Origin: Thermodesulfatator indicus DSM 15286
GTDB lineage: Bacteria > Desulfobacterota > Thermodesulfobacteria > Thermodesulfobacteriales > Thermodesulfatatoraceae
Direction of reading: 5' to 3'
DNA: 64,000 nt
NCBI RefSeq assembly: GCF_000217795.1
Contig: NC_015681.1
Location: forward strand, 2,223,244 to 2,287,243
In this document: one piece after another, positions 1 to 64,000 of the stretch
How positions within the stretch are numbered: the first letter of the stretch is position 1
Layout: each line of letters starts with the position of its first letter
Notes under the pieces: model-generated
What the model was told of the DNA's origin: nothing
The model's input: only the letters and a program-made list of their open reading frames with translations
Database searches by the model: none
Program-made: the position numbers and the translations under genes

Positions 1-875
1 TGAGGCAGGTTTTTAGCCGAGCACTTAAAGAATTTCGCAGCACCCCTGGCACTTATGTGGCCGCTACTCTGGTTATTGCGCTGGGTTTGACGGTCTTTTC
101 TTTTTTCGGGCTAATTTATTTCAATCTGATACATTTTACCGAACAAATTGCCAGGGAATTGGTGTTAAACGTTTATTTAGAACCTAAGACTGACTCTGTT
201 ATCGTCCAGAGATTAATCAACGAGATAGAAAAAAACCCGATGGTGGCTCAAGTTTCTTTTGTTCCCTCTGACAAAGTGTTAGAAGAGTTGAGTCGCCTTT
301 TTGAGGATCAGGAACTGGTAAAAGATATAAAACCTGACTTTCTGCCCCCGGTTCTACTGGTTTCTTTTAAAGACCCTTTTCTGGCCCTAAACAAACTAAA
401 AGACTTTTCGGAATACCTGTCACAAAAAAAGGCAGTATTAAAGGTCCAGTTTGCCCAGAGCTGGCTGGTAAGACTGGCCAATATTAAAAAATTTCTTGAA
501 ATTTTTTCTTTATCCGGCCTAATTCTTGTGGGCTTAGCCACGGTCTTTGTTATCAGCCTGGTCGTGCGTCTTTCCCTCGCGCAACGGGAAAAAGAGCTAG
601 AAATTCTCTCTCTAGTAGGGGCAACTCCTGGATTTATTCAAAATCCCTTAATATTTCTGGCTGCCATTCAAGGTCTTTTGGCCTCAGCCATGTCTCTCGC
701 CCTGGTTTATTTTTTAAAGACTTATCTTGACAGGGCCATAAAAGGCTTTTTCCCGGGTTTTACCGGAACTCTTATCTTCTGGGACAAATTACAGCTTTTC
801 AGCTTAGCTTTAGGGGTGGTGTTACTTTGCGTAATAGCTTCTTATGGGGCCTCGCGGCGTTACTTGCGCTATTAG
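1..875 (+). CDS. ftsX: Cell division protein FtsX (5' end just outside window)
   Basis: FtsX is the membrane subunit of FtsEX, which controls septal murein hydrolases through EnvC-type activators. The reading frame is open from base 3 and already gives an FtsX-like N-terminus before the first membrane span. The bases TGA at 1-3 would form ATGA if the preceding base is A, so the start is probably one base before the window, overlapping the ftsE stop; that is inference. A first TM segment lies near the N-terminus, then a periplasmic domain, then three C-terminal TM segments, giving about 291 residues, normal for the family. The envC-like gene overlaps its 3' end, fitting an FtsX-EnvC pair. Confidence 0.9.
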   Translation, partial: RQVFSRALKEFRSTPGTYVAATLVIALGLTVFSFFGLIYFNLIHFTEQIARELVLNVYLEPKTDSVIVQRLINEIEKNPMVAQVSFVPSDKVLEELSRLFEDQELVKDIKPDFLPPVLLVSFKDPFLALNKLKDFSEYLSQKKAVLKVQFAQSWLVRLANIKKFLEIFSLSGLILVGLATVFVISLVVRLSLAQREKELEILSLVGATPGFIQNPLIFLAAIQGLLASAMSLALVYFLKTYLDRAIKGFFPGFTGTLIFWDKLQLFSLALGVVLLCVIASYGASRRYLRY

Positions 876-2029
876 TTGGCCAGGTAACGGCGGTCGTGCC
901 CCCTGAAAAAATAAAAGAAAAATCCGCTATCCTTGAAGAACTCTCCGTGAAAGAGAAAAAGATTCTCAAAGAACTAGAAGAGTTATCCCAAAAAATTAAT
1001 AAAAAACAAAAAGAAATTGACCTTTTAGAAGACCAAATAGCCGAACGAGACCTTATAATCTTCAATCTTTCCCAAAAAATCAAAGAACGAGAAGCAAAAA
1101 TTAAAGAACTTGAAAAGTTATTCAGAGAAAGGCTAAAAGTGCTGGCCACCATGGGGAAGGTAGGCTGGCTCAATTTGCTCTTTGCGCCAAGTGATATCTC
1201 TTCATTTTTGCGAAAACAGGAATACATAAACCTTGTTCTCTTGCACGATAAAGAATTGGCCAGCCAACTTAAAGAAGAAAAGGCTAAACTCGAACGGGAA
1301 AAAAAGATTGTTCTTACAGAAAAAGCTCGCCTGGAAGAGCTAAGGCAGCGATTTCAAGAGGAAAAACAGGTTCTAGAAAGGCTTAAACAGGAAAAGAAGG
1401 CCTTACTTGAAGAAGTAAGGCGAAACAAGAGGCTCTATGCCGAAACCCTTAAAATGTTAAAGGCTGCTTATGCCGCCATTGCCCAGATGGCCGAAGAACT
1501 CCAAAAGACAAGGCAGGAACTTGAAAGCACCAAAACCCAGATTGAAGAGATAAAAAAAGAAAAATCTCCCGAAGAAAGCCTCATCCCCGAAATAAAAAAG
1601 TCCCCGTCTCTTCTGGAAGTTAAGGGCCTTCTTCCCCCACCGGTTCCGGGCACAGTGATCAAAACTTACGGCACCGAAATAGACCCTATAACCGGTGAGA
1701 AAAAATTTAACAAAGGTATAACTATTGCTGCTCCAGCAGGCACCCCGGTGAAGACCCCTTACGCTGGAAAAATATTAAAAATTTCCTACATACAGGGCCA
1801 GGGTATAGTTATTTTCATTGATCACGGTTATTATTTCTTGTCGGTTATCGGTGGTTTGGGTAATGTAAGTAAGAGTTTAGGTGATATGGTTTCCACGGGT
1901 GAAGTTATTGGTGAGGTAGGCGAAGTGCCCTTTGGGAAACCCCATGTTTATTACGAATTACGCTACAAGGGCAAGCCCTTAAACCCTTTGGATTGGCTTG
2001 ATATAAACCAACTTAAATTTAGGCCGTGA
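827..2029 (+). CDS. envC: EnvC-like murein hydrolase activator (coiled coil plus degenerate M23/LytM domain)
   Basis: Predicted periplasmic activator of septal amidases. It has a hydrophobic N-terminal segment (about residues 5-22, signal peptide), a long Glu/Lys-rich coiled coil (about 25-245) and a C-terminal LytM/M23 domain (about 265-395). The metal ligands of active M23 peptidases are incomplete: the HxGxD site reads NKGIT and only one His remains in HVYYELR, so it is likely non-catalytic, as in EnvC. The start is TTG at 827, overlapping ftsX by 49 bases; no ATG or GTG exists in this frame that would keep the signal peptide. The family and neighbour assignment is strong, the exact start less so. 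Confidence 0.85.
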   Translation: MRNSFLWGLAALLALLVGQVTAVVPPEKIKEKSAILEELSVKEKKILKELEELSQKINKKQKEIDLLEDQIAERDLIIFNLSQKIKEREAKIKELEKLFRERLKVLATMGKVGWLNLLFAPSDISSFLRKQEYINLVLLHDKELASQLKEEKAKLEREKKIVLTEKARLEELRQRFQEEKQVLERLKQEKKALLEEVRRNKRLYAETLKMLKAAYAAIAQMAEELQKTRQELESTKTQIEEIKKEKSPEESLIPEIKKSPSLLEVKGLLPPPVPGTVIKTYGTEIDPITGEKKFNKGITIAAPAGTPVKTPYAGKILKISYIQGQGIVIFIDHGYYFLSVIGGLGNVSKSLGDMVSTGEVIGEVGEVPFGKPHVYYELRYKGKPLNPLDWLDINQLKFRP

Positions 2030-2036
2030 GGTGAAC

Positions 2037-3395
2037 ATGAAAAATCGTAAAGTTTTTTCGTCGGCAGTATTGGTAGTGGTTTTAGGTTTTTTCCTTTTGG
2101 GGACGTTTTTAGGGCATAATCTCCTCTCTGCTCCTACCAGAAAAGAAAACGATATTTACCAGCAGCTCAAGCTCTTCTCCCAGGTGCTTGACCTGGTGCA
2201 AAAAAGTTACGTAAAAGAAGTTGATCCTAAAGAGCTCATTTACGGTGCCATTCAGGGAATGTTAACTAACCTTGACCCGCATTCGTCTTTCCTGAAACCT
2301 GAAGATTTCAAAGAACTTGAAATAGAAACCAAGGGATCTTTTACCGGTATAGGTATAGAAATAACCATAAAAGACGGGGTTCTTACGGTGGTGGCTCCCA
2401 TTGAAGGCACCCCTGCCTGGAAGGCCGGCCTTAAACCTGGAGACAAAATCATAAAAATAAACGGCAAGCCTACCAAGGGAATGAGTCTCCTTGATGCCGT
2501 AAAACTTTTAAGAGGGCCTAAAGGCACTAAAGTAACTATCCATATATACCGTGAGGGTTTTAACGAACTCAAAGAAATAACCCTGGTTCGTGACGTAATC
2601 CCTATAAAGAGTGTACGCTACTTCACCGTTGAGCCAGGTTACGGCTACATTCGTATTACCAACTTCCAGGAAAAGACACCCAAAGAATTAGTCAAAGCCT
2701 TAACGGCCCTTGAAAAAGAAAACAAACCCATGAAAGGGCTTATCATTGATTTAAGAAACAATCCTGGAGGGCTTTTGAGTTCTGCCGTAAAAGTAGCTGA
2801 CGAGTTTATTGACAAAGGCCTCATAGTTTACACCAAAGGCCGCATCAAGCAGCAAAACATGCGCTTTGAAGCCACTCCAAACAAGAGAAAACACCCCTAT
2901 CCCATAGTGGTTCTTGTGAACGAAGGCAGTGCTTCGGCTTCAGAAATTGTAGCCGGGGCCCTGCAAGACCATCATCGCGCTATTTTAGTTGGTAACACCA
3001 CTTTTGGAAAAGGCTCTGTTCAGACTATCATTCCCTTACCTGATGGTTCAGCGGTAAGGCTTACTACGGCCCAGTATTACACTCCCAGCGGCCGTTCCAT
3101 TCAGGCCAAAGGTATAGAACCGGACATAAAAGTTCCATTTCTTGACCCTGAATGCCTGAAAAAGGCCGAAAAGAAAACCCATGTCTTGAGGGAAAAAGAT
3201 CTGGCCCATCATCTTGAAAACGGCAATCCCAAGTCAGAAAAAGAAAAGAATCAACCCGAAACCCAAAAAGTTAAAGAAAAAACTCCAAAAGACGTTTACA
3301 AGTGGGAAGAGCGTCTTAAGTATGACAACCAGTTTCAAGAGGCTTTAAGAATCCTTAAAAGCTGGCACATTATTACTTCTGTAAAAATCAAGTAA
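2037..3395 (+). CDS. ctpA: Carboxyl-terminal processing protease, S41 family
   Basis: A periplasmic serine protease that trims C-termini of envelope proteins. An N-terminal TM or signal anchor (about residues 8-28) precedes a PDZ domain (about 100-175) and the S41 catalytic core. The Ser-Lys dyad is visible: the Ser in GSASASE (about 300) and the Lys in FGKGSVQ (25 residues later). The Lys-rich C-terminal tail resembles other CtpA proteins. I prefer ATG 2037, preceded by GAGGTGA, over the GTG at 2031. It follows the envC-like stop by 7 bases, so the two are cotranscribed. The ftsX-envC-ctpA order is common in Desulfobacterota. Confidence 0.93.
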   Translation: MKNRKVFSSAVLVVVLGFFLLGTFLGHNLLSAPTRKENDIYQQLKLFSQVLDLVQKSYVKEVDPKELIYGAIQGMLTNLDPHSSFLKPEDFKELEIETKGSFTGIGIEITIKDGVLTVVAPIEGTPAWKAGLKPGDKIIKINGKPTKGMSLLDAVKLLRGPKGTKVTIHIYREGFNELKEITLVRDVIPIKSVRYFTVEPGYGYIRITNFQEKTPKELVKALTALEKENKPMKGLIIDLRNNPGGLLSSAVKVADEFIDKGLIVYTKGRIKQQNMRFEATPNKRKHPYPIVVLVNEGSASASEIVAGALQDHHRAILVGNTTFGKGSVQTIIPLPDGSAVRLTTAQYYTPSGRSIQAKGIEPDIKVPFLDPECLKKAEKKTHVLREKDLAHHLENGNPKSEKEKNQPETQKVKEKTPKDVYKWEERLKYDNQFQEALRILKSWHIITSVKIK

Positions 3396-4334
3396 ATGCC
3401 CCGCCGTAAAAAGCCAAAAAGGCCTGCTCCATCGCGTCTGGGGTGGGCCTTTTTGTTTTTATTACTGCTTGTCTCAATACTTGCAGCCCTTTGGGTTTTA
3501 AGGCCCATGGTAGAAAAGCCAAGAGAGCTTCCTCAGGTAGCTGGCTATCCTAAAAAACCGTTACCAGAGCCTAAAGTCTCAAAACCTTTAGCTCCCAGAA
3601 AGCCTGTTCCTCAACCCCAAAGGGCACTTACCCCTTCTACCCCAAAAGAAAAACTTCCGGTAGCCTGCATAATCATCGATGATATGGGGCAAAATCCTTC
3701 TCTTGAAAGGAAGTTTTTCAAGCTCGGCTTAAGGTTAAATTTTTCTTTTTTACCAGAGGCCCCTTTCACCAAAAGGCTTGCCACTGAAGCCCACGCCCGC
3801 GGCTTTGAAGTACTGGTGCACTTACCCCTTGAGGCCCATCAGGTTTATGACCACAGTCACATTCTTCGCTTGAACTTAAACCAGGATGAGTTAAAAAAAC
3901 AGGTGCGCTTTTTGGTAAAAAAAGTACCTTACGCCATAGGAGTTAATCATCACATGGGCTCGGCTTTTACCGAAGATGAAACACATGTTTACTGGCTGCT
4001 TTCAGAAATTAAGGCCATGGGGCTTTTTTATGTTGATAGCCGCACCACTCCTTATACTAAAATTCCCGAAGTAGCCAAAAAATTAGGGCTTCCTTTTGCC
4101 GAAAGAAATATATTTCTGGATGATAGCACAGACTTTAAAAGTATTTGCCGTTATCTGGACAAACTTATAAAGGAAGCCCAAAAAAGGCCGGTGGTGGCCA
4201 TTGGGCATCCACATCCCAACACCCTTAAAGCCCTAGAGGCTTACGAAAACAGACTAAAAACCCAGGTCAATCTGGTGCCAATAAGTGAATTTTTGAGGGA
4301 AAAATATGATAAAGCCGTACTTGAAAGATTTTAA
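3396..4334 (+). CDS. Divergent polysaccharide deacetylase family protein (YibQ/DUF610-like)
   Basis: 312 residues with an N-terminal TM anchor (about 16-34), a Pro/Lys-rich linker and a NodB-like deacetylase fold of the divergent type. Visible hallmarks are IIIDDMGQ, HLPLEA, GVNHHMGS and FYVDSRTT, the positions of the metal and substrate sites in the family. It is probably periplasmic and acts in envelope polysaccharide metabolism; the substrate is unknown. ATG 3396 abuts the ctpA stop (TAAATG) and the 3' end overlaps hisC by 29 bases, so it sits inside the same operon. Its place after envC and ctpA is typical and supports the envelope role. Confidence 0.85.
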   Translation: MPRRKKPKRPAPSRLGWAFLFLLLLVSILAALWVLRPMVEKPRELPQVAGYPKKPLPEPKVSKPLAPRKPVPQPQRALTPSTPKEKLPVACIIIDDMGQNPSLERKFFKLGLRLNFSFLPEAPFTKRLATEAHARGFEVLVHLPLEAHQVYDHSHILRLNLNQDELKKQVRFLVKKVPYAIGVNHHMGSAFTEDETHVYWLLSEIKAMGLFYVDSRTTPYTKIPEVAKKLGLPFAERNIFLDDSTDFKSICRYLDKLIKEAQKRPVVAIGHPHPNTLKALEAYENRLKTQVNLVPISEFLREKYDKAVLERF

Positions 4335-5394
4335 ACCCTATCCGCCAGGTAAACCCATTGAAGAACTCAGACGAGAGCTGGGAATAGAAGGCCCTATTGT
4401 TAAACTGGCCTCAAATGAAAATCCCTTTGGCCCTTCGCCCAAAGCCATAGAGGCCATAAAGGAGGCCGCTAAAGACGTTCACCGTTACCCAGATCCTTCT
4501 GGCTATGAACTAAAAAAGGCTCTGGCGCAAAAACTTGGCGTCAAACCTGAAGAAATAGTCCTGGGAAACGGCTCAAACGAAGTTATCGACCTTCTGGTAA
4601 AGGCCTTGCTCGCGCCAGGGGATACAGCCCTTATGAGTGAGCCTTCATTTTTGATGTATGAAAAATTCGTCCAGGCCGCTGGCGGAAACATCAAAAAGAT
4701 TCCCCTGAAAAACTTAAGGCATGATCTCTTTGCTTTAGCCGGAGCCATAGATGAAAAAACGCGGCTTTTATTTCTTGATAATCCTCACAACCCCACAGGA
4801 AGTATTATCAAACACCATGAATTTGAAAGCTGGATTAAAGACTTACCAAAAAATATTCTGATTGTGCTTGACGAGGCTTATATCGAATTCAATGAAGACC
4901 CTGAAATAATAAATGGCCTTAAATTTAAGGACCATAAACCTCCTGTGGCCATTCTCAGGACCTTTTCAAAGGCTTACGGTCTTGCTGGTTTAAGGATTGG
5001 CTACGGAATAATGAATCAGGCGCTGGCTGATGTTTTAAACGCCATAAGACAGCCTTTCAACGTAAATAGCCTGGCCTTAACCGCAGCTAAAGTGGCCCTT
5101 GAAGACGAAAAATACTTTAAGCAAGTTTTGAATACCTTTCTTGAAGAAAGAAAGCGGCTGACCGAAGCCCTTAAGCGTTTTGGCTTGAAGCCCTACCCTT
5201 CACAGGCCAATTTCATTTTAGTAGAAGTTGGGCAAAGTGGTCAAAAGCTCTATCAGGCCCTTTTGCGAAAGGGAGTAATCATCAGAAACACTGAAGCCTA
5301 CGGTTTCTCCACCTGTGTGCGCATAAGCATTGGCACACCAGAAGAAAACGACTTTTTCCTGGCCAAACTGAAGGAGGTCTTAAATGAGGCCTAG
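4306..5394 (+). CDS. hisC: Histidinol-phosphate aminotransferase
   Basis: A PLP-dependent class I/II aminotransferase converting imidazole acetol phosphate to histidinol phosphate in histidine synthesis. At 362 residues it has family length. The N-terminal motif LASNENPFGPSP, the DNPHNPTG segment, the DEAY motif and the PLP lysine K222 in FSKAYGLAGLRIGYG are all present. It overlaps the upstream deacetylase by 29 bases and cmk by 11. No other his genes are nearby, so it may also serve aromatic amino acid transamination, as HisC does in several bacteria; that second role is inference. Confidence 0.92.
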   Translation: MIKPYLKDFKPYPPGKPIEELRRELGIEGPIVKLASNENPFGPSPKAIEAIKEAAKDVHRYPDPSGYELKKALAQKLGVKPEEIVLGNGSNEVIDLLVKALLAPGDTALMSEPSFLMYEKFVQAAGGNIKKIPLKNLRHDLFALAGAIDEKTRLLFLDNPHNPTGSIIKHHEFESWIKDLPKNILIVLDEAYIEFNEDPEIINGLKFKDHKPPVAILRTFSKAYGLAGLRIGYGIMNQALADVLNAIRQPFNVNSLALTAAKVALEDEKYFKQVLNTFLEERKRLTEALKRFGLKPYPSQANFILVEVGQSGQKLYQALLRKGVIIRNTEAYGFSTCVRISIGTPEENDFFLAKLKEVLNEA

Positions 5395-6073
5395 AGGCCT
5401 TCTTATTACCATAGACGGGCCTGCGGGGGCGGGGAAAAGTACCGTAGCCAAAAAGCTGGCCAAAAAACTTGGTTATCTCTATTTAGATACCGGGGCCATG
5501 TATCGGGTAGTGGCCCTGGCTGCCCAAAGATTGGGCCTTGACTTCCAGGACAAAGAAAAACTTGGAGAGCTTGCCCGAACCCTTGACTTTAAGCTGGTGC
5601 CTGCTGAAAACGGAGTAAAAGTATTTTTAGGCCACGAAGACGTTAGCGAGGCCATTCGTACGCCAGAAATAGACAGACTTTCTTCAGTAGTAGCCAGAAT
5701 TCCCAGTGTACGCGAGGCTCTAAAGATAAGGCAACAGGCTATGGGAAAAGATGGCGGCGTTATAGCTGAAGGAAGAGATATGGGAAGCGTAGTCTTTCCC
5801 GATGCGGAAATTAAGTTTTTTATCACCGCAAGTTTAGAGGCCCGCGCCAAAAGACGCTATGAGGAACAAAAGCAAAGGGGCCTTAAAGTTTCTTTTGAGG
5901 AAGTGCTTTCAAATCTTCGCGAACGAGACGAAAGAGACAGCAAGCGCGAAGTGGCTCCTCTGGTTGTTCCCGAAGGGGCCCTTGTGATTGATACTTCAGG
6001 TCTCACTCCAGATCAGGTGCTAGAGATAGTCCTTAAAGAAATAGAAAAGGTGAAAAAGAATGGAAAAAGCTGA
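5384..6073 (+). CDS. cmk: Cytidylate kinase
   Basis: Phosphorylates CMP and dCMP to the diphosphates in pyrimidine salvage. 229 residues, usual for bacterial Cmk. The P-loop GPAGAGKST (about residues 12-20), the LDTGAMYR segment and the GRDMGSVVFPDA substrate motif are diagnostic. ATG 5384 overlaps the hisC end by 11 bases and the 3' end overlaps the glycosyltransferase gene by 14, so translation is probably coupled. Desulfobacterota often place hisC before cmk. Confidence 0.95.
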   Translation: MRPRGLLITIDGPAGAGKSTVAKKLAKKLGYLYLDTGAMYRVVALAAQRLGLDFQDKEKLGELARTLDFKLVPAENGVKVFLGHEDVSEAIRTPEIDRLSSVVARIPSVREALKIRQQAMGKDGGVIAEGRDMGSVVFPDAEIKFFITASLEARAKRRYEEQKQRGLKVSFEEVLSNLRERDERDSKREVAPLVVPEGALVIDTSGLTPDQVLEIVLKEIEKVKKNGKS

Positions 6074-7016
6074 TGCCCCTTATCTCTCAATCGTTATCCC
6101 GGTGTTTAACGAAGAAGAAAACATACCCCTTCTGTTGGAAAACATAGAAAAGGCCTTAAAAAACTTTAAAAAAGCTTTTGAAGTAATCATCGTTGACGAT
6201 GGCTCAACGGATAATTCTTTAAAAATACTAAAAGAACTTAAACCTAAGTACCCTTGGCTAAAAATTGTGGCTTTAAGGCGTAATTTCGGTCAAAGTGCGG
6301 CCTTTACCGCGGGCATTGACCACGCCAAAGGCAAAGTCATCGTCACCATGGATGGAGACCTGCAAAATGACCCTCGCGATATCCCCAAGCTTTTAGAAAA
6401 AATAGAAGAAGGATACGACGTAGTCTCTGGCTGGCGTAAAGACCGCAAGGATCCTTTTATATCAAGACGCCTGCCTTCTATGATGGCCAACGCCCTTATT
6501 TCCCGTTTCACCCATGTAAAGCTCCATGATTATGGCTGTTCCCTTAAAGCCTATCGCGCCGAAGTAATCAAAGGGGTAACCATTTACGGCGAACTTCATC
6601 GCTTTATACCGGCTCTGGTAGGGCTATCAGGGGCCCGAGTGGCCGAAGTTGAAGTAACGCATCATCCCAGGCGTTATGGCCGTAGTAAATACGGCATTTC
6701 CCGTACTTATAGGGTTATTCTTGACCTTTTATTGATGATCTTTTTTAGAAAATTTGCCACTAAACCTTTACATATATTTGGTTTAACTGGTGGTACCCTC
6801 TTTTTACTTGGCCTGGGCATAGAACTTTATTTAAGCTTTTTGAAAATTTTTATGGGGCAAGATATTGGCCAGAGGCCCCTTTTAATTTTGGGTGTTCTTT
6901 TGATTCTTACAGGCATTAATCTTTTGGGAACCGGACTTTTGGCTGAGTTGGTAATAAGAACCTATTACGAATCATCTGGTAAAAGGATCTATAGCGTGCG
7001 TGAGGTAATTGAGTGA
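6060..7016 (+). CDS. Family 2 glycosyltransferase with C-terminal membrane anchor (DPM1/GtrB-like)
   Basis: 318 residues. The N-terminal GT-A domain contains VDDGSTDNS, the RRNFGQSAA segment and the metal-binding DGDLQNDP, all typical of polyprenyl-phosphate hexosyltransferases (GtrB/dolichol-phosphate mannose synthase type). Two C-terminal TM segments lie at about 235-255 and 275-300. It probably loads a sugar onto undecaprenyl phosphate at the inner face of the cytoplasmic membrane. The next gene encodes a UPF0104-type membrane protein, a frequent partner. The actual sugar cannot be read from sequence. Confidence 0.88.
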   Translation: MEKADAPYLSIVIPVFNEEENIPLLLENIEKALKNFKKAFEVIIVDDGSTDNSLKILKELKPKYPWLKIVALRRNFGQSAAFTAGIDHAKGKVIVTMDGDLQNDPRDIPKLLEKIEEGYDVVSGWRKDRKDPFISRRLPSMMANALISRFTHVKLHDYGCSLKAYRAEVIKGVTIYGELHRFIPALVGLSGARVAEVEVTHHPRRYGRSKYGISRTYRVILDLLLMIFFRKFATKPLHIFGLTGGTLFLLGLGIELYLSFLKIFMGQDIGQRPLLILGVLLILTGINLLGTGLLAELVIRTYYESSGKRIYSVREVIE

Positions 7017-7918
7017 AAAAATATCTTTCTTTTTTTCTCAAACTGGCCGTAAGCGCAACCCTTCTCTTTTATCTTTTTAGACAGACTAATTTTGATCTCT
7101 TATTCCAGACATTTAAACAAGTCTCTCCAGAATGGCTTACTGCGTCAATAATGGTCTTTTTTGTGTTTCAGTTAGTAAGTGCTTTTAGGTGGTATGAAAT
7201 TCTTAAAGTGCTTGGGTTCAAAAAGAATGTATCTTTTATTTGCCGTGTTTATTTCATAGGCATGTTTTTCAACGCCTTCTTGCCCGGCATATTTGGAGGT
7301 GACCTGGTCCGCATCTTTTATCTGGTAAAAGAAGGAAGCAGTAAAACTGTAGCCAGTTTCAGTGTGGTATATGATCGGGCCTTTGGCTTTTTAGGGGCCC
7401 TCTTTTTGTTGTTAATTTTTGTACCTTTAGAAGGAAATTTTATACCTGCTCACACCCGTCACAGTATCTTTTATTTTTCGGTGACGGTCTTAGCTCTTAC
7501 CTTCGTGATAGTCCTTTTTTCCAAGTTCTGGCAGGAACGCCTGGGAAACAATTTAGCACACACTTTAACCCTAGTTCTTAAAATAAAAAATTTTCTTAAA
7601 CTCTTTTATTTAGGACTAGCGGTTCAAGTTCTATACAATATCCATGTAGCTTTGTTAGGCAAAAGTCTAGGCATATCTATTCCCTGGCTCAAATACTTTT
7701 TGATTATCCCGCTTATGGGGATTCTCGCAAGCCTTCCTATAAGCCTAGGAGGCTTTGGCGTCCGCGAAGGAACCCTGGCTTATTTTCTAAACCTTTTAGG
7801 AGAACCCAAAGAAATGGGAATTGCCCTTGGTTTTTTAACTTACGGCGTGGCCCTTATCGGCGGGGCCGTAGGCGGGTACTTCTATTTACGCGGAGACAGA
7901 GCTAAAGATAACAATTAA
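7013..7918 (+). CDS. UPF0104/lysylphosphatidylglycerol synthase TM-region family protein (flippase-like)
   Basis: A 301-residue polytopic protein with about eight TM segments. The motifs GGDLVRIFYL and LPISLGGFGVREG match the UPF0104/AglD-like membrane domain, also found as the N-terminal half of MprF. The catalytic lysyltransferase half of MprF is absent. GTG 7013 overlaps the glycosyltransferase stop in GTGA. A role in moving or anchoring the lipid-linked sugar made by the upstream glycosyltransferase is plausible but inferred. It is the last gene of the operon and its stop codon touches a dispersed repeat. Confidence 0.8.
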   Translation: MKKYLSFFLKLAVSATLLFYLFRQTNFDLLFQTFKQVSPEWLTASIMVFFVFQLVSAFRWYEILKVLGFKKNVSFICRVYFIGMFFNAFLPGIFGGDLVRIFYLVKEGSSKTVASFSVVYDRAFGFLGALFLLLIFVPLEGNFIPAHTRHSIFYFSVTVLALTFVIVLFSKFWQERLGNNLAHTLTLVLKIKNFLKLFYLGLAVQVLYNIHVALLGKSLGISIPWLKYFLIIPLMGILASLPISLGGFGVREGTLAYFLNLLGEPKEMGIALGFLTYGVALIGGAVGGYFYLRGDRAKDNN

Positions 7919-8106
7919 GACCTTTACAAAACGTTTTTACTTGAGAGACTGCTTCGTCGCCTACAGCTCCTCACAGTGACTAAATGGCTAAAGGCTAAGG
8001 GCTCTCACTTTCCACTTCTTACTTATACTCACGATGAGCCCTGCAGGGCCGACAAAGTGGCCCAGGAGGGTCATTGGAAGCCATTTTCTTACACCGTCAT
8101 TGTATG
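7918..8106 (-). repeat. Dispersed intergenic repeat, copy A (truncated)
   Basis: This gap has no credible gene. From the stop codon of the upstream gene to about 8106 it matches, in reverse orientation, the right half of copy B (10310-10504), including an AGACCTTTACA end, GAGACTGCTTCG, GGCCGACAAAGTGGCCCA and CGTCATTGTATGG. The far terminal repeat is missing, so the copy is truncated. The rest of the gap (8107-8246) holds two short hairpins, with GGGG/CCCC arms at about 8106-8122 and GGAAC/GTTCC arms at about 8175-8190, and presumably the promoter of the next gene, which I could not pin down. Confidence 0.75.
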
Positions 8107-8246
8107 GGGGGTAAAAACCCCCTGGCCGCCTTGTTATCCCTCCTACCTATACAAAGGTGGTTGTAGGGTTAAGCGGGAACATTAGTTCCGCCCCGCCTTT
8201 AAAAGTTTTTGATAACCTCTGGCCTAGATGTTAGGCTTACGGATTC

Positions 8247-9152
8247 ATGAATACCTACAAAGCTGACTTTTTACTTCTTCTGGCGGCTATCATCTGGGGT
8301 GGGGCCTTTGTTGTCCAGCGTATGGGCATGGATCACATTGGTCCTTTGTGGTTCAACGGTATAAGATTTGGCCTGGGGTGTTTAAGCCTATTGCCTCTTA
8401 TATGGTACCGAAGAAAAAAGGGAATAACTCAGCCTTTTCTTTATCCAACTAATAGAAATACTTTTTTAAAAGCAGGATTTCTGGTTGGTACGCTTTTGTT
8501 TCTGGCCAGTATTCTTCAGCAGGTTGGCATAGTCTATACCACCGCTGGTAAGGCAGGCTTCATTACCGGTCTCTATGTGGTTATGGTGCCTCTTTTAGGG
8601 CTTTTCTGGAAACAAAGGCCCGGACTTGGAGTCTGGATAGGTGTTATTCTGGCGGCAACAGGTCTTTATTTCTTGTCTATCACCGAGGAATTCACCATCG
8701 CCTACGGAGATTTTTTAGTATTTCTCTGTGCCATGGTCTTTTCATTACATGTTTTAGCTATTGGCTGGTTCGCCCCTAGGGTAGATTGCATTGAACTGGC
8801 TTCTTTTCAGTTTGGGCTAACATCTATTTTGAGTTTATGGGCAGCCCTTTTTTTAGAGGATATTTCCTGGCAAGCTTTAAAGGGAGCAGTTATCCCTATT
8901 CTTTACAGTGGTTTTATGTCTGCAGGGATCGCTTTTACCTTACAGATCGTGGCCCAAAGAGATGCCCCTCCAGCGCATGCGGCTATTATCATGAGTCTTG
9001 AATCAGTATTTGCCGCCCTTGCCGGTTGGTTTATTTTGGGAGAGACTCTTAACGTACGAGAGATTTTTGGATGCATTCTTATGTTTGCCGGAATGCTTAC
9101 AGCTCAACTATGGCCATTGCTTCGTAACCACCGAGCCGAAATAAGTGCTTAA
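8247..9152 (+). CDS. EamA/DMT-superfamily transporter
   Basis: 301 residues and about ten TM helices built from two EamA repeats (about 1-145 and 150-295). The first repeat starts with LLLAAIIWGGAFVVQR, and the second carries the typical RDAPPAHAAIIMSLESVFAAL and GWFILGE signatures. It is a cytoplasmic-membrane exporter or importer of small metabolites; the substrate cannot be predicted. It lies 11 bases upstream of fmt, so the two probably share a transcript. ATG 8247 gives the standard family N-terminus. Confidence 0.88.
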   Translation: MNTYKADFLLLLAAIIWGGAFVVQRMGMDHIGPLWFNGIRFGLGCLSLLPLIWYRRKKGITQPFLYPTNRNTFLKAGFLVGTLLFLASILQQVGIVYTTAGKAGFITGLYVVMVPLLGLFWKQRPGLGVWIGVILAATGLYFLSITEEFTIAYGDFLVFLCAMVFSLHVLAIGWFAPRVDCIELASFQFGLTSILSLWAALFLEDISWQALKGAVIPILYSGFMSAGIAFTLQIVAQRDAPPAHAAIIMSLESVFAALAGWFILGETLNVREIFGCILMFAGMLTAQLWPLLRNHRAEISA

Positions 9153-9163
9153 AGGAGACCCTC

Positions 9164-10114
9164 ATGAAAGATAAATTGCGTATCATTTTTATGGGAACAC
9201 CGACCTTTGCTGTGCCGATACTTAAGGCCCTGCTTACCCGTGAAGACGAAGTAGTAGCTGTTGTTACCCAGCCTGATAAACCGGCTGGCCGCGGGAAGAG
9301 GCTTACCCCTCCCCCGGTAAAGCTTGTAGCTCAGGAGAAAGGAGTGCCTGTGTTTCAACCAGCCAAAATAAAAGACCAGGAATTTCTTGAAACCTTAAAA
9401 AAGCTTTTGCCAGATGTGATAGTGGTAGCTGCATACGGAAAAATCTTGCCTAAAGAAGTCTTAGAGATTCCCCGTTTTGGTTGTATAAACGTGCACGCCT
9501 CGCTTCTTCCCAAGTTTCGCGGAGCCGCTCCCATTAACTGGGCCATCATCGCCGGAGAAAAAGAAACCGGTATCACCATTATGCAGATGGACGAAGGTAT
9601 GGACACAGGAGATATCCTTCTCATGGAAAAAATTCCTATCCTTCCTGAGGATACTGCGGGAACTTTGCATGACAAGCTAGCTCAACTTGGGGCTAAGCTT
9701 ATAAACGAGGCCTTAGATAGGCTCAAAGAAGGAAAGCTCTTTCCTCAAAAGCAACCTGATGAAGGCGTGAGTTACGCCCCTATGCTTCGCAAAGAAGATG
9801 GGTTAATAGATTTTAACAAGCCTGCCAGAGAGCTTGCCAATCTTATAAGAGGCCTTGATCCCTGGCCCACAGCTTATGCCTATTTTCGCGGAAAGCTGGT
9901 CAAATTTTTTAGTCCTGAGTTCGATGAAAGAGATTATGGCCCACCAGGAGAAATTCTCGGTTTATCTCAGGGAAAACTTTTAGTAGGGACAGGCAAAGGC
10001 CTTTTAAAGATCGGAGAGCTTCAGCTTGAAGGTAAAAAAAGGATAACAGCTCAAGAGTTTTGGCGGGGTTATCGCCCTAAACCAGGCGAAAGATTTGAGG
10101 CCCAAAAGAGTTAG
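9164..10114 (+). CDS. fmt: Methionyl-tRNA formyltransferase
   Basis: Transfers a formyl group from 10-formyl-THF to Met-tRNAi. 316 residues. The N-terminal MGTPTFAVP, the catalytic region NVHASLLPKFRGAAPINW and the MDEGMDTGDIL segment are canonical, and a C-terminal OB-like domain follows. AAAGGAG lies just upstream of ATG 9164. No def gene accompanies it here. The 10-formyl-THF it uses would come from fhs at the other end of the window. Confidence 0.97.
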   Translation: MKDKLRIIFMGTPTFAVPILKALLTREDEVVAVVTQPDKPAGRGKRLTPPPVKLVAQEKGVPVFQPAKIKDQEFLETLKKLLPDVIVVAAYGKILPKEVLEIPRFGCINVHASLLPKFRGAAPINWAIIAGEKETGITIMQMDEGMDTGDILLMEKIPILPEDTAGTLHDKLAQLGAKLINEALDRLKEGKLFPQKQPDEGVSYAPMLRKEDGLIDFNKPARELANLIRGLDPWPTAYAYFRGKLVKFFSPEFDERDYGPPGEILGLSQGKLLVGTGKGLLKIGELQLEGKKRITAQEFWRGYRPKPGERFEAQKS

Positions 10115-10120
10115 ATATTA

Positions 10121-10504
10121 GAGACCTTTGCTAGCACTAGGGACAGGGATTGCTTCGCCACTTCGTGGCTCGCAATGACGGTGTAAGAAAATGGTTCGCA
10201 ATGACATCACCTCTGTCACTGCGAGGAGGCCCATAGGGCCACGAAGCAGTCCCTGGGATTGCTTCGGCCTCTAGCGAGGCCTCGCAATGACAGGGTTAAA
10301 TTAAAACCATACAATGACGGGATAAAGGGTCGAGGCTCCCAATGACCCTGCTGGGCCACTTTGTCGGCCCTGCGGGGGCTTCTCGTAAATATAAGTGAGA
10401 AGTGAGAGCCATCTACCATCAGCCATCTGCCATCTACCATTTAGTTACTGCGAGCCCGGATGGGCGAAGCAGTCTCTCAAGTAAAAACGTCTTGCAAAGG
10501 TCTC
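10121..10504. repeat. Intact 384-bp MITE-like element, copy B, with 11-bp terminal inverted repeats
   Basis: The element is bounded by GAGACCTTTGC (10121-10131) and its exact inverse GCAAAGGTCTC (10494-10504). Inside are several short palindromic modules of the TTGCGAG...GAAGCAATC kind and an AT-rich TTAAAACCATACAATGAC module. It has no transposase and no credible gene; an open frame at 10216-10440 is repeat sequence. Related copies lie at 7918-8106, about 30236-31838 (interrupted) and 56205-56292. No target duplication is clear. It fills the gap between fmt and the next gene; 10505-10581 is AT-rich leader. Confidence 0.8.
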
Positions 10505-10581
10505 ATGGAAATATATGCTTTGTTAACTTCCTATGATATCTTTTTGAGACATAACAAACTAAAAATAAAAGCGAGGTAAAT

Positions 10582-11928
10582 ATGAAAAAGGCTGAAATAG
10601 TAATTGTTGGAGGAGGTCCCGCAGGTATTACCGCGGCGGTTACAGCTAGAAGGCACTATCCGGATAAAAAAGTCCTTTTAATAAGAAATGCGGAAAAGTC
10701 TATTGTTCCCTGTGGCATTCCTTATATGTTTGGTACTCTTAAAGATCCCACTCAAAACATAAATCCTGACTCTATGCTTCTTAGCCGGGGGATTGATCTG
10801 ATTATTGACCAGGTGAATTCTGTTGACCGGAAAGCCAAAAAAGTATTTCTGGAAAAGGGCGAAGAAATCACTTACGAAAAGCTTATCTTAGCCACTGGTT
10901 CTATTCCGAAACCGCCAGAAATTCCGGGAATTAATCTCGATAATGTTTATCTTGTAAAAAAAGAATGGAAGTATCTTTTAAACCTTCGTCGCGCTATTGA
11001 AACATCTGAAAAAATTGTAATTATTGGGGGAGGCTTTGTAGGGGTTGAAATAGCTGAGGAAATCAAAATCCACCACCGAAAAGACGTCTCTATTGTAGAA
11101 GTTCTTCCCTACCCTCTTTATAACTCTTTTGATGAAACTTTTTGTTTTGAAGCAGCACAAGAACTCGAAGCCATGGGTATTAAATTTTATACCGATGTAA
11201 AAGTTGAAAGAATCATCGGTACAAATGGAAAAGTAAAAGAAGTTGAGCTTTCCGATGGTACGGTCCTTCCTGCCGATCTGGTAATAGTTTCTATTGGGGT
11301 GGCTCCCTTGGTTGATCTTGCTAAAAGCATAGGCTTAGAAATAGGCCCACTAGGCGGTATTCTTGCTGACCGCACTATGACCACTTCTGACCCTGACATT
11401 TTTGTTTGTGGTGATTGTGCCGAAAAGTTTTCTTTCTTCAATGGTCGGCCTGTACCGGTAAAATTGGCTTCGGTGGCAGCTACCGAAGCTAGAATTGCGG
11501 GGGCTAACCTTTATTCCAAACGAAGAGCTATTCTCGGAACAATCGGTGTCTTTTCCACCAAAATAGGAAAAAAAGTTTTTGCGGTCGCAGGTCTTACCGA
11601 ACGTCATGCCGAAGAAGAAGGATTTGAAGTCATTGTGGGAGAAACTTCTGCTCCTAATCGGCACCCATCTGTTCTTCCTGGGGTGCAAGATGTCCATGTC
11701 ATACTCATTTTTGATAAACACACAGAAACACTCTTAGGCGGAGAAGTAAGCGGTGGTGAAAGCGTAGCCGAACTCATTAATTTAATAAGCGCCTGTCTCC
11801 TACACCGAATGACAGCAACCAATATGGCTGCTTTTCAAATGGGAACTCATCCTATGCTAACCTCCTCACCTGGTGGTTATCCTTTGGTAGTAGCGGCTGA
11901 ACTAGCGGTGGTTCAAAAGTATTCTTAA
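10582..11928 (+). CDS. FAD-dependent pyridine nucleotide-disulfide oxidoreductase (CoA-disulfide reductase/NADH oxidase-like)
   Basis: 448 residues. The FAD site VGGGPAGITAA is at the N-terminus, a second Rossmann site IGGGFVGVEIAEE lies at about 151-163, the FAD-closing CGDCAE near 275, and a dimerisation domain at the end. A single active-site-type cysteine sits in VPCGIPYM (about residue 44), the position of the reactive Cys of CoA-disulfide reductases, NADH oxidases and persulfide reductases, rather than the CxxxxC pair of thioredoxin or lipoamide enzymes. A role in thiol, persulfide or oxygen detoxification is plausible; the exact substrate is not decidable. It stands alone after a repeat and converges on uvrA with a 4-base overlap. 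Confidence 0.85.
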   Translation: MKKAEIVIVGGGPAGITAAVTARRHYPDKKVLLIRNAEKSIVPCGIPYMFGTLKDPTQNINPDSMLLSRGIDLIIDQVNSVDRKAKKVFLEKGEEITYEKLILATGSIPKPPEIPGINLDNVYLVKKEWKYLLNLRRAIETSEKIVIIGGGFVGVEIAEEIKIHHRKDVSIVEVLPYPLYNSFDETFCFEAAQELEAMGIKFYTDVKVERIIGTNGKVKEVELSDGTVLPADLVIVSIGVAPLVDLAKSIGLEIGPLGGILADRTMTTSDPDIFVCGDCAEKFSFFNGRPVPVKLASVAATEARIAGANLYSKRRAILGTIGVFSTKIGKKVFAVAGLTERHAEEEGFEVIVGETSAPNRHPSVLPGVQDVHVILIFDKHTETLLGGEVSGGESVAELINLISACLLHRMTATNMAAFQMGTHPMLTSSPGGYPLVVAAELAVVQKYS

Positions 11929-14402
11929 GAGACTGGGGGAGAAGGGCTAATTTTGAGGAATTCTTTCAGGGCATAGGCGGTATGAGTATTTCCTTTTAGG
12001 AGATCTTTTACCGGCCCTGAAAAAAGAAGCCTTCCTCCCCTTGGGCCACCCTCTGGGCCGAGATCAATGACCCAGTCGGCCTCTTTTATAATTTCCAGGT
12101 TGTGTTCAATTACTAGCACAGTGTGCCCCTTTTCAATAAGCCCGTGGAAAAGATTCAAAAGCTTTTTAACATCAGCAGGGTGTAGCCCGGTGCTCGGTTC
12201 ATCAAGGATAAAAAGAGTACCGCCGCGTTTACCTTTGATAAACTCGCTAGCCAGCTTTAGGCGCTGGGCCTCCCCTCCAGAAAGAGACGGGCTTGGCTGA
12301 CCAAGAGTCAAATAATCAAGGCCGAGATCACAAAGGGTTTTAAGCGGCTCTGCCAAGTTAGGCACGGCCTTGAAAAACTCATAGGCCTCGGCCATAGTCA
12401 TAGAGAGCACCTCGGCAATGTTTTTACCCTTGTAACGCACTGTCAACGTCTCTTCGTTGTATCTAGCGCCACGACAGACACTACAGGGTATATAAACTTC
12501 AGGTAAAAACTTCATCTCTACCTTGAGTTGCCCTTGGCCTTTACAGTGTGGGCATCGGCCTTCGGAAAGATTGAAAGAAAAGCGGCTGGCGTCAAAGCCT
12601 TTGGCTCTGGCTCGAGGAGTAGCAGCAAAAAGTTTTCTTATATGATCCATGATCCCCACGTAGGTTGCCGGAGTAGAGCGCGGAGTGCGGCCAATAGGAG
12701 TATGGTCCACCACTACGGTGCGCCGCAAGTTTTTAGTCCCTTTTAATTCGCGAAGATGAAGCAGGGGCAAACCCTTTTCTAAGCGCTTTAAGTTCTCAAA
12801 GAGAACCTCCATCACTAGAGAAGATTTCCCTGCCCCTGAAACCCCGGTAACCACTACTAGAGCTCCTAAAGGAATATCCACATCTATGTTTTTAAGATTG
12901 CGGGCTGAAGCTCCCTTAAGATGCAAAAATAGTGATGGTTTCCTTTCCCGGCTGGTCAGGCGATATCTTTCGGGATCTTTAAGGGCTTTGGCTGTGAGAG
13001 ACCCTTCAACTTTAAAAATTTCAGGAAAAGGCCCAGCAAAAAGCACCTGCCCTCCCCTTTTCCCTCCTCCAGGGCCCAAGTCTATTATCCAGTCCGCCGC
13101 TCTCATGGTTTCTTCGTCATGTTCTACCACAATGACGGTATTTCCTTTTTCCTTTAGCCGGTAAAGGGCTTTCACCAGCAGAGCATTATCCCGTGGATGG
13201 AGCCCGATGGTAGGTTCATCAAGTACGTAACAAACGCCGGTAAGGTTTGAACCCAGTTGGGCGGCCAGACGCACCCGCTGGGCTTCACCTCCTGAAAGGG
13301 TATCACCGCTCCGGTTTAGGCTCAGATAAGAAAGGCCAACTTCAGCTAGAAAACCGAGTTTGGCCACAATTTCTCTGACAATGGGACGGGCTATCATTTC
13401 CTTTTTGCCGGAAAATTTAAGCCCTTCTAAAAAGGCTATGGCTTCTTTTATGGAAAGTTCGCCAAGGCTTCCCAGATCAAGGCCATGCAAACGAAAGGCC
13501 CTGGCTGTTTTATTTAAACGAGTGCCCTGACAAAAAGGGCAAGTTTCTTCGTCTATTTTGCCTAACCCTCCGCAATGGGGACAAGCACCGGCCTTAGTGT
13601 TAAAGGAAAAAAGTAACGGATCAGGTTCAGGGAGGCTTAAGCGACATCTTTCGCAAAAAGCCTTCTCATTTAAAATGATCTCTTCGTCTTCTACAAGCAA
13701 CACCGCTTCGCCTTGGCCTTCGCTAAAGGCCTCTTTTAGCAAAACTTCCAATTGGCCTTTAGCTGTTTTAGAAATAACTACTTCCCCTATTACTACTTCA
13801 ATGGTGTGTTCCCTGTAGCGAGAAAGGTCTGGAACCGGAGGGATTTCTCGCAGGTGGCCATCTATCCGCACCAGCGCCTTCCCGGCTTTTAAGGCCCTTT
13901 CAATTACCGGCCGGTGAAAGCCTTTTCTTCTCCTCACTTTTGGAGCTAAGACCAGAGCTTGTTTTCCGGTATAGCGTTCAAGTAATTTAGCTAAAATGGT
14001 TTCAAGGTGAGCAAAACCCAGTTTTTCTCCACACTCTGGACAAAAAGGTTCACTTGCTCGGGCATAAAGCAAACGTAGGTAGTGGAAAATCTCAGTAAGA
14101 GTTCCTACTGTGGTGCGCGGGCCGGCCTGGCTGGTTCGCTGCTCAATGGCCACTGTAGGCGGAAGGCCCGCCACCAAATCAACTTCGGGCTGTTCGTAAA
14201 GTTTAAGAAACTGGCGAATGTAAGACGGAAGGCTCTCCAGATAACGTCTTTGACCTTCTACAAAAATTATATCAAAGGCAAGGGTTGATTTGCCCGAGCC
14301 TGAAACACCAGTAATTACGGTAAAAGACCGTCGCGGTATTTTGACGGTAATATTTTTCAAATTGTGGTGCCTGGCTCCGATGACTTCAATGTAAGTGCTC
14401 AT
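11925..14402 (-). CDS. uvrA: Excinuclease ABC subunit A, compact form lacking the insertion domain
   Basis: The damage-sensing ATPase of nucleotide excision repair. Two ABC modules are complete: Walker A GVSGSGKST and GVSGAGKSS, signatures LSGGEAQR (twice), Walker B VLDEPTIGLH and ILDEPSTGLH, and the C-terminal zinc finger. I start at ATG 14402 (825 residues) because the family N-terminus begins there; a TTG at 14441 would add 13 unrelated residues. Typical UvrA has about 940 residues. Here CPHC (about 274) is followed after only ten residues by CPFC (288), where most UvrA proteins carry an insertion of roughly 110 residues. The UvrB-binding region (about 120-245) is present, unlike in UvrA2. 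Confidence 0.93.
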   Translation of the reverse strand: MSTYIEVIGARHHNLKNITVKIPRRSFTVITGVSGSGKSTLAFDIIFVEGQRRYLESLPSYIRQFLKLYEQPEVDLVAGLPPTVAIEQRTSQAGPRTTVGTLTEIFHYLRLLYARASEPFCPECGEKLGFAHLETILAKLLERYTGKQALVLAPKVRRRKGFHRPVIERALKAGKALVRIDGHLREIPPVPDLSRYREHTIEVVIGEVVISKTAKGQLEVLLKEAFSEGQGEAVLLVEDEEIILNEKAFCERCRLSLPEPDPLLFSFNTKAGACPHCGGLGKIDEETCPFCQGTRLNKTARAFRLHGLDLGSLGELSIKEAIAFLEGLKFSGKKEMIARPIVREIVAKLGFLAEVGLSYLSLNRSGDTLSGGEAQRVRLAAQLGSNLTGVCYVLDEPTIGLHPRDNALLVKALYRLKEKGNTVIVVEHDEETMRAADWIIDLGPGGGKRGGQVLFAGPFPEIFKVEGSLTAKALKDPERYRLTSRERKPSLFLHLKGASARNLKNIDVDIPLGALVVVTGVSGAGKSSLVMEVLFENLKRLEKGLPLLHLRELKGTKNLRRTVVVDHTPIGRTPRSTPATYVGIMDHIRKLFAATPRARAKGFDASRFSFNLSEGRCPHCKGQGQLKVEMKFLPEVYIPCSVCRGARYNEETLTVRYKGKNIAEVLSMTMAEAYEFFKAVPNLAEPLKTLCDLGLDYLTLGQPSPSLSGGEAQRLKLASEFIKGKRGGTLFILDEPSTGLHPADVKKLLNLFHGLIEKGHTVLVIEHNLEIIKEADWVIDLGPEGGPRGGRLLFSGPVKDLLKGNTHTAYALKEFLKISPSPPVS

Positions 14403-14465
14403 TAAAAAAGAAAAGATTCCACAATTTGGACGTGTTAACAATAGAATTGTTTAGGATTACTTATC

Positions 14466-15239
14466 TTATTTTGTAATAAAAGGCGTTCCTTCCCAGTTAA
14501 TAGGTATATTAATGCCAAAATAATTTAAAATTGTTGGAGCAATATCAATAATACCTACTTTTTTATTAAATTCTATATTATTGGAATTTCGAGAAATGAA
14601 AAGTAGCGGAACAGTCATAATTTCTTTCATTAAAACATAATGTCCATACTCATAGCCACCGTGGTCACTGTGTATGATGAAATCGTATGTTTCACCTAAG
14701 CTTTCAATCAAAATTTTTACAAGTTTGTCAACGGTTTTGGCTGTTTCAATGTACTCTTTTGACATCCATTTATATTTATGTCCAACTTCATCAAGGGCTC
14801 CCAGGTATAGGAAAATAAAGTCTGGTAAGTGACTTTTTATATTTTCTAAAAGAAGAGAAACCATCTTTATGTCGCCGTTGATTGTTAAATCATCTATAAA
14901 ATATTTGACAAGATTATTGTTGTGTCCAAAAGCTTTTTCAAGAGTTTTCCAGTTAAAATAGGCAGAACAGGAAAAATTATTTTTTGAAAGTATTTCAAAT
15001 AAATTTGGTGAGTTAACTTTGTAGTCGTCGTGGATAATATTGTAAAAAACTCCGTGAGTTAGTGGATTGACACCAAAGAATATAGAATAAAAGCAAGGTA
15101 AGGTTATTGGAGGGATAACAGATTGTACATTATTTGAATAGTAGCTATTTTTAGATAAGCTGTGTAAAAATTGGCAGTATTTTTTATCTATAAGTTCCGG
15201 TCTGAAACCGTCTATACTTATTAAAATTAACTTTTTCAC
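14466..15239 (-). CDS. Alkaline phosphatase superfamily protein (type I phosphodiesterase/nucleotide pyrophosphatase-like)
   Basis: 257 residues, short for the family. Visible hallmarks are ISIDGFRPELI (metal Asp near the N-terminus), the Thr nucleophile in PPITLPCF, DEVGHKYKW and SDHGGYEYGH, together supplying the Asp/His ligands of the two-metal site. No signal peptide is seen, so it is probably cytoplasmic. It is the last gene of the AT-rich ABC operon; GTG 15239 overlaps the permease stop as TAGTG. It may hydrolyse a phosphodiester or phosphonate-type compound brought in by the transporter, but that is guesswork. Base composition differs strongly from uvrA next door. Confidence 0.8.
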   Translation of the reverse strand: MKKLILISIDGFRPELIDKKYCQFLHSLSKNSYYSNNVQSVIPPITLPCFYSIFFGVNPLTHGVFYNIIHDDYKVNSPNLFEILSKNNFSCSAYFNWKTLEKAFGHNNNLVKYFIDDLTINGDIKMVSLLLENIKSHLPDFIFLYLGALDEVGHKYKWMSKEYIETAKTVDKLVKILIESLGETYDFIIHSDHGGYEYGHYVLMKEIMTVPLLFISRNSNNIEFNKKVGIIDIAPTILNYFGINIPINWEGTPFITK

Positions 15240-16087
15240 TATTTTCTCCTGAAACCAAGATTTATAAGAGAAAGCACTGTAATCGTGATAATAATAAGAA
15301 AAGAAACTGCATTTACAATAGGGGTAAGGTTGTATTTAACTTGAGAGTAAAGATAGATTGGTAAAGTTGGATCTGAACCGACTAAAAATACGGTTGTATT
15401 GAAGTTTGAGAAGCTTATCAGAAATCCAGCTAAAAAAGCTTTTATAAGTGATGGTCGTAAAAAGGGTATTATTATGTATCTTAGTACATCAAAACGTGAA
15501 GCTTTTAGACTCAAAGCTGCTTCTTCAAAAGTTTTATCAAATTTTTTCATCTGTGCTTGAATTATAAGCATACTGTATGAAGTAACAAAGGATATTTGTC
15601 CTATTACTACCAACCAGAATCCTGGTGATAGGTAGTTTTCTAAATTGATGGAAGTATGGTCTTCTAAAAAGTAAAGTATTGTAGTGGCAAATGTGAGAAT
15701 TGCTATTCCAAGAATTACTCCTGGGATAATTAAAGGAGAGATTGAAAGGTAATAAAGGATATTTTTTGCTTTAGATTTTGATTTTTCAAAATATAGTGAT
15801 GCGGCAAGGGCAATTATCAGAGAAATCAGGGAAACAATAAAAGCTGTCTTTAAACTAACAAAAAGAGCGTGCAAAAGGTCTTGATTGTGAAAAACTCCTA
15901 TTCTTTGTCCATTACCTACAAACCAATCTAAAGTAAAACCTTTAAAAGGAAAGCCTATGTAATCTGCATTATTAAAAGCTAAAATAGAAATTACAACAAG
16001 GGGGACAGTCCAGAAAATAAAGAAAAGACATATATATATCCAGACAAAGAAGTTATAACTTTTAGATGTTTTGATTGACCTAATCAT
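15239..16087 (-). CDS. ABC transporter permease, PotC-like
   Basis: 282 residues with about six TM helices and the binding-protein-dependent transport (EAA) loop, seen as EEAALSLKASRFDVLRYIIIPFL. The family resembles spermidine/putrescine and phosphonate-type permeases (PotC/PhnV). ATG 16087 overlaps the upstream permease stop in ATGA, a coupled arrangement. It pairs with the permease at 16084-16932, the ATPase and the binding protein. Codons are AT-rich, as in the whole operon. Confidence 0.88.
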   Translation of the reverse strand: MIRSIKTSKSYNFFVWIYICLFFIFWTVPLVVISILAFNNADYIGFPFKGFTLDWFVGNGQRIGVFHNQDLLHALFVSLKTAFIVSLISLIIALAASLYFEKSKSKAKNILYYLSISPLIIPGVILGIAILTFATTILYFLEDHTSINLENYLSPGFWLVVIGQISFVTSYSMLIIQAQMKKFDKTFEEAALSLKASRFDVLRYIIIPFLRPSLIKAFLAGFLISFSNFNTTVFLVGSDPTLPIYLYSQVKYNLTPIVNAVSFLIIITITVLSLINLGFRRK

Positions 16088-16932
16088 TTTACTACCTTCC
16101 TATAGCTTTGACCGGTGAGTTTTATAAGTGTCCATATAGACAGAACAGCTCCTGTTAAAAGCAAAAATCCAAAAGCTGAGCCTAAATTCCAATTCATTGT
16201 TGTTAAAAAGTTGTCATAAATAATTTCTGTAAACCATAAGGCACTTTTTCCACCTAAAATGTTTGGAACCAAGAAATCGCCGATTACAAGTGTGAAAACC
16301 ATTATGGCACCAGATACAATTCCCGGCATTGCAAAAGGAATAATAATCTCTTTAAAGATGCTGAATTTAGAAGCTCCTAAATCCAGGGCTGCTTCTATAA
16401 GAGAGTCATCCATATTTTCAATCGCCTGCATAATAGGAAGCAAGATAAAAACAAAAGAGACATATAAAAATCCTAAAGTCATACTAAAATGCGTATTAAG
16501 GAGCCTTGGGAAATTATGTATTCCAATAGAATTTAAAATGTACTTAATGAGTCCAGTATCTGAAAGAGTTACCATCCATCCATAAACGACTATGAGTTCA
16601 CCAACACCTAAAGGAATAAGAATTATTGTTATTAAGAAATCTGACAATTTTTTTGGTAAATTCTTAACTAAGAAGAAAGCTAAAGGTGTTGCGAATAAAA
16701 AGGATAAGAAGGCAATGAAAAAGCCGTTTAAAAAAGTAAAAATGAAAGTTTTATAGTATATCTGTTGTTTAAAGAATTTTAGATAATTTTGAAAAGTGAA
16801 TTTTCCTTCTTCTGTTGTAAATGAAGAATAGATAAGCCCTATATGTGGAAGGATAATTAAAACAAACACCCAGAGAAAAACAATAACAGCGTAATATTTA
16901 ACAAGTTTGTCTTTAGAAAACTCTGACTTCAT
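16084..16932 (-). CDS. ABC transporter permease, PotB-like
   Basis: 282 residues, about six TM helices. The EAA loop appears as IEAALDLGASKFSIFKEIIIPF. It overlaps the ATPase gene by 20 bases and the second permease by 4, so all are translated from one mRNA. The sequence groups it by eye with PotB/PhnU-type permeases that work with PotD-like binding proteins. Substrate not determined. Confidence 0.88.
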   Translation of the reverse strand: MKSEFSKDKLVKYYAVIVFLWVFVLIILPHIGLIYSSFTTEEGKFTFQNYLKFFKQQIYYKTFIFTFLNGFFIAFLSFLFATPLAFFLVKNLPKKLSDFLITIILIPLGVGELIVVYGWMVTLSDTGLIKYILNSIGIHNFPRLLNTHFSMTLGFLYVSFVFILLPIMQAIENMDDSLIEAALDLGASKFSIFKEIIIPFAMPGIVSGAIMVFTLVIGDFLVPNILGGKSALWFTEIIYDNFLTTMNWNLGSAFGFLLLTGAVLSIWTLIKLTGQSYRKVVK

Positions 16933-17947
16933 CTAATTTTATCCCTAATTTTATTTTTTCTCCTGCTTTTGGAATTTGAGATCTTTCTTTTACAGTTATA
17001 AGCAAATCATCGTTGTATTCACTTTTTACAAGTAATTTTGTTTGAGGGCCGTCAAATAGAACTGTTTCAACTATTCCAGTAAAAGTAAATTCATTCTTGT
17101 CAGGATTTAAGATAAAACTTTCAGGACGTATAAATATTTCTTTTATATTCTCATTTTTAATTGAATTGACTGGAATTTTCATACCACTTTCAGTTATAAG
17201 AGTTCCATTATTAAAAGCTTTTACCTTAAATCTGTTATTTTCACCTATAAAAGAAGCTACAAAATGAGTTTTCGGATAGTTATATAGGTTGAAAGGCTTA
17301 TCTATCTGCTCAATTTTTCCTTCATTTATTACGGCAATTCTGTCGCTCATAACCATTGCTTCACTTTGGTCGTGTGTAATGTAGATAAATGTTGTCTTAA
17401 ACTCCTTTTGTAAAAGTTTTAGTTCTATCATCATATGTTCTTTAAGTTTTTTGTCTAGTGCACTTAATGGTTCATCAAGTAAAAGAATTTTTGGTTTCAT
17501 AATTAGACTTCTTGCTATTGCAACTCGTTGCTTTTGTCCGCCGCTTAGCTCGCTTATCTTTCTATTTTCAAATCCCTTAAGGCCAACTTTTTCAAGCATT
17601 TTTAAAACTTTTTCTCTTATCTCTTTTTTGGGGAGCTTTTTCATTTTTAGTCCAAAGGCTACATTTTCATAAACGTTCATCATTGGAAATAAAGCTAAGC
17701 TTTGAAAAACTATATTTACTTCTCTTTTCTCTGGCGGAAGGTTATTGATAATTTTGTTGTTTATTTTTATTGTGCCTTCATTAGGTATAAGAAAACCAGC
17801 TATTAATCTTAAGATTGTTGTTTTACCAGAACCAGAAGGGCCAAGTATAGAAAAAAATTCTCCTTCTTTAATAGAAATATTGATATCCTCTAAAACTTTT
17901 ACTTCACCAAAACTTTTTGAAACGTTTTCTATCCTAAGGATGTTCAT
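16913..17947 (-). CDS. ABC transporter ATP-binding protein, PotA-like
   Basis: 344 residues. The ABC domain (about 1-235) has Walker A GPSGSGKTT, signature LSGGQKQRVAIARSL, Walker B ILLLDEPLSALD and the H-loop YITHDQSEA. A C-terminal TOBE-like domain follows (about 250-344). It is the energy-coupling subunit of the importer encoded by its neighbours. It is separated from the binding-protein gene by a perfect palindrome at 17971-17998 that may lower its expression relative to the binding protein. Confidence 0.9.
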   Translation of the reverse strand: MNILRIENVSKSFGEVKVLEDINISIKEGEFFSILGPSGSGKTTILRLIAGFLIPNEGTIKINNKIINNLPPEKREVNIVFQSLALFPMMNVYENVAFGLKMKKLPKKEIREKVLKMLEKVGLKGFENRKISELSGGQKQRVAIARSLIMKPKILLLDEPLSALDKKLKEHMMIELKLLQKEFKTTFIYITHDQSEAMVMSDRIAVINEGKIEQIDKPFNLYNYPKTHFVASFIGENNRFKVKAFNNGTLITESGMKIPVNSIKNENIKEIFIRPESFILNPDKNEFTFTGIVETVLFDGPQTKLLVKSEYNDDLLITVKERSQIPKAGEKIKLGIKLDEVRVF

Positions 17948-17970
17948 TAGTTATTACCTCTAAGGAAGTG

Positions 17971-17998
17971 ACTGTGGCAGGAAATTTCCTGCCACAGT
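17971..17998. repeat. Perfect 28-bp palindrome between binding-protein and ATPase genes
   Basis: Every base of 17971-17998 pairs with its mirror, from ACTGTGGCAGGAAA to TTTCCTGCCACAGT. It lies 4 bases after the binding-protein stop and before the ATPase gene on the minus strand. No T-run follows on that strand, so it looks more like an mRNA-stabilising or attenuating stem than a full terminator. Such stems commonly allow excess binding protein over the membrane subunits. Confidence 0.7.
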
Positions 17999-18002
17999 AT
18001 TT

Positions 18003-19064
18003 TTATTTGCTTGCTGCTGCTTTAATTCTTTCAAGAGCTTCAGACTCAATTTTTTCACATGCTGCAGGCAGTGCTGGATACCATTTTATGTTTTCAAGAT
18101 TTTTCTTATCAAATGTTCTCTGCCAATCTTCTTTAATCTCTTTTTTGACGTATTTTTCTACTCCATTGGATGCACTTTGGTATCTTTCATGATTTACAAA
18201 GACAGCTGCATTTTCAGGTTTAAGCATAAAGTTAATAAACTTGTAAGCTCCTTCTACGTTTCTACTTCTTCTTGGAATAGCAAATGTATCAATCCAACCA
18301 AGAGCACCACTTTTAGGAGCTATAAAGTCAATATCAGGATTTTCTTTGTGAAGGTTCCAGCCGATACCGTCCCAGCCTGTTTCAACCCATACCTTTCCGC
18401 TTCTTGCAAATTCTCTCTGCTGATCGCCACTGTTCCAGTAAGCATAAACGTAGCTTTTTGTCTCTATAAGCTTTTGTGCTACTTTATCTATCATTTTCTT
18501 ATATTCTGGAATATTATGGTAAAGTTTGAAAGGATTGTATCCCATACTAAACGCAACACCTATAAGAAGAGGTCTTTTAAGTCTGTATGCAATGTGTCCT
18601 TTATATTTAGGGTTGTAAAGATCACTCCAGTCATTTGCATCTGGTGCATACTTTTTGTTTATAATAAGTCCTGTTGTTCCGAAACAGTAAGGAACTGCAT
18701 AGCCACCAGAAATTTCTTTTGTGGCTTTTAAAAGTGTAGGTTTTATGTTTTTTGTTTCTATTTTTGAGTAGTCAAGAGGCTGATAGATTTTATATTTTTT
18801 GGCGGCAAATAGGATTCTGTCTGCTGAAGGCTGAGCAAGGTCAAATCCGCCACCCCTTGTTGCTCTTAGCTTTGCGAGCATTTCTTCGTTGTTTGAGTAG
18901 GTGATTTTAAGTTTGATTCCTGTTTCTTTTTCAAATTTTTCCTGCAACTCTTTCGGAATGTAGCCTTTCCATGTAATGATTCTTAAAACTTCTTGAGCAT
19001 TAACCGAACTTACTAAAATTGTTAAAAAAAAGCCTACCAATAAAAAGTTGAAAAATTTCTTCAT
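18003..19064 (-). CDS. Periplasmic substrate-binding protein, PotD/PotF-like
   Basis: 353 residues with a clear signal peptide (about 1-23, ending VNAQ). The mature N-terminus LRIITWKGYIPKEL and the later ETGWDGIGWN and GALGWIDTFAIP are the regions that form the polyamine site in PotD, including aromatic residues and an Asp. It therefore likely binds a cationic amine or related small molecule, but an alternative such as an aminophosphonate cannot be excluded. First gene of the AT-rich operon; the start ATG 19064 is preceded by GGGAGGTAAAAA. Confidence 0.85.
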   Translation of the reverse strand: MKKFFNFLLVGFFLTILVSSVNAQEVLRIITWKGYIPKELQEKFEKETGIKLKITYSNNEEMLAKLRATRGGGFDLAQPSADRILFAAKKYKIYQPLDYSKIETKNIKPTLLKATKEISGGYAVPYCFGTTGLIINKKYAPDANDWSDLYNPKYKGHIAYRLKRPLLIGVAFSMGYNPFKLYHNIPEYKKMIDKVAQKLIETKSYVYAYWNSGDQQREFARSGKVWVETGWDGIGWNLHKENPDIDFIAPKSGALGWIDTFAIPRRSRNVEGAYKFINFMLKPENAAVFVNHERYQSASNGVEKYVKKEIKEDWQRTFDKKNLENIKWYPALPAACEKIESEALERIKAAASK

Positions 19065-19212
19065 TTTTTACCTCCCTAATTATTTGTATTTGTAGGCGAA
19101 AAGTTAATGATAGTTTTTGACGATATGGTTACAAAATTAAGTAGATTTTTAGAATATATAACCAATTTTTATAAATTTTTTTAATAGTAATGCTAACTAA
19201 AACAAAAAAATA

Positions 19213-19472
19213 TCATAAAAGAGGACGTCTAGCCGCTTTAACCAGACGAGCATCAATGATTTTGCCAGAACGAAATTCAAAACCCTCTTGAGCGGGCTGC
19301 CGTTTAAGTTCTTCAAAGCACCTACGATAAAGGTTCAATTGAGATCAGAACGGAAACGAGATATAGTAGAGTAGTCAGTAAAGGGGTCAATAGCAGAGAG
19401 GCAAGGAAACAACGGTAGAAGAGATTAGCTTTGAGCATGAGTTCCATTTCCGGGTCAGAGTGGCCGTAGATT
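19213..19472 (-). pseudogene. Decayed IS5-family transposase fragment (frameshifted)
   Basis: The gap 19065-19499 has no intact gene, but the minus strand of 19213-19472 translates, in three successive frames, into an IS5-type transposase N-terminal region. The pieces are YGHSDPEMELMLKANLFYR, then SAIDPFTDYSTISRFRSDL, then RRCFEELKRQ and FRSGKIIDARLVKAARRPL. Two frame changes and stop codons show it is dead. The order and spacing match the DUF772-type N-terminal domain and the start of the catalytic DDE core. It borders the AT-rich ABC operon and may mark how that operon arrived. 19065-19212 is AT-rich and should contain the operon promoter. Confidence 0.8.
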
Positions 19473-19499
19473 TATTATCAACAAGAAATTAAGATAAAA

Positions 19500-20261
19500 A
19501 TGCCAATTATCCTTTTAACAGATTTCGGCTTAAAGGATCATTATGTAGGTGTAATGAAAGGGGTAATTAAAACCATTGCCCCTCAAGAAGATATTATTGA
19601 CTTAACCCATGAAGTCCCGCCGCAGGACATAAAAGCCGGAGCGTTTCTTCTAGGTGTTTCTTATCGTTATTTTCCTGATGGAAGCATCTTTGTGGCCGTG
19701 GTTGACCCGGGTGTGGGTACTGAAAGAAAAGGCATTCTTGTTTCTACTGGAAAATACTTCTTCGTAGGCCCTGATAACGGCCTTTTTTCTTTTGTCCTTG
19801 AACAAGAAAAGACTTTTTTCGCCTGGGAGTTAAAAAACAACTTTTACTTCCGCCGGGAGATAAGTATCACTTTTCACGGAAGAGATATCTTTGCACCTGT
19901 AGCCGCCCATTTAGCCAGAGGCGTCTCTCCTAAAGAGTTCGGCCCGTCTTTAAAAGAAATTAAAAGGCTTCCCTGGCCAAAAGTTATAAAAGATAATAAC
20001 TCGCTAAAAGGGGCCGTAATTTATGTGGACCGCTTTGGCAACTTAATAACCAATATTCACATAAGAGACATTACTGGAGAAATAAAAAAAGTAACTTACC
20101 AGGGCCTTGAAATCCCTTTTCTTAAAACCTACGGGCTAGCTCCACCGGGAAACCTTCTCGCTCTCATCGGTAGTGAAGGTTATCTTGAAATTGCCGCCTC
20201 CCAGGGAAGTGCCGCTCAAAAACTTGGCTCTCAAGGCGAAGTCCATGTGGAACTTGCCTGA
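19500..20261 (+). CDS. S-adenosyl-L-methionine hydrolase (adenosine-forming), DUF62 family
   Basis: 253 residues. The N-terminal ILLTDFGLKDHYVGVMKG, the VVDPGVGTERK motif and the GPDNGLFS motif are characteristic of the SAM hydroxide adenosyltransferase family, whose founding relatives are fluorinase and chlorinase. The bacterial and archaeal housekeeping members hydrolyse SAM to adenosine and methionine. The physiological role is not well defined. The gene overlaps the following methyltransferase by 17 bases. Confidence 0.9.
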   Translation: MPIILLTDFGLKDHYVGVMKGVIKTIAPQEDIIDLTHEVPPQDIKAGAFLLGVSYRYFPDGSIFVAVVDPGVGTERKGILVSTGKYFFVGPDNGLFSFVLEQEKTFFAWELKNNFYFRREISITFHGRDIFAPVAAHLARGVSPKEFGPSLKEIKRLPWPKVIKDNNSLKGAVIYVDRFGNLITNIHIRDITGEIKKVTYQGLEIPFLKTYGLAPPGNLLALIGSEGYLEIAASQGSAAQKLGSQGEVHVELA

Positions 20262-20973
20262 ACACACCACTGAACACTTGCTTGACGGCTCTCTAAAGGT
20301 CTTTCAACCCCGCACAGGCTATCGGTTTTCCCTTGAAGTCTTTTTACTAGCAGGTTTTATATCACCGCGGCCCCAAGAAAAGCTCCTTGAACTAGGGGCT
20401 GGCTGTGGCGTAATTTCCCTCATAGTCGCTTTCAGGTATAAGTTTAAATTTCTGGTTGGCCTTGAAATACAAAAAGAACTGCTCAAATTTTTCGCCCACA
20501 ACATAAAAATCAGTAAATTTTCCGAAAAAGTTTATCCCTTACTGGGTGATGTAAAGAAGCCACCTTTTAAGGCCGGCTCTTTTGAAGTGGTATTTACCAA
20601 CCCGCCATACTATCCCGTTGGCAGCGGACGGCTTTCACCTGACCTTCAGGAAAGGCTTGCCCGGCACGAAATTCTTGCTTCATTACAAGATTTTATAAGC
20701 TGCGCCGCCTGCACTCTCAAAAACAAAGGGCGGTTTTACCTGGTGCATTCGGCCAGACGCCTTCCAGAAATTATAAATACCTGTCTCAAAAAACGGCTTA
20801 TGCCCAAAACCTTGCGCCTAGTTTATTCCTATCCAGGCTCTGAAGGAAAGCTTGTACTTTTGGAAGCAGTTAAAAACGGCGGTGCCGAACTTAAGGTGCT
20901 CCCTCCGCTTTTTGTTTACGAAAATCGCGGGGGAGATTACAGCGAAGAGATGAAACGCCTCTTTGCCCTGTGA
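20245..20973 (+). CDS. tRNA1(Val) (adenine-N6)-methyltransferase-like SAM-dependent methyltransferase
   Basis: About 242 residues from ATG 20245. The Rossmann SAM site ELGAGCGVISLIVA and the N6-adenine methylation motif NPPYYPVGSGR (family NPPY) are visible, and the N-terminal TEHLLDGSLKVFQPRTGYRFSLE is typical of the TrmN6/YfiC family. It probably methylates A37 of tRNA1(Val). I use ATG 20245, 17 bases inside the SAM hydrolase gene, because the family alignment begins there; an earlier ATG at 20173 adds 24 residues with no family counterpart. Its 3' end overlaps the convergent DUF721 gene by 37 bases. Confidence 0.87.
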   Translation: MWNLPEHTTEHLLDGSLKVFQPRTGYRFSLEVFLLAGFISPRPQEKLLELGAGCGVISLIVAFRYKFKFLVGLEIQKELLKFFAHNIKISKFSEKVYPLLGDVKKPPFKAGSFEVVFTNPPYYPVGSGRLSPDLQERLARHEILASLQDFISCAACTLKNKGRFYLVHSARRLPEIINTCLKKRLMPKTLRLVYSYPGSEGKLVLLEAVKNGGAELKVLPPLFVYENRGGDYSEEMKRLFAL

Positions 20974-21416
20974 GAATGCCTTTTGGCCAGTAATGTAAGC
21001 CGCAATTTAAGAAAGGCCTTTCTTATTTCTTCGTCTTCAATTAGGGCTAATTCTTTTTCCAGGCGAGTTATTAAGGCCTTTGAGGGGGAAACTTTTTGTA
21101 ACCTTCGTTTAGGTTTGTCTTTCTTGAAATAATTTTGTTTTAAAACCAGGCGAATTTTTTTAAAAACTGCTTCCCCTGCCCTTTCGTTTAAACGGGCAAG
21201 TAGCCGTTTTTCTTCAAAACGCAGGCGCTGGAGCCAGATGTTATCACTCACTTCAAGGGTAAGCACTCCTCGGGCAAAACCTAAAGGCCTAACCGCGCTG
21301 GCTATCTGCGGCCCTACTATATCTTCCCAGGTGTCAAGCACCTGGGCGGCGACAAGGCTCTTACTCCAGGCCGGCGCCGCCCATAAATTTTTTAAAACCC
21401 GATCAATTTTTTCCAT
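20937..21416 (-). CDS. DUF721 (DciA-like) protein
   Basis: 159 residues. The N-terminal half (about 1-90) has the DUF721 pattern: a short helix, W.DIVGP.IA, then GVLTLEVSDNIWLQRLRFEEKRLL. DciA proteins of this family help load the replicative helicase, which makes a nucleic-acid role likely. The C-terminal half is Lys/Arg-rich and less conserved. Its ATG overlaps the phosphomannomutase stop as TAATG. The 3' end overlaps the opposing methyltransferase gene. Confidence 0.75.
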   Translation of the reverse strand: MEKIDRVLKNLWAAPAWSKSLVAAQVLDTWEDIVGPQIASAVRPLGFARGVLTLEVSDNIWLQRLRFEEKRLLARLNERAGEAVFKKIRLVLKQNYFKKDKPKRRLQKVSPSKALITRLEKELALIEDEEIRKAFLKLRLTLLAKRHSHRAKRRFISSL

Positions 21417-22780
21417 TAAACTTCTTGCTTTACCTGCTCAAGCCTTTCTTCAATGAAGCGCCTGATTTCTTCAAGTCGTTTTTCATCTTTGGCCTCAAAA
21501 CGAAGCACTAACACCGGCTGGGTATTTGAAGCTCGCACAAGCCCCCAGCCGTCTTCAAAAATCACCCTGGCACCGTCAATATCAATAACATTTAGGCCTT
21601 CGGCCTTAAGTTTTTCCGTTAAACGACGCACAATCTCAAACTTTTTATCATCAGGGCATTCAACCCTTATTTCAGGGGTAGAAACCATCTTGGGAAGGTC
21701 CTTTAGCATCTCTGAGAGAGGAACATCTGATTTGGCTACAATCTCAGCCAGCCGTAAAGAGGCGTAAACTGCATCATCAAAACCGAAGAACCTGTCAGCA
21801 AAAAAGAGATGCCCACTCATTTCACCAGCCAAAACGGCTTTTTCTTCTTTCATTTTGCCTTTAATAAGCGAATGGCCGGTTTTCCACATAATAGGTTTCC
21901 CGCCAAGGCGAGCTATTTCGTCATACATAACCTGTGAACACTTGACCTCGCCAATGATGGTGGCTCCGGGCCTTTCTTTCAAAATCTCACGGGCAAAGAT
22001 TATGAGAAGCTGGTCTCCCCAGAGGATCTTTCCTTTATCATCAACCACGCCAATGCGGTCCCCATCACCATCGTAGCCCACACCGAAATCAGCACCAATT
22101 TCAAGCACCTTCTCACGCAAGTCTTTGATGTTTTCTTCAACCGTAGGATCAGGAAAGTGATTAGGAAAAGTGCCATCTACTTCACAATAAAGAGAAGTAA
22201 CTTCACAACCCTGATCCCGAAAGGCATACGGCGCCGTAAGGGCTGTTACCCCGTTGCCGCAATCAAGCACCACTTTAAGAGAGCGGGAAACTTTAATGTT
22301 TTCCTTTAAGTATTTAAGATAACTAGGTAAAATATCGTACTCTTCTAAATTTCCAGTTCCGGTTTCGAAGTCTTCTTTTTCTATTAATTTTCTAATTTTC
22401 TGAATTTTAGGGCCATAAAGGGTTTCTTTACCGAGGCAGATTTTAAAACCGTTAAACTCTGGTGGGTTGTGAGAGCCGGTTACCTGAATACCTCCGTCTA
22501 TCCCTTCAAGCGTAAAAAGCGAAAAATACATAACCGGTGTGGGAGTTACACCGATGTTGACTACATTTATACCGGTGGAAAGGATACCGCGGATAAGGGC
22601 CTCCTGGAGTTTTGGGCCAGAAAGACGACCGTCACGGCCAGAGACGACCTTTTTGCCGCCAGCGCGTTTTACCATAGTGCCGTAGGCCTTGCCAATGGCT
22701 TCAGCCACTTCTACGGTTAAGTCTTCATCAACCCGGCCGCGTATGTCATATTCCCTAAACATGAGCGGATTTACCTTCAT
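21416..22780 (-). CDS. Phosphomannomutase/phosphoglucomutase
   Basis: About 454 residues in four alpha-D-phosphohexomutase domains. The phosphoserine loop is TGSHNPPEFNGFK, the metal loop DGDGDRIG, and the sugar-binding loop GEMSGHLFF; the C-terminal phosphate-binding region is SNTQPVLVLR. It interconverts hexose-1- and 6-phosphates for cell-surface sugar nucleotides. I choose ATG 22780, which has GGAGGGGGGC directly upstream; an earlier in-frame ATG at 22819 lacks support. Cotranscribed with the DUF721 gene. Confidence 0.92.
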   Translation of the reverse strand: MKVNPLMFREYDIRGRVDEDLTVEVAEAIGKAYGTMVKRAGGKKVVSGRDGRLSGPKLQEALIRGILSTGINVVNIGVTPTPVMYFSLFTLEGIDGGIQVTGSHNPPEFNGFKICLGKETLYGPKIQKIRKLIEKEDFETGTGNLEEYDILPSYLKYLKENIKVSRSLKVVLDCGNGVTALTAPYAFRDQGCEVTSLYCEVDGTFPNHFPDPTVEENIKDLREKVLEIGADFGVGYDGDGDRIGVVDDKGKILWGDQLLIIFAREILKERPGATIIGEVKCSQVMYDEIARLGGKPIMWKTGHSLIKGKMKEEKAVLAGEMSGHLFFADRFFGFDDAVYASLRLAEIVAKSDVPLSEMLKDLPKMVSTPEIRVECPDDKKFEIVRRLTEKLKAEGLNVIDIDGARVIFEDGWGLVRASNTQPVLVLRFEAKDEKRLEEIRRFIEERLEQVKQEV

Positions 22781-22904
22781 GCCCCCCTCCTCTTTTTGAA
22801 GATAGCTATTTTTTAGCACAAATTTATTTTAAACCAAAATTTATTTTTGATTTTCTTAATCCCAGTTTTTAGGTAACAATTATCATCGCTAACATAATCG
22901 CTAA

Positions 22905-23025
22905 AGCGAAGTAACCCTTGCCGTCACTGCTTCGCTCATGGTGACAATTGGATGGGCATTGCGAGTCCTCGCGAGCCCCATCGAGGGAGAAGCGATCCCA
23001 AAAAATCCCTTCGCTCGCAACGGCA
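22905..23025. repeat. Degenerate dispersed repeat, copy D
   Basis: Within the gap 22781-23147, modules of the same style as copy B recur: GTCACTGCTTCGCTC, GGGCATTGCGAGTCC, GAGAAGCGATCCC and TCCCTTCGCTCGCAA. No GAGACCTTTGC ends are present, so this is a decayed or different member of the palindromic repeat class. I see no gene in the gap; short frames across it read repeat sequence. Confidence 0.55.
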
Positions 23026-23108
23026 GTAATTTGTCATTTATTTAATGAGCCCATAAGTGTTTATTTTCAAAAATTGGAAGAGTTGAAGAGTGGAAAGGAT
23101 TTATTGGA

Positions 23109-23141
23109 GAGGAGGACACACACAATTGGTCCTCCTCTTTT
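23109..23141. terminator. Stem-loop near the chemoreceptor 3' end
   Basis: GAGGAGGAC (23109-23117) pairs with GTCCTCCTC (23129-23137) around an 11-base loop. A T4 run follows on the plus strand; on the minus strand the stem lies 11 bases past the chemoreceptor stop but without a strong T-run. It probably ends transcription of the chemoreceptor gene. Confidence 0.55.
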
Positions 23142-23147
23142 GATAAT

Positions 23148-24647
23148 TTAAACTTTAAACTTTGAAGCTAGTTCTTTAAGACGGCCGGCAAGAGTTATCA
23201 TTTCTTCCGATAGCGCCTTGCTCTTAAGGCCTTTTTCCGCGGTCTCTTGAATGGCTACAGACATTTTTTCAACTTTTTCTTTGATTTGATCAGCACTTTC
23301 AGCAGACATGTTAGCTGCCTGGCTTATTTCGCCCATCATGGCCGTCTGTTCTTCTACGGCGCTAGCAATCATATTAGAAATATCATTTATGCGGCTGATG
23401 ATTTCGGTAATCTCTTCAATAGCTTTAACCGAAGCCCGGGCATCTGTCTGGATGGCCTGAATCTTTCGCGTAATCTTTTCGGTAGCCTGGGTGGTCTGGC
23501 GGGAAAGCTCTTTTACTTCTCCGGCCACTACGGCAAAACCTTTGCCAGCCTCTCCTGCACGAGCCGCTTCAATGGTAGCGTTTAAAGCCAACAAATTAGT
23601 TTGTTCCGCAATACTTTGAATGAGATTTACCACCTCACCGATTTCTTCTGAAGAAATACTAAGTTTATTTACGATTTCATTTGTTTCCTGAGCTTTTATG
23701 ACGGCATCGTTAGCAATGTGGGCTGCTTCGGAGGTATTTTTAGATATTTCGGTAATAGCTTCTACCATCTGATCTGAAGCTGCCGAAACAGCTTTAATGT
23801 TTTTATTAATTACTTCTTCGGCCTCTTTTACTGCCTTTCCTTCTTGGGCAAGATTTTGGGTGTGTTCTGCTACTTCCTCCCCTGCTCTATAAATTTCTTG
23901 AGAGGCGTTATATACTCTGTCAGAAGATTCTATTACGCTGCCAATGGTAACTCTTAAACGATCCGTCATTCCTTTAAGAGATGATAAGAGGCGTCCAATT
24001 TCATCGTTAGTTAGCTTTGGAAACTTAACGGTAAAGTCTCCTTCTGAAATCCGTGTTACCAAGGCTACGGCCTGCTCAATAGGAGTGATTATCTTAGTTT
24101 TAGCCAGCCACCATATAATCATAAGCATAACTATACTGATTCCAGAAATGATTATCTGATAAACGCGAAGTCTTTTAAGCCCAGCCACTGCCCTTTCTTC
24201 TAATTTATTAGTCAAGTCGTTAGCCAAAGAAAGGATTTCAAGATTATGGTCCATAATATATTTAAGGGCATTTGGATCTTTAGTTTTTAAGTAAAGATCA
24301 AGCGAGCTTTTAAATTTTTGCCAAGCCTGGTTTAGCTTTTCCCAGCTGGCCAAAACTTTAGGATCTTCCATAGGAGCAAGGCCAAAATCTGGATCTCCAT
24401 TTTTGATAGCCTTGAGATGCTTGTCAAACGAATCAGCCTTTTTTTTAGCACCAATAAAATCCTGACTTAATAAATCTTTGACTATCTGTTGACAGAGGGT
24501 TCTCTGGAAACCGGATACGTTTACGTAAAGTGCGTCACTATGGTTTTTTTGAATGACTACGAAAACCACCAGTGCGTTCAAAATACTTAAAACGAACATA
24601 ATTACAATAATGGCTTGCACCCGTGCCTTAATGGTATTTAACTTCAT
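23148..24647 (-). CDS. Methyl-accepting chemotaxis protein
   Basis: 499 residues. A TM segment (about 11-32) leads to a helical periplasmic sensor of roughly 130 residues with features of PilJ-type (nitrate/nitrite-like) sensors, a second TM (about 165-185), a HAMP domain (about 185-240) and a long cytoplasmic signalling coil. The tip [18 protein letters not shown] is the canonical kinase-contacting hairpin. The ligand is unknown. It stands alone, with no che genes nearby. ATG 24647 follows GGAGGGATAAC. Confidence 0.92.
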
Positions 24648-24772
24648 GTTATCCCTCCACAGCTTTAATTAAATGTCTATCTTTTTTTTCGGTAAAGAAA
24701 AAAAATACTTAAATTTTTCAGCAAAGAAAAATACTCTCAAAAAATTTATTATTATATAAAAGTTTTTATAAT

Positions 24773-25018
24773 TTATGTTAAGGAATGTAAATTGATAAGG
24801 ATAGGTAGATGCTTGAGTAATTCCTGTACCTTCTCTTGTTCTTCTCTATCAAAACGAAGAATTATACGGCCACCGGGTTTGATAGTCATGAAAGCCAGAT
24901 GTCCAGAGGCTTCAATTACAAACTTAACAAAATAGACCTTCTCTTTAGGGACCTCTATCAATAAACACATCTCTTTTCTTGACAGCTCATTATTTAGCCC
25001 GTTACTTTTCTTGTCCAT
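24773..25018 (-). CDS. DUF4911-like small protein
   Basis: About 81 residues from ATG 25018. The core runs from CLLIEVPKEKVYFVKFVIEASGH through GGRIILRFDREEQEKVQELL, resembling DUF4911, small proteins of unknown function that are common in Desulfobacterota. The start codon shares two bases with the divergent recJ start (CATG at 25016-25019). An upstream in-frame start at 25066 would put the N-terminus inside recJ and lacks a ribosome site. Function unknown. Confidence 0.6.
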   Translation of the reverse strand: MDKKSNGLNNELSRKEMCLLIEVPKEKVYFVKFVIEASGHLAFMTIKPGGRIILRFDREEQEKVQELLKHLPILINLHSLT

Positions 25019-26720
25019 GAAAAAAGACCCCTTCTGGGTGGTAGCTCCACTTAATCGAGAACTCACTTTAAAATTGGCCAGCGAACTCGAGTTACCCCCC
25101 CTTTTAATTCATATCCTGCTAACACGCGGATTAAATGACCCGCATGAAATTTATCGTCATTTAAATCCCAAACTTTCAGACTTTCCAGATCCTTTCCTTC
25201 TAGAGGACATGGAAATAGCGGTAAAAAGATTAATCAAGGCTATCCAAACCCGGGAAAACATTGCTATTTACGGTGACTATGATGTAGACGGCACTACTGG
25301 TGCTGCCATTGTTTATCTTTTTTTGAAAGAACTTGGACTTGAGCCGCAGGTCATTTTCCCTCATCGCGAAAGAGATGGTTATGGACTCCACCCTCACCTG
25401 GTAGCTTCCCTCAAAGAAAAAGGTATAACCCTTTTAATCTCAGTTGATTGTGGCATCAGTGCCTACGAAGCCTGTCAGGTTGCCCGGGAAAAAGGGCTTG
25501 ATGTTATTATTACCGACCACCACGAAGTTCCAGAAAAACTGCCAGAAGCCTTAGCGGTTATTAACCCCAAAAGAAGAGAAAATCGCTATCCCTTTAAAGA
25601 GCTTGCCGGAGTAGGCGTGGCCTTTGCCCTTTTACGGGCCCTTAGACAAAGGCTCTACGAAGAGGGATTTTTCTCCAAGAGCCCACCGAAGCTTAAAAGT
25701 TATCTTGACCTGGTAGCTTTGGGTACTGTCGCCGATATCGTACCCTTGTTTGGTGAAAATCGTCTAATTGCCTGGTTTGGACTGGAAGAACTAAAACAAA
25801 GCAAACGACCGGGGATTAAAGCCCTTAAAAAACTAACGGGCCTTGAAAACGGCCGCTTAGATACCAACAGCATTATGTTTCGCCTGGCCCCGCGAATAAA
25901 CGCTGCTGGTCGTTTAAAAGAGGCTATGCTTGCTTTTAAACTTTTTATTACGGAGGATGAAGAAGAGGCCCAAAATATTGCTGAAGAACTCCACCAATTG
26001 AACACCAAAAGACAGCAAATAGAAGATCGCATTTTAAAAGAGGCCCTTTCCCAAATAGAAAAAAATCTCGGTTTTGACCGCTTATCTTATGTGCTTGCCA
26101 GTGAAGACTGGCCACCCGGCGTAATTGGTATTGTGGCTTCAAGGCTTCAGGAAACTTTCTATCGACCAGTAATTTTGCTTTCATTGAAAGACGGACTTGC
26201 CCGAGGTTCTGGCCGAAGTATACCAGAAATAAACCTTTATCAGTGCTTGGCAGACTGCTGTCAGCATTTAAAAGCCTTTGGCGGGCATCCCGCAGCCGCT
26301 GGCCTTAAAATACTTGAAAAAGACATAGAAGCCTTTGCCAAAGAGTTTGAAGAAATAGTCAAAGCGAGACTTGATGGAAAAATTCCCAAACCCCGTCTCC
26401 AATTGGACGCTTGGGTCAGAGTAAAACATATTCTTGATCCCTGTTTTTTAGAAAATTTTATGAAGCTCGAACCTTTTGGTCCGGGATACCCTGAACCTCT
26501 ATTCGGTTTGAGAAACTTTCAAGTAAGGAATATATCCCTTGTCAAAGAAAAACACTTAAAATTTTTTATATGGCAGGAAGGCGTTGGCCTTGAAGCAGTA
26601 GCTTTTCGTTTTGGGAATTCCATCCCTGAAACCATAAAAGCCCTTGCGGGAAACCTTGAAATTACAAGCTTTCAAGGGAGAAATTATTTGCAATTAAGGA
26701 TTAAAGACCTGAAAAATTAA
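25017..26720 (+). CDS. recJ: Single-stranded-DNA-specific exonuclease RecJ
   Basis: A 5'-3' exonuclease for recombination and repair. 567 residues, the usual core length. The DHH-family motifs are all visible: YGDYDVDGTTG, SVDCGISA, TDHHEVPE (DHH), VALGTVADIVPL, and the DHHA1 GGHPAAAGL, with a C-terminal OB-like domain. I choose ATG 25017; a TTG at 25011 is possible. It is divergent from the DUF4911-like gene. Confidence 0.95.
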   Translation: MKKDPFWVVAPLNRELTLKLASELELPPLLIHILLTRGLNDPHEIYRHLNPKLSDFPDPFLLEDMEIAVKRLIKAIQTRENIAIYGDYDVDGTTGAAIVYLFLKELGLEPQVIFPHRERDGYGLHPHLVASLKEKGITLLISVDCGISAYEACQVAREKGLDVIITDHHEVPEKLPEALAVINPKRRENRYPFKELAGVGVAFALLRALRQRLYEEGFFSKSPPKLKSYLDLVALGTVADIVPLFGENRLIAWFGLEELKQSKRPGIKALKKLTGLENGRLDTNSIMFRLAPRINAAGRLKEAMLAFKLFITEDEEEAQNIAEELHQLNTKRQQIEDRILKEALSQIEKNLGFDRLSYVLASEDWPPGVIGIVASRLQETFYRPVILLSLKDGLARGSGRSIPEINLYQCLADCCQHLKAFGGHPAAAGLKILEKDIEAFAKEFEEIVKARLDGKIPKPRLQLDAWVRVKHILDPCFLENFMKLEPFGPGYPEPLFGLRNFQVRNISLVKEKHLKFFIWQEGVGLEAVAFRFGNSIPETIKALAGNLEITSFQGRNYLQLRIKDLKN

Positions 26721-26760
26721 TACTTTTGGCGACAGTTTTTCTTACTTATAGAAATCTAGG

Positions 26761-27060
26761 TTAGTTTAATTCTTTTAAAAATTTGGCCGAGGCTTTGAAA
26801 ACAATTCTTTTTTTAGGAAGGCTTTTTTTAGTTCCGCCAGAAGAAAAATCTCGTACCAGCTTAGACTTACCTTTTTTTATCTCAAAAGTGCCAAAGCCAG
26901 AAATTTTTATATTTTCTTCCTCTAAAAAGGCTTCTTCCAATATAGCCAAAATTGCTTCTACCGCCTCTCTTGTTTGAAAGCGAGAGGGCCGTAAACGTTT
27001 ATATCGCTTACCAGCCCTCTCGTAAACACGCTCTAAAAATTCTTTTCGTCCGCGGCTCAT
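26761..27060 (-). CDS. HU/IHF-family DNA-binding protein
   Basis: 99 residues with the HU-like ISGFGTFEIKKGKSK beta-arm start and the closing VFKASAKFLKELN. The N-terminal helical part is more basic than usual (KRYKRLRPSRF) and the conserved R-N-P tip of the HU arm is not recognisable, so it may be a divergent IHF-type member. ATG directly follows the eno stop (TAGATG), so the gene is probably cotranscribed with eno. Confidence 0.8.
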   Translation of the reverse strand: MSRGRKEFLERVYERAGKRYKRLRPSRFQTREAVEAILAILEEAFLEEENIKISGFGTFEIKKGKSKLVRDFSSGGTKKSLPKKRIVFKASAKFLKELN

Positions 27061-28335
<1,275 letters not shown>

Positions 28336-28387
28336 TCAAGTCTTTTTTTATTATGATGGCGGAAATAGACAAAAATTACAACCAAAA

Positions 28388-28945
28388 TTATTTTAAGTAG
28401 GGTAGCATGGCCTTAAATTGAGGAGTGCCGGCCTTTTCAAGGAATTCGTAAATAATCATCTCGGTAGACATTATCTGAGCGCCAATGTCTCTTAAAAAGG
28501 CAAGACCGTATTCCATGTTAGCAGCGGTACGGGAAGAAGTAGCGTCAGCGGCCACTACTACTTCAAGACCCTCAAGAAGAGCTGAAAGAGCTGTCTGATA
28601 AACACATATATGCGTTTCTACCCCACAGAGAATAATAGTGTCACGTGTTGGCCTGAGGTTATCTACCGCTGCATGTATATCTTTGTTTTTCAAGGCGCTA
28701 AATTCGGTTTTGTCATAAAAATTCATTCCTTCAAAAAGAGGAGCCAAATCTGATACATAAGGCCCCAAGCCTTTAGCGTATTGAGTGGCTGGAATAATTG
28801 GCATTTCAAATGTTTTGGCCAAGTGGACCAATAGCGAGATGTTCTTAACTACACGGTCAGCCTCGTTGATAACGGCCATAAGTTTTTCTTGAGGATCTAT
28901 GACCATGAGAAAAGTGCTTTCTGGTTTTAAAAATTTCTTCTCCAT
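28388..28945 (-). CDS. Isochorismatase-family cysteine hydrolase
   Basis: 185 residues. The fold is recognised by FLMVIDPQEKLM (catalytic Asp near 18), the basic residue region and LCGVETHICVYQTA (nucleophile Cys, about 119). It resembles YcaC-type hydrolases rather than nicotinamidases; the substrate is unknown. AAGGAGG lies 7 bases before ATG 28945. It stands alone upstream of eno. Confidence 0.87.
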   Translation of the reverse strand: MEKKFLKPESTFLMVIDPQEKLMAVINEADRVVKNISLLVHLAKTFEMPIIPATQYAKGLGPYVSDLAPLFEGMNFYDKTEFSALKNKDIHAAVDNLRPTRDTIILCGVETHICVYQTALSALLEGLEVVVAADATSSRTAANMEYGLAFLRDIGAQIMSTEMIIYEFLEKAGTPQFKAMLPYLK

Positions 28946-29035
28946 AAAGACCTCCTTAATTGTTGTGATGAAAATTAAAAAACAAAAACCCCTTATACAA
29001 GGCTTTAGAGGCTATTAACTCATAAGTTAAAGGAA

Positions 29036-29497
29036 TTAGGTCTTTTTATTTTTTAAAAGTTGTTGGATTTGGTCAATAAATTCGTTAACATCCTGGAACT
29101 GACGGTAAACAGAAGCAAAGCGCACGTACGCAACTTCATCCCATTCGTGGAGTTTGGCCATTACTTTCTCACCAATGAAAGTAGAAGGAATCTCTTTTTC
29201 TCCTGATTCTAAAAGTTCTCTTTCAAGTTCGTTTACAAAGCTTTCTATCTCTTCCATACTGATGGGCCTTTTTTGACAGGCCTTTTTGATACCTTCAATA
29301 ACTTTTTCTCTGACAAATGGCTCTCGACGGCCATCACGCTTGATTATCATAGGAAGTTGCATTTCCACTCGCTCATAGGTGGTGAAACGATACCCACAAG
29401 CAAGACATTCTCTTCTCCGTCTTATGGTAGCTCCGTCTTTACTCATGCGGCTATCAATTACTTTTGTTTCCATATGTTCACAGGAAGGACATTTCAT
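29036..29497 (-). CDS. nrdR: Transcriptional repressor NrdR
   Basis: A zinc-ribbon plus ATP-cone repressor of ribonucleotide reductase genes. 153 residues from ATG 29497, the standard length; a start 26 codons further upstream would add non-family sequence. The zinc ribbon [17 protein letters not shown] with CLACGYRF, then the ATP-cone [24 protein letters not shown], are complete. No nrd genes are in the window, so the NrdR targets lie elsewhere. Confidence 0.96.
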
Positions 29498-29613
29498 AAA
29501 CTCAAATTTAATTCTAAAAAAAACTAAGGTAAAGAAATTATTTTTTTGATTTACCTTACAAAGCATATAAAACAAATATTCAGCGTGTTAAAAATTTGAA
29601 TTAAAAATTATTC

Positions 29614-29642
29614 TTGACTAAGAAATTATATTTTTTTAAATT
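29614..29642 (+). promoter_or_regulatory. Candidate sigma70-type promoter for the rubredoxin operon
   Basis: TTGACT (29614-29619) and TAAATT (29637-29642) are separated by 17 bases, ending 29 bases before the rubredoxin start, in an AT-rich region between divergent nrdR and the rubredoxin gene. Confidence 0.45.
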
Positions 29643-29671
29643 AATTATCAAATAAAAATAGGAGGGTGGCC

Positions 29672-29875
29672 ATGAGCAATAACATATATGAAGGAGCTTA
29701 TATTTGTTCTACTACTAATTGTGGATACATATATGTTCCCTCAAAAGGCGACCGTAAAGGGAAAATCCCACCAGGAACCCCTTTTGAAGAACTCCCTGAA
29801 GACTGGAAGTGCCCTGTTTGTGGGGCTTCAAAAAAAGCGTTTAAGCCCATGCAAGAAGTTGAATCCTCAAAATAA
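29672..29875 (+). CDS. Rubredoxin with CX4C first knuckle
   Basis: 67 residues. The Fe(Cys)4 electron carrier is recognised by [30 protein letters not shown] and the aromatic core. The first cysteine pair reads CSTTNCG, spaced CX4C instead of the usual CX2C; type-2 rubredoxins with this spacing are known from Desulfovibrio. GGAGGG directly precedes ATG 29672. It is followed after 9 bases by a desulforedoxin-like gene, so the pair probably serves oxygen or superoxide defence or general electron transfer. Confidence 0.93.
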
Positions 29876-29884
29876 GGAGGCTAC

Positions 29885-30202
29885 ATGCAGATAGAAATAG
29901 AAAAACAAGTTGTCAAATTTATTCCTGAAAATGAGCAGGAAGCCCAGGAGCTCAACAAGCTCTGGCAGTATATTGTAGCCTGTGAGGGTGAAAGCTTTAA
30001 GCTTGTGCCTATCGGCATGTTCGTTCCCGCCACGTCTAAAGAGGCCATGTTCCAGGTTGAGGGTGTAAAAGTAGAAACAGTTCAGGCTACGGTTCACAAG
30101 AAGAAAGTACGTTACGTCTGTATGGAATGCAACCGCATGGAAGAATTTCCTGAAGGGGAAGCACCTATTTGCTGTGGTCAACCCATGCACGCTATGGATT
30201 AA
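29885..30202 (+). CDS. Protein with C-terminal desulforedoxin-like four-cysteine domain
   Basis: 105 residues. The N-terminal 70 residues are not recognised. The C-terminus has YVCMEC, then ICCGQPMHAM: a CX2C pair followed 13 residues later by CC, the desulforedoxin/desulfoferrodoxin N-domain pattern for a mononuclear Fe or Zn site. The superoxide-reductase ligands of desulfoferrodoxin are not visible, so it is not a superoxide reductase by itself. AAGGAGG precedes ATG 29885. It is cotranscribed with the rubredoxin and probably exchanges electrons with it; that is inference. Confidence 0.7.
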   Translation: MQIEIEKQVVKFIPENEQEAQELNKLWQYIVACEGESFKLVPIGMFVPATSKEAMFQVEGVKVETVQATVHKKKVRYVCMECNRMEEFPEGEAPICCGQPMHAMD

Positions 30203-30235
30203 AAAATGAGGTAGATCGCCACGGGGCCACCGGCC

Positions 30236-30277
30236 CCTCACGACAGAGATTGCTTCGGCTGCTGGCGCACCCTCGCA
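30236..30277. repeat. Dispersed repeat copy C, left remnant
   Basis: GAGATTGCTTCGGC and CCTCGCAA match the palindromic modules of copy B. The match ends at 30277/30278 where the IS110 element begins, and repeat sequence resumes at about 31502, so the element appears to interrupt a repeat copy. A GGGGCC/GGCCCC hairpin lies just before it (about 30220-30236). Confidence 0.5.
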
Positions 30278-30294
30278 AGATACTGTGGTTTTTG

Positions 30295-31263
30295 TCAAGC
30301 ACTTTGAGCTTCCATTTGCCATTTTTTGTAATTATAGAAAGCAAATATCAATAATTTTCTGGCACAGGCTATTATGGCCACTTTCTTCGGTTTTCCTCTC
30401 TTTATCAAACTTTCGTAATACTCTTTTAGTCCCCCTTCTTTACATCTTATGGCACTAAGCGCCCCCATAAAAAGCAAACTCCTTAACCTATTATCCCCTT
30501 TCTTGCTTATCCTGGTTACCAGCTTCCTCTTACCAGATTCCTTTACTTCCGGGTCCAATCCTGCTAGAGCTACTACCTCCCGCCGGTTTCTTATCCGCCT
30601 CTTCCGAAAAAAGATGTAACAATATGTCGCTATCATCTTCCCTATACCTTTAACTTTCTCTATCTCTCTAACCCCTCTGTTTATGTCGTCATCTTTATTT
30701 ACTAATTCCTCCATCTCTTTCTTTATCTTCTGAAGCCTCTGCCTTGTTTCTTCTAAGTTTTTCTGTATGTATTTTTTGCTTTCTTTACTATCTACTGGTA
30801 CTCTATCTAAATACTCTAGAAAATTAGATAACTTGTTTTCTATATTTTGAAGTAATTGATACTCACTTAACAATAAAGATAATTTCTCTAAATTTTCGTT
30901 ATATTCTATTTCTTTGATCTCTTCTTCGCTAACTATCTTGTGATATTCGTATAACAGTTTCGCATCAAGATTATCTGTTTTTGCTCTATGACCTAATACT
31001 TCTCTTAAACGGGGGACTTTTCTGGGGTTAAGGGATACTACTTTTATCATATTCGTAGCACAGAACTCCTCCAGAAATGCCGAATATGGCCCTGTGGGCT
31101 CGTATATCACCACCCTTTTCTTCCTGTCTTCTTTCTTCTTAAAAAACTTCCTCTTAAATTTCTTTAAACCCCTTTCATTTTGAAACTCGTAAACCTTCTG
31201 GCCATCAAAAATAACCAATGTATCCTTGGCCACATCCACCCCAAGAAAAGATAAATTTTTCAT
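30295..31263 (-). CDS. IS110-family transposase (DEDD, serine-type Tnp_20)
   Basis: 322 residues. The N-terminal RuvC-like domain has the Asp of FLGVDVAKDT, the Glu of YEPTGPY and the paired Asp of HRAKTDNLDAKLL (DEDD set). The C-terminal Tnp_20 domain has KVKGIGKMIATY, VALAGLDPEVKESG with the conserved serine, and SKKGDNRLRSLLFMGAL. Together these indicate a bridge-RNA-guided recombinase. It reads full length. The stop codon lies only about 17 bases from the element's left edge. Confidence 0.93.
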   Translation of the reverse strand: MKNLSFLGVDVAKDTLVIFDGQKVYEFQNERGLKKFKRKFFKKKEDRKKRVVIYEPTGPYSAFLEEFCATNMIKVVSLNPRKVPRLREVLGHRAKTDNLDAKLLYEYHKIVSEEEIKEIEYNENLEKLSLLLSEYQLLQNIENKLSNFLEYLDRVPVDSKESKKYIQKNLEETRQRLQKIKKEMEELVNKDDDINRGVREIEKVKGIGKMIATYCYIFFRKRRIRNRREVVALAGLDPEVKESGKRKLVTRISKKGDNRLRSLLFMGALSAIRCKEGGLKEYYESLIKRGKPKKVAIIACARKLLIFAFYNYKKWQMEAQSA

Positions 31264-31304
31264 AGGTCTTCAATTCTCCTTTCTTTGAGATAAAATAAAG
31301 ATTG

Positions 31305-31470
31305 TTGGTAGGGAGGTCCTTCCAGGTTTAGCCTTGTATACGGACAGTTTCCGTAATTGGAAACGTCCCGGATACTGTTCAAACACAGGGAAGGACGGCT
31401 AATCTTGCGATCGAACAGTTTGCTAAAAAGCAAACGTTCCATGACTCAACAGCCTGTCCCTCCCTACCAA
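31305..31470 (-). ncRNA. Putative IS110 bridge RNA region
   Basis: The transposase upstream region is enclosed by a 12-bp inverted repeat, TTGGTAGGGAGG (31305-31316) and CCTCCCTACCAA (31459-31470). Inside are two hairpins of matching design on the plus-strand reading: GGACaGTTTCC/GGAAACGTCC (loop GTAATT) and GAACaGTTTGC/GCAAACGTTC (loop TAAAAA), each with a bulged A in the same place. Further complementary pairs (GTCCTTCC/GGAAGGAC and TTAGCC/GGCTAA) interleave, allowing alternative folds or a pseudoknot. IS110 elements encode their bridge RNA in this position; the transcript here is inferred. Confidence 0.55.
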
Positions 31471-31501
31471 CTTTTTTTACTTTAATGCTTTTGCCCTTTA
31501 C

Positions 31502-31838
31502 TTAAAACCATACAATGACATCACATCTGTCACTGCGAGGAGGCCCGTAGGGAGATCCCTTCGCTGGCGCTCGGGACAGGCGAAGCAGTCCCTGAGATTG
31601 CTTCGGCCTCTAGCGAGGCCTCGCAATGACAGGGTTAAATTAAAACCATACAATGACGGGATAAAAGGTCTGGGCTCCCAGTGGCCCTGCTGGGCCACTT
31701 CGTCGTCCCTGTGGGGCTTCTCGTAAATATAAGTGGAAAGTGAGAGCCATCTACCATCAGCCATCTGTCCTCTACTATTTAGTCACTGCGAGCCCGTAGG
31801 GCGAAGCAGTCTCTTTAATAAGATTTTTCAAAGGTCCA
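31502..31838. repeat. Dispersed repeat copy C, main part
   Basis: From TTAAAACCATACAATGAC (31502) to a degenerate end TCAAAGGTCC (31828-31837), this closely follows copy B (about 10200-10504) module by module. An open frame at 31498-31764 translates to a peptide like that from copy B only because the DNA is repeated; it is not a gene. It fills the gap between the IS110 element and fdhA. Confidence 0.75.
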
Positions 31839-31862
31839 GGTATAACTCTCTGTACCTTCTTT

Positions 31863-34800
31863 TTAGACTATCTTTTCAATTCTAGCGCTGGCGACCTTAT
31901 ACTCCGGTGTATGAACTTCTGTATCTATCCCAGCACTGGTTATAATGTTGGTTAGCGGTTCTTCAAAGTGAAAATCCATAAAAATAGTGCCAGGACGCAC
32001 TCTGGTGGTAACATGGGCTCTGGCTAGTACTTCTCCGCGAGGGGTAATCACTTTAACGGGATCTCGTTCTCTAATCCGTAGCTTGCGGGCGTCTTTAGGG
32101 TTAATTTCAACGAGTTCTTCAGGTAATGCTTCCCATAAAGCTTCCACTCGTCTGGTCATGGAACCACAATTGTAATGATAAAGGCGGCGGCCTGTTATTA
32201 GGATTAAAGGATATTCGGCTTCGGTTTTATCTGAGGAACCGTAGTATTTAGGCAAGGCAAAAAAGGCCTTACCTGATGGTCTGGCAAATTTTTCCTGGAA
32301 CATCAATTCTGTACCGGGATGATCTTCTGTAGGTACAGGCCAACAAAGGGTTTCTCTTTCTAAGCGCTCGTAAGTAATGCCCGCAAACGAAGGCATTATT
32401 CGGCGCATTTCGTTAAAAATATCTTCGGCGGACTCATAACCCATCTCATAACCTAATCTTTTGGAGACCTCGGCAATAATCTTCCAGTCAGGCCAGGATT
32501 CCCCGGGTGGTTCTATAAGCTTTCTAACCCGCTGAACGCGGCGTTCACCATTATCAATGGTGCCATCTTTTTCAAAAAGACAGGCCGCTGGTAATACCAC
32601 GTGGGCAAAGTCAGCGGTTTTAGGCCAGAAAATGTCTTGCACCACCAGAAGATCCACTGCAGACAAAGCCTCATGAACCCGCTTGAGATTTCCGTGGGTC
32701 ATGGCTACGTCATAACCCACCACGTAAAAAGCCTTGATTCGGCCTTTTATAGCCTCCCGATACATCATGGTTTCGGTAAGGCCGGGCTTTTCTGGTAAAG
32801 GAACACCCCAAATGTCTTGAAACTTTTTGCGGGTAAGGGGATCGTTTATTTTTTGATACGCTGGCAATACATAAGGCAAGGCCCCCATATCACAAGCACC
32901 CTGAACATTGTTCTGGCCACGAAGAGGCATGGCCCCGGTTCCCGGCCTGCCCACATGGCCGCACAACATAGCCAAGTCGGCTAAGGCCATAGTGCCCTGG
33001 CTTCCGCTCCGGTGCTCACTTACACCTAGCCCCCAGAAAATAAGGGCTTTTTCTGTAGTTGCGTAAAGTCTGGCAAGCTGAATAACTTGTTCTCTCCGTA
33101 TACCTGTTAAACGCTCTACTTTTTCAAGGGGCCACTCGGCGAGAATATAATTTTTGTAAGCCTCAAAGTTTTCCGTTCTTTTTTCAATAAAATTTTTATT
33201 GTAAAGCCCTTCTTTGATAATCACATAAGCCAGCCCGTTAGCTAAAGGAACATTGCTTCCAGGCCTTAGTGGCAACCATAGATAGGCCTTTTCCGCTAAT
33301 TCGGTTTTTCTAGGATCAATTACTACAAGCTTAAGCCCCTGTTGCAGGGCCTTAAGGATTCGGCCCCCTATTACGGGATGGGCCTCGGTAGTGTTAGCAC
33401 CCCAGAGCAAAAGAAGGTCTGTTCTTTCTAGCTCGTCGAAAGGCCCAGTAGCTGCTCCTGAACCAAAGGTGGCCGCAAGCCCTGCGACCGAAGGCGCGTG
33501 TCAGACCCGAGCCGGATTGTCAACGTTATGTGTGCCAATTACTGCTCTAGCAAATTTTTGAGCTACGTAAGTGTCTTCATTGGTAGTCCGTGCCGAACAA
33601 AGAACACCTATAGAATCAGGGCCGTATTTTTCTTTAATTTCCTTTAACTTTTCAGCAACAAAATCAAGGGCCTCATCCCAGGAAACCTCTCTGAAAGGCT
33701 CATCCCGAGATAGCCGCATTAGAGGTTTTTTGAGTCTTTCTGGATGGCGGTAAAACTGGTAGCCAAAACGGCCCTTTACACAAAGTTCTCCATAATTAGG
33801 TGGCCCTTTAGCGGCGTTCACTTCCAGTATGCTATCATTTTTCACCTGCGCCAGTAGATTACAACCTGTTCCGCAATACGGACAAACCGTGCGAATTTCT
33901 TTAGCTTCTTTTTTGGTGTAAGGAACCGTAGAATCTTTACGCGAAAGAGCTCCAGTGGGACAAACATCTACACAGGAACCACAGGACACACATTCTTCCG
34001 TAAAGGTAAAGTGTATTTCTTCGTCAGGGGTCCCCTGGGCATAAATAGTTAATTCTATTCCGCCGTAGTTACAAACTCTAACACAACGATAACAGCCCAC
34101 GCATTTATTAGAATCAACGTCTATGAAGAAGTGGTCTGTTTCAAGTTTATATTTAGACCTCTGGCGACCTTTAGCCGGCACACCTTCTGAGATAAGAAGA
34201 TCCCTAAACGTGCATTTATGAAAGCCAAGACATCCACACTTAAGACACCGGTTAGCTTCATCTCTGGCCTGTTCTTCCGTAAAAGAATTGTATACTTCCT
34301 TAAAAGTGTGCTTGCGTTCTTCTAAGGGGAGCTCTTCGGGTTTTTCTCTGGGAATCATGGGAAAATCTTCGTAAAAATCTAGATCCATTTCTTCAAGACG
34401 CCGCCCCCGATTAAAGTCATACCTAACAGTAAGAGACGTTTTTTCTTTCTTTAAGCCGGCCAAATATTGGTGGATACTTTCTGCGGCCTTTCTCCCAGAG
34501 GCCACGGCCTGAATAACTGTTTTGGGACCAGTAACAAAATCTCCTCCTGCCCAAACCCCAGGGACACTGGTAGAAAAATCTTTTCCGACTTTGATTATTC
34601 CTTTCGGGTTTACGGCCAGTTTTTCTTCTATTTCGCCATAATTTTTAAAAGAAACATCTGGCTCCTCGCCCCAAGCCCTTATTACTAAATCAAATTCATA
34701 CCATTTCTCCGTACCTTCAACAGGAACAACTTTACGAGATTTATCCTTCCCAGGAGAAGTGAGTTTAGTTCTAGCAATAAGAAGCTCGTAAATTTGCCCC

Positions 34801-35951
34801 CTTTTAATAAGCTTTAGCGGCTGGGCCATAAGTAAAAAGTTTACTCCTTCTTTTTCCGCCTCAATTATTTGCCTCTGATGGGCCGGCATTTCCATACGTG
34901 AGCGCGGGTAAACCACCGTGACATCTGTTCCTAAACGTAAAAGACTTCGCGCCACATCTATGGCCGTGTAGCCTCCGCCTAAAACCAATGCTTTCTGGCC
35001 AACTTTGGGTATGTCGCCACTATTCAATTGGTAAAGAAAAGAAAGGCCAGTTACCGTATGTTCTTCTCCAGGGAAATTAGTACTACGGCACTTATAAGAA
35101 CCAATAGCCAGAAAAACTGCATCATAACCTTCATCTAATAAATCTTTGATAGAGAAGTCATAACCCCACCGCTTACCTGTTTTAAGATCTATTCCCAGCT
35201 CTAAAATCTGATCTATCTCTTCGCGTAAAATATCTTTGGAAATTTTAAAACCCGGATAAGCCCAACGAGGCATACCGCCTGGCTCATCCCGAGCTTCAAA
35301 AATGGTTACTTCGTGCCCTTTTAAACGTAAAAAATAAGCCGCTGAAAGCCCAGCGGGCCCAGAACCGACAATAGCTACTTTCTTACCAGTAGAAGGAAGA
35401 AATTCCGGTTTAAAAGCTTTTGTTTTTAGACCCCAATCAGCCACAAATCGTTTCAAATTATTTATAGCCACCGGTACATCTACCAGCGCACGGCGACAAC
35501 GTGGCTCACAAAAACGCGGGCAAACCCGCCCTACAAGGGCAGGTAAAGGCAGCTTTTCTTTGATAAGACTTAGAGCCGAGGCGTATTCCCCTCTGGCAAT
35601 AAAGGCAATGTAGCCCTGAATATTAAGCCCGCCAGGACAAGGGCCGTGACACGGAGCTTTACAATCTCCAAAGTGATTGGCTACCAGAGATTCAAGTTTT
35701 TGCTTGCGCGCTTTTTTGATTTCTTCAGTATCAGTGCGGATTTTGAGCCCTTCTTCAGGTTCGGTGACGCAGGATCTAACTAGACCCTTACCTTCTATTT
35801 CAACTAAACACAGGCCACAGGGAAATGGAGGTTCAGAAACTCCAGGCAAATGACAAAGGCTTGGTATTTCAAAACCCGCCTCTTTCAAGGTAGTTAGTAA
35901 ATTATCAGCTGGTTTGACCACCACCTCCTGGCCATTCACCCAAAGTTTCAT
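31863..35951 (-). CDS. fdhA: Selenocysteine-containing formate dehydrogenase alpha subunit fused to a GltD-like FAD/NAD(P) domain
   Basis: One 1362-residue protein read through an in-frame UGA (33501-33503) as Sec817. Domains in order: [2Fe-2S] ferredoxin (C33, C45, C48, C61); GltD-type Cys-rich and FAD/NAD(P)-binding module (about 95-500, VGSGPAG at 195, second Rossmann site near 325); two [4Fe-4S] clusters (about 617-670); molybdopterin oxidoreductase with its own [4Fe-4S] CPYCGTGC (690); DNPARV-U-HAPSVAG, the FDH active-site motif; and a C-terminal MoCo-dinucleotide-binding domain. It should reduce CO2 to formate with NAD(P)H or ferredoxin-linked electrons, the first methyl-branch step. 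The frame on both sides of the UGA is the same and family sequence continues without a gap. GGAGG precedes ATG 35951. Confidence 0.93.
33471..33503 (-). promoter_or_regulatory. Bacterial SECIS element of fdhA
   Basis: After the UGA (33503-33501) the mRNA forms a 7-bp stem, GGTCGCA (33489-33483) with TGCGGCC (33477-33471), closing a GGGCT loop. Distance and loop closely resemble the E. coli fdhF element, whose apical loop is GGUCU. It should recruit SelB for Sec insertion. Confidence 0.75.
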
Positions 35952-35985
35952 CTATTATTACCTCCGGGCTTTTTATATTGCCGAT

Positions 35986-37617
35986 TCAAGCGGCTTTTTT
36001 GGCAGCTTTTATTTCCCTCACCGCTTGATATAACTTTTCAAGAACCTCTGGAGTTACATCTCTAAGGGTAATAATGGCGTCTTTGTGGCCAGCATGCGCA
36101 CAAAGGGCAATGGTGTAACAATCTGTTTCTTCCCTTAAAATTTTGAGACCTACATCAGCATAAGGACAGGGAACCCCTACAAAAACACAAACATCTATAC
36201 GATTAAACCAAATATTATCCGTCCAGAACCTGCGAGCCTCTTCTTCTACCAGAGGGTTTTCAACCGGGGGTTTCCAGTACTTAGGCATGGGGATAATATT
36301 GGCACCTACTTCTTCAACTATTTTTCTTATGATGGCCGTAGCCTTCTTAGCCCTTTCTTCTGTCTTCCAGATAACTGTAGGACCGGGGAAAAATACCGGA
36401 TACTTTGCCGCCAGAAGTTTTTCTGCTATTTTTTCCAAGGCTTCATCAACAGAAACCATCTCTCCTTCTACTAAAGCTTTATCTTTTTCAGGCAATTTAT
36501 AAGCATCTGATTCGTAATAACCTCCAGGCCCCCGTAAAATTAAAAAGTCTTTTTTTATACCTAAACTTTTAATCCCCTTTTCACCAAGAATACGATGGCC
36601 ATCATAAGTCATATTTCTTACAAAAGATTCTGCTTTAGCTCTAAGTTCTTTAGTAATAGCACCATAACCTAACTCTTCATTAAACTTTTGCCCATCTGTT
36701 ATGCACCACCAGAGAAGTTTGACCAGCTCTTTGGCTCGTTCATAAGAACGGTTATGATATCTTTGTTCTTGATAGGTAATAAACCACACTATTGTAGATA
36801 AAGGATAAGCGTCTTCCATCTGGGAGTTGATAATAGTAGCTCTGGCGTCATCGGGTATAAAAGCGTCTTTAGTAGCCGCATAAATAGCTTTTATACTTGG
36901 AGCCACAAACTCTCCTGCCTGGTTGCGTATAAGAGCCACAGGTAAGTTTTCTTTTAAAGCATAAGTTAATCCTAAATATCCTATTGTCCCTTCGTTTTCT
37001 TTTATAAATTGGGCTACTTTCTCGCTACCTTTTACCTCTTCACCTACCGGCCAATCAATTGTTTTTCCCTTGCCTATATTTTCTTCCCATTCTTCACTTA
37101 TCTTGCTCAAATATTCAGAAAAGATATAAGAAGTACCAGAAGAATCAAAACGACAAACTACTTTTATAGGCATATCAGGTAATGTTATTTCTTTATTTAA
37201 TTCGGCAATAGCAGGATCATTCCATTTAGATATTTTACCCAAATAAATATCAACTAATACTTCAGGTGTAAGTTTAAGTTTGTTAACTTTAGGTAAATTA
37301 TAAGCTAAAGTTACAGCTCCCAGAGCTATGGGGATATGCAAAACTAGATCAGGGGCTTTGAAACGTTCTCTGTCATTTAAAGGAGCTTCTGTAACCCCAA
37401 AGTCAATAACTCGAGCTAAAACTTCGCGAATGTTACTACCAGAGTTAACATAACGATAGTTGATTCTAGTGTTCGTTTCTTTTCCATAAGTATCAAACCA
37501 GCGCGAATAAAGGGGATAAGAGAAAGTAGCTCCAAACGCCAGAAAAAGAAAATCGCCATCTATTAGACCAATCTTTTTACAAACAAGAAATATTAAAATA
37601 AGCAAAATTCTTTTCAT
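35986..37617 (-). CDS. PstS-like phosphate-binding domain fused to a CODH-associated (epsilon/beta-family-like) domain
   Basis: 543 residues from ATG 37617 (GGAGG upstream). Residues about 20-330 resemble PstS: FGATFSYPLYSRWF, DFGVTEAPL, KWNDPAI and RFDSSGTSYIFSEYL are phosphate-site segments. Residues about 365-543 are unrelated to PstS. PVFFPGPTVIW, DVCVFVGVPCPYADVGLKIL and CYTIALCAHAGHKDA recall small subunits found in CO dehydrogenase clusters. The hydrophobic N-terminus is a poor signal peptide without a clear cleavage site. A periplasmic binding domain joined to a cytoplasmic CODH-type domain is contradictory, so it may be a recent chimera. It lies between acsE and fdhA with a 203-base AT-rich gap upstream. 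Role unknown. Confidence 0.65.
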   Translation of the reverse strand: MKRILLILIFLVCKKIGLIDGDFLFLAFGATFSYPLYSRWFDTYGKETNTRINYRYVNSGSNIREVLARVIDFGVTEAPLNDRERFKAPDLVLHIPIALGAVTLAYNLPKVNKLKLTPEVLVDIYLGKISKWNDPAIAELNKEITLPDMPIKVVCRFDSSGTSYIFSEYLSKISEEWEENIGKGKTIDWPVGEEVKGSEKVAQFIKENEGTIGYLGLTYALKENLPVALIRNQAGEFVAPSIKAIYAATKDAFIPDDARATIINSQMEDAYPLSTIVWFITYQEQRYHNRSYERAKELVKLLWWCITDGQKFNEELGYGAITKELRAKAESFVRNMTYDGHRILGEKGIKSLGIKKDFLILRGPGGYYESDAYKLPEKDKALVEGEMVSVDEALEKIAEKLLAAKYPVFFPGPTVIWKTEERAKKATAIIRKIVEEVGANIIPMPKYWKPPVENPLVEEEARRFWTDNIWFNRIDVCVFVGVPCPYADVGLKILREETDCYTIALCAHAGHKDAIITLRDVTPEVLEKLYQAVREIKAAKKAA

Positions 37618-37820
37618 GCTTACCTCCAACTAAATTTTTGGAGAAATAATGAAATATTAAAAAATAATAAACGTTAAGTTAAAAAAAATCAAAGATTTTA
37701 CCTGCCTACAAACCAAAAATTTGGTTCATATTCGGCTAATTACGACAATAATACCCCCTATAACCGGAATAGCTTTCAGTTTTCTTTCAATAATTACTAT
37801 TTCAAAGTTAACTTAAGCAA

Positions 37821-38717
37821 TTAAAGTTCAAGCCAGGATTCAGAAAAGATGGTCTTCCCAAGAAGCACCCTCGCCGTCTTGTATATCTCAAGCTCCTTGG
37901 GCGAAAGCTTGCTCGGATCCGGCTCGTCTCCGTCCATCATATCATGCACCAACTTTACCCAATCTGGATGCTTGCCTTTGGCTATCTCCACCAGCTCTTT
38001 GTCGTAAATGTTCAAAATCGCCGAGTAAATGTTGTACTTCATGAGCATCATCAAATACACCCGGTCAAGATAACAGCGCAGGTGATGCGGTACTCCGTTT
38101 GATACGTTTGAAAGCCCTATGGTGCTCTTACACCCAGGCGCAATATCTGGAAGCATGGCAAGGAAATTAAGACCTTCAAGAATCTGGTCGGCCCCAAGGG
38201 TAATGGGGGTGCCGATGGGGTCAACCCAGATTTTTTCGTTGGGGATACCGGCCTCGTTTAAGGCCATGATAAGGTCAACGGCCATGGCCGCCCGCTCGTT
38301 GGCGTCTCGTGGCATACCCTCTGGCCCCCAGAGAAGGGCTACGACATCGCAACCTACTTCCGCAGCAAAGGGAATTAGCTTTTCCATACGCTCAGGCTGG
38401 GCCGAGATAGAGTTCATGAGCACGCGCGAGGGATTCTTTGAGGCCTTAATGCCGGCGATCATGGCCTCAGGGTTGGTGGTGTCAAGGGAAATGGGAGTGT
38501 CAACCACTTCTTCTACCACTTTGACAATCCAGGCGGCGAGGTCCGGGCCGTCTTTTTTGGCCGGGCCGATGTTTAAGTCAAGGTAATCGGCGCCTAGTTC
38601 GGTTTCTTCCTTGGCCATCTCCTGGATAGGGCCGGGGTTTCTATCTCGCATGGCCTGGCCGGTACGTTTCCCCATGATGTTGATAGACTCTGCAATACAA
38701 ACTACCGTCTGACTCAT
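37821..38717 (-). CDS. acsE: Methyltetrahydrofolate:corrinoid/iron-sulfur protein methyltransferase
   Basis: Transfers the methyl group of methyl-THF to the cobalt of the corrinoid iron-sulfur protein. 298 residues forming a pterin-binding TIM barrel. ESINIMGKRTG, GADYLDLNIGPA, SLDTTNPEAM, WVDPIGTPI and TIGLSNVSNGVP match AcsE. GAGGAGGC precedes ATG 38717. It follows the HEPN reading frame by only a few bases and lies in the acs operon. Confidence 0.95.
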   Translation of the reverse strand: MSQTVVCIAESINIMGKRTGQAMRDRNPGPIQEMAKEETELGADYLDLNIGPAKKDGPDLAAWIVKVVEEVVDTPISLDTTNPEAMIAGIKASKNPSRVLMNSISAQPERMEKLIPFAAEVGCDVVALLWGPEGMPRDANERAAMAVDLIMALNEAGIPNEKIWVDPIGTPITLGADQILEGLNFLAMLPDIAPGCKSTIGLSNVSNGVPHHLRCYLDRVYLMMLMKYNIYSAILNIYDKELVEIAKGKHPDWVKLVHDMMDGDEPDPSKLSPKELEIYKTARVLLGKTIFSESWLEL

Positions 38718-38719
38718 AT

Positions 38720-39137
38720 TTAAGCCTCCTCATCAAGTTTATCTTCAATGCGCCTTAAAATATTTCGCATAAGTTCTGCATATTTGGGCAAATCACGGTA
38801 AATCAGCCTGGCCACTTCCTCCCTGTAAGTGTGCGAGGTGGCATTCCTGGCATCTACCATTTTTAAAGGCCAGTTCTGTCTCTTCCGGCGAAAGAAGCCC
38901 TACTTGTCCGGCAGTCCGAAAACAACTTTTCGGTGAATAACATTCTAACTTCTCAATTTCCCAGAGAAATTGCTTGAGCACCTTCCAGACTACCTCAAAA
39001 GTATATTCAAATCTTTGAATAGAAGCGTCTCTAAAAATTACATAAAATTCGCTAGTTAACTCAACTTTTTTATCTAACAGTTCAGATAAAGTCTCAAGGG
39101 CCTTGTAAGCTGTGTTAAGCCGGATCTTTAAATCCAC
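38720..39137 (-). pseudogene. HEPN/HI0074-like nucleotidyltransferase-partner gene with a single-base frameshift
   Basis: The first about 90 residues match the HI0074/HEPN family that pairs with MNT nucleotidyltransferases (ASIQRFEYTFEVVWKVLKQFL). At an A5 run (38860-38864) the frame breaks: reading on gives an aberrant 22-residue tail ending at 38793. Skipping one base restores MVDARNATSHTYREEVARL and the full C-terminal helix, ending at TAA 38720-38722, 2 bases before the acsE start. The RNxTxH motif of active HEPN RNases is in the restored part (RNATSH). It may be a pseudogene, a sequence error, or slippage. It overlaps the MNT gene by 10 bases. Confidence 0.75.
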
Positions 39138-39421
39138 TTTTCTCCCTCGGTTAGTATCTTCTGGCGCAGTTCATCTGATAGTTCTTCCCACAAGACCACA
39201 TCTACCTCGTATGGGAAGGTACTTTCTTCAAGAAACTCCCTAAGCAAGGAAGCAAGCTGACTTTGCCCTTTTACTACCAGATCGAAGTCTGACGCCCTCA
39301 TCGGTCTGCCCCAGGCCCTTGAACCAAATAAAAAAATTTCCACTTCTTTAAGATTGTTTTTCTTACAAAACTCATTGAGCAAGTCTTTTAATTTTTGTGC
39401 CCATTTATCAGTATCAGCCAT
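39128..39421 (-). CDS. MNT-family nucleotidyltransferase (antitoxin-type)
   Basis: 97 residues. The minimal nucleotidyltransferase signature GSRAWGRPMRASDFDLVV gives the GS motif (about 33-34) and the metal Asp pair D45/D47, with a further Asp in EVDVVLWEEL. In MNT/HEPN pairs of this kind the nucleotidyltransferase modifies and silences the HEPN toxin. It is followed by the HEPN gene with a 10-base overlap and begins 4 bases after acsC, so it is embedded in the acs operon. Confidence 0.88.
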   Translation of the reverse strand: MADTDKWAQKLKDLLNEFCKKNNLKEVEIFLFGSRAWGRPMRASDFDLVVKGQSQLASLLREFLEESTFPYEVDVVLWEELSDELRQKILTEGEKWI

Positions 39422-39425
39422 AAAC

Positions 39426-40778
39426 CTAAGCCGCTTTCCATTCTTTCAGAAATGGCGGAAGACCGCTTGCTTCTCTCGGGCCAATTACGATTTCCCAGTC
39501 TGGTAATTCTTCTTCAAGCTCACCTTTAATACCCGCCAGATACCCGGGAATAATAAGTTTGCGGTGCTTTACCTTATCAGCAATACCGCACTTTTTTACG
39601 AACTCGGCAATGGTATCCGCCCCGAATTTCCCTGCGGCCCAGGCCGTAAGTACAGACAAACCTTCCGTGTCTTTTATAAGTAGCCAGGTAGGTACTCGGC
39701 TACCTTCTATCTCGCCCGAGACGATAAAATAAGTAAGGGCGAAGTTACAGGTGATACAGACTGGTGAGTTTTCGTCTGGGCCGTTTAGCGGATAAATGCC
39801 CTCTTCCACCACCAGCGGCCGCTGGGGGTCGGTAAAGATGTTCATGCGTTCAACCATAAGGGGATAGAGCAGATCGGCCCTAAAATCAGAAAGCACTATC
39901 ATGCCCGCATACTTGGCCACCAGCACCGAAGCGATCATATACTCGGTTACAAGATTCTCTGTAAATCGAAAGGGAAAGGTAATGCTAGGAAACCCAAAAG
40001 GCTTAAAGCGTTTTTTTATAGCGGCTCGGCGCATAATAACCTGGTCTTCATAGAGCTCACGAAGCCCTCTCGGGCCGGTATCAAGAACAATATCTTTGAT
40101 ACCTGCTTTTATTAACTCTTCCGAGATGCGAGCCGCCTCTCCTAGAGAATCAGCCTTAACCCCCAAAGGAAAGCCAGTTTCTTTGGCAAGCTCGGCCATA
40201 TCTTTAAGATTTTCTAAAGTGACCCCATAAAGAAGGGCTTTATGTTCACCACACTCTTGGGCCCCAGCGGCCAGGACATCTTTTTTCTCACTCATGAGGA
40301 CGAGAACCGCTTCTGGCACTTCTTCCCGCACTTTTTTTACCAGGTCAGCCATCTTTTGAGCATCACCGCCCACATCTTCAATAGCGATAACTTCAGGCTC
40401 AAGTTTTACCCCTACTCTTTCCCAGCGAAGTTTTTTAAACTTGGCAAGCCTTTCACTTATTTCGTCTTCAGCCATATCTGTGCGCAGTAAGAGACCAATG
40501 GCCGTTGGGTGTTCAAAGCGCTTTTCGTGGCGAAATAAAACCGTCTCACCACCAACAGCTAAAGTGTGATCCCCACTTCCAAGTTTTATAGTCCTTATAG
40601 GTGGAGCTGAGGCCTCGGAAATTTTTTCTTTGGCTTCTTCTGAAACATAAGGGCAAGCAGCAATATCAGCCTGGCCAGCCGCTACTTTCATGGCGAAGGC
40701 CAAACACGTAGGAAACCCGCACTCCTTACAGTTTTTCTTAGGAAGCATGCCCAAAATCTGAATTCCAGTAAGACCCAT
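39426..40778 (-). CDS. acsC: Corrinoid iron-sulfur protein large subunit (CFeSP gamma)
   Basis: 450 residues. The N-terminal [4Fe-4S] motif KKNCKECGFPTCLAFAMKVA binds the cluster that reactivates cobalt. A TIM-barrel domain and a C-terminal corrinoid-binding domain (about 330-450, LLIKDTEGLSVLTAWAAGKF) follow. It carries the methyl group from AcsE to acetyl-CoA synthase, together with AcsD. It lies 32 bases downstream of acsB. Confidence 0.95.
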   Translation of the reverse strand: MGLTGIQILGMLPKKNCKECGFPTCLAFAMKVAAGQADIAACPYVSEEAKEKISEASAPPIRTIKLGSGDHTLAVGGETVLFRHEKRFEHPTAIGLLLRTDMAEDEISERLAKFKKLRWERVGVKLEPEVIAIEDVGGDAQKMADLVKKVREEVPEAVLVLMSEKKDVLAAGAQECGEHKALLYGVTLENLKDMAELAKETGFPLGVKADSLGEAARISEELIKAGIKDIVLDTGPRGLRELYEDQVIMRRAAIKKRFKPFGFPSITFPFRFTENLVTEYMIASVLVAKYAGMIVLSDFRADLLYPLMVERMNIFTDPQRPLVVEEGIYPLNGPDENSPVCITCNFALTYFIVSGEIEGSRVPTWLLIKDTEGLSVLTAWAAGKFGADTIAEFVKKCGIADKVKHRKLIIPGYLAGIKGELEEELPDWEIVIGPREASGLPPFLKEWKAA

Positions 40779-40810
40779 CTCTTAACCCCTTTTCTCTCAA
40801 TTTTTGGTAG

Positions 40811-43033
40811 CTACATAAGCGGCGGCATATCCTTAACCGGATGACCTACCTTTTCAATCCAGGCCGCCACCTCTTCTTCAGTATTGGCCACTGTTTCGTC
40901 AGCGATCTTTTCAATCAAATCAGGCACGCCTATTTCTTCTGCTCGTGCCTTGAGTTTGTCCATCAATTCTTCTTTTAAATTTTTGGGCATCCAGACCACC
41001 CGTTTAAGCCCACCTTCAGCAGTAAGGAACTTACGCGAAGTAATATAGTGTTTGGAAACCCCCATAAACCCTGGTGTCACTTGGCCACCACCCACCATAC
41101 CCGCCATGGTGGTAAACTTCATTCCCGTGGGCGTAAGACCCATATAATCACGGTTGACTATCATGATACCGTTACAGGTAGGCAGTACAGCGGCGATACA
41201 CTCAAAGCAACCACAGGCGGTCATTGGATCCACCATTATGCTATAAAGACTTACCCTTTCTACTTTTCCGCGGGAAGCCTGTTTAACGAATTCGTTTATT
41301 CCACTATATTGGCCAAGAGTTTCGTCAATAAGCTCGCCTTTAGGGATAGGCTGATTAGGTCCGGTAGGATTGATTTCGTAACAGGCCTTACCATCAAGCC
41401 AGTTGTAGGCACCACACATGCCGATTCGTTCAGGCGTAATCACGCACACATGGCTTGGCGCAAAACTCTGACAAAGCGTACAGGAGTAGTAAACATCAAC
41501 ACTTTCGTCAGTCATACCGGCAATCTTTTCGTCACGACGGGCATAAACCTGCTTGGCCAGCTCAAGTATCTCTTTTACCTTTTCCTCTTCGGTGTAGATT
41601 TTTACCTGGCACTTATCCACAATAGCACCGTACTCCTGGCGGAGCTTGGCATAAAGAATTTCACCTATGTGACGAAATAAAAAGCCTTTCTCAACAGCGG
41701 CTTTGCTAATACGAAGCCACATGATATTACGCTGCCCTACGTGCATAATGCCCTGGGCATAGTTAATAAGGTGGTGAAACTGGCGCTCTAAAATGGCCTC
41801 AAAGTCTTCCTGCATATTGGCTCCGGCCACTTCTACCAGCACAGCAAAAGGTAAGCGATATGGCGGACCTTCCAGACCAAGCTTTTCCACCTCATTTATT
41901 TCAGGGCCTATTACTTCAATTTTTCCGTCTTCCACCTCGTCAAGTTCCTTAGCCATCAGTAGCTCGACCGCAGGGGTACGCCCACCTCCACATTCAAGAT
42001 AAAGGTCTCCTTTCCGTACCCTCTCTCCCTCAAAAGCTGGGGCGTAAGCGACCGGTATATCGAGCTTAACCGCCGTGACCTTAAGCCCTCTGACTTCAAG
42101 GGCCCGGTCAACCAGCTCTTCATAAGGGACCCTGGCTACTATGTGCTCGTATGTACATATGCCCCACGGCCTTATTTCCGTGAGATTCCAGTCAGCAATA
42201 GTGGGAAACCCCCAGTTAATGGCACCAGCGGCATTAGCCGCCCATTCGTCAGTCACCGGGCCAAAGGCTATAACAAAGGAAAATGTCCTTTCTTTGTTGT
42301 AAAGAAGGTTTCCGATATAGTCACCCGGTTTAATACCACCAAATGACATGGCCACCCTGCAGGCAAAGCCTATGGCAAACACTACAGAAGTGTAGTCGGG
42401 CCCAAAAGGAATAAGGCGCGTTGGCCAGCCGAGCTGAACACCAAGCTCTTTTAGCTGCTCGGCCATGCGCACACCGCCACTGTCAGAGTGCATAAATACA
42501 TAAAGGTTTTTTTGCTGGAGTTCTTCAGCTATCTTTCTGGCTACTTCCTTGTCATAAGGGGCTCCAAGGCAAGCAGCAAAACCTGGCGCTGTTCCGTCAA
42601 CAAATTCCACTCCACGTTTACGAAAGATAACGTCGTCAGCAGCCCCAAGCCACAAATTATCTTCAGTAGGTTCTTCGGTCTTGGTGTAAATATTCGGGTT
42701 TTCAAGATACTTGATAGCTTCTATGACTTCTTCGGCAAAAAAAGTGGCCATACCAGCGTCAAGGGCCGAACCCAAATAAGGAAGCCAGATATTTTCTGAA
42801 GGAACTGGAGGTAGAAGCTTTTCCGCTTCTTCCAGTACTTCTTTACAGTCTCCAAGTTTTTTTACAGGGTACCCGAGCATGGCATAAATAATAGGCAGGT
42901 AATAAGCAGTGTTAGGAAACCCTACAGGTTGTTCTTTTCCAAACTTATCAACTGCTTCTTCATACTTAGCCCAAGCTCTATCAACGATCTTGTGTGCTCC
43001 TTTTATGGCCACATACGCCACACTTCTTGACAC
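40811..43033 (-). CDS. acsB: Acetyl-CoA synthase (CODH/ACS alpha subunit)
   Basis: Assembles acetyl-CoA from CO, the CFeSP methyl group and CoA. 740 residues. The A-cluster ligands are complete: C518, C521, C530 and C540 (YSCTLCQSF...CVIT...MCGAY) for the [4Fe-4S] part and C607-G-C609 (ACGCFE) for the distal Ni, in the same spacing as the Moorella enzyme. The N-terminal domain that contacts CODH is present, unlike in short archaeal CdhC. The start is GTG 43033 with GGGAGGGAG upstream. Confidence 0.97.
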   Translation of the reverse strand: MSRSVAYVAIKGAHKIVDRAWAKYEEAVDKFGKEQPVGFPNTAYYLPIIYAMLGYPVKKLGDCKEVLEEAEKLLPPVPSENIWLPYLGSALDAGMATFFAEEVIEAIKYLENPNIYTKTEEPTEDNLWLGAADDVIFRKRGVEFVDGTAPGFAACLGAPYDKEVARKIAEELQQKNLYVFMHSDSGGVRMAEQLKELGVQLGWPTRLIPFGPDYTSVVFAIGFACRVAMSFGGIKPGDYIGNLLYNKERTFSFVIAFGPVTDEWAANAAGAINWGFPTIADWNLTEIRPWGICTYEHIVARVPYEELVDRALEVRGLKVTAVKLDIPVAYAPAFEGERVRKGDLYLECGGGRTPAVELLMAKELDEVEDGKIEVIGPEINEVEKLGLEGPPYRLPFAVLVEVAGANMQEDFEAILERQFHHLINYAQGIMHVGQRNIMWLRISKAAVEKGFLFRHIGEILYAKLRQEYGAIVDKCQVKIYTEEEKVKEILELAKQVYARRDEKIAGMTDESVDVYYSCTLCQSFAPSHVCVITPERIGMCGAYNWLDGKACYEINPTGPNQPIPKGELIDETLGQYSGINEFVKQASRGKVERVSLYSIMVDPMTACGCFECIAAVLPTCNGIMIVNRDYMGLTPTGMKFTTMAGMVGGGQVTPGFMGVSKHYITSRKFLTAEGGLKRVVWMPKNLKEELMDKLKARAEEIGVPDLIEKIADETVANTEEEVAAWIEKVGHPVKDMPPLM

Positions 43034-43053
43034 AGCTCTCCCTCCCTAAGGAA

Positions 43054-45732
43054 TTATACAGCCATCAAGCCTTTGATAATCTTTTGGGTCACTTCTATAG
43101 CTTTAGGGTGCCTCATAATTAGAAAGTCTCCTCCAGCCATAAGAAGAGATATCGCCGTAATAGCCTCAAGGGCTATGCCCCTAATCTCCTGTTCTCCAAG
43201 CATTTCATCAGATGGAAGCCCGGCTTCTTTTGTTTTCCAGACTTCTCTCCCTACATTTATGACAAAGGGCACCTGAAGCTTATCATCTCCGGCATATAGG
43301 GCGGCAAGCCTTATACGCTCCATCACTGAATAGGTATATTCGAGTCCGTAACCAACTGCTCCCACTGAAGGATCCATACCAATACGATCAAGAGGAACTC
43401 CTATATTTTCAAGCAAGATGTTCAGTTGTTTGGCCAGGTTTACGTCTATCGGGCTTGAAGCGATAAGGGCATAACCATAACCCATAGCTGTAGCTCCAAG
43501 CGCCTGGTGGTTAGTATCTACTACCGGGCCAACCATTACATTTTTGGCCCCAAGTACGTTGGCCACTTCTCTTATGACCTCTACGTCTTTTTCCGGTGAG
43601 CCAGAACCCCAGATAACTAAAGGCACATCTACCGCATTAGCTACTTTTTCCACCACTTTGGCCGCGTGGGCTGGTTCAAGATTCATGAAATTAGGATCAG
43701 TCCCCACCAGGTACACGTTTATAGCCTCAGCCCCATAAACCTCTACACACTTTTTGGCCCAGTCTCCTGGATCAGCGAAAACGTCTTCAAAATACTTGGC
43801 TATAGATTCGGGCCAGTCCTCAGGCTTGACATCAAGTACCTCCATGGCCACCCGCGGCGGGTTCTTCATCTCTCCTTCAAAGAGATGAAATGGCAAGACA
43901 TTTGTACCGCCAAAGGCTATCTTTTTATCGCCTTCACCAATAGTGACTTCTTTAATCCAAGCAGTACCTGGTTCTTTATAAACATCTTCGGGAATACCCG
44001 CTGCCCTTTCTGATACATCACGATATTCACTAGAAAGATCTGAAAAGACAAGAATCTCGGAAACTTCAGGCGCCTCAGCGGTAACAGTCGGTTTTTCTTC
44101 AGGTTTTTCCATTGGCTTTTCTTCAACTGGAGGTGCCTCTTCAGCTGGCGGTTTCTCTTCTACCGGTGGTTTCTCTTTGGCGCGTAGTTCTTCTATTTTG
44201 ACAAGGCCTGCCTTGGCCTCCTCTTGTTCTGGTATTACGTCTAACACTTCCTTGAAAAGCTTTTCAGCCTCGTCCAGCTCTTTGGCCTCAAGTTTTTCTT
44301 TAGCTTTGTTTAGTAACTCAGCTATTTTTTGTTCTTTTTTGATGACTTCTATAGCGTTTTTGGCCGGTTCGTTTTCCGGCTCAAGCTTAAGTACTTGTTC
44401 GTAAAGAGACAAAGCCTTATCATAATCAACAGCTTCCTGAGCTGCTTTGGCCGCAGAAAGAAGGTCAGCTATCTGTTTGGCCTTTTCTTCTTCCTCTCTG
44501 GTTATAGAAGGAACTTCAGGCTTTGGCGACACCTCTTCAATAGAAGGTCTTTCCTCAATAGGCGGTACTTCACCACCAAGTAAAGTTTTTTCTAGACTAG
44601 CTAGACCTTCATGAAGCATATTTATACCTTCCCGTAGGGCATCCATGCTTGAACGCAAAGAAGAAAATACGGATTTTAAAGCCTCAACCGGCACATCAAC
44701 CTTAGGTGGCACGATCTCTTCTGGTGCTTTCTCCTCTGGTTTTTCTTCAGGTAGGGCAACCTCAGGGACTCTTTCCTCTTTGACCAATGGTTTGACTTCT
44801 TCGGCAAAAGGTCTAGCCTCAAGACCTGCTCTTTTTACTATTTCAGGAACAGCTTCTTCCCACTCAATAGCCATAATGTGAACGCCAGCTACCCCTGGGA
44901 TTTCACGCACTTGCTCTATAATTTCTACGACTATCTTTATGCCTTCTTCTTTTTTGTCTTTCGCGTCTTTTAAGCGGGAAAGAATTTCATCTGGCACATC
45001 AAGCCCGGGCACGAAATACTTCATATATTTTGCCATGCCAAAGGATTTAGGCGGCGTAACCCCGGCGAGAATAAAAAGCTTTTCAGTAAGGCCGAGGTCT
45101 CTCGCCATCTCCATAAACTTACGGAAACGCTCAAGGTTATATATGATCTGAGTTTGAATAAACTGAGCCCCGGCTGCCGCTTTTTTGGCCATCCGGTGAA
45201 CGCGAAATTCAAATGGATCGGCAAACGGATTTTCTGCTGCTCCCAGAAAAAACTCCGGGGCTTTACCTCTTATCTCTTCGCCGCATTGAAATTTCTTTTC
45301 ATCGCGCATGCGGCGGACCATGTCTAGCAGCTGAATAGAATCAAGGTCAAAGACCCCTTTGGCCTCAGGATGATTACCAAACTTTGGGTGGTCTCCGGTA
45401 AGACATAAGAGATTTCTCATACCAAGAGCAGCGGCTCCGAGGAGGTCAGCCTGAATGGCTATGCGATTGCGGTCACGACAGGTCATTTGAATAACCGGCT
45501 CAACCCCTTCTTCGCGCACCAGCACTCCAGAGGCGATAGAAGACATACGAACAATAGCCGTTTGACAATCGGTAATGTTGGCGGCATCAACATAACCCCT
45601 GATAATGCGGGCCTTTTCCCGTACCACTTCTGGATCTGCACTTTTAGGAGGGCCTATTTCACAGGTAACGGCAAAGTGGCCTTCTTTGAGAACCCTTTCT
45701 AGATGACTGAAATATTTTTTCTCTTCGCTCAC
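43054..45732 (-). CDS. Fusion of methylene-THF reductase (MetF) and corrinoid protein small subunit (AcsD) through a TPR-containing linker
   Basis: 892 residues. Residues about 8-305 are MetF-like: FAVTCEIGPPKSADP, the TGDHPKFG flavin loop, and the TIM-barrel ending in GVHIMAIEWEEAV. Then come a Pro/Glu-rich linker (310-345), a helix (347-385), two or three TPR-like repeats (about 413-515: AQEAVDYDKALSLYEQVLKL and LEAKELDEAEKLFKEVL), a second PEEK-type linker (516-555) and a complete AcsD/CdhD-type domain (557-892: KIAFGGTNVLPFHLFEG, DPNFMNLEPAHAAKVVEKVA, GSGSPEKD). It would make methyl-THF and supply the CFeSP subunit in one chain. No stop or frame break occurs between domains. Confidence 0.9.
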   Translation of the reverse strand: MSEEKKYFSHLERVLKEGHFAVTCEIGPPKSADPEVVREKARIIRGYVDAANITDCQTAIVRMSSIASGVLVREEGVEPVIQMTCRDRNRIAIQADLLGAAALGMRNLLCLTGDHPKFGNHPEAKGVFDLDSIQLLDMVRRMRDEKKFQCGEEIRGKAPEFFLGAAENPFADPFEFRVHRMAKKAAAGAQFIQTQIIYNLERFRKFMEMARDLGLTEKLFILAGVTPPKSFGMAKYMKYFVPGLDVPDEILSRLKDAKDKKEEGIKIVVEIIEQVREIPGVAGVHIMAIEWEEAVPEIVKRAGLEARPFAEEVKPLVKEERVPEVALPEEKPEEKAPEEIVPPKVDVPVEALKSVFSSLRSSMDALREGINMLHEGLASLEKTLLGGEVPPIEERPSIEEVSPKPEVPSITREEEEKAKQIADLLSAAKAAQEAVDYDKALSLYEQVLKLEPENEPAKNAIEVIKKEQKIAELLNKAKEKLEAKELDEAEKLFKEVLDVIPEQEEAKAGLVKIEELRAKEKPPVEEKPPAEEAPPVEEKPMEKPEEKPTVTAEAPEVSEILVFSDLSSEYRDVSERAAGIPEDVYKEPGTAWIKEVTIGEGDKKIAFGGTNVLPFHLFEGEMKNPPRVAMEVLDVKPEDWPESIAKYFEDVFADPGDWAKKCVEVYGAEAINVYLVGTDPNFMNLEPAHAAKVVEKVANAVDVPLVIWGSGSPEKDVEVIREVANVLGAKNVMVGPVVDTNHQALGATAMGYGYALIASSPIDVNLAKQLNILLENIGVPLDRIGMDPSVGAVGYGLEYTYSVMERIRLAALYAGDDKLQVPFVINVGREVWKTKEAGLPSDEMLGEQEIRGIALEAITAISLLMAGGDFLIMRHPKAIEVTQKIIKGLMAV

Positions 45733-45748
45733 TTAGTGCCTCCTAAAT

Positions 45749-46426
45749 TCAGTTTTTGTTAAGTTCGAGATCAGAACGCTCTCTTTTTCTCGGGCCTCCG
45801 TATCCGGCTGGGATCCAATTTTTGGGAGCCCATATCTGAGCAAGTTTTTCAAGCTCGCCTCTTGCCTTTAAGCGGTCATAAATTAACTGCCAAACACATG
45901 GAGTATCAGGAGATATTTCACACTTCCCGTTTTGGGAGCCACCGCAGGGACCGTTTAAGAGATTTTTGGCACAGCGGGCAATAGGGCATATTCCACCGGT
46001 AAGATCAAGAATACAATCACCACAACCCCGACACATCTCCTCCCACTTACCCAGAGCTGGGTTAGCTCCATAAAAGGTAGTGTTTACTCCTGGATATATC
46101 TTTAAGTCAGGATAAAGCTCTGAAGCCAGGTTAACCCCTACCCCGCAGGCCAAAGAAATCACTGCCTCAACTTCTTCTTTTAATTCTGCAAGAGGAGTCA
46201 AGTACTCAGGGTCACACTGGCGGGTGAAGGTCTTTTCTACTGTTTCTAGTGGTTTTCCGTTATTTTTCCGGGCAAGCCTTAAAGCCGAAGCTAAAATTTC
46301 TACCTCTCTGTCTCCTCCAGCCGAACAAATAGCCACACAACCACGACACCCAACTATCGCCACTTTGGCGTAGGGTTCTATCATTTCAAGAATCTGTTTT
46401 ATGGGTTTTCTTTCTGCTACTATCAT
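45749..46426 (-). CDS. metV: MetV, zinc/iron-sulfur partner of methylene-THF reductase
   Basis: 225 residues with many Cys: VGCRGCVAICSAGG, then CRGCGDC, GGICPIARCAKNLLNGPCGG and CEISPDTPCVW. This is the MetF-partner domain (annotated as methylenetetrahydrofolate reductase C-terminal domain) that gives MetF its electron supply in acetogens. The MetF domain itself is encoded 16 bases downstream as part of the AcsD fusion. The start overlaps the upstream mvhD-like stop by one base. Confidence 0.9.
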   Translation of the reverse strand: MIVAERKPIKQILEMIEPYAKVAIVGCRGCVAICSAGGDREVEILASALRLARKNNGKPLETVEKTFTRQCDPEYLTPLAELKEEVEAVISLACGVGVNLASELYPDLKIYPGVNTTFYGANPALGKWEEMCRGCGDCILDLTGGICPIARCAKNLLNGPCGGSQNGKCEISPDTPCVWQLIYDRLKARGELEKLAQIWAPKNWIPAGYGGPRKRERSDLELNKN

Positions 46427-46809
46427 TAGGCTTCCTCTTTAATCTCAAGTAGTTTTTCAAAGGTGTCTTTAACGGCTGCCACAAAGGCCCCGGTATCAAG
46501 CCTTGGCACAAAGGCCATACGCACTCTTTCGGGGTTCATATCAATCTCTGAAAGGATTTCTCTGGCAAGTTCTACTTTTTTTTCTGCTCTAGCGCTACCT
46601 GTTCGATTGTGACAGACTCCCTTTTCACAGCCTGCTACCAGCACGGCTTCTGCTCCATCTTCAAAAGCTTTAAGGATATCTACGACTTCGATTCTCCCTG
46701 AACAGGGATAACGTTTAATTTCAATTTCTGCTGGTATGTCCGATAAATCTTGAGAAGTAGCCTCGTTTGTATAGTGACAGCAAAGAACCGTAAGCTTACT
46801 CTTAAGCAT
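46426..46809 (-). CDS. MvhD-like hydrogenase iron-sulfur (delta) subunit, second copy
   Basis: 127 residues. The MvhD pattern is RYPCSGRIEVVDILKAFEDGAEAVLVAGCEKGVCHNRTGSARAEKKVE. The early motif reads LCCHYTN, so no Sec is needed or present here. MvhD proteins pass electrons between a donor and HdrA. It starts inside the HdrC-like gene (8-base overlap) and its stop overlaps the metV start, so it belongs to the HdrA-MetFV electron-transfer set. Confidence 0.88.
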   Translation of the reverse strand: MLKSKLTVLCCHYTNEATSQDLSDIPAEIEIKRYPCSGRIEVVDILKAFEDGAEAVLVAGCEKGVCHNRTGSARAEKKVELAREILSEIDMNPERVRMAFVPRLDTGAFVAAVKDTFEKLLEIKEEA

Positions 46810-47371
46810 CTACCCCCTCGCTTTTTAGAACAGTCATCTCTGGTGGCGAGTTAAGTACAATGGCTCTAGCTGGGCATTCCACCACACATATGCCACAGGC
46901 TCTACACTTGTCAGGTTGAATTACGGCATAACCTTCTTCGGTAATATACGGAGCTTTAAAGGGGCAATCCCTTACACAGGTGAGACAAGCAATACATTTA
47001 TCAGCTATAACACGAGCCAAACGCCCCACCTTAAAGCGCATTTCTAAAGCACACTCTGGATCTCTCTCTTCCACCACCGCTTTGAGGGCCTTGATAACTT
47101 CCATGGGCTTAACTTCCATAGGGCAAACAGGCACACATGAACCACAACCAGAACACTTCCAAATAGTCTCAGTCTTTAAAAACCTATCCTTTAACCCCAG
47201 AAGTACTCCGTGAACGATGACCCGTGGATCAAAGTCATCTTGGACCTTTTCTACTGGGCATATCCCCGAACAGGCTCCACAACGAAAACATTGGGCCAGT
47301 GTAGCCGGTGCTTGATATTTTTCTTTTAATTCAAAGACAAATCCTGGGTCCCTCTTTTCCAGTTCAATCAT
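46802..47371 (-). CDS. HdrC-like ferredoxin-domain protein with four [4Fe-4S] motifs
   Basis: 189 residues. The first half has the HdrC-like pair CFRCGACSGICP and CSGCGSCVPVCP with the helical spacer. The second half adds two ferredoxin motifs, CIACLTCVRDCPF and CRACGICVVECPA. So it fuses an HdrC module to a two-cluster ferredoxin. It probably links HdrA/MvhD to MetV. No HdrB gene (CCG domains) accompanies it anywhere in the window. Confidence 0.87.
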   Translation of the reverse strand: MIELEKRDPGFVFELKEKYQAPATLAQCFRCGACSGICPVEKVQDDFDPRVIVHGVLLGLKDRFLKTETIWKCSGCGSCVPVCPMEVKPMEVIKALKAVVEERDPECALEMRFKVGRLARVIADKCIACLTCVRDCPFKAPYITEEGYAVIQPDKCRACGICVVECPARAIVLNSPPEMTVLKSEGVDA

Positions 47372-47377
47372 GCTATT

Positions 47378-48130
47378 CTATCTCCTGGGCTCCAGAGTAT
47401 CTCCCTTTCTTTCAATCTTACCCTTCTTCTGCAACGTCTCAAGGATATTAACGATATCATCAGAGGTTGCGCCTGTTTTTTTAAGTAAAGTATCAACAGA
47501 AATAGGCCCTTTTGAAAGAAGATCTTTGACTTCTTCTTCAAAAAGAATTTTCTTCATAACAGGCACGACTTTTTCTTCTATTTTCTGGCTAATGTTTTCA
47601 GGGCTATAGTCGCCAAGCTTTTTAATCTGTCTCGCCACATTGCCAAGCGCTGTACGAAAACGCGCATTTTTAGCCACTTTACAGGCGGCATTAAGTCTGA
47701 AATTAAGGGTCTCTTTATCAAGCCCTTCGGGCTCGCCAAGAGGTCCAAGCTCTTTTATCTGTTCGTTAAACTTGGTAAGAAGCTGCACAAAGAGAAGGGC
47801 CTCTGCCGCTGAAGCCCACTCAAGGTCAAGTCGCTCAATTTTAAGACCTACCAAGTCCAAAAGCCTTCTAACGGCCTCAACCTGCACCATGGCCTCGTAA
47901 TTGCCAGTCTGATAATGACATTCTCCCAGGTGGCAACCGCCGACGAGCACACCATCAGCCCCGGCACGAAAAGCCTCTAGGATAAAGAGCGGATCAATCC
48001 GCCCTGTACACATAACCCTTATTACCCGGTTGTTAGGGGGATATTTATATCTTGCGACACCTGCCGCGTCTGCTGCCCCGTAACATCACCAGTGGCATAA
48101 AAAAGATATTATCCTGGGTTCAAAACTCAT
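47378..48130 (-). CDS. mvhD: Selenocysteine-containing MvhD-type electron-transfer subunit
   Basis: 250 residues starting at ATG 48130 (GGAGAG upstream) and read through UGA 48088-48086 as Sec15 in FLCHW-U-CYGAADAAG. The family motif is FLCNWC or FLCNWU, and selenocysteine versions (VhuD) are established in methanogens. Downstream, RVMCTGRIDPLFILEAFRAGADGVLVGGCHLGECHY is classic MvhD. The last about 60 residues form an extra winged-helix-like tail (VDTLLKKTGATSDDIVNIL). Without readthrough a start at 48013 would remove the first cluster ligands. It lies 26 bases after hdrA. Confidence 0.9.
48054..48088 (-). promoter_or_regulatory. Candidate SECIS element of mvhD
   Basis: After the UGA (48088-48086), GACGC (48070-48066) pairs with GTGTC (48060-48056) around a GGCAG loop, extended by GC/GC outside a bulged A (48073-48054). 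The distance from UGA and the G-rich apical loop fit bacterial SECIS elements. Confidence 0.55.
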
Positions 48131-48156
48131 AACCCAACTCTCTCCTAAACTATTTT

Positions 48157-51100
48157 TTAAGCAGCCTCTTCAGAGGCCTCCTCATGAGATTCTTCTACAA
48201 ATTTGCCAAAAGCCTCTATCTGAGCAAGAATGGCCTCGTCTGAAAAACCTCCCATCTCAATGGCAAACACTGGACAATGCGAGGCACACACTCCACAACC
48301 TTTACAAGATGCCGTAATAACCCTGGCCTTTTTGCGTTTGCCTTCTTTTATCATTTCAATAGACCCATACGGACAAAGCTCTACACAAATACTACAACCA
48401 ATACATTTCTCAGTTATAACCCTAGCTACAATGGGTGGTACTTCCACATAACCGCTAGCCATGGGTTCCACCGCTTTAGCCGCTGCTGCCCGAGCCTGAG
48501 CAAGCGTTTCTTCAAGGGGTTTAGGCCCATGAGCCAGTCCACACACATAAATACCGTCAACGGCAAGCTCAACCGGCATCAACTTTACGTGCGCCTCAAG
48601 GAAAAAACCGTCTTTAGTAAGAGGGGCCTTAATTATCTTTGAAAGATCTTCGTTTTCTCCAGGAGCAATACCTACAGAAAGGACTAAAACGTCAGCAGGA
48701 ATAAGCAAATCCTCACCTAAAAGAGAATCATAATGTTTGACGTAAAGTCTGTCTCCTTTTTTGGCCAGCTCGGGTCTTTTATCAGGAGAAAAACGCAAGA
48801 ATATCACTCCAGCCTCGCGTGCTTCGCGATAAGCATCTTCATAAAAGCCATAAGTCCTCATGTTACCGTATAAAATGTAAATATCTTTTTCGGGAAAACG
48901 CTTCTTCAGGCGAAGGGCATTCTTTACTGCCTGCTGGCAGCAAACTTTACTACAATAATTGAGATCCTCACCGCGAGAGCCCACACACTGAATCATGACA
49001 ATACTTTGGGCCTTAATAATTTTTTCTGCCCGCCCGGCCAGTTCAGCCTCAAGGTCAAGCTGGGTAATAACGTTTTCTTCTTGCCCAAGACCCCATAGAG
49101 AAGGCCTATGCTCCTTACCACCAGTGGCTAAAATTACCACTCCATGATTTACAATATCTGAACCCTTTTTATTCTTTAACGTGGAAGTGAAGTTACCAAC
49201 GTAACCAGAGATGTTTTCTACAGTAGTCTCTTTATAAACTTTTATGCGCTCGTGACTCTCCACCTGTTTTACAAGATTGGCCAGTATTTCTTGTGGATCT
49301 TCACCAGAAATGAGACCTGTTAAACGACGAAGATTGCCCCCTAATTCTTTTTCGCGCTCTACCAGATAAACTTCATAGCCCTGTTCCGCCACCGAGAGCG
49401 CAGCCTGAAGCCCTGCAGGGCCACCACCTATTACTAAAGCCGAAGGCGTTACTTTAACTTTTTGAGTTTCAAGGGGCTTAAGCCGCAAAGCCTTGGCTAC
49501 GGCCATTCTTACCTGGTCTTTAGCTTTTAGGGTAGCTTTTTCAGGATCAAAGTAATGCACCCAGGAACACTGGTCACGAATATTGGCCATTTCAATAAGA
49601 GCGGGATTGAGCCCCGCTTCTTTCAAAGTCTCTTGAAAAAGAGGTTCATGGGTTTTAGGGGTGCAGGCAGCAATCACTATGCGGTTCAAACGATATTCTT
49701 TTATTTTCTTAATTAAATCATTAAGGGCATCTTGAGCACAGGAATAAAGGACATCTTCAGTGTACACCACTCCAGGAAGAGTTGAGGCATAACGGGCTAC
49801 TTCTTTAACATCTACTACGCCTCCAATGTTTACTCCGCAGTGGCATACAAAGACCCCCACCCTTGGCTCTTCACTTTGAAGTTCTTTATCTTCTGGAGGA
49901 AATTCTTTGGTTATACTGTCTTTTCCCCTGGCCTCGGCCAGTATTTCGGAACATCTGGCGGCTACCCCGTGAGCCTGAACCACGCTCTCTGGAATATCTT
50001 TTGGCCCCTGAAAAGCACCAGCTACCAATATTCCAGGAACATTAGTTTCAATAGATGCCGAAGTTTTAGTTTTGGCAAAATCGTAGTGGTTAAGCTCTAT
50101 TCCCAAGATAGAAGCCAATTTGCGGGCATCTTTAGGAGCATCGAGTCCAACCGATAAAACTACCATGTCGTAAAGTTCGCGGTGACTTTTCCCATCGTCA
50201 GTAACGTAAGTGAGGGCTAGCTTCCTTCCTACCTGATCTATCCTGGGAACACGGGCGTAAATTATACCGAAACCGTATTTTTCAACAGCCCGGTTAAAGG
50301 CATCGTCAAAACCTTTTCCCTGTGTCCTGATATCCATAAAAAAGAGGTCTATTTCTGCTTCTGGCAAATGTTCCTTAACTATTGAGGCCTCTTTCATGGC
50401 GTACATACAACAAACCGAAGAACAATAACCATTCCCGCAAGTAACATCACGTGAGCCAATACATTGCAAGAACGCAATCTTATGGGGATGGGTAAAGTCT
50501 GAGGGCCTTATAATTTCACCTTCAGTAGGCCCTGAAGCACAGGTCATTCTTTCTATCTCCATACTGGTCATAACGTCCGGGTATTTCCCATAACCATATT
50601 TTTCAAGTACTTCGCGAGGAATCTGGCCAAAACCCAGCGCTAAAACCACTGCTCCTACCTCAAGTTCGCGTTCTTCTGGTTTCTGATCAAAGTCAATAGC
50701 ATTAGGCCCGCAAACGTTAGCACAAAGCTGACAATGTTCATGGTTAAGCCTTATACAGGTCTTAGGATCAATGTAATAAGTAGTTGGTACAGCCTGAGGA
50801 TAATCAATCCTGATGGCCTTGGTAAAAACAAGGCCTTCATTGTATTCATCTATAGCCTCCTTCGGGCAATAAGTAGTACAAAGTCCGCAAGCTGTACACT
50901 TTTGCGGATCCACATACCGCGGCTCAATCAGAAGCTTGGCCTTAAAATGGCCAGCCTCTCCAGAAAGTTCTTTAAGTTCAGCAAGCGTTATGATTTCTAT
51001 ATTCGGAGACCGCCCGGCCTCCACCAGCTTCGGCGCCAGTATTCAGATGCTGCAGTCATTGGTGGGGAAGGTTTTATCAAGCTGAGCCATAACCCCACCA

Positions 51101-51222
51101 ATGGAGGCCTTCTTTTCTACTAAATAGACATAAAACCCAAGGCCTGCTAAATCTAGTGCAGCCTGAACACCGGTAATGCCTCCACCAATAACCATAACCT
51201 TGCCACTTTTGGCTTTCCCCAT
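48157..51222 (-). CDS. hdrA: Selenocysteine-containing heterodisulfide reductase subunit A-like protein (long form)
   Basis: 1021 residues from ATG 51222 ([15 protein letters not shown]), read through UGA 51045-51043 as Sec60 in [18 protein letters not shown]; other HdrA proteins have Cys or Sec here. Domains: N-terminal FAD site, [4Fe-4S] [12 protein letters not shown] with CQLCANVC, thioredoxin-reductase-like core, then a second HdrA-like half ([12 protein letters not shown], about 400; [12 protein letters not shown], about 540) and two C-terminal ferredoxin motifs ([24 protein letters not shown]). It is a flavin-based electron-bifurcating or electron-confurcating hub, probably with MvhD and the HdrC-like protein. 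It starts 16 bases after the cooS stop. Confidence 0.92.
51010..51045 (-). promoter_or_regulatory. Weak SECIS candidate of hdrA
   Basis: After the UGA (51045-51043) a two-tier hairpin is possible: CGCC (about 51035-51032) with GGCG further down (about 51014-51011), and an inner GCT/GGC stem closing a GGTGGA loop. The stem is short and was found by eye, so this is less secure than the fdhA element. Confidence 0.35.
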
Positions 51223-51238
51223 ACTGAAAACCCCAACT

Positions 51239-53263
51239 TTATTGAGTTTGCTCTTCTGGTTCTACCCTTAAATGGGTAGGCCCAAAACAGCCGAGACCAT
51301 GAAACGGAGAAATAGTCGGTGCTCCTAAAGCCCGCCTCATGGCCATGTCGTAAAGTACTCTTGGCTTAGGTTTATCAATACCTAAGTTTTCTCGTTTTTT
51401 GCGAATATGGTCAATCATTATAGAAACAAATTCACTGGCGTTTCTCGCAATACGCCAGGAAGCGCCAAACATTTGGTTAAAATCTTCTCGCAGATAATTA
51501 GTGGCTATTTTACTGTTTTCTGTAGGAAAAGTTGGTCCAAAAACTACAGTTGTCCCGCTGCCTACAAAATAGTTACCTATAGCTATAGCCTTTTCACTCA
51601 TCCATTCTGGAGCAGAACCTACTACCGGAAGTTCGTCTATATCGTCACCTAGGCCGCCCGTGTGAACCATTTCCGTCAAAGCAATAAGAATACGAGAGTT
51701 GTCTACACAAGACCCCATATGAAGCACTGGTGGACAGCCAATAGCTTCAAGTACCTCTCTATAACTTTCACCAGCGAGATCGAGCGCATCAGGAGAAAGT
51801 AAACCATCGCGCCCAATGGCTGAAGCAGCACAACCGGTAACCACTACCAGCACATTATTGGCTATAAGTTCTTTGGCTATTTCTATGTGTAATTTTTCTT
51901 TGACGCGAAAATTATCACACCCTATAATGGCCGCTACACCTAAGATTCTTCCGTTTATGATGTTTTCATTAAGAGGCTTATAGGATGCTCTAAAACGCCC
52001 TCCTAGCATGTAAAGAATGGTTTCGTGGCTAAAACCCGCCACTACGTCCATTTTTTTCTTGGGGATATAGACGTCTTTTTTATCGCGCTTAGGAAAACGT
52101 GCTATAGCTTCTCTCAAAATATTTTTGGCTGATTCAATAGGCTTGTGGTGGTCAAAAGCTATATGAATAGCACCTTCTATTTTGGCCTTATCGCTGGTAG
52201 TTATAATGGCCGTGTGATAAGCCTCCGCTACAGTGGTAACATTTTGCATAATACATTGCACGTCAACTACCATGGCCTCAACCGCCCCGGTAGCTAGGGC
52301 AATTTCCTGCTGGACAAAACTTCCAGCTATAGGTATTCCGCGTCTCATTAAAACTTCATTTCCAGTACAACAAATACCGGCTAAATTTATGCCCTTAGCG
52401 CCGACTTTTTGGGCTTCTTTAATCATTTCTGGAAGTTGAGCGGCAATAGCCAAAGCTTCAGCTACTTCAGGTTCGTGACCGTGAACAGTAATGTTAACCA
52501 TGTCTTCTTTCAAAACACCAAGATTTACCACTGACTTAATAGGCTGAGGGATACCAAAAAGGATATCCTGTAGTTCAGTAGCAAGCATTGAGCCTCCCCA
52601 GCCATCAGCCAGGGCACAACGGATAGAGGCCTTTAAAAGGCTACGATAATCCTGGTCAACTCCCACTGTGGTACGATGAATTAGTTCTACTACTTCTCTG
52701 TCGACACCTCTTGATTCAACTCCCAGTTCACGCCACTTTTCCTGACGTTTTTCTGGTGCTCTACTGAGAAAGGCTAATCTTCCATGCTGTTTGCCAAATT
52801 CTTCAAGGGCTTTAACGGCTACCTCTTTAGCCAGTTCCTTGATAGGCTTTTTGCGATCAAGCCCTAAGTAATGGGCCACCATACGAAGTTTGGCTTTTTC
52901 TTTTATTTCAAAATCTTCAGCCTCATTGTGAACTACAGAGTAAAAGGCTTCTGCTATGCCTCTACCGTGGTCAGAGTGAGTAGCGGTGCCTGCGGCTACC
53001 ATACGACAGAAATTCCTGGCCGCTACGGTGGAAGCGGTAGCACCACAAACACCTCGCATTTCTTCTACGCCTTCTATTATCTGGCAAGGCCCCATGTGAC
53101 ATACGTTGCAACAGGTACCACCTTTACCAAATAAACAGGGCTTCATGCCCCTCTTATTTACTCGCTCTGGAGCAGTTAGGACTTTTCCTTTGATGCGCTC
53201 ATAAACATCCTGATTGATAAGACATTTTCCACAGTCTTGTCTGGCCTTTAGCCGAGGCTCCAT
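51239..53263 (-). CDS. cooS: Anaerobic carbon monoxide dehydrogenase catalytic subunit
   Basis: 674 residues. The Ni-Fe-S C-cluster enzyme reduces CO2 to CO for acetyl-CoA synthase. The N-terminal cluster ligands DCGKC and [18 protein letters not shown] (D and B clusters), the HSDHGR segment, and [37 protein letters not shown] and [11 protein letters not shown] supply the C-cluster ligands. It lies 69 bases after folD; GGGGGGA precedes ATG 53263. It is the carbonyl-branch enzyme of the cluster. Confidence 0.97.
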
Positions 53264-53332
53264 CTAGCTAGTCCCCCCGATTATTTTCTTCAATTTTACT
53301 GATTTTATCATAATTTTAAAATCATATCAATT

Positions 53333-54235
53333 CTAACCAACTTCGTTTGGAAGCCCTGCCCACATCTTGGCTGATTCTACGGTGTTTTTCATGAGCATGG
53401 TAATAGTCATAGGCCCAACGCCCCCTGGCACCGGGGTAATAGCGGCAGCCTTTTCTTTTACGGAATCAAAATCAACATCACCACAAAGAATGGCTTTGCC
53501 TTCTGGCGTGGTGCCAATACGGTTTACACCAACATCAATAACCACCACTCCTTCTTTTACCATATCCCCGGTAATGACCTTAGGCCGGCCAGCGGCTACT
53601 ATCAGTATGTCAGCACGTTTAGTATGAAAAAGCATATCCCTAGTACCAGTATGACACACCGTGACCGTAGCGTTACCTACCGGTTTTCTCTTTTGCATCA
53701 GAAGGATTGCCACAGGTTTGCCTACAATATTGCTTCTCCCAACAACTACCACTTCGGCCCCTGAAACTTCTACATCAGCTCTAGCAAGCATCTCAAGGAT
53801 TCCCGCCGGGGTACAGGGAATAAAGCAGGGCTCACCAATGACCATTTTGCCGACGTTTACCGGATGAAAACCATCAACATCTTTGCGTGGATCTATGGCA
53901 TAAATCACTTTTTGCTCGGAAATGTGTTTGGGCAAAGGAAGCTGCACTAAAATGCCGTGAATTGATGGGTCTTCATTATATTTTTTTATAAGGTTGAGGA
54001 GATTTTCCTCAGATACATCTTCGGGTAAATTCTCTTGTACTGAATGAAACCCGAGGTCGTGGGCAGTGCGCTGCTTGGCGGTAACATAAGACACCGAAGC
54101 TGGATTCTCTCCTACTAAGATAGTAACCAACCCTGGTGTAACTCCGTGTTTTTCTTTGAGTTCCTGAACCTCTTTTTTAAGCTCGTTGCGAATTTCTTGA
54201 GATATTTCTTTCCCGCTTATAATTTTGGCTCCCAT
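53333..54235 (-). CDS. folD: Bifunctional methylene-THF dehydrogenase/methenyl-THF cyclohydrolase
   Basis: 300 residues. The catalytic Lys is in SYVTAKQRTA, with QLPLPKHI, DVDGFHPVNVG, the NADP-site VVGRSNIVGKPVA and C-terminal TPVPGGVGPMT all present. It performs the two middle steps of the methyl branch. A strong terminator hairpin (54369-54405) separates it from fhs, so it may have its own promoter in 54236-54368. Confidence 0.96.
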   Translation of the reverse strand: MGAKIISGKEISQEIRNELKKEVQELKEKHGVTPGLVTILVGENPASVSYVTAKQRTAHDLGFHSVQENLPEDVSEENLLNLIKKYNEDPSIHGILVQLPLPKHISEQKVIYAIDPRKDVDGFHPVNVGKMVIGEPCFIPCTPAGILEMLARADVEVSGAEVVVVGRSNIVGKPVAILLMQKRKPVGNATVTVCHTGTRDMLFHTKRADILIVAAGRPKVITGDMVKEGVVVIDVGVNRIGTTPEGKAILCGDVDFDSVKEKAAAITPVPGGVGPMTITMLMKNTVESAKMWAGLPNEVG

Positions 54236-54368
54236 TCACACATACCTCCCCTACAATTTGTTTTGGTTTAAAAGCAAAAGATATGCCAAATATTTTGAAC
54301 AAAAACTAATATTTTTCTGAAAATTTTTGGGGTAAAAATGTTTGATTTTCGTTTCCCTAAAAACATGA

Positions 54369-54405
54369 TGAGGAGAAACACCCCGTAGTGGGGTATTTCT
54401 CCTCA
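54369..54405 (-). terminator. Rho-independent-type terminator after fhs
   Basis: A long stem, GAGGAGAAA with TTTCTCCTC and an inner ACCCC/GGGGT, closes a short loop (54369-54405). TTTTT follows a few bases later on the minus strand. It lies 10 bases past the fhs stop and should limit readthrough into folD. Confidence 0.7.
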
Positions 54406-54414
54406 CAAGAATTA

Positions 54415-56178
54415 TTAAAATAGACCTTTGACTTTACCTGTTTCTACATCGACGTCTATACGGCGGTAAGCCGGGTCAGAACCCGTACCTGGCATAAGGC
54501 TAATATCTCCAGCCACAGGAACAATGAAGCCAGAGCCCCGGTAAATGAGAACATCACGTACTCTTAGTTGCCAGCCTTTAGGGACACCTTTTAAGGCCGG
54601 ATTATCAGAAAGAGAAAGGTGGGTCTTGACCATACAGATGGGCATGCGGCGCAATTCCTCATCGGCCTCAATGAGTTTGATCTTGGCTTCGGCGTCAGGG
54701 AGATAAATTACCCCGTCAGCCCCATAAACTTCTTTGGCAATTTTTTCTATACGATCTTTTACGGGTTCATCTAGTTCATAGAGGAAGCGGAAGTTAGTGG
54801 GCTCGTTGCAAGCGTCCATGACGGCGTCAGCCAGCTCAAGGGCTCCCTCGCCTCCTTTAAGCCAGTGTTCAGAAACCGCAGCCCTGATACCGTGCTCTTC
54901 ACAAATCTTTTTCACCAGTTCAATCTCGGCCTTGGAATCAGTATAAAAAGCGTTTATACAGACCACTGGAGTAACACCACTCTTTTTCACGATGTTTACA
55001 CAGTGAAGCAGGTTTTCACAGCCTTTTTCTACCCATTCCAAGTTCTCTTCAAAATATTCTTTAGGGATGGGACGCCCTGGAAGGGGGATAGGAGCTCCAC
55101 CATGGCACTTAAGCGCCCTGATAGTAGCCACTACCACTACACAGTCAGGAGTTAGGCCAGAAAGACGGCACTTTATGTTCCAGAACTTTTCATAGCCGAT
55201 ATCGGCGGCAAAGCCAGACTCAGTAACTACATAATCAGCTAACTTAAGGCCAACGTAATCGGCAATAATGGAAGATTGGCCAATGGCTATATTGGCAAAG
55301 GGGCCGGCGTGAATCAAAACCGGCTGGCCTTCTATAGTTTGAATCATATTAGGATTTATGGCGTCAACCATCCAGGCACACATAGCCCCGGCTACTTCAA
55401 GGTCTTCGGTGGTGATGGGTTTTCCAGAGCGATCAAAAGCAATAACAATTTTACCAATTCTTTCGCGAAAGTCTTTCAAATCTCTGGCTACCGCAAGAAT
55501 GGCCATAACTTCAGAGGCCACAGCAATCCAAAACTTGCTTTCCATAGGATAGCCGTCTTTTTTACCACCAAGGCCGATAACTATGTGGCGTAAGGCCTGG
55601 GCACAGAAGTCAATTACCCAGCCCATCTCCACCCTTTTGGGATCAATATCTAGACGCTTTAAACCTCTTTTGGCCAGAGTTTCGTCGTCATAGTTAAATT
55701 CGTGTTGCATACGGGCGGTAAGGGCTACCATGGCCAGATTGTGGGCATTCATAATGGCGTTAATATCACCTGTAAGCCCAAGGGAAAACTTGTCTAAAGG
55801 GATTATTTGAGCTAACCCACCACCAGCAGCTGAGCCTTTAATATTCATGGTAGGGCCACCAGAAGGTTGCCTCAAAGCCCCGATAACGTTTTGCTTTCTC
55901 TTTCCTAACCCCTCAACTAAACCAATAGAAGTGGTGGACTTTCCTTCTCCCAGTGGAGTTGGAGTTATAGCAGTAACGTCAATGTACTTACCATTTGGCC
56001 GATCTTTCAAACGCTCAAGAACTTTTTTGTAATCAATTTTGGCTACGTAATGGCCGTAAGGCAACAATTCTTCCTGTTCAAGACCTAACTCTTCAGCCAG
56101 TTGATAAACGGTTTTCATGTGTTTTTCGGCTTCAGCGGCTATTTCCCAATCTTTCATTTTGGTAGGATCTAGCTTCAT
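54415..56178 (-). CDS. fhs: Formate-tetrahydrofolate ligase
   Basis: Makes 10-formyl-THF from formate and ATP. 587 residues. [18 protein letters not shown] (P-loop), the [11 protein letters not shown] segment and [14 protein letters not shown] are canonical, as is the FKPSAK-like RALKCHGG region. The start is ATG 56178, preceded by GGGGGGAGG; a longer frame from 56265 would begin inside the inverted-repeat element at 56205-56292 and is rejected. It is the first gene of the Wood-Ljungdahl run. Confidence 0.96.
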
Positions 56179-56204
56179 AAGACCTCCCCCCTTTAGATTT
56201 TTTT

Positions 56205-56292
56205 GAGACCTTTGCAAAATGTTTTGCTTAAGAGACTGTTTCGCCCTTAAAGGCTGCAATGCCACCTGAAAGAGTCATTTGGCAAAGGTCTC
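56205..56292. repeat. 88-bp MITE-like element, copy E, directly upstream of fhs
   Basis: GAGACCTTTGC (56205-56215) and GCAAAGGTCTC (56282-56292) are exact inverted ends, as in copy B. The left part continues like the reversed right end of copy B (AGAGACTG.TTCGCCC). It is the shortest complete member, and it occupies the fhs promoter region, 27 bases before the start codon. The rest of the gap (56293-56599) is AT-rich with no gene; it should hold promoters for fhs and the PilZ gene, which I could not place. Confidence 0.8.
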
Positions 56293-56599
56293 ATTTTTAA
56301 CTAAAAAGAAAAACTTATATAATAATTTAATAAATTTGATGAAGGAAAATTTTATTATACAAAAGTTATCCTACAAGAAAAGTTTTTATTCTATTTTTTT
56401 GATATAAATTTTTTTGATATTTACGTTTCGATAAAATCAAAAAATTATTTTTGGGAATATTCTGTATATAACCAAATCCTTACAACTAGGTTTATCGCAG
56501 GGAAAAAGAGTCATCATGATAATCTCTTCCGAAAATTTAATTTCTACTTGTTAAAGAATAGTTTTTCTTTTTCCGAAAAGTTAAAAAGGAGGTGACGTT

Positions 56600-56926
56600 A
56601 TGATTGCTCAACCAAAACCCGAAGAAAAAAGAAGGCACATAAGGATAAGATTAAACGGCTCAAAAGTTATTCTTTCCAATGGCCAAACCGGAGAACTAGC
56701 TAATGCCAGTATTAGCGGAATCGGCTTTTGGAAACCTAGAGATTTGGAAATAAATCCTGGAGATAACATTTTCGTTACCATTTTTTATCAAGGCGAGGAA
56801 ATAACAGGGCAAGCCCGTGTAATTCACGTAAATAATAGATTAGTGGGCTGCGAATGGATCAATTTTAATGATGAAAAACAACGAATGGCTTATTATTCGT
56901 GGCTTTTAGAGCCTGAGTTTGAATAA
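56600..56926 (+). CDS. PilZ-domain protein
   Basis: 108 residues, one PilZ domain. The c-di-GMP-binding signature is present as RRHIRIRL near the N-terminus and NASISGIGF (N/DxSxxG) about 22 residues later. It probably reports c-di-GMP levels to a partner protein; no partner is adjacent. AAAGGAGGTGACGTT precedes ATG 56600. Confidence 0.85.
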   Translation: MIAQPKPEEKRRHIRIRLNGSKVILSNGQTGELANASISGIGFWKPRDLEINPGDNIFVTIFYQGEEITGQARVIHVNNRLVGCEWINFNDEKQRMAYYSWLLEPEFE

Positions 56927-57295
56927 TAAAGTGGCACATTGCCCTATTCCAAAACGCCCTAAAAAGTAAAATATTTAATGTGCCTTTGAACTCTCAAAGG
57001 TAAGGAATCTTTCATGAATTTTGCAAAAACTTTACAAATTTTTTTAAATATAAGTTTGTATTCACTTAATATTCCAAAAACTGTCAAAAAATTTTCTCCC
57101 GGAGACTTTTAACTCCTATATAAAATCAATCAAAAATACAGATTAAAAACACAACTTTTTAAAATCATTATAAAAATACTAGAAAATCCCCAATAAACTT
57201 TTTTTAAAGGCCCACAAACTATTTCATTAACCTTGATCAAAATCTTTAGTTTTAGTGTATATAAAATAAGAAAAATTTTTATAAGGGGTGTTTTT
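56927..57295. other. AT-rich gene-free stretch
   Basis: This is very AT-rich. It contains no frame with family resemblance; a short minus-strand frame across 57130-57387 overlaps the cytochrome start and is not credible. It presumably holds the promoter of the split-Soret cytochrome gene near its right end. TTGATCAAAATC at about 57233 resembles half of an FNR/CRP-type site but is not a full palindrome. Confidence 0.4.
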
Positions 57296-58078
57296 ATGAG
57301 TGATAAAAAATTAACAGCGCTTGGTACTACCAGAAGAGATCTTTTAAAGAGTACAGGAGCTTTACTTTTAGGGCTTACTGCTGGCAAATTGCTGTTACCA
57401 GGTAGTCCGGCTCAAGCCAAAGCCATAACTGAAAAATGGCCATGGCCTTATGAAAAACTTGACCCTGTTGAAACAGCAGAATTGGCGTATCGTGGATGGT
57501 ATAAGCTCTTTTGCGGTGGTTCGGTAGTATGTAGTATTTTTTCTCAATTACGTAAAAAAGTAGGAGGCCCGTATAATCTTGTTCCTATTGAAGCCTTTAT
57601 CTTCGCCGAAGGTGGCGTGGCTGGCTGGGGAACCATATGTGGTTCTCTTTTAGGCGCAAATGTAGTTACTAATTTTATTTTAGGGCCAAGAACAGCTGGA
57701 ACTCATCTTGGAGCACTTATGGGTAGCGAAATAATGGACTGGTATTGTGAGGCTGAAATGCCTGTATATGTCCCTAAAAACCCCAAAGTTGATCCCAAAA
57801 AAATACCTCACACCGTTAGTGACTCGCCATTGTGTCACATATCTGTTGGAAAATGGATGAAAAAGGCCAATAAATCCTTAAAAAGTCCGGAAAGAAGAGA
57901 TCGTTGTGCCAGAGTAACTGCCAGTGTTGCTTATCATCTTGTAGTACTACTAAATAAATGGAAAGATGGAAAATATGAACCTGAAGGCGAATTTCCTTCT
58001 GGTGAATATGGCATTCCAGCTCAGCATAACTGTGACGGATGTCACGGAGACGATGTCCCTGAACCGCCAGAATCTTAA
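57296..58078 (+). CDS. Split-Soret-type cytochrome c (C_GCAxxG_C_C family) with Tat signal
   Basis: 260 residues from ATG 57296 (AAGGGGTG upstream). A twin-arginine signal, TTRRDLLKSTGALLLGL (about 11-27), directs export of a folded protein. The C-GCAxxG-C-C core is seen as CGGSVVCSIF...EGGVAGWGTICGSLLG, then SPLCHISVGKWM. One classic haem c site, CDGCH (246-250), is near the C-terminus. It resembles the split-Soret cytochrome of Desulfovibrio, a periplasmic multihaem redox protein of uncertain physiological role. It ends at a bidirectional terminator. Confidence 0.82.
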   Translation: MSDKKLTALGTTRRDLLKSTGALLLGLTAGKLLLPGSPAQAKAITEKWPWPYEKLDPVETAELAYRGWYKLFCGGSVVCSIFSQLRKKVGGPYNLVPIEAFIFAEGGVAGWGTICGSLLGANVVTNFILGPRTAGTHLGALMGSEIMDWYCEAEMPVYVPKNPKVDPKKIPHTVSDSPLCHISVGKWMKKANKSLKSPERRDRCARVTASVAYHLVVLLNKWKDGKYEPEGEFPSGEYGIPAQHNCDGCHGDDVPEPPES

Positions 58079-58097
58079 GTTTAATAGTTAGAACATA

Positions 58098-58138
58098 AAA
58101 AGAGGTAGTTTTGGGCTAGGCCTGAAACTACCTCTTTT
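58098..58138. terminator. Bidirectional terminator
   Basis: AAAAGAGGTAGTTT (58098-58111) and AAACTACCTCTTTT (58125-58138) form a perfect 14-bp stem with A/T tails on both sides. It ends the cytochrome gene and the convergent methyltransferase gene, whose stop codon is inside the right arm. Confidence 0.85.
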
Positions 58139-58772
58139 CAAATAAAACAGCCCAAAAGCCAGCCTTATTATCTAAACCTTTATGAGGTTTTTCGTGTGAA
58201 GGCTTAATTGAAGGAAAATTAAAAAGAGTAGAAAAACCTTTTAAAAAAGAAAATCCATGCCTTTCAAAAAGATTTAAAACTTCATCTCCTCTTCTAAAAC
58301 GGGCAAATTTATAAAGAGGATGCCCTGCCTGAGCCTTTTCTTGGTAAAATTTGCCTAAAGGAGACTCCGCAGGAACAAAACCTAAAAAAAGTTTTCCTTT
58401 TGGTTGAAGGATTCTATAACATTCCCGCAGAGCCTTTTCTGGTTCAGCCAAAAAACAAAAGGTAAAAAATAATCCACATGAAGCTATGCTTTCACTTTTA
58501 AAAGGAAGAGCCTCGGCTAAACCAGCTACCACTTTTATTCCTTTCTCCTGCGCTTTTGAAAGCATTTCTAATGAAGGATCTAGGCCAAAATTAAAGCCAA
58601 GGGCCTTGGCAAAGGCACCTGTACCTACACCTATTTCCAGAGAGGGATACGCAGGTTTCCCTAAAAGCTTTAAGGCTTCAAGCTCAGAACAAAACAGAGG
58701 ATTTTTTTCATACCATTGATCGTATTCTTGGGCAACTTGCCCAAAACTCTGGCTAATTTTGCGCCACATCAA
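58128..58772 (-). CDS. SAM-dependent methyltransferase (type 11, UbiE-like)
   Basis: 214 residues. Motif I reads LEIGVGTGAFAKALG, followed by GLDPSLEMLSKAQ, GLAEALPFKSESIASCG and the typical CYRILQPKGKLFLGFVP. These are class I methyltransferase hallmarks of the Methyltransf_11 type acting on small molecules. The substrate is unknown. It sits between a shared terminator and glnA. Confidence 0.82.
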   Translation of the reverse strand: MMWRKISQSFGQVAQEYDQWYEKNPLFCSELEALKLLGKPAYPSLEIGVGTGAFAKALGFNFGLDPSLEMLSKAQEKGIKVVAGLAEALPFKSESIASCGLFFTFCFLAEPEKALRECYRILQPKGKLFLGFVPAESPLGKFYQEKAQAGHPLYKFARFRRGDEVLNLFERHGFSFLKGFSTLFNFPSIKPSHEKPHKGLDNKAGFWAVLFEKR

Positions 58773-58793
58773 GAAAAATTTAACAGAATAAAA

Positions 58794-58816
58794 GGGAGGG
58801 GATAACCCCCTCCCCT
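58794..58816 (-). terminator. Rho-independent terminator after glnA
   Basis: On the minus strand GGGGAGGGGG pairs with CCCCTCCC around TTAT, followed by TTTTATT. It lies just past the glnA stop. Confidence 0.8.
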
Positions 58817-58822
58817 TCTAAT

Positions 58823-60235
58823 TTAGATATCAAAATAGAGGAAGAACTCGTAAGGATGCGGACGTAGACGTACCTGGTCAGCTTCATTTTCGCGCTTATA
58901 CTCAATCCATTTGCTAATAAGGTCTTCAGTAAAGACATCGCCTTTCATCAAGAACTCATGGTCTTCTTCAAGGGCCTGAAGAGCCTCTTCTAGAGTAGCA
59001 GGGGTGGTTGGGATATCCTTCAACTCCTCTGGTGGGAGGCTGTAAAGGTCCTTATCCATGGGTTCACCAGGATCAATGCGGTTTTCAATACCATCAAGAG
59101 CAGCCATAAGCATAGCAGCAAAGGCAAGATAGCCGTTACAAGACGGATCAGGGGTACGGAATTCAATACGCTTGGCCTTGGGGCTTGGGCTATACATGGG
59201 AATACGAATAGCCGCTGAACGGTTTCGGCTGGAGTAACAGAGGTTAACCGGTGCTTCGAAACCAGGAGTCAAACGTTTATAAGAGTTAGTGGTGGGGTTG
59301 GTAAAGGCGCACACTGCCTTACAGTGTTTAAGGATACCACCAATGGCGTAAAGGGCAGTTTCAGAAAGACCGGCATAACGATCACCAGCAAAAAGCGGGG
59401 TATCACCCTTCCAAATACTCATGTGGGTATGCATACCAGAACCATTGTCCTCAAAAAGAGGTTTGGGCATAAAGGTAACGGTTTTACCGTGTTTGTAAGC
59501 TACGTTTTTGAGAACATACTTGAACCACATTAGCTGGTCACCCATTTTGAGAAGCGGGGCAAAGCGCATGTCAATCTCGGCTTGACCAGCAGTAGCTACT
59601 TCGTGGTGCTGACATTCTACCTTGATTCCAATCTGCTGAAGCACCATAACCATTTCGGTACGGAGATCCTGAAACTTATCAGACGGAGGCACTGGGAAAT
59701 AACCTTCTTTGTGACGAGGTTTATAACCAAGGTTAGGACATTCTTCTCTACCTGTATTCCAAGTACCTTCTATAGAATCTACAAAATAGAAGGAGTAGTT
59801 AGAACCGGTGTCATAACGAATGTCATCAAAGATAAAGAATTCCGCTTCAGGGCCAAAATAGGCAACATCACCTAAACCAGTGCTCTTGAGGTACTCTTCT
59901 GCCTTCTGGGCCACATAACGCGGGTCACGGCTGTAAGGTTCTTTGGTAATAGGATCATAAACATTACAAAGCAATACTAAAGTAGGAACTTCAAAGAAAG
60001 GATCCATTACCGCGGTGTTGGGGTCGGGAATAATTATCATGTCACTTTCGTGGATTTCCTGCCAACCACGAATAGAAGACCCGTCAAAACCATAACCAGC
60101 TTCAAAGCTTTCTTCTGTCAACTCTTCAATGGGCACGGAAAAGTGCTGCCACATACCTGGAAAGTCAGTAAACCTCAGGTCAACCATTTTAGCGCCATTT
60201 TTTTTGGCAAATTCAAGAACTTCTTTGGGTGTCAT
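58823..60235 (-). CDS. glnA: Glutamine synthetase type I
   Basis: Assimilates ammonia into glutamine. 470 residues. The beta-grasp region [49 protein letters not shown] and NRSAAIRIP are present, and the [12 protein letters not shown] motif gives the Tyr that is adenylylated in GSI-beta enzymes. AGGAGG precedes ATG 60235. It is the last gene of glnB-glnD-glnA, so the enzyme and its PII sensor system share a locus. Confidence 0.97.
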
Positions 60236-60273
60236 AGAAACCTCCTTTATTTAGTTTTTTTATCTAAGTTAGC

Positions 60274-62742
60274 TTATTGGAAAAATTCTTTTAGTTTATT
60301 TCTTAAATATTTTTCAAGAGACTTTGTTTCTTCATCACTTAATTTTTCTCCCTCTGGCGTTCTCACGTAAAAAACATCTGAGACAAGATCTTCTTTATTA
60401 GAAATAAAAGCCCGTTCTATATTTAATGGCCAGATAGAAATGGCTTTAGCTAAATAATATAAAAGCCCCCTTTTATCAGGAGCATATACTTCAATTATGG
60501 TAAAAAAGTCTGAATGAACATTATTAATTGAGACCTGAAAATTTGCTGCTTTAGAAGGCTTTTTTATAGAAGAAAAAAGAGGTCTTGTCTCTTTTAATCT
60601 AGTTTCTAAGTCTAAATTTTGTAAGATTACGTCTTTAAAAGTCTTTTCTAACTCGTCCTTAATTATCTCTCCACAGGGTGAATGCACCTCAAAGATATCT
60701 AACACGGTATCATCTTCGAGGGTAAAAATGCGGGCTAACCGTACATCTAAATGATGCAAAGTAAAAATACCTGTCAGGCGCACAAAAAGCTCAGGCCTAT
60801 CTTTGGTGATGACTAAAATTTTGAAAAGGTCTTTTCGCTTGGAAATATCCAGTAAAAAAGGGAGAGATTTTTCTTTAAAAGTTTTCAGTTTATTAATTTC
60901 TGGCTTAAGTTCTTCAAGGGGAGCATACAAGAGATAACAGGAAGGAAGAATATCCACCAAAGAACCAAATTCTTTTTTTAAGGTCTTTTCTTTAGCCTCA
61001 AGTTCTGAAATAGCTTGTTTTTCTGCTAAAAAACCTTCAGTAAAAATTTTAGCTGTTTTTAGATAAAGTTCATCAATCAAGGCGGCTTTCCAGGAATTCC
61101 AGGCATTGGGGCCAGTAGCGCGAGAATCAGCTATAGTTAAATAATACAGTCTAGTTAAATGACCCAAATCTTTCATCTTTTTGGCGAAATCAACAATAAC
61201 TTTCTCTTCGGTTAGGTCTCTTCTAAAAGCAGTCTCTACCATCGAAAGATGATCTCTAACCAAACGGGATACATTTTGAGCTTCCTCTTTAGAAAAGCCA
61301 AATTTCATCGCTATCTCGTAAGCCATCTCTGCTCCGACCTCTTCGTGCCTTCCAGGTAGTCCTTTAGCAATATCATGCAATAATCCTGCCAAAAAAAGGA
61401 CTTCTTCGTTTTCCACTCTATCCCAATAAATAGACCGTTCCTTCCGTAAACGGCTTAGTTCTTGAACTGTTAACAATAAATGTTCGTCTAAGGGATGAAC
61501 ATGATAGACATCAAACTGGGTAAGCCCTAAAACCCTTTGGAACTCTGGCAAAATGAGAGAAAGGAAACCTGTTTCCCGCATACTTTTTAATGCTAAATAG
61601 GCATGAGGTTTAACTAACAATTTTGTAAAAAAACTGCCCTCTATATTGACAATATTGAAAGTTTTAGAAGATATAAGATTCTCTTTCAAAAAGAGGCGGG
61701 TAAGATGGTGTAATTTAAGCCCTGTTTCTGCTTGAAGCATAAAGAGTTTAAGTACATAGGGCCAATCCCAAAGGGCCCTTTCGCGATAAGTAAGATAAAG
61801 ACGACCAGAAATAACTTCAAAGCCTCCTTCTAATTTTTTTCTTTCGTCAGGAAGAAGGCCGAGGGTGAGTTCTACATGGTCCAAAACGGCTTCGACTATT
61901 TCGTGTATCTGACCCATAGCGCGGTAAATGTTGGTCATAAACTTGCTAATGGCCCCTTCGGCTTCGTAGCCAAAGCCCATTTTTACCGCTATAACGGGCT
62001 GATATTCGAAATAAAGGCGGTCCTCATGGCGCTTGGCTTGAAAGTGTAATTCCTCTCTTACCGCTAAAAGAAATTGATAAGCAGCCTTGAGTTGTAACTT
62101 TTCTTTGGTTGAGATGAGACCAGCCCTTTCAATATCTCTCAAGGTTTCTAAGCCAAAGAGAATGCGTGCAGTCCACAGAAGTAGATGATAATCCCTTAAT
62201 CCTCCCAGTCCTTCTTTTATATTGGGTTGCAACAAAAAAGAATCTTCCTGGTAAATTTCCAGTCTTTTTTGACGGGTTTCTTTAAGGACCTGGAAAAATT
62301 CTTTGCGTTTTCCAGAAATTAAATTGGTTTCGAATAATTCTTTAAATTTTTTAAAAAGTTTTCTTGAGCCAGAAACTAGGCGAGCATCAAGTAAAGCCGT
62401 CAAAAGAGAAAAGTCTTTTCGCGCGTCACCTAAAACCTCTTCAAGGGAACAAACACGATAACCAACTTCAAATTTTTTATCCCAAAGGCTATAAAGAACC
62501 TTTTCCACTAGGTCGCTAAGTTCTTCTTCAGAAAGCTCTCCGTGTAAAAAGAGCAGATCCACATCTGAATAAGGGCAGAGCTCCTTGCGGCCGTAACCGC
62601 CAACCGCCAAAATGGCTACCGGCCTTTTTCTGAAAGCAGGAGGAAAAAGGCTTTTAATTAGCTTATCAACTCGCTTAGCCCGGTTTGTAACCGATGACCT
62701 GGCCGCAAGGAGGGGAGCCGTACTTTTGATTGCCCGAGGCAC
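60274..62742 (-). CDS. glnD: [Protein-PII] uridylyltransferase/uridylyl-removing enzyme
   Basis: 822 residues. The nucleotidyltransferase site GGYGRKELCPYSDVDLLFL lies at about 48-66, then the GlnD-specific PII-uridylyltransferase domain, the HD hydrolase site (GLLHDIAKGLPGRHEEVGAEMA) and two C-terminal ACT domains for glutamine sensing. It uridylylates and deuridylylates the PII protein encoded directly upstream. The start is GTG 62742 abutting the glnB stop (TAAGTG), with GGAGG nearby. Confidence 0.95.
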   Translation of the reverse strand: MPRAIKSTAPLLAARSSVTNRAKRVDKLIKSLFPPAFRKRPVAILAVGGYGRKELCPYSDVDLLFLHGELSEEELSDLVEKVLYSLWDKKFEVGYRVCSLEEVLGDARKDFSLLTALLDARLVSGSRKLFKKFKELFETNLISGKRKEFFQVLKETRQKRLEIYQEDSFLLQPNIKEGLGGLRDYHLLLWTARILFGLETLRDIERAGLISTKEKLQLKAAYQFLLAVREELHFQAKRHEDRLYFEYQPVIAVKMGFGYEAEGAISKFMTNIYRAMGQIHEIVEAVLDHVELTLGLLPDERKKLEGGFEVISGRLYLTYRERALWDWPYVLKLFMLQAETGLKLHHLTRLFLKENLISSKTFNIVNIEGSFFTKLLVKPHAYLALKSMRETGFLSLILPEFQRVLGLTQFDVYHVHPLDEHLLLTVQELSRLRKERSIYWDRVENEEVLFLAGLLHDIAKGLPGRHEEVGAEMAYEIAMKFGFSKEEAQNVSRLVRDHLSMVETAFRRDLTEEKVIVDFAKKMKDLGHLTRLYYLTIADSRATGPNAWNSWKAALIDELYLKTAKIFTEGFLAEKQAISELEAKEKTLKKEFGSLVDILPSCYLLYAPLEELKPEINKLKTFKEKSLPFLLDISKRKDLFKILVITKDRPELFVRLTGIFTLHHLDVRLARIFTLEDDTVLDIFEVHSPCGEIIKDELEKTFKDVILQNLDLETRLKETRPLFSSIKKPSKAANFQVSINNVHSDFFTIIEVYAPDKRGLLYYLAKAISIWPLNIERAFISNKEDLVSDVFYVRTPEGEKLSDEETKSLEKYLRNKLKEFFQ

Positions 62743-63138
<396 letters not shown>

Positions 63139-63258
63139 TTAACAAGTTGTTTAGTAATAAACTATATTTAAGCGAAGTAAATAAAACCGGGCTTTAAAAG
63201 CAATTTTTGAAAAGGGAAAACTTTACAAAATTGTGGAAGGAGCTGAAAAAATTAACAA

Positions 63259-63645
63259 TTAAGTAAACTCGTGCTTTTTTACCAGGGTTTTAATTTCTTC
63301 CCAAGTTGCTTCTTTGGCAAAGCCTGGACAGCTTGCCCGTATAATTTCAAAGCTGTCTTTGTCTTTAAGAATACTTGGATGAAGAGGCCACTGACGACAC
63401 CGAAAGGGTTTTACCGGATGGATTTGGCAAAGTTTATTTTTTTCATCATAGAAAATACAATGTCCATTTACGATTTTCATCTCTATATGAGAGCCTTTGT
63501 TAACAGTGTAATGTTCTAAAAACCTAGAAATACTCAGACCCAAAAAAGCGGCTATACTTTTTTGTTCATCAGAGGAAAGAGAAACAGTGCTTTCGCCCTG
63601 ACAGCAAAAACCACAACGTTTACACTCAAAGAGTTTCTTCGACAT
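63259..63645 (-). CDS. YkgJ-type CxxCxxCC protein (putative Fe/Zn-binding)
   Basis: 128 residues from ATG 63645. CKRCGFCCQG gives the CxxCxxCC signature, with later Cys in GHCIFYDEKNKLCQIHPVKPFRCRQWPL, the pattern of the YkgJ/zinc- or iron-chelating family. The function is not established. The start overlaps the 3' end of queC by 20 bases; a start at 63717 would lie further inside queC. Confidence 0.8.
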   Translation of the reverse strand: MSKKLFECKRCGFCCQGESTVSLSSDEQKSIAAFLGLSISRFLEHYTVNKGSHIEMKIVNGHCIFYDEKNKLCQIHPVKPFRCRQWPLHPSILKDKDSFEIIRASCPGFAKEATWEEIKTLVKKHEFT

Positions 63646-64000
63646 AGGGAATAGGGTCTTTAAGACCAGCCTCTTTAAAGCCTTTGAGGCGTAAAAGACA
63701 AGATTCACAACGTCCACAAGCTTTATCTTCTCTTTGATAACAAGACCAGGTTAGATGCAGCGGAGCACCGAGCTCTTTCCCCAGTTTTACAATTTCGGCC
63801 TTGGACAAATTAATTAAAGGCGTTTCTATGCGGATATCTGTCTCTGGGCGAGTGCCTTCTTTGATCACCTGATTGAAGGCTTCAAAAAAAGAAGCCCGAC
63901 AATCTGGGTAACCTGAAAAATCAACCTGGCTGGCCCCTATAAAAATGCGCCTGGCCCCAATAACTTCACCCCAGGAAACCGCTATAGCCAGAAAATGGGC
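63626..64000 (-). CDS. queC: 7-cyano-7-deazaguanine synthase (5' part outside window)
   Basis: The C-terminal about 124 residues of QueC. AIAVSWGEVIGARRIFIGASQ, then DFSGYPDCRASFFEAF, INLSKAEIVKLGKELGAPL and the zinc motif CYQREDKACGRCESCLLR are diagnostic. The frame is open to the window edge, so the ATP-binding N-terminus lies beyond 64000. It makes preQ0 for queuosine. It is followed by the CxxCxxCC gene in an overlapping arrangement. Confidence 0.93.
   Translation of the reverse strand, partial: AHFLAIAVSWGEVIGARRIFIGASQVDFSGYPDCRASFFEAFNQVIKEGTRPETDIRIETPLINLSKAEIVKLGKELGAPLHLTWSCYQREDKACGRCESCLLRLKGFKEAGLKDPIPYVEETL

Follow-up and report, generated by a model that had tools for sequence, protein, structure and literature searches.

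The window, i.e. the whole stretch of 64,000 nucleotides of Thermodesulfatator indicus DSM 15286 analysed here, is part of a genome that consists of one contig of 2,322,224 bases. It contains a minus-strand gene cluster in which one gene, metF::acsD, encodes both a methylene-THF reductase (MetF) domain and the small subunit (AcsD) of the corrinoid iron-sulfur protein CFeSP. The features of the cluster are listed from upstream to downstream.

51239..53263, minus strand: CO dehydrogenase (CODH) catalytic subunit (AcsA/CooS), by domain match
48157..51222, minus strand: HdrA, probable selenoprotein, start approximate, in-frame TGA at 51043-51045
47378..48130, minus strand: MvhD/FlpD-like subunit 1, probable selenoprotein, start approximate, in-frame TGA at 48086-48088
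46802..47371, minus strand: HdrC-like Fe-S protein, by domain match
46426..46809, minus strand: MvhD/FlpD-like electron-transfer subunit 2, by domain match
45749..46426, minus strand: metV, MetF partner subunit, directly upstream of the fusion gene, by PF12225
43054..45732, minus strand: metF::acsD fusion gene, 892 aa, GTG start, AGGAGG ribosome-binding site
44803..45732, minus strand: MetF domain, residues 1-310, MetVF-type methylene-THF reductase, by Pfam and residue alignment
44575..44691, minus strand: linker helix, residues 348-386, by heptad pattern, a low-confidence model (349-384) and a shuffle test
44167..44499, minus strand: two TPRs and a cap helix, residues 412-522, by TPR_19, AlphaFold2 and structure matches
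43057..43977, minus strand: AcsD domain, residues 586-892, CFeSP small subunit, TIM barrel, by Pfam, NCBIfam and structure relatives
40811..43033, minus strand: acsB, acetyl-CoA synthase, 20 nt past the fusion gene, by domain match
39426..40778, minus strand: acsC, CFeSP large subunit, by domain match
37821..38717, minus strand: acsE, methyl-THF:CFeSP methyltransferase, by domain match

metF::acsD is a single intact ORF of 892 codons that runs from 45732 to 43054; its GTG start codon lies 16 bases past metV with a perfect AGGAGG 6 nt upstream, and it ends 20 bases ahead of acsB. In the encoded chain, Pfam identified MTHFR at residues 11-303 (PF02219; 142 bits vs a cut-off of 24; E 3.2e-41), CdhD at residues 595-836 (PF03599; 140 bits vs 24.8; E 9.5e-41) and TPR_19 (28.6 bits vs 25; E 1.8e-6), all above cut-off. 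NCBIfam placed an MTHFR domain at residues 6-288 and AcsD at residues 584-890 (NF003376; 367.7 bits vs a cut-off of 280); some narrower AcsD models scored below their own cut-offs. The chain consists of MetF (residues ~1-310), a linker of 270 residues rich in Glu, Lys, Pro and Ala, and AcsD (residues ~586-892); within the linker lie a heptad helix of 36 residues and the pair of TPRs.

Residues E25, D114, K184 and Q195 of the MetF domain align with E28, D120, K172 and Q183 of Escherichia coli MetF, i.e. the catalytic Glu and the flavin/folate-binding residues, and are identical in 38/38 aligned fused sequences; the domain is a predicted MetVF-type methylene-THF reductase. The genome encodes a second MTHFR of 516 aa (L117 4601-6151; G000:C1 about 1228600-1230150), whose chain also includes a MetV-like domain at the C terminus; it is 29% identical to the fused MetF.

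The AcsD domain aligned over its full length with solved CFeSP small subunits (E down to 9e-83), the best being 2h9a/2ycl, 4c1n, 4djd, in which CFeSP is complexed with the methyltransferase, and 9fzy, in which it is found with CODH/ACS. The genes acsC, acsB and acsE and the CODH gene all lie in the gene cluster of the fusion. AcsD is not present here in its free-standing form of ~310-320 residues but in a chain of 892 residues with MetF at the N terminus, and this chain is the only AcsD of the genome; the remaining CdhD-family matches are AcsC and two AcsE-like genes. T. indicus uses the Wood-Ljungdahl (WL) pathway for CO2 fixation, and all enzymes of this pathway were seen by shotgun proteomics (PMC12743299). 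Because the fusion is the sole AcsD in an organism that fixes CO2 in this way, the protein must function as AcsD, whether fused or cleaved. In many families (L077, L079-L084, L087, L097, L098), unfused AcsD has a C-terminal tail of ~200 residues that is rich in Ala, Lys and Glu and frequently terminates in a short helix-like motif, e.g. KSMTDKLIERLNRIHRR.

Among the 60 relatives searched, full-length fused ORFs occur at the level of genus, family and order alike. Moreover, a search for the AcsD domain in 395 Desulfobacterota genomes located AcsD inside frames of 860-1174 aa in eleven further families; 21 of these frames were retrieved, and all begin with MetF. In total, Desulfobacterota yielded 52 distinct complete fused ORFs, which come from Thermodesulfobacteriales and from the eleven further sampled families and include those of Desulfurivibrio alkaliphilus AHT2 (G229) and Dissulfurimicrobium hydrothermale (G138). 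The nearest named relative, T. autotrophicus, has a fusion that is 91% identical to that of T. indicus. Together with the intact frame and the Pfam and NCBIfam domains, these ORFs bear out an earlier note on this DNA, which had read the locus as a single MetF/AcsD chain of 892 residues. That a sequencing or assembly error joined two genes is so improbable as to be negligible, since the 52 distinct fused proteins come from independent complete and draft genomes. In other Desulfobacterota, the methyl-branch MetF and AcsD are separate proteins, in agreement with the claim of that note that they normally reside on separate polypeptides.

In a tree of AcsD, all fused and split proteins form one clade (100/99) versus 21 unfused AcsD. 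This topology agrees with one fusion event, after which the gene was inherited vertically or moved between members of the phylum. In a tree of MetF, the fused MetF groups with the MetF that elsewhere adjoins metV and hdrA/mvhD genes and not with a second MetF, which adjoins acsD in the relative L056; this tree, which does not resolve its root, would allow MetF, too, to have been fused once, but does not prove it. In two relatives (G030, G039), MetF stands alone and the CdhD family has no match. They do not demonstrate a loss of CODH/ACS from a fused gene, since the MetF of G030 groups with that of species in which the gene is already split (93/96).

Between T. indicus and T. autotrophicus, pN was 0.07-0.19 in the linker, helix and TPR codons and 0.03 in both enzyme domains, and pS was far higher (0.52-0.80). 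The low pN relative to pS supports that the codons of the linker, the helix and the TPRs are translated and constrained as protein. The earlier note had suggested that a frameshift near 44050-44750 might hide a real stop and start; fused orthologues are widespread, the linker is under purifying selection and there is no convincing internal start. Thus, the independent fused orthologues together with a linker pN far below pS rule out a frameshift or assembly-join artefact. Equally, we find it very improbable that an internal translation start yields free AcsD in addition to the fused chain. A few in-frame ATG, GTG or TTG codons with 4-base SD matches do occur, each in a single relative, but the T. 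indicus linker is without any in-frame start having an SD match of at least 4 bases, the one start common to several relatives falls inside the AcsD domain, and no conserved in-frame start ahead of AcsD was present in the five nearest orthologues.

Over the fused proteins, the linker has a length of 120-479 residues (median 275), with E, A, K, P and V abundant. The linker helix of T. indicus, VEALKSVFSSLRSSMDALREGINMLHEGLASLE, forms a perfect heptad pattern in which 10/10 a/d positions are hydrophobic, and its heptad score was reached by 0/3000 composition shuffles; for six sequences, the number was 0-1/3000 each. Helices with a near-perfect heptad pattern are present in the linkers of Thermodesulfobacteriales, and four fused species of the genus-level group g5 have a short linker and a poorer heptad. 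From its sequence, the helix is predicted to be a coiled coil or a docking helix. Other families have a different well-conserved helical module of ~45 residues at the corresponding place of the linker, e.g. NERERQMALESVRQGLAALKKAFNLSDDQFDALAQFAGAEAVLK; HHalign gave a probability of 15% for the comparison with the heptad helix of Thermodesulfobacteriales, a weak hint of homology.

An AlphaFold2 model of the whole chain had a mean pLDDT of 39.8 and was confident for the TPRs only; because only six close sequences were used, it is uninformative beyond them. In the TPR region, pLDDT was about 70-86 with helices at residues 412-519, and TPR structures matched with Z about 8-8.8. The two TPRs are found in the genus of T. 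indicus, in G010 and in many of the further families; among the fused linkers compared, they are absent from the f3 species, G008 and f66/f78/f102. We therefore rejected the TPRs as an essential bridge. The earlier note had described Pro/Glu-rich linkers, a helix and TPR-like repeats: all of these are present in T. indicus, and the TPR pair varies by lineage. What stays constant is the series of MetF, a linker, a short helical module, a second linker and AcsD, with the TPRs as a lineage-specific and dispensable addition.

In part of g5, metF and acsD are separate adjacent genes (G013, G020, G027, G035). The split proteins of G013, G020 and G027 are nested inside the fused AcsD clade, supporting that the gene was divided again there; G035 has the same split arrangement. 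In the split species, AcsD starts almost exactly at the heptad helix, so that the helix stays on AcsD. Because the halves are encoded separately in these four genomes, a single chain is inessential there.

The tolerance of fission in part of g5 is also what would be expected if the fusion were near-neutral, i.e. if an ancestral stop codon had been lost between neighbouring operon genes and the enzymes worked as if apart, with the fusion kept by inertia and 1:1 synthesis. An unfused metV-metF-acsD-acsB-acsC-acsE order exists in L056, which lies outside the fused clade, and would fit this explanation, though the MetF next to acsD there is a 44% paralogue; so would the range of linker lengths and the loose linker composition. 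However, the fusion has been retained over many families, linker pN is low, and the helical module is conserved amid variable linkers and remains on AcsD after fission. We consider a near-neutral fusion rather unlikely.

Linkers rich in Pro, Glu and Lys are protease-sensitive, and this sensitivity, like the existence of naturally split genes, would suit a precursor from which cleavage in the linker releases MetF and AcsD as individual subunits. Against such maturation, we noticed no conserved cleavage-like motif in the linkers, and it is the helix that is conserved while the linker sequence varies freely; it is distinctly unlikely in our judgement.

The gene order hdrA-mvhD-hdrC-mvhD-metV-[metF::acsD]-acsB-acsC-acsE is maintained in distant families. 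MetV is encoded in 18/18 searched genomes; in f66, f78 and f102, its gene lies apart from the fusion gene. The in-frame TGA codons of hdrA (NDCSI-U-ILAPK, 51043-51045) and of the first mvhD/flpD gene (CHW-U-CYGAAD, 48086-48088) suggest that both products are probably selenoproteins that are truncated by a standard gene caller. In some g5 species (L041 10943-12358, L047 10876-12291, L040 11006-12475), the Hdr/Mvh genes upstream of metV are replaced by a gene for a protein of 471-489 aa, which includes a partial CODH-like segment and ends in a ferredoxin-like one. Between acsC and acsE (38793-39421, minus strand), there is a pair of small nucleotidyltransferase-like and HEPN-like genes, MntA/HepT-like by appearance, which adjoins acsC in T. 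autotrophicus too (L033 14276-14976) and is absent from the other relatives shown.

In the WL pathway, methyl-THF is the product of MetF and MetV; AcsE transfers its methyl group to the CFeSP (AcsC/AcsD) cobamide, and CFeSP passes this group on to AcsB. Accordingly placed in one chain, the MetF domain would, with MetV, convert methylene-THF to methyl-THF, and the AcsD domain would form CFeSP with AcsC, which would receive the methyl group from methyl-THF via AcsE and deliver it to AcsB. The linker, being long and charged, would serve as a flexible tether, and the heptad helix, in some lineages together with the TPRs, as an oligomerisation or docking module. As Moorella-like HdrA, HdrC and two MvhD-like proteins are encoded in the operon, the fusion would be a covalent bridge from the methyl-THF-making complex to the methyl-using complex. 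In Clostridium ljungdahlii, the free MetVF enzyme is made up of two MetVF heterodimers (PMC8760232), and a linker coiled coil, if dimeric, would suit this symmetry. A long flexible tether raises the local concentration and fixes the stoichiometry without enclosing the substrate; therefore, true channelling is not implied.

Altogether, we favour as probable that metF::acsD encodes a genuine bifunctional WL protein that acts as one chain, in which the linker tether holds MetVF, possibly with its HdrABC/MvhD partners, beside CFeSP, AcsE and CODH/ACS at a 1:1 ratio. We infer from this reading that the chain would remain uncleaved, that the complexes would co-assemble, that the helix would mediate dimerisation and that the arrangement would give a kinetic advantage.

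Other consecutive parts of the system are joined elsewhere. AcsC::AcsE fusion ORFs of 776-817 aa are found in G013 and G020 (L042 2958-5348, L046 3628-5958) as well as in G035 and G015, i.e. mostly in species with split metF and acsD; G015 keeps both fusions. AcsD::CODH fusion ORFs of 1123-1146 aa with a Pro/Ala/Lys-rich linker are found in G066 (L078 5315-8686) and G139 (L085 2922-6362), and in G139 an additional AcsD, which is unfused, is encoded nearby. Tentatively, AcsD might be a covalent tethering hub in Desulfobacterota: MetF::AcsD would join MetVF-Hdr/MvhD to CODH/ACS-CFeSP-AcsE such that methyl-THF is consumed at its site of synthesis, and AcsD::CODH and AcsC::AcsE would be other solutions to the same organisation. 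We regard this broader idea as possible, on balance doubtful.

WL enzymes are usually seen as soluble proteins brought together by diffusion, the CODH/ACS core excepted. In much of Desulfobacterota, however, the production of methyl-THF is covalently linked to the methyl-carrying corrinoid protein, which is direct genetic evidence that the pathway is organised in space and suggests that its enzymes are physically connected in the cell; this organisation is testable in cultured T. indicus, D. alkaliphilus and D. hydrothermale. The hosts are a large group of sulfur-metabolising bacteria, and the WL (acetyl-CoA) pathway is an ancient route of carbon fixation. The domain families are all known, and the novelty is the architecture. 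The earlier note knew of no description of this architecture, and open full texts likewise yielded no published description of a MetF::AcsD fusion, which leaves priority uncertain. The fusion also matters for annotation, as published genome accounts name the gene for one half or omit the other half: the genome paper of D. alkaliphilus names methylene-THF reductase in the cluster and does not name AcsD (PMC5016858), and the words "fusion" and "fused" are absent from a 2026 study of the WL pathway in Desulfobacterota (PMC12827605).

Among known systems, the type IV MetVF complex of Moorella thermoacetica with HdrABC-MvhD (PMC5736913, PMC8760232) has a MetF of the same family, a metV partner and, as in the operon described here, hdrA-, hdrC- and mvhD-like genes; its MetF is free and has ~300 residues, whereas that of T. 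indicus is covalently joined to AcsD. Similarly, known CFeSP (AcsC/AcsD; 2h9a/2ycl, 4c1n, 4djd, 9fzy) resembles the T. indicus protein in the end-to-end alignment of AcsD and in the operon genes acsC, acsB and acsE, but its small subunits have 309-323 residues without MetF or a linker. AcsD::CODH and AcsC::AcsE also join consecutive parts of CODH/ACS-CFeSP; however, they have other partners and occur in other lineages or beside split metF and acsD. Finally, the E2 chains of 2-oxoacid dehydrogenases are built as lipoyl domain, linker, peripheral-subunit-binding domain, linker and core. By analogy only, and with no homology claimed, they share with MetF::AcsD catalytic domains that are carried on flexible linkers of Ala, Pro and charged residues and are separated by a small helical docking module; the enzymes are different, and the fusion has no swinging cofactor arm.
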